Source: a virus. Taken from it: DNA of 32,467 bases. A program made the translations under genes and the position numbers. This document shows positions 1 through 32,467 of the stretch, piece by piece; position 1 is the stretch's first letter, and the number at the start of each line of letters is the position of its first letter. The notes beneath the pieces are model-generated. The model searched no databases and was not told the DNA's origin. It saw only the letters and a list, made by a program, of their open reading frames with translations. The DNA lies in the IMG/VR virus record IMGVR_UViG_3300044949_000477, positions 1-32,467 of that record, one strand, 5' to 3'.

Positions 1-549
1 GAATCAATTTGGAGAGGTACTGCAGCAACTAACGGACAATTCCAAGGTATCTATACCGCATTGTCTTCTTCAGTTGTAGCAGGTGGAGCAACTGCTCCTG
101 TAACATCTTCTGTTTCAGGTTCTATCACTTCTGCAAACGTATTAACTGCGTTAAATGCATTAGTAGATGCAATCCCTGCAACTGTATATGGTAAAGAAGA
201 TGTAATGATTTATGTACCAACTAACGTTGTAAAGGCGTACCAACAAGCGCTTTCCGGCGGAACTGCAGGTGCAAATGGTTGGAACAATCAAATGAACGTA
301 GGTGAGAAGCCGTTAAACTTCCAAGGAATTGAATTAGCATTCTGTCCTGGTCTTGGAGCTTCAGCTATGGTAGCAGCACAAAAATCTAACTTGTATTTCG
401 GTACAGGTTTATTGAGTGACCATAACGAAGTAAGAGTATTAGACATGGCTAATTTAGATGGTTCTCAAAACTACAGAATCATTATGAGATACACAGCTGG
501 TACACAATATGGTATCGGTTCTGACATCGCAATCCATAAGAACTATTAA
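1..549 (+). CDS. major capsid protein, C-terminal part (gene crosses the ends of the circle)
   Basis: The reading frame is open from base 1 with no start, and ends at TAA. It is the downstream part of the gene that begins at 31901. Bases 1-159 duplicate 32309-32467, so after closing the circle the protein is 318 residues, of which the last 182 are here. It would form the icosahedral shell. The call comes from position straight after a scaffold-like acidic protein, from length, and from resemblance to HK97-type capsids of Bacteroidota phages; I see no single catalytic motif that proves it. A TTG at base 61 could be mistaken for a start but the frame is continuous upstream. A hairpin follows the stop. 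Confidence 0.85.
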   Translation, partial: ESIWRGTAATNGQFQGIYTALSSSVVAGGATAPVTSSVSGSITSANVLTALNALVDAIPATVYGKEDVMIYVPTNVVKAYQQALSGGTAGANGWNNQMNVGEKPLNFQGIELAFCPGLGASAMVAAQKSNLYFGTGLLSDHNEVRVLDMANLDGSQNYRIIMRYTAGTQYGIGSDIAIHKNY

Positions 550-566
550 TATATTGAATGAATAAT

Positions 567-587
567 GAGAGGGTGAAATTCCCTCTC
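567..587 (+). other. hairpin after capsid gene (no U-tract)
   Basis: A 7-bp perfect stem, GAGAGGG (567-573) with CCCTCTC (581-587), closes a 7-base loop. TGAAT/ATTCA can extend it outward across a small internal loop. No T run follows, so it looks less like an intrinsic terminator than a partial attenuator, an RNA processing site or a 3'-end stabiliser between the capsid gene and the next virion gene. The stem is seen directly; the role is inferred. Confidence 0.6.
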
Positions 588-642
588 TCATTCAAACGTA
601 TTAAAAACAAAAAAACAAAATTAACTTAAAAAACTAAAAGAT

Positions 643-1197
643 ATGCCTTGTAATTTATCAGCAGGTAGACAAGAACCTTGTAAAGATTCAGTAGGTGGTA
701 TAGCAGCAGTTTATTTCTGCAACTATACAAGTTCTTTCGGCACTTCATCTCAAGCAGATGCAGATGCATTGATTGAATCACTTCCTTCTGGCTTAACAGT
801 GTATGAGTATGACCTTAAAGGAAATTCTAGCTATACTGAAACAGTTAATTCATCAAGAGATAATGGTACTACTTTCTTCTCACAAGAATTAGTATTAAAT
901 CTTAAAAAATTAACTAATGAGATGACAACTCAGTTGAAACTTATGAGTTACGGCCGTCCTCAAATCTTTATCCACACAATGGCGGGTGATACCCTATTGG
1001 TAGGACAAAGAGAAGGTGCGGATGTAACAGGCGGTACTATTCAGACTGGTGCAGCATTGGGTGACCTTTATGGTTATTCAGTAACTTTCACCGGACAAGA
1101 ACAATTCCCAGCTCCATTTGTATCTGGTTCTACTTACGGAAACCCATTCGGTGCCGTAACTAATCCTCCAACTATTGTAAAAGGTTCAAATCCTTAA
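643..1197 (+). CDS. putative major tail (tube) protein
   Basis: A 184-residue protein directly downstream of the capsid gene. It opens with MPCNLSAGRQEPCKDSVGG and carries INSSRDNGTT-like text (VNSSRDNGTTFF, about 69-80), followed by a beta-rich middle with YGRPQIFIHTMAGD and DVTGGTIQTG segments. I recognise this general pattern from abundant virion proteins of Bacteroidota phages, where it is often taken to be the tail tube subunit. The gene sits between a post-capsid hairpin and the strongest terminator in the window, so it would end the capsid transcript, fitting a highly expressed virion protein. The tail-tube role is inferred from family resemblance and context; another head or tail structural role is possible. 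Confidence 0.55.
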   Translation: MPCNLSAGRQEPCKDSVGGIAAVYFCNYTSSFGTSSQADADALIESLPSGLTVYEYDLKGNSSYTETVNSSRDNGTTFFSQELVLNLKKLTNEMTTQLKLMSYGRPQIFIHTMAGDTLLVGQREGADVTGGTIQTGAALGDLYGYSVTFTGQEQFPAPFVSGSTYGNPFGAVTNPPTIVKGSNP

Positions 1198-1218
1198 TCG
1201 TATAGAAAAGAAATAATT

Positions 1219-1250
1219 AAAGGGGTAGCACAGAGTGTTATCCCTTTTTT
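1219..1250 (+). terminator. strong intrinsic terminator
   Basis: A 13-bp stem, AAAGGGGTAGCAC (1219-1231) with GTGTTATCCCTTT (1235-1247), has only two G-U pairs and a 3-base loop (AGA), and runs into six Ts (1245-1250). It lies just after the tail-tube-like gene and should end the scaffold-capsid-tail transcript, so the next gene needs its own promoter. Confidence 0.85.
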
Positions 1251-1277
1251 ATGTCAATTACTATAAACGTAATCAAA

Positions 1278-1289
1278 ATTGTTAAATAA
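1278..1289 (+). promoter_or_regulatory. candidate phage late promoter motif ATTGTTAAATAA
   Basis: This exact 12-mer recurs at 13490, 29061 and 31114, with near copies at 10865, 22611 and 17615. Here it lies 27 bases after a strong terminator and 18 bases before the ATG of the next gene, so a promoter is expected at this spot. It is not the -33 box of a host promoter, because no TAnnTTTG follows about 20 bases later. Promoter function is inferred. Confidence 0.45.
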
Positions 1290-1307
1290 TAAACTAAAGA
1301 CGAGATA

Positions 1308-1682
1308 ATGCTTACATACTACTCATCAAGTAACAACGTATGGACATTCAGAGTACAACCTACTGGAAGTTCAAACCTTACTATGTATTTGCAAGATATG
1401 ACAACATTGGTAGATACATCAGCATCTATATCAAGTTATAAATACAATGCATACGAAAGTGAATTATCATTTACAGGTTCTATCATTCCTACATTAGTAA
1501 GTGCTAGTGTTGGTACACAATATAGAGCTTACATAAATGATACTACTTGCTCAATATGGCATGGAAGTATAAGCGTATTTACATCTCAATCTGTGGACAA
1601 AGCAAACTATGTAAATCAAATTCCATTAGAAGATGTTTATGTAAGTAATGTGACAGATAATGAATATATAATTTTAGACTAA
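1308..1682 (+). CDS. hypothetical virion protein upstream of portal
   Basis: A 124-residue protein rich in Ser, Thr, Tyr and Asn, with alternating polar and hydrophobic residues that suggest an all-beta fold. No signal peptide, membrane segment or catalytic motif is visible and I do not recognise the family. It is the first gene of a new transcription unit after the terminator and ends in TAATATG, so its stop lies one base before the portal start and the two are probably translationally coupled. Context suggests a head, neck or tail accessory protein. Confidence 0.6.
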   Translation: MLTYYSSSNNVWTFRVQPTGSSNLTMYLQDMTTLVDTSASISSYKYNAYESELSFTGSIIPTLVSASVGTQYRAYINDTTCSIWHGSISVFTSQSVDKANYVNQIPLEDVYVSNVTDNEYIILD

Positions 1683-1683
1683 T

Positions 1684-2973
1684 ATGAAATTAAATCAAAA
1701 CTTTTCGGTTGTAACTATGGCACAACAAGAAATACCAGTTATTACTGAAGATACGAAAACACGTTATCAATGGGTACCTGTTGGTATTATTGGACCTGAT
1801 GACTTCTTTCAGAACGTAACTGATGCGTACAACAACTCTACAACCAATGCAGCGTGTGTGGAAGGTATTGCAGACCTTATCTATGGTAAAGGTATATACA
1901 CAAAGAATAAAGCTTTTGAAGAAACATTAGGTAAAATACTACCACAAGAAGAATTAAAAAGAGTTGCATTTGATTTAAAATTATATGGTAATGCTGCTTT
2001 CCAAGTTTATTGGAACGATGAACATACTAAAATTATAAAGATGTATCACTCTCCAGTACAAAACTTTAGAGCAGAGAAATTGTATGACAAACCGAAAATT
2101 GAAAACTTCTATTACTGCACAGATTGGAGTGACCATAAAGCACAAAGATACAAGAAGAAAATACCTGCGTACGGTACTTCAAAGGATAAAATGGAAATCC
2201 TTTGGATTAAAAACTATTCGCCAGGCAAATACTACTATGCATTGCCTGATTGGATTCCTGCTTTACAATTATCTTTTGTAGAAGCTGAGTTATCTAACTT
2301 ACACTTAAACAACATTGAGAATGGTTTCTTACCTTTGGTGATGTTGAATATGAACAATGGTATTCCAGCACCGGAAGAAAGAGATACAATTGAAGATTTA
2401 GTAGAAGCTAAATTTACAGGCACTAGAAATGCTGGTAGATTTATGATTTCATTTAATGATGATCCTGAAAGAAAACCAACTATTGAAACTATTCAAACTG
2501 ATAATCTGCATGATAAAACAAAGTATGTTGCAGAATACGCACAAGATAGAATCCTAGTTGCACATAGAGTAACATCTCCATTATTATTCGGTATTAGAAC
2601 TGTATCTAATGGTTTTAGTTCACAATCAGAGGAAATGAAAACAGCTTACTCAATTCTTCAAACAATGACGATTACTCCATTCCAAAACTTAATCATTAAC
2701 TTCTTAGCTGAAGCGTTTGATAAAGGTGGATATGAAAATACTGAATTATACTTTGAACAATTAACACCATTAGTAATTCTTTCACAAACTGCAGAAGAAA
2801 CTGGTCAAACAACTGAACAGGTGCAAGAAGATATCAATGAACAGGCTGAAAATCCTGCTGAGATTGAAGATAATCCATCAGCAATAGATGAGAATATTGA
2901 AACTGAAAACTTCGCAGATTATAGTAGAAGTAATCCTAATTTCTCTAAAAACTTTGTAACATATAAATCATAA
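1684..2973 (+). CDS. portal protein
   Basis: A 429-residue protein that I recognise as a phage portal, the dodecameric ring through which DNA enters and leaves the head. Features include the early DAYNNSTTNAACVEGIADL helix, typical of portals selecting a peptide or fuel register, a mixed central clip/stem region, and a helical segment near residues 290-345 with HRVTSPLLFGIRT and a following Ser/Gln/Glu stretch. The C-terminal 70 residues are acidic and low in complexity. It starts one base after the previous stop (TAATATG). A second in-frame ATG at residue 12 (MAQQEIP) is an alternative start. Connector genes follow at once, as expected for a head module. Confidence 0.8.
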   Translation: MKLNQNFSVVTMAQQEIPVITEDTKTRYQWVPVGIIGPDDFFQNVTDAYNNSTTNAACVEGIADLIYGKGIYTKNKAFEETLGKILPQEELKRVAFDLKLYGNAAFQVYWNDEHTKIIKMYHSPVQNFRAEKLYDKPKIENFYYCTDWSDHKAQRYKKKIPAYGTSKDKMEILWIKNYSPGKYYYALPDWIPALQLSFVEAELSNLHLNNIENGFLPLVMLNMNNGIPAPEERDTIEDLVEAKFTGTRNAGRFMISFNDDPERKPTIETIQTDNLHDKTKYVAEYAQDRILVAHRVTSPLLFGIRTVSNGFSSQSEEMKTAYSILQTMTITPFQNLIINFLAEAFDKGGYENTELYFEQLTPLVILSQTAEETGQTTEQVQEDINEQAENPAEIEDNPSAIDENIETENFADYSRSNPNFSKNFVTYKS

Positions 2974-2979
2974 ACTGAT

Positions 2980-3498
2980 ATGGCATACGCTTTATTCATA
3001 ACAAGAAACGATATAATCAAAAATACTCCACTTCAAGGTTCTATTGATGCGGATAGATTATTAAGCTTTGTAAGAACTGCACAGGACAAATATCTCCTAA
3101 ATCTTTTGGGAACTGTTCTATTTGATTACTTACAAGCACAAATAATTGCAGGTACATTCTCACAAAGAGATGTGTATTATCAAGACCTAATGAACGAACA
3201 CATCAAACCAACATTAATTTGGTATGCTGTGGTTGAATATCTCCCTTTTAGCGGGGTGCAATTCAAAAGTGAAGGTGCAGTGAAGCATGAAACTGAAACC
3301 GCAAAATCGGTAAGCAAAAACGAAGTAGATTATCTTTTACAAAAATCTATGAACAATGCTGATTACTACGCAACAAGACTGCAAAACTATTTAATATCAT
3401 ATTCTAACCAAATACCACAATACTACGAATCAGTAGGTAATCAAACTCAAATCTATCCTGATATGGGTAATGCGTATTTTGGTGGATTAAATTTATAA
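2980..3498 (+). CDS. head-tail connector (gp6-like / DUF6712-like)
   Basis: A 172-residue, mainly helical protein opening with MAYALFITRNDIIKNTPLQG and then DADRLLSFVRTAQDKYLLNLLG, the pattern of the helical connector that stacks under the portal in siphophages (HK97 gp6 class; in Bacteroidota phages often labelled DUF6712). It lies six bases after the portal gene and before two more head-tail joining candidates, the usual order. Aromatic residues and Gly near the C-terminus may reach into the neck. Family assignment is by remembered pattern, not by a search. Confidence 0.65.
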   Translation: MAYALFITRNDIIKNTPLQGSIDADRLLSFVRTAQDKYLLNLLGTVLFDYLQAQIIAGTFSQRDVYYQDLMNEHIKPTLIWYAVVEYLPFSGVQFKSEGAVKHETETAKSVSKNEVDYLLQKSMNNADYYATRLQNYLISYSNQIPQYYESVGNQTQIYPDMGNAYFGGLNL

Positions 3499-3502
3499 TA
3501 AT

Positions 3503-4060
3503 ATGGCAACAATAGTAAATAATATTGGTACTAATTACGTTCTATACTATAATGTAATTAACTACTTCAAAACAATAATGAAGAATCATCCAAGCATTCA
3601 AAGAGTGTCTTATGGTGATAATTTTGGTTTAGATAGTGATGAATTTCCACAATATCCATTGGGTAATGTGTTGATAACAAATGCTAGATTCGTTGATAAG
3701 ATAGTTAATTATACAGTCCAACTTACTATTGCCGATAAAGTTAAGTTAAAGAATAACGAAAGTATTGGTAGAACAAACTATGAAGAAGTGCCGTTTTTCG
3801 GAAGTGATGATACGGTAGATATTCACGCCAATACACTTTCAATACTAAATGATTTAATTTCATTTACACAAAGAGGTACTGAAGCATTTGATATTGTAAC
3901 TACTATGAATGCTGTACCATTTAAGAACGAATTTCCAAATGCTTTAGCAGGTTGGGTTTGTACATTTGATTTAGAAGTATTCAATCAGCAAGACATTTGT
4001 TTATATCCGAACTTATTGGGAACTCCACTAGATATCAAAGGTGTACAAACTGATTGTTAA
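3503..4060 (+). CDS. putative tail terminator / neck protein
   Basis: A 185-residue alpha/beta protein with a long N-terminal helix (YNVINYFKTIMKNHP), a central strand region ending at TIADKVKL, a helix with DIHANTLSILNDLISF and a C-terminal strand region (GWVCTFDLEVFNQQDIC). This helix-strand-helix-strand organisation, with position between the gp6-like connector and the gp10-like protein, suggests a tail-terminator or tail-completion role. It starts at ATG in the context TAATAATATG after the previous stop. No catalytic motif is visible and I could not confirm a family. Confidence 0.45.
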   Translation: MATIVNNIGTNYVLYYNVINYFKTIMKNHPSIQRVSYGDNFGLDSDEFPQYPLGNVLITNARFVDKIVNYTVQLTIADKVKLKNNESIGRTNYEEVPFFGSDDTVDIHANTLSILNDLISFTQRGTEAFDIVTTMNAVPFKNEFPNALAGWVCTFDLEVFNQQDICLYPNLLGTPLDIKGVQTDC

Positions 4061-4062
4061 TT

Positions 4063-4542
4063 ATGGCATTTACATTTCCAGGTGTTGAAGATATTGCAAA
4101 CTCATATAGAACATTAGCCCAACTATATATTATAGATGGGTATCCTAGTTGGGGTCAGGCTAAAAGTAATACTAGAAATGCTCCATACAAAACTGGTAAT
4201 CTTTACAACTCAATAGGTTCTTACAATACTGCCGCTAAAATGGCAACCGTAAGAGAATCAAAAGCTGCAAGTTTAGGTAAGGATAAAGTTGAATTACCAT
4301 CAATCACCCTATCTCTAAATTACGCACCACCACAAGCACAATATGGTAGATATGTACATCAGGGTACTGGTACAAACTCTCAAATAGGTCCAAGACCATT
4401 CGCACAATTGGCTGCAAACGATAGTAGATTTAAATTAGCGGTTGATAAAGCGATTGCAGGTAATGGTGGACCGATAGAAAAATACCTAGAAGCAGTAACT
4501 AAAAAGTTAGAAAAGGCGTTTGCAAAATACGGACAAATATAG
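4063..4542 (+). CDS. HK97 gp10-like head-tail joining / tail completion protein
   Basis: A 159-residue protein with the hallmarks of the HK97-gp10 family: PYKTGNLYNSIGSY (about 44-57), then ALNYAPPQ-like text (LSLNYAPPQAQYGRYVHQGT) and GPRPFAQLA before a basic C-terminal helix. The G(R)YVHxGT...RPF arrangement is the usual family signature. The start used here is the ATG two bases after the previous stop; a TTG three codons upstream would overlap the neighbour and is less likely. It ends in TAG, one of only two conserved-looking genes here that do so. Confidence 0.65.
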   Translation: MAFTFPGVEDIANSYRTLAQLYIIDGYPSWGQAKSNTRNAPYKTGNLYNSIGSYNTAAKMATVRESKAASLGKDKVELPSITLSLNYAPPQAQYGRYVHQGTGTNSQIGPRPFAQLAANDSRFKLAVDKAIAGNGGPIEKYLEAVTKKLEKAFAKYGQI

Positions 4543-4591
4543 TATCCGATATATTTTCTTTCTAAAAGGTTAAATTAATAAAAGATTTTAG

Positions 4592-5746
4592 ATGGCTTTA
4601 TCATACAATCAATATCCAGCTACGTGTTCTTTGGTTCAATCTCCAACGGTATTTACGTTGAAGGAGAGTGGAGAAGTGTACACATCAGCCTCATTTCAAT
4701 ACTATTTAGATTTATACTATTGGGATGGAACACCTAATAATTCAGGTTCATTATCAAATTACACATTAGTAAAATATCCAAATGCTTCTAATGTTGGTAT
4801 TTTTGATGTTGGTAGAATTCTTAACTCTACATTAACTGCATCGGTAGAAGGTAATCCTTCAAATATAAAATATTTTAAAGTTGATGGATATTATAGATAC
4901 CAATCAAGTTCTGTTTTTATAACATCTTCACATTTAGAAAGTGGTGTATATAAAGCATTAGATGGATATGCGATATTTGATGAACCAATAGGACAGGCAA
5001 TAACATCTAAATCTATTCACTGGCCATTAATGACAGATGGACCGGCATCACAATCAGTATTAGCAGAAGACTTAGGATTTGGTGGAGTGTATGTTGGAAC
5101 AACAGGTGGAACTCAACCTAACCGATTAGTTTATTCAGGTTCATTAGGAAACGCTGTATTCACATTAAGTGGTAGTGTATCATCTTCACAACAAGTTCAA
5201 CAATACCCTCTAGCACCTCAAGCGAACGGTTTCCCGATAAGTACAAATTCGGAGTGGTATTCTATCCAACCATTCAACAATACTACCGCATTGGGTACGC
5301 CAGTGTACTATGAGGTGGTTTGTAAACAAAAGTATCCAAACATTAGAATAAAATGGAAGAATAGATACGGACAATTTGATTTCTTCTCATTCTATATGGT
5401 GAATCGTCAATCATTCCAAACAACAAAGAGAAGTTATCAGCCGCAATTAGGAACGTGGACAGGTACATCTCTTTCTTACACACAATACGATAGTTCAAAC
5501 TTAAATTATATTGTAGATTCTAAACAATCAATTCAGGTAAATACTGATTGGGTTGATGAATCTTATAATGAAATATTCAAACAATTGTTAGTTTCAGAAG
5601 AAATTTATTGGGTTAAATCTGCTACTGACCTGTTACCTCTTACAATCAATACTGATAATGTAACGTTTAAGACTGGTGTTGTAGATAAGGTTATCCAATA
5701 CGGATTTGATTTTGATTTTGGACAGGGTTATAAACTTATATTATAA
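4592..5746 (+). CDS. putative distal tail / baseplate structural protein
   Basis: A 384-residue protein beginning MALSYNQYPATCSLVQSPTV, then a beta-rich body containing NASNVGIFDVGRIL and, around residues 250-280, IRIKWKNRYGQFDFFSFYM. The pattern PxxxSLVxSP near the start and W-x-N-R-x-G-x-x-D-x-F-x-F in the middle is one I associate with tail proteins of Bacteroidota siphophages upstream of the tape measure. The stop overlaps the next ATG by one base (TAATG), indicating coupled translation with the hub-like gene. The exact place in the tail tip is inferred. Confidence 0.5.
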   Translation: MALSYNQYPATCSLVQSPTVFTLKESGEVYTSASFQYYLDLYYWDGTPNNSGSLSNYTLVKYPNASNVGIFDVGRILNSTLTASVEGNPSNIKYFKVDGYYRYQSSSVFITSSHLESGVYKALDGYAIFDEPIGQAITSKSIHWPLMTDGPASQSVLAEDLGFGGVYVGTTGGTQPNRLVYSGSLGNAVFTLSGSVSSSQQVQQYPLAPQANGFPISTNSEWYSIQPFNNTTALGTPVYYEVVCKQKYPNIRIKWKNRYGQFDFFSFYMVNRQSFQTTKRSYQPQLGTWTGTSLSYTQYDSSNLNYIVDSKQSIQVNTDWVDESYNEIFKQLLVSEEIYWVKSATDLLPLTINTDNVTFKTGVVDKVIQYGFDFDFGQGYKLIL

Positions 5747-7743
5747 TGGGAGTATTAAGTACACAAGGTATAGAATTTCAATTGGTTGCGAATGATATCA
5801 TTTTAGACCTATTCAAAGATGAAGATATATTATTGTCAGATAATGTTACAGGCTTATTTGATTTGGGTATTATTCCTGCCGATTTTACTCGTCAGATTAC
5901 GTTACCAGGAACCAAAAAGAATAATGCTTTCTTTGAGCACGTTTATGATATTAGTGTTCAGTCTCCAGATACTTTTGCTACAAATATTAAAGTTCCTTGC
6001 TATTTAGATTTCGGTGGAGTTTATTTAGCACAAGGTTATCTTCAATTAAATAAAGTTAGTGTTTACGCAAATAAATTTATTGATTCATACGAAGTTACTA
6101 TATTCGGTGCAGTATCATCTTTTGCTAGAGAAATTAATAGAAATTATTTAACTGATTTAAATTCTCTATCAGTATATAATCACACATCCTCATTTAATAA
6201 TATATCTGCAAGTTGGGCTGGAGAATTATTTTCAGGCTCAATTGTATATCCATTGGCTGAATATGGACAGAAATTAAGATACACATCCGGTGACCCATTC
6301 TTTGGTATAGATGATAATGAAGGTGCTATGACAGTACAAGATTTTAAACCATCAATCAAAGCAAAATTAGTTTGGGATGCAATCTTTAATCAAGCCGGCT
6401 ACACATATTCATCATCATTTATAGATAATGGTGGATTTGATGATATCTATTTGGTTTGTAATAGAGCACTTCGTTATCCACTTTATTTTGGAGTTAATTT
6501 AGAAAATTTTGGTGTAGCAACTCTTGCTCCATTCTCTGCAAGTGGACAGACTGATGTAGTTGTTCCAGAAAATACAACAACTAATTTACCTTGGTACAAT
6601 ATTGAGAAAGACCCTTCTGGTGTAATTGGAACTAATGTATCATATACTTTAGATGTAAGTTCTTCATTAAAAGGAATATTAACTTTAAATGTAAAATTAT
6701 CTGGTTCTTTAGGTGGACCTGTTACTGAATTTATTGTTAGAGATACTGGTTCATTAACACAACAATCCCTAACAACATTAGTAAACTTTAATCAATACTT
6801 TCAGAATAATACATACGAAATGTTTGCTGAAGGTGCTAATGGACAGAATAAAATATATAAGGTAGAAACTGAATTTAGTACAGCTCAATTAGCTCCTGGT
6901 ACATATTACTTTGGAATACAATGGAGAGATATATTTGCAGCACCTTATGATAACTTTACATTCACATTAGACCCCGATGGTAAGCCAGTATCAAAATTAC
7001 AAATTACAAAAGTACAACAGGCAGCAGATGGTAGAATAATGGATATTCCACTAAACATGCCATTTGGAACTAACGGAATTAAACAAATTGATTTTCTTAC
7101 ATCATTACAAAAGAAATTTAATTTGGTAATGTATCCATCTAAAACTGTAAGAAATGAATTTATTGTAGAACCTTTTAATCAATGGTATTCAAAAGGTAGA
7201 AGATGGGATTTCAACAAATATGCAAATTTAGATGAAAAGATAGAAGTAATTCCAGCAAACAATTTAGCTGTGAACGAATTAAACTTTGGCGATTTATTAG
7301 ACCAAGATTATATTTCACAACAATTCAGTAAAGAAGCAAATAGAGAATTTGGTAAAGCATACTATACTGATACAGAAAATTTCTTTTCGCAAGGAAAGTT
7401 TGAAGTAAAAACAGCAGTAGCATCTACACAATTATTACAAATAGCAGGTACAGGTGTATCTGGTTCAGTAGAAGGTATAAATCCTACACCTACTAGATTC
7501 TTAGCAGGTACTGTAAGATTAACTTCAAATGCTAATCCAATTTATGCATGTAGTTCACCGATTAATGAAGCCGTATATACCTCTGATGGTACATTGACGC
7601 AAGGTGAAACTTTATTCTATGATGAATATGGGCAATCGCCTGTAACTGGGTTTAGATGGTTTAGTACAGGACCTGGAAGCACAATAACTGAAATTGATTT
7701 TATAACCGGAGTAATAGGAACTAATAGTATTTTCTCCTGCTAA
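5746..7743 (+). CDS. putative tail hub / baseplate protein, N-terminal and central part
   Basis: A 665-residue protein with DFTRQITLPGTKKNNAFFEH near residues 46-65, a text I recognise from large tail proteins of Bacteroidota phages, followed by beta-rich domains and VNELNFGDLLDQDYISQQF near 505-523. The last 60 residues (CSSPINEAVYTSDGTL to a terminal SC) look like a small added beta domain of a kind seen in other Bacteroidota surface proteins. The next gene begins 12 bases later and looks like the C-terminal portion of the same protein type. I therefore suspect a hub that is split into two polypeptides here. Confidence 0.5.
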   Translation: MGVLSTQGIEFQLVANDIILDLFKDEDILLSDNVTGLFDLGIIPADFTRQITLPGTKKNNAFFEHVYDISVQSPDTFATNIKVPCYLDFGGVYLAQGYLQLNKVSVYANKFIDSYEVTIFGAVSSFAREINRNYLTDLNSLSVYNHTSSFNNISASWAGELFSGSIVYPLAEYGQKLRYTSGDPFFGIDDNEGAMTVQDFKPSIKAKLVWDAIFNQAGYTYSSSFIDNGGFDDIYLVCNRALRYPLYFGVNLENFGVATLAPFSASGQTDVVVPENTTTNLPWYNIEKDPSGVIGTNVSYTLDVSSSLKGILTLNVKLSGSLGGPVTEFIVRDTGSLTQQSLTTLVNFNQYFQNNTYEMFAEGANGQNKIYKVETEFSTAQLAPGTYYFGIQWRDIFAAPYDNFTFTLDPDGKPVSKLQITKVQQAADGRIMDIPLNMPFGTNGIKQIDFLTSLQKKFNLVMYPSKTVRNEFIVEPFNQWYSKGRRWDFNKYANLDEKIEVIPANNLAVNELNFGDLLDQDYISQQFSKEANREFGKAYYTDTENFFSQGKFEVKTAVASTQLLQIAGTGVSGSVEGINPTPTRFLAGTVRLTSNANPIYACSSPINEAVYTSDGTLTQGETLFYDEYGQSPVTGFRWFSTGPGSTITEIDFITGVIGTNSIFSC

Positions 7744-7755
7744 AATAAAAACATT

Positions 7756-8274
7756 ATGAGCCAAATTATACCAATATACATACCAACTTATATCTCTGAT
7801 GTAAATTATTCACCATCAAGGGTTCAACCACGTTTATTATATTATAATGGACAAGTAGATTGTGAAACATTTTATGTAAAGAATGAAAGTAATGCATCAA
7901 ATCCAGTAAATCAATTTCCTTATTTTGACAATTATAGTGTAACATCTGGTTCACAATTTCCAACAACAGGTTCTAAATCATTACTATTTTTCAATGAACA
8001 ACCTGTATATGGTTCATCACCTACTGCTTCTTTATATTCTGAATATTGGAGTAGTTATGTAAACCTTTTATATAACCCAAGAACTCGTTTATTGAATATG
8101 GCTGCGGTTATTCCATTAGCAGATTATATTGATATGGAGTTAAATGATATCGTGCAGTTTAGAGGAAATGATTACCATTTACGTGCTATAAACGATTATA
8201 ACTTATCAACTGGTGAGTGTAATATACAACTTTTAGGACCTATATTGGACGGTTCATTAGTTATTAATCCATAA
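7756..8274 (+). CDS. putative tail hub C-terminal domain as separate protein
   Basis: A 172-residue protein with SRVQPRLLYYNGQVD (about 20-34), then YWSSYVNLLYNPRTRLLNMA (about 95-114) and IDMELNDIVQFRGNDYHL. The run Y-W-x-x-Y-x-x-x-L-Y-N-P-x-T-R followed by L-x-D-x-V-x-F-R-G-x-x-Y is what I expect at the C-terminal end of the large tail protein encoded upstream in related phages. That suggests it works in a complex with the preceding gene product. Twelve bases separate the genes and both are on the same frame-independent transcript. Confidence 0.5.
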   Translation: MSQIIPIYIPTYISDVNYSPSRVQPRLLYYNGQVDCETFYVKNESNASNPVNQFPYFDNYSVTSGSQFPTTGSKSLLFFNEQPVYGSSPTASLYSEYWSSYVNLLYNPRTRLLNMAAVIPLADYIDMELNDIVQFRGNDYHLRAINDYNLSTGECNIQLLGPILDGSLVINP

Positions 8275-8287
8275 ATGTTATAATACT

Positions 8288-8434
8288 ATGATAAAGAATA
8301 TAATAGACCTTTTAGTAATTAGTGATTACCACGGAGTATCAAAAGAAGTAGATTTTGCTAAAGGTAGTAGAAAAATTCCTTATACTTGGAAACAAATGAA
8401 ACAATTAATAAAACGTATGTGGCATGGCCGATAA
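8288..8434 (+). CDS. small hypothetical protein overlapping tape measure start
   Basis: A 48-residue basic protein starting MIKNIIDLLVISDYHG and ending RMWHGR. Its last 11 bases overlap the tape measure start (ATGGCCGATAA), which is strong sign of a real coupled gene. In many siphophages a small tail assembly chaperone extension sits just before the tape measure, but this one is much shorter and has no visible slippery site, so I do not assign that role. Length, overlap and continuous spacing between neighbours are the evidence; function unknown. Confidence 0.6.
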   Translation: MIKNIIDLLVISDYHGVSKEVDFAKGSRKIPYTWKQMKQLIKRMWHGR

Positions 8435-10853
8435 TACAACAACATATAATGTAGTAGTTGAAACCGAAGTAACGGGAGCAGACCAAGTTGGACAGTTAGG
8501 TAACGAAGCTGAAGGTGCTGGTGGTAAATTTAAATCACTCAGAGGACAAATCAGAGAAACCACAGTTCAATTACAAAAACTTGCCGATGAAGGTAAATCG
8601 GGTACTGCAGAATTTGAGAAGTTAAGAGGTAAATTAGATGAGTTAAACGATGCTCAAGATAAAGTTAATTTCCAAGCCGGTCAGTTTGATGACCAGTTAG
8701 CTGCATTACCTGGTCCTATTGGACAAGTTGGTGGAGCTATTAAAGGATTCAATGAAAACTTAAATAAATTCTCATTAGGATTTAAATTAGCATTAGGAGC
8801 TGTAACTCTTATTGTTGGTGCATTTGCTGCATTTAAAGAATCATTAAGTAGAACCGAAGAAGGACAAGCTAAATTAAATAAAATCACCGAAGCATTTGAA
8901 AAGATAATGAATGGTGTGTTTGCAGTAATTGAGCCTGTTGCTATGGCATTGGCTGATTTATTAGCTGGATTATTAGAGAATGAGCAAGTAATGAAGGTAC
9001 TCTCTACAACAATGGGAGTATTAGCAGGTACATTCACAGCAGTATTAAACGTTGGTAAAGCATTAGCTGGATTTGTTGTAAACAATTTGGTAAACGCTTT
9101 CAAAACTCTTATAGGTGTTGGTGAAGGTACAGGTAAAGTTCTTAAAGGAATATTCACATTTGATTTAGGTCTTATTAAAGAAGGTGTAGCACAAGTTGGT
9201 GAAACAGTTAAGAAAGGTGTAAGTAACTTTACTGATAACGTTAAGAAAACCGCAAAAGGAATTGGTGATGGTGTTGTGAGTGGTATTAAAACTGGTATGG
9301 AAACCGGTTCTAAAGCATTTAATGAAGGTAGTAAGAGATTGACTGTAGCTGAAAAGAAAGCATTGGATGAAAGAAATAAGAAAAGAGCAGAAGCGAACAA
9401 ACAAAGAGTAGCTGATGAAAAGAAAGAAGCTGATGAAAGAGTAAAAGCAATTGAAGAAGCTGCTAAAATAGAAACTGAATCATATCTTTCATCATTAAGT
9501 AAGAGAGACCAAGAGATATACAAAAGGGGTGAGAAGTTAAATAAAGATTTAGAAACATTAGAAAAAGGTAGAATCGCTGCAGTTAAAGAAGCACAATTAA
9601 AAGGATTTACCGATTTCTCAGCGATTGATGACCAATATAAGAGAGCTAGAGTTAATGCACAACAGGCATATAAGAACGATGAGGCTACAATCAATAAGAA
9701 CTTTGATGATGAAGAAGCTAAGAAAGCAGAAGAAAAGCAATTAAGAGAAAAAGAATTATCTCAAAAAGCATTTGATGAATTTAAGTTTTCACAAGAGAAT
9801 CGTTTATTAGAATTAAATAACCGATACAATAGAGAGATTGCTTTAGTAAACGCTAAAGAACAATTATTATTATGTGCAGAAGGATTGTGTGATAAAAGTA
9901 AAGCACAAATTGTAGCGGATGCCAATGAAGAAAGAGTTGATTTAGAGAGAAAGAAGTATGAAGCCTTATTAGCACTTATTGATGAAGAAGAAAAGAAAGC
10001 ATTAGAAGTTGTTGGATTAACTGAAGCACAAAAGACTAGAATTGCTTTAGATGCGGAAGCACAAAGAGCAGCGCTTAGACAATCAAGAAGAGATGATGAG
10101 ATATTAGGATTTGAAAATGAATTAGCTAATCTTTCAACATCATTTGATAGAAGAAGGGAATTAATTGCAAATAAAGAAGCTGAATTATTAGCACAAGAAA
10201 ATCTTACTGAAAATCAAAGAACTGCAATTAAACAAGAAGCGGCGAATGAAAGAGCTGCAATTGATATGGCAGAATTGGAAGCAAGAGCGGAAGTTCAAAA
10301 TGCTTATTTAGATTTGACATCTCAATTTGGTTCATTCTTAAAAGAGATTGCTGGTAAGAATAAGAAATTAGCAATCGCTGGTATTATCATTGAACAAGCG
10401 GCATCTATTGGTAAAATTATTGCAAATACAGCAGTAGCAAATGCTAAAGCAGTAGCTGCATTTCCTGTGACAGCGGGACAACCATTCGTTACCATAAACA
10501 CTATATCAGCAGCATTAGGTATAGCAAGTACAGTAGCGGGAGCGGCAAAATCAATATCACAAATCAATTCATCAGATAATAGTTCTGGTGGAGGCGGTGG
10601 CGGAGCAACATTACCAAGATCATCAAGTAGTGGTGGAATTACTCCACCAACTGCAGGAGGTCCAACAGCAGTACCTACAATATTAGGTGCAGGTGGACAA
10701 GCATCTCCTGGTTCACAAATTGCACAAACATTAAGTGGAATTACAGGACAACCAATTAGAGCATATGTTGTAAGTGGTGATGTAACTTCACAACAAGCAT
10801 TAGACCGCCGTACAACAAGAGCTGCAACGTTTAGTGGTGGTACAGGTGGATAA
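8424..10853 (+). CDS. tail tape measure protein
   Basis: An 809-residue protein with long coiled-coil stretches (about 40-85 and 300-630, rich in Lys, Glu, Ala and Arg), two hydrophobic helices near 115-140 and 190-230, a further Ala/Gly-rich hydrophobic region near 650-710, a Gly-rich linker and a conserved-looking end with RAYVVSGDVTSQQALDRR. This is the usual makeup of tape measure proteins, which set tail length and act during DNA ejection. At about 1.5 angstroms per residue it predicts a tail of roughly 120 nm; this is a rule of thumb. The length supports siphovirus morphology. The start overlaps the small upstream gene. Confidence 0.88.
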   Translation: MADNTTTYNVVVETEVTGADQVGQLGNEAEGAGGKFKSLRGQIRETTVQLQKLADEGKSGTAEFEKLRGKLDELNDAQDKVNFQAGQFDDQLAALPGPIGQVGGAIKGFNENLNKFSLGFKLALGAVTLIVGAFAAFKESLSRTEEGQAKLNKITEAFEKIMNGVFAVIEPVAMALADLLAGLLENEQVMKVLSTTMGVLAGTFTAVLNVGKALAGFVVNNLVNAFKTLIGVGEGTGKVLKGIFTFDLGLIKEGVAQVGETVKKGVSNFTDNVKKTAKGIGDGVVSGIKTGMETGSKAFNEGSKRLTVAEKKALDERNKKRAEANKQRVADEKKEADERVKAIEEAAKIETESYLSSLSKRDQEIYKRGEKLNKDLETLEKGRIAAVKEAQLKGFTDFSAIDDQYKRARVNAQQAYKNDEATINKNFDDEEAKKAEEKQLREKELSQKAFDEFKFSQENRLLELNNRYNREIALVNAKEQLLLCAEGLCDKSKAQIVADANEERVDLERKKYEALLALIDEEEKKALEVVGLTEAQKTRIALDAEAQRAALRQSRRDDEILGFENELANLSTSFDRRRELIANKEAELLAQENLTENQRTAIKQEAANERAAIDMAELEARAEVQNAYLDLTSQFGSFLKEIAGKNKKLAIAGIIIEQAASIGKIIANTAVANAKAVAAFPVTAGQPFVTINTISAALGIASTVAGAAKSISQINSSDNSSGGGGGGATLPRSSSSGGITPPTAGGPTAVPTILGAGGQASPGSQIAQTLSGITGQPIRAYVVSGDVTSQQALDRRTTRAATFSGGTGG

Positions 10854-10864
10854 TTAAAAGTATA

Positions 10865-10876
10865 ATTGTTAAAATA
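10865..10876 (+). promoter_or_regulatory. near copy of ATTGTTAAATAA motif
   Basis: ATTGTTAAAATA, ending two bases before the protease ATG, in the short gap after the tape measure gene. The proximity to the ATG would give a leaderless or nearly leaderless message if it is a promoter, so this copy is the least certain of the set. Confidence 0.25.
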
Positions 10877-10878
10877 CT

Positions 10879-12303
10879 ATGGAAATACAACAAAACCAAA
10901 TATTTGAATTAGTAATAGAAGATGAAAACGTAGATGAGGTCTTTGCCATTTCATTGGTAGAAGAACCTGCTATTGAATCAAACTTCGTATATTTTGATAA
11001 AGAGAAAGTACAATTTGCAGCAATAAACGAAGAAAAACGTTTGTTGATGGGACCTATATTGATACCTGATAAGAAGATATTAAGAATTGATGGTGAAGGA
11101 AAACCATATTATGTTTTCTTCAAACCTGAAACTATTAAGAGGTTATCTGAAATGTATCTCCAAAAGAAATACACAGACAAAGCAACATTAGAGCATGATA
11201 AAAAGATTAGTGGTGTACATTTGGTTGAAAGTTGGGTGGTTGAATCACGTGAGAAAGACAAATCCCGTATGTATGGCCTTACTGTACCAGTTGGTACTTG
11301 GATGGGTACTTTTAAAATTGATAATGAAGATATCTGGAACAACTATGTAAAAACAGGTGATGTAAGAGGATTTTCAATTGAAGGCCTATTCGGACACAAT
11401 TTAGTAGAACAATCAGTAGTAGAATTCAGTAAAGATACCCTTATTTCTCAATTAGAAGAACAGGAAGCCCTTTTAATTCTTTCAGAGATAAAAGCTATCA
11501 TAAAGAAAGATAAACGTTTTAAATCAAAGCAAAAGGTTGAAATGGAATCTTATTCTGATTATGGTAGTGGTGTAGCGAATAACGCTAAAAGAGGAATAGA
11601 ATTAAATGAGAGAAATGGTAACAAATGTGCAACACCTGTTGGTAAAGTACGTGCACAACAATTAGCACAAAATAGACCTATATCAGTAGAAACTATCAAA
11701 AGAATGTACTCCTATTTGAGTAGAGCTGAAGTATATTACGACCAAGCCGATTCAAATTCGGATTGTGGATATATAAGTTTTTTATTGTGGGGTGGTAAAT
11801 CCGGATTAAGTTGGAGTAGAAATAAATTAAGAGAATTAGGATTGTTAGAAGAAAGTGAAGCACAACCTTCAATATCATCAACATATCCTGGTGAACAAGC
11901 TAAAGGAAAAAAGAAATACACAAAGAAACAAACCTTACAAGCAGATTGTCCACCAGCAACGCAAGATATAGCATTGAATTTAGCAAATAGACAAAAAGCA
12001 ATAGATGAAGCACATTACGGACCAGAAAATCCAAACGAAGCAAACGAAGAATATTGGAGAGCAAAAGCAGACCAATTTGAAGGAAACGTTGAAGCAGCGA
12101 AAAAAGCCCTATGTGGTAATTGCGCATTCTTTTACAGAACTCAAAAAGTTTTGGATTGCATTGCCGAAGGACTCGGAACAGAAGTAGACCCTTACGATGC
12201 AATTGAAGCAGGTGAGTTAGGTTATTGTGAAGCATTTGATTTTAAATGTGCCGCTAGTAGAACCTGCGATGCGTGGGTAGTTGGTGGACCAATTGTAGAT
12301 TAA
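10879..12303 (+). CDS. prohead protease (XkdF-like) fused to two C-terminal domains
   Basis: A 474-residue, three-part protein. Residues 1-175 resemble XkdF-like prohead serine proteases: TLEHDKKISGVHLVESWVV carries His106 and GFSIEGLF carries Ser166, the likely catalytic pair, and a SLVEEPAIE segment occurs near 25-33. Residues 225-325 match a domain seen in many phage proteins (NAKRGIELNER, PVGKVRAQQL, ISVETIKRMYSYLSR, LLWGGKSG). Residues 355-474 form a Cys-rich end with CGNC (412-415), then Cys427, Cys450, Cys457 and Cys463 and RTCDAWVVGGP, suggesting a metal- or cluster-binding fold. The protease would trim scaffold and capsid during head maturation. It lies far downstream of capsid in the gene order. 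Confidence 0.7.
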   Translation: MEIQQNQIFELVIEDENVDEVFAISLVEEPAIESNFVYFDKEKVQFAAINEEKRLLMGPILIPDKKILRIDGEGKPYYVFFKPETIKRLSEMYLQKKYTDKATLEHDKKISGVHLVESWVVESREKDKSRMYGLTVPVGTWMGTFKIDNEDIWNNYVKTGDVRGFSIEGLFGHNLVEQSVVEFSKDTLISQLEEQEALLILSEIKAIIKKDKRFKSKQKVEMESYSDYGSGVANNAKRGIELNERNGNKCATPVGKVRAQQLAQNRPISVETIKRMYSYLSRAEVYYDQADSNSDCGYISFLLWGGKSGLSWSRNKLRELGLLEESEAQPSISSTYPGEQAKGKKKYTKKQTLQADCPPATQDIALNLANRQKAIDEAHYGPENPNEANEEYWRAKADQFEGNVEAAKKALCGNCAFFYRTQKVLDCIAEGLGTEVDPYDAIEAGELGYCEAFDFKCAASRTCDAWVVGGPIVD

Positions 12304-12304
12304 T

Positions 12305-12625
12305 ATGAATATAAATAAAGCACATAAATACATTCAGAAGTTCGCTATTGAACCTGTAACTTATAATTTCTTTATGAATAAGTTAAGAGAAAGTAGTGAG
12401 AGTAATCCTATTAATTGTTGGTACACAACCGAAGAAGGTAATAACCGAAGATATACTATGTGGTGGGATTCAGCAGCTTATGTTGGTAATCAAGCATCAC
12501 TTACAAAAGAAGATAATGATATGTACAATCTTCAAGGTGATTATCCTTCAGGTGATTGGAGAACATTAGATACTTTGACTGTAAGTAGATTTAGATACGA
12601 AAATAAAACGTATATTATAAAGTAG
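12305..12625 (+). CDS. hypothetical protein
   Basis: A 106-residue protein rich in Asn, Tyr and Trp, with a WYTTEEGNNRRYTMWWDS centre and no recognisable motif, signal peptide or membrane span. Its start is one base after the protease stop (TAATATG), so it belongs to that operon. Its 3' end overlaps the convergent sigma gene by 11 bases, placing both stops back to back with no terminator between. It ends in TAG. Function unknown. Confidence 0.6.
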   Translation: MNINKAHKYIQKFAIEPVTYNFFMNKLRESSESNPINCWYTTEEGNNRRYTMWWDSAAYVGNQASLTKEDNDMYNLQGDYPSGDWRTLDTLTVSRFRYENKTYIIK

Positions 12626-13460
12626 ATTTATTAACCCAATCTAATACTACATCATAAGGTATTCCCAATTTACGAGATATACCATTTACACCATATGTTT
12701 TAGAGTAGTGTTTATAATGTTTTCTGATATACGCAGCATCTTTATCTGATATAGTATCCTTCTCTTTAAATGCGGGTTTAGTTCCATACATATCATAGTA
12801 TTCTTTGAAAATAGTAAATTGAGAAGCAACTCTACTAACCTGTTTAGTTATTGAGCCTCTTTCAATTCCTGTTTCTACAGATACTTCATTCAGAAACTTT
12901 CTACGATTAAAATCAAGCGAAAGACCTTTAGTCCTTACCTTTTCCATAAACACATTAGCAAATAGTTTATGTTTCTTTGTTGGAAATATTTCATCAAAGT
13001 TTTCATCAATGTATTCTAAAAATGTATTAAATACTTTTGCAGATTCTTCCATTTCTTCAACTCTATTAGATGGTATTTCTTCAACATCAAATTTATCAGA
13101 GATTGCATCTATTGATGGATTCTTTTTATGTTTAGCGTACCATTTCATATTCTCCTGAATGTAGTAATTACGAGCAGTTACCGTTAAGTAACTAAACGCT
13201 TTACCTTTACCTCTTTTAACCATTGGAAGTTTTTCTAACATAAATGTTATACAATCCATCTCCAATTCATCTGGTGGTATTTCTATGTAAGTTGGTTTAA
13301 TCTTATTACGCCAAACCTGTGCTATCTTTGCAAGTGCCGGATATACTATTGAGAATAGTTTATTACGTTCTCTATCATCAGTAGATACATTGTACAAATG
13401 TACAGCTTCTTCTACATCTGAATTAAAGTAATTGTTATTTGGGTTTTTAGGTCTCGGCAT
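12615..13460 (-). CDS. T4 gp55-like late sigma factor (putative)
   Basis: A 281-residue protein and the only convincing minus-strand gene. Residues 30-110 resemble sigma-70 region 2 as found in phage gp55-like factors, notably KGKAFSYLTVTARNYYIQEN (residues 85-104). A helix-turn-helix follows near 188-215 (VSVETGIERGSITKQVSRV) and a second near 240-278 (YGVNGISRKLGIPYDVVL). It would bind host RNA polymerase core and redirect it to phage late promoters. It has its own host-type promoter 48-78 bases upstream and is transcribed away from the early genes. Similarity is by recalled pattern; a specialised DNA-binding regulator is the alternative. Confidence 0.65.
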   Translation of the reverse strand: MPRPKNPNNNYFNSDVEEAVHLYNVSTDDRERNKLFSIVYPALAKIAQVWRNKIKPTYIEIPPDELEMDCITFMLEKLPMVKRGKGKAFSYLTVTARNYYIQENMKWYAKHKKNPSIDAISDKFDVEEIPSNRVEEMEESAKVFNTFLEYIDENFDEIFPTKKHKLFANVFMEKVRTKGLSLDFNRRKFLNEVSVETGIERGSITKQVSRVASQFTIFKEYYDMYGTKPAFKEKDTISDKDAAYIRKHYKHYSKTYGVNGISRKLGIPYDVVLDWVNKSTL

Positions 13461-13489
13461 CGTAACTCTTTAATATATAACAATTTCTG

Positions 13490-13501
13490 ATTGTTAAATA
13501 A
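13490..13501 (+). promoter_or_regulatory. candidate late promoter motif ATTGTTAAATAA
   Basis: An exact copy of the recurring 12-mer inside the 83-base gap between divergent genes. The rightward gene cannot be read from the minus-strand sigma gene, so some promoter is needed here, and this is the only plus-strand candidate I see. It also lies in the leader of the minus-strand sigma transcript. Confidence 0.45.
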
Positions 13502-13507
13502 TTGTAT

Positions 13508-13538
13508 CAAAGATACGAAAAATAATTGATAAAACCAA
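13508..13538 (-). promoter_or_regulatory. Bacteroidota-type promoter for the sigma gene
   Basis: Read on the minus strand: TTG (13538-13536), 20 bases, then TATCTTTG (13515-13508), matching the host consensus TTG-N19-21-TAnnTTTG. The predicted start of transcription is near 13501, giving a leader of about 40 bases before the ATG at 13460. Confidence 0.75.
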
Positions 13539-13543
13539 ATAAT

Positions 13544-14035
13544 ATGCCAATCAAACCAAGACCATCCGAAACTCAAGAAGAGTTTATCTCACGTTGTATC
13601 GGAGAAGAAGTTAGTGCAGGATATGAGCAATCACAAGCGGCAGCTATATGTTACTCAAAGTGGGATAGAAAAGAACTATCTAAACAAAAGTTTGGAGACC
13701 CACAAAAGAGAGTACAATCTAAATTAAACTTTGAAAAGAAGTACGAAGGAATTAATCTACAAGAGCCAGCAGAAGGATTAGAAGATAGCTGCTGGGAAGG
13801 CTACGTTGCAGTTGGGTTAAAGCCGGCTGGAGACGGTTCAGGAAGAATGGTCCCAAATTGTGTACCAATAGAAACCGAAGCAAGTAAAGTAGAAATGGAA
13901 TTAGAAAAACAATGTATGTGCAATTTAGCAGAATACGATTGGGATACTTGTGTATTAGAACAAACTGATAGATATGGTTCTAAAGATATAGCAGAGAAAG
14001 TATGTGGTATGATTAAATCTAAATACGGAGCATAA
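13544..14035 (+). CDS. small Cys-containing protein with three short phage motifs
   Basis: A 163-residue protein made of three short segments I recognise from phage proteins linked to proteases and portals: ETQEEFISRCIGEEVSAGYEQ then AAAICYSKWD near the start; CWEGYVAVGLKP then MVPNCVPIE in the middle; and YDWDTCVLEQTDRYGSKDIA with VCGMIKSKYG at the end. The Cys pairs suggest metal or disulfide sites. The start is ATG in AATAATATGCC; an ATT six codons upstream is not needed. The first gene of the rightward block, it overlaps its successor by one base (TAATG). Enzyme role unknown. Confidence 0.6.
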   Translation: MPIKPRPSETQEEFISRCIGEEVSAGYEQSQAAAICYSKWDRKELSKQKFGDPQKRVQSKLNFEKKYEGINLQEPAEGLEDSCWEGYVAVGLKPAGDGSGRMVPNCVPIETEASKVEMELEKQCMCNLAEYDWDTCVLEQTDRYGSKDIAEKVCGMIKSKYGA

Positions 14036-14301
14036 TGACATTTGAAGAAGAATTAAGAGCTGAATTTAATAAGTTGGATAAAGCCAAAGTATTTAAACTA
14101 ATTGATGAAGTTGATGGATATATTGATGAAACTGAATCATTAACCTTATTAGAAAAAAGAATTGATAGTATTGTAAAACAGGTAAGAGTAGATAAGAGAT
14201 TATCTTTTACCCAATACAAAGAAATTTATCCATTTATATTAAGTGAAAGAAAATTAAAACAAGCCACCGCTGAAAAAGATGAGTGGATTATACTTGAATA
14301 A
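14035..14301 (+). CDS. hypothetical helical protein
   Basis: An 88-residue protein rich in Glu, Lys, Asp and Leu and predicted to be mainly helical. It has no recognisable motif. Its ATG overlaps the previous stop by one base, so translation is coupled. A clear intrinsic terminator follows within 35 bases, making it the last gene of this two-gene unit. Function unknown. Confidence 0.65.
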   Translation: MTFEEELRAEFNKLDKAKVFKLIDEVDGYIDETESLTLLEKRIDSIVKQVRVDKRLSFTQYKEIYPFILSERKLKQATAEKDEWIILE

Positions 14302-14334
14302 AAATAGGATACCTGTCATAAATTGTCCATTTTT

Positions 14335-14360
14335 ACCCTACTTCGTGTAGGGTTTTTTTA
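14335..14360 (+). terminator. intrinsic terminator
   Basis: A perfect 7-bp stem, ACCCTAC (14335-14341) with GTAGGGT (14347-14353), closes a 5-base loop (TTCGT) and is followed by seven or more Ts. It separates the two-gene unit upstream from the DnaA-box region and the early promoter downstream. Confidence 0.88.
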
Positions 14361-14388
14361 TGCTATTGATTATCAACGAGTTATGAAA

Positions 14389-14408
14389 TGTGGATAACTT
14401 GTGGATAA
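14389..14408 (+). other. two tandem DnaA boxes, candidate replication origin
   Basis: TGTGGATAA occurs at 14389-14397 and again at 14400-14408, each an exact reverse complement of the consensus DnaA box TTATCCACA, in the same orientation and 11 bases apart (about one helical turn). They lie in a 254-base gap between a terminator and an early promoter, next to an AAA+ ATPase gene. An AT-rich stretch follows. A role as phage replication origin using host DnaA is inferred. Confidence 0.6.
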
Positions 14409-14422
14409 ATACCTAAAAATTC

Positions 14423-14437
14423 TTGATTGACAATCAA
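14423..14437. promoter_or_regulatory. 15-bp palindrome, candidate operator
   Basis: TTGATTG-A-CAATCAA is a perfect inverted repeat with 7-bp arms and one central base, sitting between the DnaA boxes and the -33 box of the promoter. It is the size expected for a dimeric regulator site. No regulator can be named from the window. Confidence 0.4.
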
Positions 14438-14476
14438 TGACTTACGTCTCAACCACTAAAAAACACCCCAAAATCG

Positions 14477-14507
14477 TTGGTAATTTGGGCATTTCTTCGT
14501 ATATTTG
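14477..14507 (+). promoter_or_regulatory. Bacteroidota-type promoter for the early operon
   Basis: TTG (14477-14479), 20 bases, TATATTTG (14500-14507) is an exact match to the Bacteroidota consensus TTG-N19-21-TAnnTTTG. Its spacing is the same as at the sigma gene. Transcription would start near 14514, about 40 bases before the first ATG. The region from CCCAAA (14467) to TTTGGG (14484) can form a small hairpin overlapping the -33 box. Confidence 0.8.
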
Positions 14508-14555
14508 GGTATATCAATTAATAAAAGGGTGGTTACCTACAACCAAAATTAAGTT

Positions 14556-14870
14556 ATGAAAAAAACAACAAAAAACACTTTTGGTATTGAAATCCTTTCA
14601 TTAGAGGAATCTATGCACAATATTAGTTGCCGATTAGATGAATTGACTGGTAACGCAATGGGTAATTCTTATCTTAAATTAGATATGGAACCAGTTGAAT
14701 TAGGTAATGTAGAAAATGAATTGGAGAAATTAAATGAAAAAGTAGAAAAACTGACAGATGCAGTTGATAATATTGCAGGTGAATTGCAATCAATATCTTC
14801 AATAGCAGAAACATTGGATAATTTTTTAGGATGGTATATTCAATTTAATGAATCAAAAAAATCTAAATAA
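14556..14870 (+). CDS. small coiled-coil protein
   Basis: A 104-residue acidic protein. A heptad-like stretch (about 48-85: VENELEKLNEKVEKLTDAV and following) predicts a coiled coil, so it is probably oligomeric. There are no catalytic motifs or membrane segments. It is the first gene behind the early promoter and lies six bases before the ATPase gene, so an accessory role in DNA replication or takeover is possible, though not supported by any domain I recognise. Confidence 0.6.
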   Translation: MKKTTKNTFGIEILSLEESMHNISCRLDELTGNAMGNSYLKLDMEPVELGNVENELEKLNEKVEKLTDAVDNIAGELQSISSIAETLDNFLGWYIQFNESKKSK

Positions 14871-14876
14871 TAAGTT

Positions 14877-15830
14877 ATGATAAATTATGATAAAGTAAAT
14901 ATGATGTCTGATACAGATATTATTAAATGGGCAGAAGAAAAAGATAATGAATATTTTGAAGCATTGGTAGATACATACAACGGATACCATACAGGTGTAA
15001 TTTGTGTTGGACCTCCGGGTGTTGGTAAATCATATGAAAGTAGATTAGTATTAGAACAAGAAGGATGTAAGAATGTGAATCTACTTAATAGTGATTATGA
15101 AAAAGATGATGATGATAATTGGCAATGTACCAAATTTGATATTGGTAATGGACCGTTAGTTCGTAAATCGGACTATGCAAATTGGGCTCTTTACGCAGAT
15201 TCATATGGTAATAGGAGTAAAAAGTTTGGTGGTATTTTGGATAAACCTGGTGTAATCATAAATGATGATAATGATGATATTATGAAAGATACTATTGGTT
15301 TAGCTATTATGATGGCAATGACTGAAAGAGAAATTGTAAAGGATGTAGACTTTACTAGAGCAGAATTTAATAATGAATTGAAGAAAAGAGATATTCCATC
15401 AAAGTTTCAATCGGATGCTAAATTAGTTATTCTTACAAATTTTAAGATTATTGAAGAACCTGCTAAATGGGCTAGAAAAGAAAAAGGTTATCAAGGTAAA
15501 AAACCATCTTATATTACTAGATGGGAAGCATTGGGTAGTAGGATGGAGTATGTAGATATGGAATTAGACCATCCACGTTTGTTAAGAGTTTATGTTGAGA
15601 ATAAATTACAAAAACATCAGATATTACAAAATGATCCTGTATTATTTGAGAGATATGGTAGAGGTGCAAAAGATAGTGAAGTAAATAAAGTAATCAAATG
15701 GTTAAGAGAAAACCAATTAAAATTAAAACAAAATTTAGATTTACGTTTAGCACAAGATGTTGCAAGTTGGATGATTAGATATCCAAAAGAATGGCAAATC
15801 AAATGTAAACGTTATGTAAATACATTCTAA
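14877..15830 (+). CDS. AAA+ / P-loop ATPase, putative replication protein
   Basis: A 317-residue protein with Walker A GPPGVGKS (45-52), a Walker B-like hydrophobic strand with acidic end, GVIINDD (125-131), and a sensor-1 Asn in LVILTN (183-188). Downstream RWEALGSRMEYVDMEL holds Arg residues that may form a sensor-2 or finger. I recognise a family of phage P-loop ATPases of this general layout, usually found by replication or packaging genes, without a settled function; helicase loader is a reasonable guess. Position next to the DnaA boxes and behind the early promoter fits initiation of replication. No polymerase or primase is visible, so host enzymes would be recruited. Confidence 0.65.
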   Translation: MINYDKVNMMSDTDIIKWAEEKDNEYFEALVDTYNGYHTGVICVGPPGVGKSYESRLVLEQEGCKNVNLLNSDYEKDDDDNWQCTKFDIGNGPLVRKSDYANWALYADSYGNRSKKFGGILDKPGVIINDDNDDIMKDTIGLAIMMAMTEREIVKDVDFTRAEFNNELKKRDIPSKFQSDAKLVILTNFKIIEEPAKWARKEKGYQGKKPSYITRWEALGSRMEYVDMELDHPRLLRVYVENKLQKHQILQNDPVLFERYGRGAKDSEVNKVIKWLRENQLKLKQNLDLRLAQDVASWMIRYPKEWQIKCKRYVNTF

Positions 15831-15831
15831 T

Positions 15832-16461
15832 ATGAGTAAATACAAAATAGATTACAAAGGGTGGAGTGATGAAGCTTCACCCATTAAATCAGATGTTAAT
15901 ATAAAATCATCGCATAGTAAATTAGTTGCAAATTCTTTAATTGCAGAACGAAATAAAGACAAAAAATTTAGAGAAAAAGTTTCAAAAGGTCTTAAAAAAC
16001 ATTTTGGTACATTGGAAGAAAGATTTTTTAATTATGTAAAAAAGGAAAAAAATGGATGTTGGGTTTGTTCTAAAAAAACTATAATGCATGACGGCACTGA
16101 ATATAAACCAAAAGAAGTAAGTTTAAAATTACATAATATAAAACAAACAGCTGAATGTATTACTACAAAATGTGGTAATATAAAATGTGTTAATCCTAAA
16201 CATCTTATTTGTGTATCAAGAGAAGACACTGCATTACTGACTATAAAGAATAGAAAAAATATTAGTAGAGGTAATGGACATCCAAGTAAATTATCAGTAT
16301 CGGACGTTAGTAACATTAAAAAAATGTATAATAAGTTATTAAAAGAAAGGAATGGAAAACATAAAGGTATTGCAACTATTATACATAAAAACTATTCTGA
16401 TGTTACTTTATCCGCTATTTGTCAAATTATAAAACAAATAAATTTGGTAGATTCAAAATAA
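15832..16461 (+). CDS. HNH-type protein with C-terminal helix-turn-helix
   Basis: A 209-residue basic protein. Cys76/Cys79 (CWVC) and KCGNIKCVNPKHL (Cys114, Cys119, His124) give the zinc-binding and core text of phage HNH endonucleases. The residue where the general-base His often stands, two before CGN, is Thr112, so nuclease activity is uncertain. The C-terminal SKLSVSDVSNIKKMYNKLL segment and a following helix-turn-helix resemble the KLTxxDVxxI DNA-binding tail of such proteins. It begins one base after the ATPase stop. Free-standing HNH genes commonly move between phages, so recent transfer is plausible. A promoter is embedded in its 3' end. Confidence 0.65.
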   Translation: MSKYKIDYKGWSDEASPIKSDVNIKSSHSKLVANSLIAERNKDKKFREKVSKGLKKHFGTLEERFFNYVKKEKNGCWVCSKKTIMHDGTEYKPKEVSLKLHNIKQTAECITTKCGNIKCVNPKHLICVSREDTALLTIKNRKNISRGNGHPSKLSVSDVSNIKKMYNKLLKERNGKHKGIATIIHKNYSDVTLSAICQIIKQINLVDSK

Positions 16462-16474
16462 TTTAGTATCTTTA
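16444..16474 (+). promoter_or_regulatory. Bacteroidota-type promoter driving the structured leader
   Basis: TTG (16444-16446), 20 bases, TATCTTTA (16467-16474) matches the host consensus with one change (final G to A) and the same N20 spacing as the two perfect promoters. The -33 box lies in the last codons of the HNH-type gene. Transcription would start near 16481, just before the predicted RNA structure. Confidence 0.6.
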
Positions 16475-16488
16475 CAATGTTTTAATAG

Positions 16489-16558
16489 CCGTTTTATCCT
16501 ACATAAATGGGAAAGTCCTAAAAAAACTTTCCCAATTTTATGGAATCTTGAAAAACGG
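16489..16558 (+). ncRNA. structured 5' leader RNA, element 1 (nested hairpins)
   Basis: Outer arms CCGTTTT (16489-16495) and AAAACGG (16552-16558) can pair over 7 bp. They enclose a 9-bp perfect stem, TGGGAAAGT (16508-16516) with ACTTTCCCA (16526-16534), loop CCTAAAAAA, followed by ATTTTAT. The inner hairpin could act as an attenuator-terminator and the outer pairing could compete with it. It would lie at the start of the transcript from 16467. The pairing is seen in sequence; regulation is inferred and untested. Confidence 0.5.
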
Positions 16559-16581
16559 ATATTTAATAATATAAAACTTAA

Positions 16582-16683
16582 ATGGCATTAAAAACAAATT
16601 TAAACTTTAAAAGGAACTGGTCTTTAAACAACCTATATGTTGTAATGTATAGGATATACGGAGCTGTGGTATCTACCAAATAG
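16582..16683 (+). CDS. possible 33-residue peptide (doubtful)
   Basis: ATG GCA TTA opens a 33-codon reading frame ending in TAG that overlaps the second RNA element. Composition is ordinary, and the downstream 45-residue frame is in register across the TAG. I lean to this being chance or a leader peptide rather than a working protein, because the same bases form a multi-stem RNA fold. No function or family. Confidence 0.2.
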   Translation: MALKTNLNFKRNWSLNNLYVVMYRIYGAVVSTK

Positions 16684-16705
16684 GTAGTAGATGAGCTTCA
16701 GACCA
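16618..16705 (+). ncRNA. structured RNA, element 2 (three-way junction candidate)
   Basis: Four helices can form at once. P1 is TGGTCT (16618-16623) with AGACCA (16700-16705). P2 is CCTATA (16632-16637) with TATAGG (16648-16653). P3 is GGAGCT (16660-16665) with AGCTTC (16694-16699), with one G-U. P3b, inside P3, is ATCTACC (16671-16677) with GGTAG plus GAT (16683-16692), with a two-base bulge. P1 closes P2 and P3 in a three-way junction ending nine bases before the ATG of the next small gene. This could be a riboswitch-like leader, a regulator of translation, or a small RNA. It does not match hammerhead or purine-riboswitch cores. Confidence 0.5.
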
Positions 16706-16713
16706 AAAATGGT

Positions 16714-16851
16714 ATGAGTGATAATATGTTAGTGGAGTTGATTGAGGTTCTGTCAGACACTCTTTACTCAATCGGTAATGATACTAATGTAAAAGACTTG
16801 ATACTGAATATTGAAAAATCACGAAAGAGTGGTCTGTCTAAAACAAATTAA
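16714..16851 (+). CDS. small hypothetical protein (45 aa)
   Basis: A 45-residue frame beginning MSDNMLVELIEVLSDTLYSI, with a helical look and a basic tail (SRKSGLSKTN). The stop lies six bases before the next ATG, a spacing typical of this genome. Its start is nine bases behind the three-way junction RNA, so it could be the regulated cistron. No family recognised. Evidence is position, spacing and amino-acid balance only. Confidence 0.5.
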   Translation: MSDNMLVELIEVLSDTLYSIGNDTNVKDLILNIEKSRKSGLSKTN

Positions 16852-16857
16852 TATGTT

Positions 16858-17040
16858 ATGAATTATCAAGATTTATTTGAAAATTATTTGATGAATAAAA
16901 ATGAAAACAAAGAGCAAATCCAAACTCCTATTTCATCTTCTATTCAATCATTAGAACCTGTTAAAATGTTAGGTAAGAGTGGAATATCAGAAGAAGAATT
17001 TGATATAATGTTTGCAGAAATTATAAAAGAAAAAATATGA
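16858..17040 (+). CDS. small hypothetical protein (60 aa)
   Basis: A 60-residue acidic protein (MNYQDLFENYLMNKNENK start; ISEEEFDIMFAEIIKEKI end). A flexible Ser/Gln-rich middle joins two helices. The stop overlaps the next start in ATGA, so the genes are coupled. No family, catalytic motif or membrane span is seen. Confidence 0.55.
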   Translation: MNYQDLFENYLMNKNENKEQIQTPISSSIQSLEPVKMLGKSGISEEEFDIMFAEIIKEKI

Positions 17041-17444
17041 TACAAGTACAAAAAGAAAGAGATAGAGTATTCATTACATTAACTTCTCAATTAGATAGAG
17101 AGGATGTAACACAATTGATTGAGGATTTAAATCAATGGTTAGAAGATACAGTAGAAGTTCCAACATTCAAAGGAATATCAGAAGATAAAGTAAGAGAAGC
17201 TTTTAAATCTGAAAGTAGACTTGATAAAGTTAATTCGGATTTACAATTTCATAATAAAGAACACAAAGAAGCATATGAGCAAGCGCAATCTAAAAGAAAG
17301 TTAGAAGAACAACTCCGCAGATGCTTTGTTGATGTTTTAGATAGTGAATATATTCAGAAAGAATTAACATTATATCAGTTAGACCCAATTAATAAAGAAG
17401 TTATTACAAAAACAAAAAAGTTAAAAGATGAAAGAAAAAAGTAA
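17037..17444 (+). CDS. hypothetical helical protein (135 aa)
   Basis: A 135-residue charged protein with an N-terminal strand region (RDRVFITLTSQLDRED), a helix (VTQLIEDLNQWLED) and a long Lys/Glu/Gln-rich helical part that could be a coiled coil (about 68-95). It lies in a run of three overlapping small genes: a 4-base overlap with the previous and 17 bases with the next. The arrangement suggests one early operon. Function unknown. Confidence 0.6.
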   Translation: MIQVQKERDRVFITLTSQLDREDVTQLIEDLNQWLEDTVEVPTFKGISEDKVREAFKSESRLDKVNSDLQFHNKEHKEAYEQAQSKRKLEEQLRRCFVDVLDSEYIQKELTLYQLDPINKEVITKTKKLKDERKK

Positions 17445-17598
17445 GCAATATAATTTGGAAGAACTTCTAAAGAAATCTCCAATGGATATTACGCATGATG
17501 AGATGATGTTTGTATTAGAGAATATGGATATTGAATCTATTACAGCAGCAGCGATGGAGAAACAAAATTTACAAATCAAAAAGAGTGAGGAAGATTAA
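17428..17598 (+). CDS. small acidic hypothetical protein (56 aa)
   Basis: A 56-residue protein beginning MKEKSKQYNLEELLKKSPMD, helical, acidic, with a Met-rich centre (THDEMMFVLENMD). It starts inside the end of the previous gene and ends before a hairpin-terminator region. A frame on the same strand (17531-17743) overlaps this gene and the terminator; I consider that one a shadow. Small acidic proteins in early operons often act against host functions, but nothing here shows this. Confidence 0.55.
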   Translation: MKEKSKQYNLEELLKKSPMDITHDEMMFVLENMDIESITAAAMEKQNLQIKKSEED

Positions 17599-17614
17599 TA
17601 AATTTATATATACG

Positions 17615-17683
17615 ATTGTTAAGATATTGCTGGGTAATTTATTTTATTCTAATGCCATTGACTATATATTCTCCTACCCAGCA
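17615..17683 (+). other. near copy of ATTGTTAAATAA motif and long-loop hairpin
   Basis: ATTGTTAAGATA (17615-17626) is followed at once by TGCTGGGTA (17628-17636), which can pair perfectly over 9 bp with TACCCAGCA (17675-17683) across a 38-base AT-rich loop. The structure sits between a small-gene operon and a terminator with no gene of its own. Function unknown; it may be an RNA 3' end or a short untranslated RNA. Confidence 0.35.
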
Positions 17684-17705
17684 TTTATTTATCCTTATAT
17701 AAATC

Positions 17706-17735
17706 GGAGCTTGGTTTCTACCAGGCTCCCTTTTT
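17706..17735 (+). terminator. intrinsic terminator
   Basis: GGAGCTTGG (17706-17714) pairs with CCAGGCTCC (17721-17729) over 9 bp with one G-U, loop TTTCTA, and is followed by CTTTTT. It ends the operon that starts at the promoter near 16467. The following genes probably need their own promoter; TATATTTA at 17757-17764 is a weak -7 candidate without a matching TTG. Confidence 0.8.
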
Positions 17736-17787
17736 ATGTCTAAAATTTAATTTCATTATATTTATTAATACACTAAACTACTAAACA

Positions 17788-18144
17788 ATGGCAAAAAGAA
17801 AAGAACAAATCATAGAGTTAAGACCGATACGATACAATAATCGTTATTGGATTTCAGATTTAGGAAAGGTTTATTATAATACTAAATGTTGGAGAAACCC
17901 AAAAGCTGAATTAAAAGAATTAGTACCTTCATATAATCCATCAGGTTATCTTTACTACAAACTTTCAGTTGGTAAATGTAAATACGATTATGTAAGAGGG
18001 CATAGATGTGTGTGGGAAGCATTCAATGGTAAGATACCTAAAGGATTGGAGATTGACCACATAGACCACGATAAACACAACAATACACTTTCTAATTTAA
18101 GATTGGTAACTCATTCAGAAAATTGTTTAAATAAAAAGAAATAA
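17788..18144 (+). CDS. HNH homing endonuclease (NUMOD4-like N-terminus)
   Basis: A 118-residue protein with a NUMOD4-like opening (LRPIRYNNRYWISDLGKVYY) and a complete HNH core: HRCVWEAFNGKIPKGLEIDH, then DHDKHNNTLSNLRLVTHSEN, with His91, Asn99, Asn103 and His109 in the expected places. Enzymes of this type nick or cut DNA at a specific site and spread themselves among related phages. It is free-standing, with no intron boundaries seen. Its stop overlaps the methyltransferase ATG in TAATG. Confidence 0.85.
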   Translation: MAKRKEQIIELRPIRYNNRYWISDLGKVYYNTKCWRNPKAELKELVPSYNPSGYLYYKLSVGKCKYDYVRGHRCVWEAFNGKIPKGLEIDHIDHDKHNNTLSNLRLVTHSENCLNKKK

Positions 18145-18803
18145 TGAAAGTAAATAAATTAATAAGTAAGAATCAAGACGATAATTGGTTTCATAGAATA
18201 ACAAATGAATGTATCAATGATTATCCTATTTCACAAGTGGATATAGATGCAGATGAATTAGTATTAGATATCGGTTGTAATGTTGGTGGATTTACTGAAG
18301 CATATAAAAATCGTTTTAATAACATTTTAGCAATAGATGCATCTTCATACAATATAGAGCAGTATCAAAGTAGACATCATTATCCAACTTTACACAAAGC
18401 AGTATGGAGTGTAGATGGTGAGATAGTAAGATTAAAGAAACTAATGTATAAAGATTCGGACACTAATTCAGGTAATTTTAGTGTAATGGAGCATCAATGG
18501 GAAGAAGATTGGGGATGGATTGGTGATGAATACGAAGAAGTAGAAACAATAAGTTTAGAAACAATTATCAAAGCGTATGATGAAATTGGATTACTAAAAT
18601 TAGATGTAGAAGGTGCAGAAGTAGAATTCCTTTTAGGTAAAGACCTATCAAAGATAAAATGGATTACAATGGAACTACATAACTTTTTAGGTGGTGTGAA
18701 ACAAAAACAATTGATGACACACATAGAACAAACACATACAGAAGTATTTACAACAGGTAACGGTAACGAATCACATTATACAAAATTATGGAAAAGGAAT
18801 TAA
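18144..18803 (+). CDS. FkbM-like SAM-dependent methyltransferase
   Basis: A 219-residue class I methyltransferase. LDIGCNVGGF (41-50) is the SAM-binding loop, AIDAS (63-67) the acidic second strand, and LKLDVEGAE (151-159) is the signature of the FkbM family, which usually methylates oxygen on small molecules, sugars or polysaccharides. DNA or RNA methylation motifs such as DPPY or NPPY are absent. Possible roles are modifying host or phage surface glycans, or nucleotide-linked sugars. It is flanked by a mobile HNH gene and by small overlapping genes, so it is probably accessory cargo. Confidence 0.75.
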   Translation: MKVNKLISKNQDDNWFHRITNECINDYPISQVDIDADELVLDIGCNVGGFTEAYKNRFNNILAIDASSYNIEQYQSRHHYPTLHKAVWSVDGEIVRLKKLMYKDSDTNSGNFSVMEHQWEEDWGWIGDEYEEVETISLETIIKAYDEIGLLKLDVEGAEVEFLLGKDLSKIKWITMELHNFLGGVKQKQLMTHIEQTHTEVFTTGNGNESHYTKLWKRN

Positions 18804-18970
18804 AAGAACATTTAATAACAATAGCAGCAAATGAAACAAATAAAGACCTTCAATTTGGAATGCTATTAATGATAACTCATATGGAAGCATATCTAACTGG
18901 CGAGTATATTACGTTTAGTGAAATATGTACTCAAATGTACCAAAAACAACAAGAATTATGTTTAAAATAA
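18788..18970 (+). CDS. small hypothetical protein (60 aa)
   Basis: A 60-residue acidic helical protein (MEKELKEHLITIAANETNK start). It overlaps the methyltransferase end by 16 bases and the next gene start by 13 bases, the compact arrangement seen throughout this operon. No motif or membrane span is seen, although the central FGMLLMITHMEAYL is hydrophobic. Function unknown. Confidence 0.55.
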   Translation: MEKELKEHLITIAANETNKDLQFGMLLMITHMEAYLTGEYITFSEICTQMYQKQQELCLK

Positions 18971-19158
18971 TTAGATTAGGTGATTGGGTTGAAGCTCTAA
19001 TTCACGTAATAACATTCGGATTCGGAACAAGAATCGCGCTATTTGTGTCAAAGCTAATTTTTAACTCCGATTCATGTGGATGTTGTGAGAGAAAGCAATG
19101 GCTCAATCGCCTAACTAATAAAGATTATGATGGAGAGTGTAACGGAATTAAATTTTAA
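18958..19158 (+). CDS. small Cys-rich phage protein (CGCxERKxWLN family pattern)
   Basis: A 66-residue protein beginning MFKIIRLGDWVEALIH, with a moderately hydrophobic helix (about 10-35) and then DSCGCCERKQWLNRLTNKD. The CGC-x-ERK-x-x-LN pattern is a small phage protein type I recognise, of unknown function. The internal ATG chosen here fits the conserved-looking N-terminus better than the ATG 11 codons upstream. The hydrophobic helix leaves room for membrane association, for example holin-like, but this is weak. Confidence 0.6.
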   Translation: MFKIIRLGDWVEALIHVITFGFGTRIALFVSKLIFNSDSCGCCERKQWLNRLTNKDYDGECNGIKF

Positions 19159-19162
19159 TAAT

Positions 19163-19387
19163 ATGGATGTATCACCATTAACACAAGAAGATTTTGATAG
19201 ATTAAAAAAGGAATTGGAAGGAATTAAAGCATTTCTACCGGAACACCTTATGGGACCATTTTGGATTTGGTGTAATCTTATCAGAGGTAGAAAAGAGAAT
19301 CAACCATGCAGTTGTAAAACATCCGCAAGACATTGGGGAGCGTGTGTAGAAGAATTAAGAAAATTTGTAAAAGAAAGAAGTGAATAA
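19163..19387 (+). CDS. small Cys-containing hypothetical protein (74 aa)
   Basis: A 74-residue protein opening MDVSPLTQEDFDRLKKELEG and containing CSCKTSARHWGAC near residues 49-61, a short Cys-x-Cys...His-Trp pattern that may bind metal. The ATG used lies four bases after the previous stop (TAATAATATG), making the 12-codon longer version unlikely. Its end overlaps the GTG start of the next gene by eight bases. I recall similar small proteins upstream of phage terminases, without known function. Confidence 0.55.
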   Translation: MDVSPLTQEDFDRLKKELEGIKAFLPEHLMGPFWIWCNLIRGRKENQPCSCKTSARHWGACVEELRKFVKERSE

Positions 19388-19928
19388 AGTACAATCCGAA
19401 AATAATAAGAGATTAGAAACACTTTACAAACAATCACACAATTGGTTGATAGCAGTGGCATACAATCTATGTAAGGATAAAGAAGTAGCAGAAGAATTAG
19501 TTGGTGAACTTTATTTGTATTTAGCAGAGAAGTGTAACCCATCACTTTGGTATTTGAATTCATTTAACCTTATGTACGCACACTCATTCATTCGTTCACG
19601 CTTTTTTAACAAAACTAAATCGGACAAAAGAAAGACTGGATTGAGTGATGATTATGATGAAGTAGAAAAGGAATATGATACTGATACAGATGAAAGATTA
19701 GAAGAAGCATATAATCAGATAGTAGCAGAGTTAAAGAATATGGAAAGAACGAGAGCATGGGCTAGTTCTAAACTATATCAACTATATGCATTTGATAAGG
19801 ATATGACATTAGAGAAGTTAGCATCCAATATAGGAATATCAAAGAGTACAGCGTTCCTACAAACAAAGAAAGCTAAGTTACACCTACGAGCTACAATTAA
19901 GAATCCATTTAAACACCCACCAGATTAA
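19380..19928 (+). CDS. ECF/sigma-70-like protein
   Basis: A 182-residue protein with a region-2-like helix bundle (HNWLIAVAYNLCKDKEVAEE, 20-39, and ELVGELYLYLAEK, 39-51) and a C-terminal region-4-like helix-turn-helix (DMTLEKLASNIGISKSTAFL, 141-160). The linker is acidic. It may redirect host RNA polymerase, or act as a DNA-binding protein beside the terminase, since such sigma-like proteins often sit just upstream of small terminase genes in Bacteroidota phages. The start is GTG, overlapping the previous stop. Together with the minus-strand gene this makes two sigma-like proteins in one small phage. Confidence 0.6.
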   Translation: MNKVQSENNKRLETLYKQSHNWLIAVAYNLCKDKEVAEELVGELYLYLAEKCNPSLWYLNSFNLMYAHSFIRSRFFNKTKSDKRKTGLSDDYDEVEKEYDTDTDERLEEAYNQIVAELKNMERTRAWASSKLYQLYAFDKDMTLEKLASNIGISKSTAFLQTKKAKLHLRATIKNPFKHPPD

Positions 19929-19948
19929 CAGAAACACCCCAAATTTCA

Positions 19949-19978
19949 CACATCTACTACAAAGCTTAGTAAGTGTGT
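19949..19978 (+). other. imperfect hairpin ahead of terminase genes
   Basis: CACAC plus TACTA can pair with TAGTA plus GTGTG around a small internal loop and a 7-base apical loop (CAAAGCT). No T run follows. It lies in the 102-base gap before the small terminase gene and could mark a transcript end or a binding site for the packaging machinery. Confidence 0.35.
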
Positions 19979-20004
19979 TAAAATTATATAGAATCAATTA
20001 AATA

Positions 20005-20022
20005 ATGGCAAAATTCCATTAA
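20005..20022 (+). other. mini-frame MAKFH* inside a hairpin, before small terminase
   Basis: ATG GCA AAA TTC CAT TAA encodes MAKFH, nearly repeating the start of the following gene (MAKFEAGH) nine bases after its stop. AATGG (20004-20008) and CCATT (20016-20020) can pair and would hide this first ATG. Origin by a local duplication, or a decoy/leader start, is possible. Confidence 0.35.
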
Positions 20023-20030
20023 AACATATT

Positions 20031-20336
20031 ATGGCAAAGTTTGAAGCAGGACATAAATTAAGTAAAGGCCGTCCAAAAGGAGCAGTCAATCGTTCAACCG
20101 AAATGATGAAGGTATCAATTGCACGTGCAACCAATAGAGTGTTGGATGAATTACCAAAGATATTGGATGAGATGATTAAGAAAGACCCAAAGGGAGCAGT
20201 GGATATCGCATTGAAGATGTTAGAGTTCCACATGCCGAAAATGAGTAGAGTAGAAATGAAAGCAGAAGTAGAACAAAGAATACAGCAGATATCAGTAAAC
20301 ATAACACAAAAGAGTATAGATGAACCTGGAAGTTAA
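20031..20336 (+). CDS. terminase small subunit-like protein
   Basis: A 101-residue protein beginning MAKFEAGHKLSKGRPKGAVN, with the basic GRPKGxxNR text typical of small terminase or DUF5681-type proteins that recognise phage DNA, followed by helices (RATNRVLDELPKILDEMIKK) likely to oligomerise. Its end overlaps the large terminase start by 17 bases, the usual adjacent order. It would bind the packaging site (not identified here) and help the large subunit. It is short for a small terminase. Confidence 0.6.
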   Translation: MAKFEAGHKLSKGRPKGAVNRSTEMMKVSIARATNRVLDELPKILDEMIKKDPKGAVDIALKMLEFHMPKMSRVEMKAEVEQRIQQISVNITQKSIDEPGS

Positions 20337-21483
20337 TACCACAATCACATACCAACACCAAAACGATTCACCTAGTAGAATAACAATTCACTATGGTGGA
20401 ACGAGAAGTGGAAAGACATATGCTTTAATTCAATGGATTATTGTAAAGTGTTTAGAAGGTAAAGAAGATGTGACAATAGTAAGAAAGACGATACCATCCC
20501 TAAAACGTACATTAATAAAAGATTTTAAGGATATAATGATTGAGATGGGTATATGGAATGAAAATGATTTTAATATATCAGATAGAATATACAAGTTCTA
20601 TACTGAATCAGAAATTAAGTTTGTAAGTACTGACGATCCTGATAAATTGAGAGGATTAAAGAGTAGTATCTTATGGTTAGATGAAGCGAATGAAATAGAT
20701 GAGGAATCATTTTTTCAATTACAAATACGTTGTACAGGCCCTATCATTCTAAGTCTGAATCCAACAATCTCGCCGCATCATTGGATAAGAGGATTAGAAA
20801 ATACTACACAATACTTTACCACATTCCGTCAAAATCCATATCTTAATAAAGAATTAGAAGATGCCATCAAAGCATTGGAAAGAACTAACCCTAAAGCATG
20901 GAGAACGTATGGATTAGGTGAGTTCGTACAAAATGATAAAGCAGTATTCCAATTCAATGTAGTAGATTGGATGCCGGATGATGCAGAGTTTCTTTGTATA
21001 GGAATAGATTTTGGATTTAGTAATGACCCAACTGCTATTGTATCAATATTCAAAAAGGATAGAGAAATCTATTTGGTTGAGAATTGTTATGAAAGAGGAT
21101 TGGTAACAAACGATATTGCATCTAAACTACGCCAAATAGTTGGAGATAATCGTTGGGAAATCTTTGCAGATAGTGCAGAACCTCGTTTGATAGAAGAATT
21201 ATACCGAATGGGATTCAATATAAGACCTGTAATAAAAGGAAAGGATAGTATTAACTTTGGAATACAAGTACTACAAAACTATTCTATAAACATTCCTAAA
21301 GCATGTCAGAATTTAGTTAATGAATTCTATGGATATGAATGGGAAACTGATAGGTTCGGTAGACAACAAGATAGACCGGTTGATTTTAACAATCACCTTA
21401 TTGATGCAGCCCGTTATGGTGCTATGATGAGATTATCACAAGTAGCAACTGCAAAAGGAAAATATGTAATTAGAGTACGATAA
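20320..21483 (+). CDS. terL: terminase large subunit
   Basis: A 387-residue protein carrying every part of a packaging motor-nuclease: Walker A GGTRSGKT (26-33), Walker B ILWLDE (117-122), coupling motif LSLNP (144-148), then the RNase H-like nuclease with IGIDFGF (Asp230), IFADSAEP (Asp284) and NNHLIDAARYG (Asp362). The order and length fit PBSX/Terminase_3-type enzymes. It cuts concatemeric DNA and pumps it into proheads. The ATG lies inside the end of the small subunit gene, giving coupled translation. Assignment is secure from the motifs. Confidence 0.95.
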   Translation: MNLEVNTTITYQHQNDSPSRITIHYGGTRSGKTYALIQWIIVKCLEGKEDVTIVRKTIPSLKRTLIKDFKDIMIEMGIWNENDFNISDRIYKFYTESEIKFVSTDDPDKLRGLKSSILWLDEANEIDEESFFQLQIRCTGPIILSLNPTISPHHWIRGLENTTQYFTTFRQNPYLNKELEDAIKALERTNPKAWRTYGLGEFVQNDKAVFQFNVVDWMPDDAEFLCIGIDFGFSNDPTAIVSIFKKDREIYLVENCYERGLVTNDIASKLRQIVGDNRWEIFADSAEPRLIEELYRMGFNIRPVIKGKDSINFGIQVLQNYSINIPKACQNLVNEFYGYEWETDRFGRQQDRPVDFNNHLIDAARYGAMMRLSQVATAKGKYVIRVR

Positions 21484-21493
21484 AATAAATAAT

Positions 21494-21811
21494 ATGAGTG
21501 AAGAATTAGATTTAGACAACTTAACAAAAATAGATTTTATAGAAATGGCAAAGTGGTGTCATCATTTAGAATCAGAAAACCGATTATTGATAGAACAATT
21601 AAGAGAAGCAAAAGCAGCAGTATTAGCAACTGTACAACAAAGAAATTCATTACATGCCAAACTACAAAACTTAATATCGGAGAGAATAAACACAATTGAT
21701 GTATCAGCAATACAAACTGAAATTGTATCAAATGTAGATTTTACAAACCCTGAAATGTATGCAGTACCAGAAGGTAAGGTATCAATAATAGAAAAAGCAG
21801 ATAGAATATGA
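21494..21811 (+). CDS. coiled-coil hypothetical protein
   Basis: A 105-residue acidic protein with a long helix (about 20-70: HHLESENRLLIEQLREAKAA and following) predicted to form a coiled coil, and a short structured end (EMYAVPEGKVSIIEK). It sits between terminase and the frameshifted gene, overlapping the latter in ATGA. It may be a packaging or tail-assembly accessory. No family recognised. Confidence 0.6.
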   Translation: MSEELDLDNLTKIDFIEMAKWCHHLESENRLLIEQLREAKAAVLATVQQRNSLHAKLQNLISERINTIDVSAIQTEIVSNVDFTNPEMYAVPEGKVSIIEKADRI

Positions 21812-22470
21812 AAAAAGAAATAAAAGTAGAAGTACCACAAAGTTGGAAAGCAGTAACATTAGAAGATTATTTAAAACTGCGTAAGGATATGGAAACGTAT
21901 AAGGATGATGATGAAGCACTTACTGCTTGTCTATTCCATCACCTATGCCATTTTCCATTAGAGTATCTACAACAAATGGATATCAACACTTACATAGCAA
22001 TAAAGGCTGATGTTTTAAAATTCTTTAACAATACAAACTATCCATTACAAAGATTCATCACAATAGATGGAGTTAAATACGGCTTTGAACCAAATCTATC
22101 AGAGATGGCGTACGGTGCTTATGTGGATATTTCAAAGTATGAGAACGTTGCTATTGATGATAAATGGGCTGAGATTATGAGTATCTTATATAGACCTGTT
22201 GTAAAGGAATCAGGTGCATTATATGATATAGAAGCATACACAGGTAAAATATATCCTGAAAAGTTTAAGAATATTACAATGGATATACACTTCGGCACAC
22301 TTTTTTTTTTGAGCAATTTATTAAAGGACTTATTGAACGCTACCCAGAAATCTTTGATGGAGGAATTAGCGGGGATGGACTTGCAGCCGAAGCTCAAGCA
22401 AATTTTGCTAGAAAATGGAAATCTTATTCATCAATTATCCAACTTGCACAAGGAGATATCACCAAAATAG
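21808..22470 (+). CDS. putative tail assembly chaperone, zero-frame product (220 aa)
   Basis: The first 167 residues look like an ordinary conserved domain (MKKEIKVEVPQSWKAVTLED start; GVKYGFEPNLSEMAYGAYVD middle; WAEIMSILYRP). I associate this type with gpG-like chaperones of Bacteroidota phages. After the T10 run the zero-frame tail (about 53 residues) is Leu/Asn/Lys-rich and not distinctive. A -1 shift instead gives a convincing second domain. The zero-frame form would be the major product if the frameshift is programmed, as in lambda G and GT. Confidence 0.6.
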   Translation: MKKEIKVEVPQSWKAVTLEDYLKLRKDMETYKDDDEALTACLFHHLCHFPLEYLQQMDINTYIAIKADVLKFFNNTNYPLQRFITIDGVKYGFEPNLSEMAYGAYVDISKYENVAIDDKWAEIMSILYRPVVKESGALYDIEAYTGKIYPEKFKNITMDIHFGTLFFLSNLLKDLLNATQKSLMEELAGMDLQPKLKQILLENGNLIHQLSNLHKEISPK

Positions 22471-22589
22471 ATGAAGTAGTATTACAACCATTGGAGAAAT
22501 GTTTATTATATCTAGCATACGAAGCAGATAAATACCAAGTTGAAGAATTGGTACACAAAGCTGCGATGAGGAAAGCTGGAGTTAAGTAA
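21808..22589 (+). CDS. putative tail assembly chaperone, -1 frameshift fusion (260 aa)
   Basis: The N-terminal 167 residues are joined by a -1 shift within the T run to 93 residues of the other frame. That extension reads FEQFIKGLIERYPEIFDGG at first and later SYSSIIQLAQGDITKIDEV and CLLYLAYEADKYQVEELV, which looks like a genuine conserved alpha-helical domain and resembles the C-terminal part I recall for this gene type. Frame continues without a stop to TAA at 22587-22589. A true deletion or insertion error in the homopolymer (T8 or T11 would restore one frame) is the alternative. The gene is far from the tape measure, unlike in lambda. Confidence 0.65.
22301..22310 (+). promoter_or_regulatory. 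candidate -1 frameshift site (T10)
   Basis: Ten Ts follow GGC ACA C. In the upstream frame the codons are CTT TTT TTT TTG, so the heptamer T-TTT-TTT allows tandem slippage by one base with full repairing. The new frame then reads GAG CAA TTT onward. No strong hairpin lies just downstream, so slippage would rest on the homopolymer itself. Confidence 0.65.
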
Positions 22590-22594
22590 TCTCA

Positions 22595-22622
22595 TACTTT
22601 TGTTTTATTAATTGTTAAATCA
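22595..22622 (+). promoter_or_regulatory. -7-like TACTTTTG and near copy of late motif
   Basis: TACTTTTG (22595-22602) matches TAnnTTTG but no TTG lies at the expected distance upstream. ATTGTTAAATCA (22611-22622), a near copy of the recurring 12-mer, follows, 12 bases before the next ATG. Either could start a transcript for the Cys-motif proteins and the fibre genes. Confidence 0.35.
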
Positions 22623-22634
22623 ATAAACAATCCT

Positions 22635-22814
22635 ATGAAAGTGAAAACATCATACGTTCCTAAACCAAAATTTGAAGCAACTCCATCGTTGAGTTCTCCA
22701 AGAAAAGGAAGTAGAATGGGCTGTTTATGTAGAAATAAAAATACATACTCAACTAAATGTTGTGACAAAACAATTGGTGCACAGGGCATAGGACTAATCT
22801 ATAAAAATCCATAA
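22635..22814 (+). CDS. small CxC-x9-CC protein, copy A (59 aa)
   Basis: A 59-residue basic protein with a Pro/Lys-rich start (MKVKTSYVPKPKFEA) and GCLCRNKNTYSTKCCDKTIG (29-48), so Cys30, Cys32, Cys42 and Cys43. The next gene has the same Cys spacing and the shared YSTxCC text, showing the two are paralogues. The Cys residues could bind a metal or form disulfides in a virion part. It follows the chaperone-like gene by 45 bases and precedes its paralogue by one base. The function of this motif, which I recall from small phage structural-module proteins, is unknown. Confidence 0.7.
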   Translation: MKVKTSYVPKPKFEATPSLSSPRKGSRMGCLCRNKNTYSTKCCDKTIGAQGIGLIYKNP

Positions 22815-22815
22815 C

Positions 22816-23067
22816 ATGCCAACACCATCGTACAATTCAAATCAAAGAAAGAATACAGGTGTTTACTTTGGACCAACCAGAGGTAAAGCAACCGGAAGAA
22901 ACAAACGTAGAGGATGTCTATGTGTTGATACTGATATTTACTCAACTGAATGTTGTGAAGGTGCATTGATTAACCAAACTATTGGACAAACGCAATCGGC
23001 TTTCAATAATCGTAGAGGTGCATTCAGTAATGGTTTCAGTAATGGATTTGATGTAGGTCAGATATAA
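22816..23067 (+). CDS. small CxC-x9-CC protein, copy B (83 aa)
   Basis: An 83-residue protein sharing GCLC...IYSTECCEG (Cys34, Cys36, Cys46, Cys47; C-x-C-x9-CC) with its upstream neighbour. It has a longer C-terminal part rich in Asn, Gly, Phe and Arg (NNRRGAF, SNGFSNGFD). The N-terminus is basic (TRGKATGRNKRR). It lies just ahead of the giant fibre gene and could be an adaptor that joins fibres to the tail or virion. That is inference from position. Confidence 0.7.
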   Translation: MPTPSYNSNQRKNTGVYFGPTRGKATGRNKRRGCLCVDTDIYSTECCEGALINQTIGQTQSAFNNRRGAFSNGFSNGFDVGQI

Positions 23068-23070
23068 ACA

Positions 23071-23086
23071 TATAAATATATAAATA
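23071..23086 (+). promoter_or_regulatory. tandem TATAAATA octamers before the fibre gene
   Basis: TATAAATA occurs twice back to back (23071-23078 and 23079-23086), ten bases before the ATG. The octamer is the core of T4 late promoters, which are read by gp55. A single TATAAATA (31873-31880) also precedes the capsid start. In DNA this AT-rich a match can be chance, so the promoter call is weak; the tandem is notable. Confidence 0.3.
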
Positions 23087-23095
23087 TATACAACG

Positions 23096-26000
23096 ATGTC
23101 TCAATTAAATAAAACGCAATTAGAGCAAGTAAACCAAACTAACTTCCCTAATAATACGGTACAATTCATTACTCCACAAAAGTTGAGAGAAATGAATACT
23201 GATATTATTGACAGTATGGTTGATGAAATCAGTTATAATGTAGATTCTGCTTCATTCTCATCTTCAATTGATAACTTACAAGACCAAATCAATACGTTGG
23301 TTGTAAGTGGTAGTGGTATTTTCATACAAAACGAAGGTACACTATTAGGTATTGCAACTGATTTGGATTTTGTTGGAGATGCAGTGAATACAACCTTAAT
23401 GGGTTCATCTGCAAAGATTAGTATTCAAGCAGTAACAACTTCTTCATTCAATCAGTACACTCAATCAAATGATAGTAAAGTAAATTCATTGATAAGTAAA
23501 ACTGGTTCATTTGCTACAACTGGTTCAAATACATTTGTTGGAAGCCAAATTGTAAATGGTTCAATAACTGCATCAGTTGGTTTGAAAGTTACCGAAATTA
23601 CAAATAATGGAACACCGATATCAATAGAAAGTGATACAAATGTAAATGGTGACCTTGCAATTGCGGACATACTATATGTAAATCATATTGAAGAAGAATC
23701 TAATAATGCTGGTATAATATACAAAGCAGGTACACCTGGTCATATGTTTACAGGTAGTATTAACGTTTCTGGTTCTTTAAAAGTAAATAATTCATTTACA
23801 GCTTCTTTAAGAGAAGGATATGCGTGGATTGGTGGTGTAGGTAACGTTTCTAATTTAGTTGCTACATCTTCGTTTATTGCAATTGGTACATCAGGTACTT
23901 CTGGTAAAGATGGTACATCTGGTACAGCCGGCTCATCAGGTACATCTGGAGTGAGCGGTACATCTGGTATTTCTGGAAGTTCAGGCACATCCGGTGAAAG
24001 TGGCACATCAGGTAGTTCAGGAAGTAGTGGTGTAAGTGGTACATCAGGAAGTTCAGGAAGTAGTGGTACTTCGGGTTCTTCTGGTGTAAGTGGCAGTTCT
24101 GGTACATCTGGAGTGAGTGGTACATCGGGAAGTTCCGGTTCATCTGGTTCATCAGGAGTTAGTGGCACATCAGGTACTTCAGGTAGTTCAGGAAGTAGTG
24201 GTGTAAGTGGCACTTCTGGAACATCAGGTAGTTCTGGTAGTTCAGGTATTAGTGGCACATCGGGAAGTTCTGGTTCATCAGGTACTTCTGGAGAGAGTGG
24301 AACATCAGGTAGTTCCGGTAAAGATGGTACGAATGGATTAAATGGTTCAAACGGTACCTCTGGTATAAGTGGCACAAATGGTACTGCAGGTACATCGGGT
24401 ACTTCTGGTTTTAATGGACAAGCAAGTGGTAGAGTATATTACTTTAATGGTAGTATTACAGGCTCAGTATCTTCTTCAGTTTATAGACAATTGGGAGTTG
24501 AACCTGGTAACACAGTAACACCATATATTGTATCACAATCGCTTTCAGGTTCAGGCCAACCTCAATTATTAGCAAGTTATATAACCGAACCTTTAGGATT
24601 TACAACAATACCTGGTGGATTGCAGACATTCTATATGGAGTTCTTAAAACCTGCAGCAAATGATATAATCCAAGCACAAGTAGGATTGCAATTGGCTGAT
24701 GTAAATGGTAACCCATCTGGTTCACTTTTAACTTCATCTTTATTCCCAGTACTTTTTAATGATGATACATTCCCTTCACAAACAAGAATAGATACCGTAT
24801 TCCCATCAACACTTATCAATTCATCTTCAAGAATGATTGTAACTGTTTACGCTAGAAACGAAACAGCTTCAGCAAAAGAAATCCAATTTTGGACAGAAGA
24901 TGCATACTTCTCTTATGTAGTGACATCAGTAGGATTAGAGAACGGAACTTCAGGCACTTCAGGTACTTCAGGAACTTCTGGACAAAATGGAACATCTGGA
25001 CAAAATGGAACTAATGGTACGAGTGGTACATCAGGATTTTCAATAGATAGTGGCTCATTCGTAACCACATCATCGTTTAATAACTTTACTTCATCAGTTG
25101 TATTAAATTCACAAACTGCTTCAATGACTGTACTATCTGCATCCTTTGCAAGTACATCATCTTTAGCAAGAACAGCAACAACTGCAAGTTTCGCTCTTAC
25201 ATCTTCAATAGCTGTAAGTTCATCATTCGCAACTACATCAACTTCTGCTTCAGTAGCAGTAAGTTCATCAGTTGCCACATCAGCAAGTTTTGCAACATCT
25301 GCATCATTCGCAACAACAGCTTCATTCTTAAGTGGCAGTGTAGCTAGTGCATCATTTGCAACATCTGCATCTTTTGCAAGTACGGCATCTTTCTTTAGTG
25401 GAAGTGTAACTAGTGCATCATTCGCTACAACTGCGAGTTTTGCAACTACTGCTGGAACAGCCTCATTCTTTAGTGGAAGTGTGGCAAGTGCATCGTTTGC
25501 AACTTCAGCTAGTTTTGCAGCAACTGCTTCATTCTTTAGTGGAAGTGTATCTCAATCAATAAGTTCTTCATTCGCAACAACTGCTTCATTTGCAACCACA
25601 GCGGCAACTGCTTCATTTGCATTAAATGCGGCATCGTTCCCATTCACTGGTTCAGCTCAAATAACTGGCTCTTTAGGTGTGACTGGTTCTATAAATGTAC
25701 AAAGTAGTAGTTTAGCAGGAACATTTAGCGGAAGTGTAATTACAAATTTAGGTGACATATATACTACCGTAGCAGCGGCAACAAAGATAGTAACAATAGA
25801 TTCATCTTCATATGGTACTTTATTATCCAGTGGAACTGCTGACGCTAACACACTTTATTTCATAAGCGGAAGTACAACAATAGTACCTTCTGCATCATTC
25901 GCAACAACTGCTTCATTTGCAACTACGGCGGCAACTGCTTCATTCTTTAGTGGAAGTGTAGCTAGTGCATCCTTTGCTACATCGGCAAGTTTTGCAGCAA

Positions 26001-26749
26001 CTGCTTCATTCTTTAGTGGAAGTGTATCTCAATCAATAAGTTCATCATTTGCAACAACTGCTTCATTTGCAATAACTGCATCTTACGCACTTAATGCGGC
26101 AAGTGCAGCATCATTCCCATTCTCTGGTTCAGCGAGAATTACTGGTTCATTGGATGTGACTGGTTCGGTGAATGTATCTGGTAGTTATTTAATTACTTCA
26201 CAATCATTTACTGGTTCATTAATAGATAACGTATCTCCAACAACTACAAACGTAGCACCGGTAAGACACGTAATATCAATAACATCAGCATCTTACGCAG
26301 CATTAGTAACAAAAGACCCTAATACATTATATGTAATATCTGGTTCGGCTATCACCGGTAGTGGTGGTGGAACTAGTGCTGGATTCCCATTCACCGGTTC
26401 TGCTGTAATTACTGGTTCATTAATTGTGACTGGTTCTAGTAGAGGTAACGTTGTATCAATGAGTATTGCTTCATCAACCGCTTCATTGGATATGGATGCA
26501 GGAAACTACTTTACTTGTTTAGCTAGTGGAAACTTCTTTGTAAACGTAACCAATTTAAGACCTGGCGATACTGCAAACTTAGTATTAACAACTGTGGGTA
26601 TAGCAACTGCATCATTCAGTACAAACGTAAAACAACCATCTGGTTCACTTTATAGACCAACATCTGGAAGTAACAATGTGGATGTACTATCTTTTGTAAG
26701 TGTAGATGCATCAAATGTGTATTTAGTATCAGCTAAAAAATTCGTATAA
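23096..26749 (+). CDS. giant tail fibre / adhesin with Gly-X-Y and ASFATT-type repeats
   Basis: A 1217-residue protein in five parts. The N-terminal part (1-260) includes FPNNTVQFITPQKLREMNTD, typical of fibre heads that attach to a tail. Residues 264-441 are collagen-like Gly-X-Y triplets made of Thr, Ser and Val instead of Pro (GTSGSSGVSG). A globular domain follows (about 441-615), then a short second Gly-X-Y stretch (about 617-650). Last come repeats of ASFATTASF and FFSGSV type with TGSLxVTGS modules, ending in a compact tip. The fibre would contact the host surface. Block repeats inside suggest length change by recombination. Antisense frames across the repeats are artefacts of composition. 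Confidence 0.75.
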   Translation: MSQLNKTQLEQVNQTNFPNNTVQFITPQKLREMNTDIIDSMVDEISYNVDSASFSSSIDNLQDQINTLVVSGSGIFIQNEGTLLGIATDLDFVGDAVNTTLMGSSAKISIQAVTTSSFNQYTQSNDSKVNSLISKTGSFATTGSNTFVGSQIVNGSITASVGLKVTEITNNGTPISIESDTNVNGDLAIADILYVNHIEEESNNAGIIYKAGTPGHMFTGSINVSGSLKVNNSFTASLREGYAWIGGVGNVSNLVATSSFIAIGTSGTSGKDGTSGTAGSSGTSGVSGTSGISGSSGTSGESGTSGSSGSSGVSGTSGSSGSSGTSGSSGVSGSSGTSGVSGTSGSSGSSGSSGVSGTSGTSGSSGSSGVSGTSGTSGSSGSSGISGTSGSSGSSGTSGESGTSGSSGKDGTNGLNGSNGTSGISGTNGTAGTSGTSGFNGQASGRVYYFNGSITGSVSSSVYRQLGVEPGNTVTPYIVSQSLSGSGQPQLLASYITEPLGFTTIPGGLQTFYMEFLKPAANDIIQAQVGLQLADVNGNPSGSLLTSSLFPVLFNDDTFPSQTRIDTVFPSTLINSSSRMIVTVYARNETASAKEIQFWTEDAYFSYVVTSVGLENGTSGTSGTSGTSGQNGTSGQNGTNGTSGTSGFSIDSGSFVTTSSFNNFTSSVVLNSQTASMTVLSASFASTSSLARTATTASFALTSSIAVSSSFATTSTSASVAVSSSVATSASFATSASFATTASFLSGSVASASFATSASFASTASFFSGSVTSASFATTASFATTAGTASFFSGSVASASFATSASFAATASFFSGSVSQSISSSFATTASFATTAATASFALNAASFPFTGSAQITGSLGVTGSINVQSSSLAGTFSGSVITNLGDIYTTVAAATKIVTIDSSSYGTLLSSGTADANTLYFISGSTTIVPSASFATTASFATTAATASFFSGSVASASFATSASFAATASFFSGSVSQSISSSFATTASFAITASYALNAASAASFPFSGSARITGSLDVTGSVNVSGSYLITSQSFTGSLIDNVSPTTTNVAPVRHVISITSASYAALVTKDPNTLYVISGSAITGSGGGTSAGFPFTGSAVITGSLIVTGSSRGNVVSMSIASSTASLDMDAGNYFTCLASGNFFVNVTNLRPGDTANLVLTTVGIATASFSTNVKQPSGSLYRPTSGSNNVDVLSFVSVDASNVYLVSAKKFV
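23886..24419 (+). repeat. DNA coding collagen-like Gly-X-Y repeats
   Basis: About 178 consecutive codons follow a Gly-X-Y pattern, encoded by imperfect 9- and 18-base units such as GGTACATCAGGA and GGTAGTTCAGGA. Such DNA is prone to slippage, giving fibres of different length among related phages. A shorter set of the same kind lies at about 24946-25045. Confidence 0.75.
25463..25700 (+). repeat. fibre block repeat, copy 1 (partner at 25940-26177)
   Basis: This segment and 25940-26177 can be aligned with a constant offset of 477 bases (159 codons). Shared text includes TCATTCTTTAGTGGAAGTGT, the TCTCAATCAATAAGTTC run and the TTCCCATTC-CTGGTTCAGC module. A third, shorter copy of the last module lies near 26384. 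In-frame duplication has lengthened the shaft. Confidence 0.7.
25940..26177 (+). repeat. fibre block repeat, copy 2
   Basis: Partner of the block at 25463. The copies differ by scattered, mostly third-position changes plus a small in-frame difference near the ACTTAATGCGGC segment, so the duplication is not very recent. Confidence 0.7.
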
Positions 26750-26750
26750 T

Positions 26751-27449
26751 ATGTTCATACCAATAGTAAATTTTGAACAACCACCGGTAACTGACGGGTT
26801 AATAAGATTTTATGACCCACAAGTTGAAATGAGTACGGGCTCTTTATTAGAGATGTCTGGTAGAGCCGCAGCTAGTGGCAGTGGTGGTGGTTACACAATC
26901 ACAACAACTGTTCCGGCATATGTAACGTTTACAAATAATAGAACTAATAGATTTACAACACCAGCATCAACTGATTTAGATTGGGTAGATGGAACTGTTG
27001 TTGCATGGGTATATCTTAATGGAACTTCTGCTATAAATTATTGTTGGATAAATCAAAGAAGTTCGGTAGGAAGTTTAACAACAAGATATTCATTACATGC
27101 AAATCCATCAGCAAATACTCTTGGTATTTATAATGGTTCTGCGTTTAATACTGTAAGTACTACAATAGATAATGGAATTTGGTATTGTTTAGCCGCACAA
27201 TTGAGTACAACATTAAATGCAACATTTTATGTAAATGGAGTATCAGTTGGTAATCCAGGAGGTACTTCAACAATATCATCAGGAGCTACAACTAGAGCAT
27301 TTGAATTCGGTAATTCAGACCCTTCTTTTATAAATGAAGCATGGGATGGAAGAATTGGACAAGTATGGAATTATAGTAGAAGATTATTACCACAAGAAAT
27401 TTATCAAATCTATCAATCAACAAGAGATAGATACGGATTATTTATATAA
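26751..27449 (+). CDS. LamG/concanavalin A-like tail protein 1
   Basis: A 232-residue beta-sandwich protein. Typical LamG text is present: VTDGLIRFYDPQVEMS at the start, TVVAWVYLNG near the middle, and WDGRIGQVWNYSRRLLPQEI at the end, the last being the usual closing motif of Laminin_G_3 modules. These domains bind sugars, so a receptor- or surface-glycan-binding role is likely. The ATG lies one base after the fibre stop (TAATATG), so it is probably coupled to it. A related protein follows. Confidence 0.7.
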   Translation: MFIPIVNFEQPPVTDGLIRFYDPQVEMSTGSLLEMSGRAAASGSGGGYTITTTVPAYVTFTNNRTNRFTTPASTDLDWVDGTVVAWVYLNGTSAINYCWINQRSSVGSLTTRYSLHANPSANTLGIYNGSAFNTVSTTIDNGIWYCLAAQLSTTLNATFYVNGVSVGNPGGTSTISSGATTRAFEFGNSDPSFINEAWDGRIGQVWNYSRRLLPQEIYQIYQSTRDRYGLFI

Positions 27450-27458
27450 AAGAAAAAT

Positions 27459-28262
27459 ATGCCAGAAGTATCACAACAATTATTTTTAGGAACTGACCAA
27501 GTTTTCGCATTCTATGATAATAAATGGAGTGGAATTAATTCTTATAACCAATCAACGAGTGTAATAACTGACCAATTAGTTTTAAGATTAGATTGTACTG
27601 AAACAACATCATATCCAGGTAGTGGAAGTAAATGGAATGATATAAGTGGAAATGGAAATGTGGCATCAATAACTGGTTCACTTTCATTTGCATCTTCATC
27701 ATTAGTATTTAATAATAATACATCTAATTTTATTCAAATGCCACACTCATCAACATATTCAGTATTTGATGGTGATTTCACAATTGACCATTGGATTACA
27801 GTTGATGCATTTGTGACTGTAGCTGTAAATGATATTATCGGATTTTATTTTAAAGGTAGTACAAACGTAGAAGCTAATCCTGGTTTTGGTGCAAGAATGG
27901 ATAGAAATACCAATGCAGCAAATTTTGGAAAGGGATTCTTTTTAGGAAATGGTACATCCACACCAACATTTGATTATTTTACAAATGATAATGCGAGTAT
28001 GGTTGCGAGAAAATGGTACAATATTCAAATTGTTAGAAGCGGAAGTACTGTAAAACTTTATTCAAATACGGTAGAAAAACAATCCGGTTCTCCTTTCTCT
28101 GGTAACTTTAATAATACCCAACCTCTTACGATTGGTAAATATAATAACGCATCATATGGACCGTGGGAAGGAAAGATTGGTACATTCTTAATTTATGATA
28201 AAGCATTAAGTACAACCGAACTAACACAGAATTACAATTATTACTCAACTAAATTCTTATAA
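27459..28262 (+). CDS. LamG/concanavalin A-like tail protein 2
   Basis: A 267-residue protein with LVLRLDCTETTSYPGSGSKW and NDISGNGN near residues 43-70, DFTIDHWI (about 107-114), KWYNIQIVRSG (about 185-195), and a closing WEGKIGTFLIYDKALSTTEL (about 234-253). These are the standard landmarks of a LamG fold. It is a distant paralogue of the preceding gene and likely another glycan-binding tail part. It ends in TAATATG with the next gene. Confidence 0.7.
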   Translation: MPEVSQQLFLGTDQVFAFYDNKWSGINSYNQSTSVITDQLVLRLDCTETTSYPGSGSKWNDISGNGNVASITGSLSFASSSLVFNNNTSNFIQMPHSSTYSVFDGDFTIDHWITVDAFVTVAVNDIIGFYFKGSTNVEANPGFGARMDRNTNAANFGKGFFLGNGTSTPTFDYFTNDNASMVARKWYNIQIVRSGSTVKLYSNTVEKQSGSPFSGNFNNTQPLTIGKYNNASYGPWEGKIGTFLIYDKALSTTELTQNYNYYSTKFL

Positions 28263-28263
28263 T

Positions 28264-29040
28264 ATGCCAACATACTTAGGAAATCAACTATATTCAGATA
28301 TAAGATTAGGAACACAACGAATTAATGATATTGGTGTGTCTAAATTCCCATTAGCAATTGATTGGTTATTAGTTGGTGGCGGTGGTGGCGGTGGAATTAG
28401 TAATGATGCCGGAACTGATAGAGGTGGTGGCGGTGGAGCTGGTAGATTTGTTTCATCTTCTTTGATATTACTTCCTTCTACTTCTTCTATGTCAATTACA
28501 ATTGGTAGTGGTGGTCCTGGTAGAAATACAAATGATGGTGCTGGTTCAGGTACTAATGGTGGAGAATCATCCTTAATAATTAGTGGAGTAACATATACAG
28601 CACCAGGCGGTGGAGCCGGTGGTGGTGAATCTAATAATGGTAATGATGGAGGCTCTGGTGGTGGTGGAGGTTCAAATGGAGATAGAGCAGGTGGTAACGC
28701 TGTAGCAGGTTCTCCAATTGCTGGATTTGGTAATAATGGTGGTAGTGGAGCTGGAAGTACAGGTGGTTCTGGTGGTGGAGCAGGTGGTACACCAACTGGA
28801 TTAGCATGGGTTGATGGTGTTACTTATTGTCAAGGTGGCATAGGACAGAATGGAGCAAACGCTACTTTATTTGGAAGTGGTGGCGGTGGTAACACAGGAT
28901 TAGCTAATGGTGGTAATGGTAGTGCTGGTATTGTTATAATAAGATATCCAGGAATACCAGTAGCAAGTGGTGGAACAATAACACAAAGTGGTGGATACAC
29001 ATATCATACATTCACAACTGCTGGAACATTCAGTTATTAA
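28264..29040 (+). CDS. glycine-rich tail fibre protein
   Basis: A 258-residue protein with a short N-terminal domain and then repeated Gly runs (LLVGGGGGGGISND, RGGGGGAG, GGGSGGGGGSN). It closes with GYTYHTFTTAGTFSY. I recognise this ending and the VGGGGGGG pattern from the glycine-rich fibre domain (polyglycine-II type) in phage adhesins, where glycine helices form a packed host-binding tip. It sits among other adhesin genes. A similar domain recurs in the gene two downstream. Confidence 0.7.
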   Translation: MPTYLGNQLYSDIRLGTQRINDIGVSKFPLAIDWLLVGGGGGGGISNDAGTDRGGGGGAGRFVSSSLILLPSTSSMSITIGSGGPGRNTNDGAGSGTNGGESSLIISGVTYTAPGGGAGGGESNNGNDGGSGGGGGSNGDRAGGNAVAGSPIAGFGNNGGSGAGSTGGSGGGAGGTPTGLAWVDGVTYCQGGIGQNGANATLFGSGGGGNTGLANGGNGSAGIVIIRYPGIPVASGGTITQSGGYTYHTFTTAGTFSY

Positions 29041-29060
29041 TGAATAAAAAAGAATTTACA

Positions 29061-29072
29061 ATTGTTAAATAA
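29061..29072 (+). promoter_or_regulatory. candidate late promoter motif ATTGTTAAATAA
   Basis: An exact copy of the 12-mer, 15 bases before the ATG of the small virion protein. It shares the AATAA(A)CT type downstream text with the copy at 1278. No terminator is seen upstream, so it would add transcription to read-through. Confidence 0.45.
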
Positions 29073-29087
29073 TAAAATAAACTCAAT

Positions 29088-29369
29088 ATGAAATTAGAAA
29101 CTCAAAATTCGTATATTACTAACCCACAATTCGTTGGTGGTGTAGCAGTAATTCCAATTTCAGGTTCAGCATTTGCATCAGCTTCAGGAAATACTCCGCA
29201 ATGGGGATTTAACGCTGGTGGATTATATGTTGGTGCTACTGGTGACTTAGTTGTAAAGACCTACGATGGTTCAGTATTAAACTTTGTTTCTGCTAGCGGA
29301 TTTATACCTGGTATTGTTTGTGCAGTATCTGCATCTTCAACAGCTTTAGGAATTATTGCATTAAGATAA
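29088..29369 (+). CDS. small beta-rich virion protein (GLYVGxxGDLVV type)
   Basis: A 93-residue protein with GGLYVGATGDLVVKTYDGS (45-63) and a closing GIIALR. This text closely follows a widespread small phage protein family (RALYVGxxGDLVV...TGTTAxxIVALY) found among head and tail genes. Its exact role is unsettled, with decoration, spike-base or head-completion parts suggested. Own motif-type promoter candidate upstream. Six bases separate it from the next fibre gene. Confidence 0.6.
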   Translation: MKLETQNSYITNPQFVGGVAVIPISGSAFASASGNTPQWGFNAGGLYVGATGDLVVKTYDGSVLNFVSASGFIPGIVCAVSASSTALGIIALR

Positions 29370-29375
29370 AAAAGA

Positions 29376-31088
29376 ATGTTAAATACAAATCTCAATATAA
29401 ACCTTTTTGGTAAACAAATTACTCGCTTTAGCGATAATAGAAACAATTGGTATTGGAATTTTGATAACGATGAAGTAGTTTTTGCTACTACTGAATTACC
29501 AACTCAATCATTTGCTTCTTTTAGTTTGAATACTACAAATTCGGATGTCTATAATATAAACGTTGATTCTAATGGTTATTTTCTAGCACCTCCGTTTCAA
29601 CCCGTAACTGCTTCTATAACAGGAAGTGGTGTATGGCCAACAACTGGCTCATTTACAATGTCCCTTTTTGTTTATGGTCAACAAACTTCTCCATTACCGC
29701 CTCTTACTTATTATGCAGAAGCAACAGCATCTGAAGCTGAAGGTAATATAGCATCGGTGAGTGGAAGTATAGTTGAATTGAAATTTTTAAGTAATCAAAA
29801 AGTAATCTACATAGCTAGTGCTTCATTGATTCACAGAAAAGGAAATTTATTTAATCCTCCTATTAATTGGAAAAACGTATGGATTAATAAACAACCATCT
29901 GGTTCAGGACAATTTACATTTAATGCAGTTAAGAACGCAAATGTATTTGAAGTTTCTGGTTCTAACACAGCATTAAATCAAAGTGGAAGTTTTAATAATG
30001 AATATTCATTTAGTGTAACTTCATCATTAACTGGTTCAGTTGTATATGATGATTGGTACTATGCACAAACAACAATGTCATTATCAATACCTGAAGTTGG
30101 GATTAGCAGACAATTATTCTTTACTGGTTCAGTATCTGGAATATTAACTGCTTCATTTACAGCTTCAACTGATACTCCATACACAATTACATCTTCAGTA
30201 GAATCCAAATACATTGACCCAATTTATATAGAATCTTATATCATTGGTGGCGGTGGTGGCGGTGCTGCAGGTGGTGTTACTGGTGGTGATACAAAAACTG
30301 TGTTATCACAAGGAGCCGGTGGTGGTGCTGGTAGTTGGAAAGAAGTACAATTTTTTGTAAGACCTAATCAATATTATACAGCTTCTGCGGGTATTGCTGG
30401 AACTGCGGGTATTCCTGTATCTGGTAGTATAAATGGTAACAATGGTACAACATCATCATTATCATATTTTACATCTATATCTTCATCAGCAACAATAAAT
30501 GCACCTGGTGGATTTGGTGGTAATGGTATCACCGGTAAAGGTGGACAAAGTGGTGATGGTTTTGCCGGTGGTAATGGATTGATTGCAAATGCATCATCTT
30601 CACTACCTGTTCCAAGAGGCGGTGGTGGTGGTGGTAGTGCTGGTACTGGAAGTAACGCTAACCTTTCATATGGTGGTAACGGTGGCGCTGGATTAGGCGG
30701 TGGTGGTGGATTATGGAATGAAACTACAAATTGGGCTGAAGGATTTTCATTTGGTATCGGTGCACCTTCTTTAAGTGGAAGTGTTGTTTCTGGTAGTGGT
30801 GGAAATGGTGGTTACACATTTGCGACTCCTCCAAACCCAACTGTAAACTATGCGGGTTCTGATGCAACTGCTTATGGCGGAGGCGGAGGTGGTGGATGGG
30901 GTGCATCATCTGGTGCAACTGCAGGTGGTAAAGGTGGTGATGGTGTTATTGTATTAAAATACCAAGCTACATCATCTTTATTAACATTCAACTCAACAGC
31001 ATATCATACTCAAATTAGAGATGGATATGTTTATCACTATATAACAGGAAGTAATGTAGGATTTGCTTACATTGGCGTACCTAACTAA
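29376..31088 (+). CDS. large glycine-rich tail fibre protein
   Basis: A 570-residue protein. Residues 1-280 form a Ser/Thr-rich beta region with recurring GSVSG, TASF and TGS text like that in the giant fibre. Residues 285-540 hold a glycine-rich domain (YIIGGGGGGAAGGVTGG, RGGGGGGSAGTG, YGGGGGGGWGA) like that two genes upstream. A compact end (DGYVYHYITGSN) follows. It is probably a second receptor-binding fibre or a tip subunit. Length and composition fit the fibre module; the antisense frames over the Gly runs are not genes. Confidence 0.7.
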   Translation: MLNTNLNINLFGKQITRFSDNRNNWYWNFDNDEVVFATTELPTQSFASFSLNTTNSDVYNINVDSNGYFLAPPFQPVTASITGSGVWPTTGSFTMSLFVYGQQTSPLPPLTYYAEATASEAEGNIASVSGSIVELKFLSNQKVIYIASASLIHRKGNLFNPPINWKNVWINKQPSGSGQFTFNAVKNANVFEVSGSNTALNQSGSFNNEYSFSVTSSLTGSVVYDDWYYAQTTMSLSIPEVGISRQLFFTGSVSGILTASFTASTDTPYTITSSVESKYIDPIYIESYIIGGGGGGAAGGVTGGDTKTVLSQGAGGGAGSWKEVQFFVRPNQYYTASAGIAGTAGIPVSGSINGNNGTTSSLSYFTSISSSATINAPGGFGGNGITGKGGQSGDGFAGGNGLIANASSSLPVPRGGGGGGSAGTGSNANLSYGGNGGAGLGGGGGLWNETTNWAEGFSFGIGAPSLSGSVVSGSGGNGGYTFATPPNPTVNYAGSDATAYGGGGGGGWGASSGATAGGKGGDGVIVLKYQATSSLLTFNSTAYHTQIRDGYVYHYITGSNVGFAYIGVPN

Positions 31089-31113
31089 AAAAATTACTAT
31101 AATCAAAAACATA

Positions 31114-31125
31114 ATTGTTAAATAA
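31114..31125 (+). promoter_or_regulatory. candidate late promoter motif ATTGTTAAATAA
   Basis: An exact copy of the 12-mer, 15 bases ahead of the scaffold-like gene, at the head of the scaffold-capsid-tail-tube unit, which ends in the terminator at 1219-1250. Upstream text ATTACTATAA matches that upstream of the copy at 1278. Confidence 0.5.
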
Positions 31126-31140
31126 CTAAATACAAAAACT

Positions 31141-31881
31141 ATGAACGCAACAGAAGTATTAAAGAAGATTCTAACTACCTTAGCTTTAGTTAAGGACGGA
31201 GTAGAACTTACTTACGCAAAACTAGCTGATGGTACAATATTAGAATCTCCAACATTTGATTTGGGCGAGAAAGTTGAAGTTGTATCTGAAGATGGTACTA
31301 AATCTCCAGCACCAGACGGTGAACACGAGGTAGTACTAAAAGATTCTGAAGGAAACGATGTAAGAATCAAAGTAGAAACAAAGGATGGTATTATTACTGA
31401 AAGAGAAAACGTTGAAGTAGAAACTCCAGCGGAAGATGAAGCAGTAGAAATGGAAAGCATTGCCGGTGGTGACATGGGTGATGACGAAGAAGTTGATACT
31501 GAAGAAACAGCTAATCCAATACCTGAAGATGAAGATTCAGAAGATATGAAAAAAGTAGTTGAGAAATTACAATATCGTATTGATGAATTAGAAAAGAAAT
31601 ACAATGAAATGGTAGCTGTTAAAGAAGAAACTATTTCAGAAGGTAAGAAAGCTGAGAAAGTTGAAACTGCACCAATCCCTGGTGACCCAACTAAAGTAAA
31701 CACAATTGAAAACTTAGCAGCGGTAGACCCAACTGAAGAAGTTGAGGAAGAAGAATTACCAAAATTAGATGGTGCACCAATTGATGAGAATGCACAAAAA
31801 ATCCAAAACGGAGTTAAATTAGGTAAGAATGGTAAAGTGGTAAATACACAATCATCTTTCTTATCAAGACTATATAAATAA
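31141..31881 (+). CDS. scaffold-like protein upstream of capsid
   Basis: A 246-residue, strongly acidic protein. LADGTILESPTFDLGEKVEV (27-46) and the following DGTKSPAPDGEHEVVLKDSEG are texts I know from proteins just upstream of capsid genes in Bacteroidota phages and cyanophages. The middle is rich in Glu/Asp with a coiled coil (MKKVVEKLQYRIDELEKKYN, about 135-154). The end is basic (SSFLSRLYK), as is usual for scaffolds, which bind capsid through a basic tail. It would guide prohead assembly and be removed by the protease. The stop is 19 bases before the capsid ATG. Confidence 0.7.
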   Translation: MNATEVLKKILTTLALVKDGVELTYAKLADGTILESPTFDLGEKVEVVSEDGTKSPAPDGEHEVVLKDSEGNDVRIKVETKDGIITERENVEVETPAEDEAVEMESIAGGDMGDDEEVDTEETANPIPEDEDSEDMKKVVEKLQYRIDELEKKYNEMVAVKEETISEGKKAEKVETAPIPGDPTKVNTIENLAAVDPTEEVEEEELPKLDGAPIDENAQKIQNGVKLGKNGKVVNTQSSFLSRLYK

Positions 31882-31900
31882 TTAAAAAAATCATTTAAAA

Positions 31901-32467
31901 ATGAGAAAACAACAAAACTTTCAACAACCGATTTTCACTCAGAACACATATGCTGGTGAATTCGCAGGGAAGTACATTGCAGCAGCGTTGTTATCAGCTA
32001 AAACATTGGACAACCAATACATCACAATCATGCCGAATGTGAAGTATAAGAGTGTAATCCAATCAGTTGCAGTTGATTCAATCGTGAACGATGCATCTTG
32101 TAACTTCACTACTTCTGGTACTGTGGCTCTTTCTGAAAGAATCCTTGAACCAAAAGAACTTCAAGTTAACCTTGAATTATGTAAGCAAGAGTTCGTAGAT
32201 TCTTGGGAAGCTTTACAATTGGGCTATAGCGCATTTGATGAGATTCCAAAAGATTTCAACGATTTCTTAATCTCTTATGTTGGTGGTAAAGTAGCACAAG
32301 CTACCGAAGAATCAATTTGGAGAGGTACTGCAGCAACTAATGGACAATTCCAAGGTATCTATACCGCATTGTCTTCTTCAGTTGTAGCAGGTGGAGCAAC
32401 TGCTCCTGTAACATCTTCTGTTTCAGGTTCTATCACTTCTGCAAACGTATTAACTGCGTTAAATGCA
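31901..32467 (+). CDS. major capsid protein, N-terminal part (runs off the end, continues at base 1)
   Basis: ATG AGA AAA begins a frame open to the end of the window. 136 codons precede the repeat that starts at 32309, where it matches base 1 in the same frame; the joined product is 318 residues. The N-terminal 100 residues include TYAGEFAGKYIAAALLSAKT and an ELCKQEFVDSWEAL-like helix (NLELCKQEFVDSWEALQLGY). Neighbouring scaffold and tail genes support the capsid call. The AAC at 31-33 and AAT at 32339-32341 both code Asn. Confidence 0.85.
   Translation, partial: MRKQQNFQQPIFTQNTYAGEFAGKYIAAALLSAKTLDNQYITIMPNVKYKSVIQSVAVDSIVNDASCNFTTSGTVALSERILEPKELQVNLELCKQEFVDSWEALQLGYSAFDEIPKDFNDFLISYVGGKVAQATEESIWRGTAATNGQFQGIYTALSSSVVAGGATAPVTSSVSGSITSANVLTALNA
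32309..32467 (+). repeat. terminal direct repeat with bases 1-159 (circular genome)
   Basis: All 159 bases match 1-159 except C33 versus T32341. The repeat lies inside the capsid gene and keeps the frame. This is the overlap expected when a circular or terminally redundant genome is opened at an arbitrary point by assembly, not a biological terminal repeat, although headful packaging cannot be excluded. The single silent difference suggests a mixed population or a read error. Confidence 0.9.

Follow-up and report, generated by a model that had tools for sequence, protein, structure and literature searches.

The stretch of DNA analysed here, referred to below as the window, comprises all 32,467 nucleotides of the viral record IMGVR_UViG_3300044949_000477 of IMG/VR. 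Downstream of the terminase large subunit gene (terL), it carries a 220-codon gene that crosses a run of ten Ts and whose -1 frame stays open between 22269 and 22589 (Table 1). The 0-frame codons across the run are CTT TTT TTT TTG, and a -1 slip at TTT TTT yields a 260-aa product, 93 residues of which lie in the new frame. Inspection of the window confirmed the elements from which an earlier sequence-only reading had proposed a frameshift at this site, namely the T10 run, its codon phase, the 220-aa frame and the -1 frame open to 22589. Its arithmetic, by which a T8 or a T11 run would join the two frames, is also correct. The T10 run is the sole run of at least nine A or T in the window, where the next homopolymers by length have 7 nucleotides, and only 31 other runs of this kind occur across 1.79 Mb of related contigs.

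Table 1. Features of the frameshift locus and related genes in the window.
Feature	Position	Strand	Evidence or remark
Tape measure candidate, 809 aa	8424..10853	+	phrog_1272 (E 6.6e-5), phrog_58 (E 0.0015); 11 kb from the frameshift gene
Terminase large subunit	20320..21483	+	phrog_2 (E 5.8e-45), Terminase_3 (E 5.3e-22); 324 bases upstream of the frameshift gene
Small ORF between terminase and frameshift gene, 105 aa	21494..21811	+	Match in 117 of 221 related loci
0-frame gene, 220 aa, short product (gpG/gpE-like)	21808..22470	+	ORF; conserved in the 47 loci listed by the first search
Shared N-terminal domain, ~165 residues	21808..22302	+	Weak Phage_TAC_7, phrog_166 and phrog_3140 matches; distant Duneviridae/Helgolandviridae homologue
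T10 slippery run	22301..22310	+	In-phase T_TTT_TTT kept in 152 of 152 distinct gene sequences listed
In-phase heptamers	T_TTT_TTT, 22302-22308; T_TTT_TTG, 22305-22311	+	Within the T10 run
-1-frame extension, helical domain	22308..22589	+	93 codons plus stop; conserved in relatives
0-frame C-terminal tail	22309..22470	+	53 codons past the heptamer plus stop; dual-coding with the -1 frame

In each of the 207 related loci whose sequence extends far enough upstream, terL was found ahead of the frameshift gene, in nearly every case at a distance of no more than 1.2 kb. The sequence-only reading had correctly placed the gene beside the terminase and far from the tape measure gene; it had called this position unusual, a description that has to be qualified because the position is a trait of the whole group. 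On the other side of the gene, an 83-aa ORF of no clear family (22816-23067) has a match in 150 of the 221 related loci, and positions 23096-26749 encode a 1217-aa tail fibre-like protein with long collagen-like GTSG/SGTSG repeats. Furthermore, positions 1-159 of the window recur at 32309-32467 (32 exact bases, one mismatch, then identity again over the stretch viewed), suggesting that the contig probably closes on itself and that the genome is near complete.

Conservation of the T run and of both reading frames

Relatives were sought in IMG/VR and in the cultured Nonlabens phages P12024S and P12024L. Each search contributed at most its best 80 loci, and loci were picked by similarity to known members. 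A first IMG/VR search with the 220-aa protein as query listed 47 loci sharing 48-100% identity; the in-phase T_TTT_TTT is kept in all those in which the site is present, and the -1 ORF ends past the 0-frame stop in all those that are complete. In alignments from a wider search, the second domain was offset by -1 from the N-terminal domain in 169 of the 169 listed loci holding both, and no single-frame fusion of the two domains was observed among them. The heptamer was not required for inclusion in this set, yet all 169 listed loci contain it. The site was again kept in ~60 further listed loci related to P12024S. After de-duplication, the listed loci amounted to 152 distinct gene sequences in ~98 clusters, many of them mutually related, so that 152 is not a tally of independent events. 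All 152 exhibit the in-phase T_TTT_TTT and a -1 ORF ending beyond the 0-frame stop; this final gathering demanded TTTTTTT, and the few loci that failed were fragments starting inside the gene. The run is T10 in 85, T9 in 65 and T7 in 2 of the distinct sequences listed, and the slip site persists in P12024S and its relatives, where protein identity has fallen to 25-27%.

Alignment of the 93-residue extension with related phage proteins, a check suggested by the sequence-only reading, recovered this domain, in the -1 frame in every case. All 68 representatives share invariant F, W, Y and L positions, and the conserved motifs include W..Y, LA.GDI and PLEKCLL..AY.AD. The same reading had stated that relatives with one uninterrupted frame and lacking a T run would speak against a frameshift. 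None occurs among the 169 listed two-domain loci, whereas distant homologues of the N-terminal domain alone are single-frame proteins of 259-301 aa.

These comparisons bear directly on homopolymer error in sequencing or assembly, which had been put forward as the main alternative. In that case the true gene would have T8 or T11 and encode its 260 residues in one frame, and T10 is the type of run that older pyrosequencing miscounted. Nevertheless, T10 is present in every contig of other metagenomes that shares 95.7-100% identity with the window across the stretch compared, the 152 distinct sequences listed combine T7, T9 or T10 with domains that are always in different frames, the cultured phages P12024S/L show the same arrangement with T9, and both frames are under selection, as described below. 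Because relatives always keep the site with the domains in separate frames, we reject a sequencing error as vanishingly improbable. Taken together, the sequences strongly support the view that a programmed -1 event takes place at the T run and has been conserved.

The 0-frame tail, dismissed as bland by the sequence-only reading, proved to be conserved and selected, with a recurring pattern NLL.DLL...KSL...P..IK.IL..SG. In the 24 sequences tested, it is open for 37-57 codons (mean 48), compared to the 12 codons expected when the -1 protein is kept and synonymous codons are redrawn. The excess was clear in most of the 24 and unclear in four (L033, L034, L035 and L041). Furthermore, the fraction of synonymous differences in the -1 frame of 56 sequences was 0.05 over the slip and 0.28-0.31 in codons 8-39, then mostly ~0.5 beyond codon 39 with one later block at 0.31; for comparison, this fraction was 0.41-0.50 in the N-terminal domain. 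The overlong 0-frame opening and the nearly halved synonymous change in the -1 frame indicate that the tail is dual-coding, as both frames show signs of selection at the sequence level over the first 40 codons past the slip.

Across the family listed, 16-84 codons follow the slip in the 0 frame (median 51), compared to 53 in the window. In a set of distant relatives (L193, L204-L236 and similar), the 0-frame tail reaches 79-84 codons and the -1 frame ends just 7-12 codons past the 0-frame stop, the two frames overlapping almost completely. We lean, by a small degree, towards the view that both C-termini, the 0-frame tail of ~40-55 residues (up to 84) and the -1 domain of ~90, are functional and selected in a large, mostly unannotated group of Bacteroidota phages with the gene in the terminase neighbourhood. 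Selection on both ends would mean, with the same slight preference, that frameshifting exchanges one working C-terminus for a second instead of merely adding one.

Mechanism of the frame change

Ribosomal -1 slippage at T_TTT_TTT is the mechanism that we favour, since the E gene of phage P2 uses T_TTT_TTG and since two distinct sequences of the family have exactly T7 in the right phase. P2 slips at T_TTT_TTG to produce E and E+E' without downstream structure, the lack of which is also reported for its relatives (PMC3091744), and we confirmed the presence of this site in the P2 sequence. In the family described here, no downstream RNA structure stood out as a stimulator in 68 sequences compared with base-composition shuffles (mean z +0.2). 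An upstream Shine-Dalgarno-like stimulator is not general either, as GGAG was found within 30 bases upstream of the site in 27 of 68 sequences.

Two other routes to the -1 domain were weighed against ribosomal slippage. RNA polymerase could add or drop a U on T9 or T10, in which case some mRNAs would carry the fused frame. We retain such transcriptional slippage as an unlikely yet serious competitor because 150 of the 152 distinct sequences listed have T9 or T10, lengths at which RNA polymerase can slip. T9 runs were found in all three phases, as slippage by the polymerase would permit, every T9 run holds an in-phase heptamer in any case, and the lack of a prominent downstream RNA structure is also consistent with transcriptional slippage. 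However, the two T7 sequences have only the seven Ts and in the phase that ribosomal slippage needs, and the extra Ts of most T10 members can be explained by hydrophobic residues (xTT before, TTN after). Moreover, known tail chaperones built in this way use ribosomal frameshifting (PMC5009743; P2 at TTTTTTG, PMC3091744). The other route, by which the -1 frame would be a separate overlapping gene with its own internal start, corresponds to the annotation of P12024S gp39, whose ATG overlaps the stop of gp38. While an ATG giving at least 70 residues is available in 11 of the 68 representatives, the remaining 57 lack one. In the window, the first ATG of the -1 frame comes only 7 codons before its end, and 61 codons separate the slip from the first ATG, GTG or TTG, which falls within the domain; an internal start was therefore rejected there. 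Given the lack of an early start codon, and since an independent gene would leave the conserved T run purposeless, we consider this route highly improbable.

Identity and genomic context of the gene product

The gene architecture and weak homology make it likely that the product is a tail assembly chaperone. Phage_TAC_7 (PF10109) matches the N-terminal domain in 22 of 68 members at E<=0.1 (best E 1.6e-4). The window gene, the only Phage_TAC_7 match in its genome, scores 14.1 bits, below the curated cut-off of 25, and on this score we do not file it under that family. phrog_166 ('tail protein') matches 25 of 68 members (best E 3.5e-5), in the window protein over the same N-terminal region as Phage_TAC_7, and phrog_3140 ('tail assembly chaperone') matches 3 of 68. 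phrog_32199, the family of P12024S gp38, matches residues 6-182 of the window protein (E 1.8e-10) as well as all 68 representatives. A search of NCBIfam returned no chaperone match, and no relative turned up in cellular genomes. The tail chaperone with a -1 site that the sequence-only reading had proposed is strongly supported as regards the site, conserved in the 152 distinct sequences listed, and is a likely assignment as regards the chaperone, for which profile matches are weak.

AlphaFold2 models were made separately for the 0-frame product and for the -1 extension. The 220-aa short product was modelled with a pLDDT of 84; it is confident to about residue 180, includes a helix from residue 158 to 189 that spans the slip, and is of low confidence over the final 25-30 residues. 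The extension was modelled as helices with a pLDDT of 80, in agreement with the helical domain anticipated from the sequence. Foldseek matched the short product to unnamed viral proteins, to the 175-residue P12024S gp38 and to one 'Tail assembly chaperone protein' (E 1.5e-3). Against the PDB, Foldseek gave no match to the short product at E<=0.001, the best VIA-align Z was 2.6, and sequence searches found no match. The model of the -1 domain was compared with viral predicted structures, where the best E was 1.6e-3 and the good matches include no named protein.

The location of the gene could instead suggest a protein that is truly frameshifted and serves as another packaging or neck factor, as terL precedes its gene in each of the 207 loci that allowed this check and the chaperone profile matches are weak. 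We regard such a function as rather unlikely: the profiles that do match family members are Phage_TAC_7, the tail family phrog_166 and the chaperone family phrog_3140, Phage_TAC_7 has no second match in the window, and the gene that directly precedes the tape measure gene is a member of a different family, phrog_38559. In P12024S, the gene comes directly after terL and heads a series that includes the neck protein gp42, gp44 and the likely tape measure protein gp49, whose gene starts ~6.4 kb downstream. The window counterparts of gp42 and gp44 were found at 4054-5746, ahead of the tape measure candidate, suggesting that the pair formed by terL and the putative chaperone gene was probably split from the tail module by rearrangement.

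Our preferred explanation, which we hold as probable, is that the locus is a tail chaperone gene of a long-tailed phage of Bacteroidota, distantly akin to P12024S/L, and that programmed -1 ribosomal frameshifting yields two proteins from this locus. The majority of ribosomes would stay in frame at T_TTT_TTT and produce the 220-aa protein, composed of the chaperone domain and the conserved tail. In a presumed minority of ribosomes, two Phe-tRNAs would re-pair one base back, leading to the 260-aa protein in which the 93-residue helical domain takes the place of the 0-frame tail. If the parallel with lambda gpG/gpGT holds, the tape measure protein would be coated by the shared domain, and recruitment of the major tail protein would fall to the -1 domain.

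The principle of a frameshifted tail chaperone is already known; what is new here is the long selected overlap and the terminase neighbourhood. We found nothing specific in the literature on frameshifting in chaperones of Bacteroidetes phages, and found no description of this conserved -1 recoding site, which recurs in a large group of environmental phages. A chaperone role would give a function to a gene annotated in the cultured members as two hypothetical proteins, and these cultured relatives, P12024S/L, make the frameshift reading directly testable. Selection apparently acts on both frames of the same nucleotides over ~40 codons, a stretch much longer than in lambda or P2, so that the gene would offer a clean natural system in which to test the working of a tail chaperone that has two alternative C-termini. 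Its location also suggests that a tail chaperone gene need not adjoin the tape measure gene.

Comparison with known systems

The E/E+E' gene of P2 (Peduoviridae, Phage_TAC_7 family) resembles the window gene in its -1 slip at an in-phase T-rich heptamer, its common N-terminus and its lack of downstream structure, and the N-terminal domain described here weakly matches the Pfam family of the P2 protein. In contrast, gpE has 91 aa with 6 codons after the slip, compared to 220 aa and 53 codons in the window, and E+E' overlaps the start of the tape measure gene T, whereas the neighbour here is the terminase gene. Direct comparison of the two -1 domains by hhalign gave no match, in a test that used a single sequence and had low power, and a similar comparison with gpE was no more informative. 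As in lambda gpG/gpGT, where the short protein has a longer -1 fusion counterpart that bears its own C-terminal domain (PMC5009743), a predicted in-phase -1 slippery site joins two ORFs, and the product is longer in the -1 frame. The likeness is one of architecture; lambda uses the slippery sequence G_GGA_AAG followed by 5 codons. Furthermore, the lambda gene lies between those for the major tail protein V and the tape measure protein H; unlike gpG/gpGT-type genes, the window gene is not found between major tail protein and tape measure genes. The overlap of the -1 frame with the short ORF is no more than 17 codons long in HK97, compared to 16-84 here. Overlap length was compared with these three known systems, and in the window the slip is not near the end of the short ORF as it is in lambda and P2, a placement that is not known to be a requirement.

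Proteins of Duneviridae and Helgolandviridae, such as Ingeline1_5 and Leef1_2, are distant homologues of the N-terminal domain (hhalign probability 95.5%, E 1.6e-8). They differ in being encoded in a single frame, and their C-terminal part has no match to the -1 domain. The Ingeline_1 homologue is located between adaptor and tape measure genes, three genes upstream of the annotated tape measure protein. Flavobacterium phage 6H was considered as the carrier of a second frameshift gene and rejected, as its gp10 (L238:10352-10927) is a truncated copy, 191 aa long, of a protein that is single-frame in relatives. The near relative FPSV-F7 encodes 293 aa in one frame, and the two sequences diverge near a T6 run that immediately precedes the stop in 6H, through either a sequencing error or a real mutation.

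The closest counterpart among cultured phages is found in P12024S/L (Inhavirus), in which a homologous gene following terL has an in-phase T_TTT_TTT within T9 and the same -1 domain. It differs by its 25-27% identity and its 0-frame tail of 25 codons, and its two parts are annotated in P12024S as the separate hypothetical proteins gp38 and gp39.
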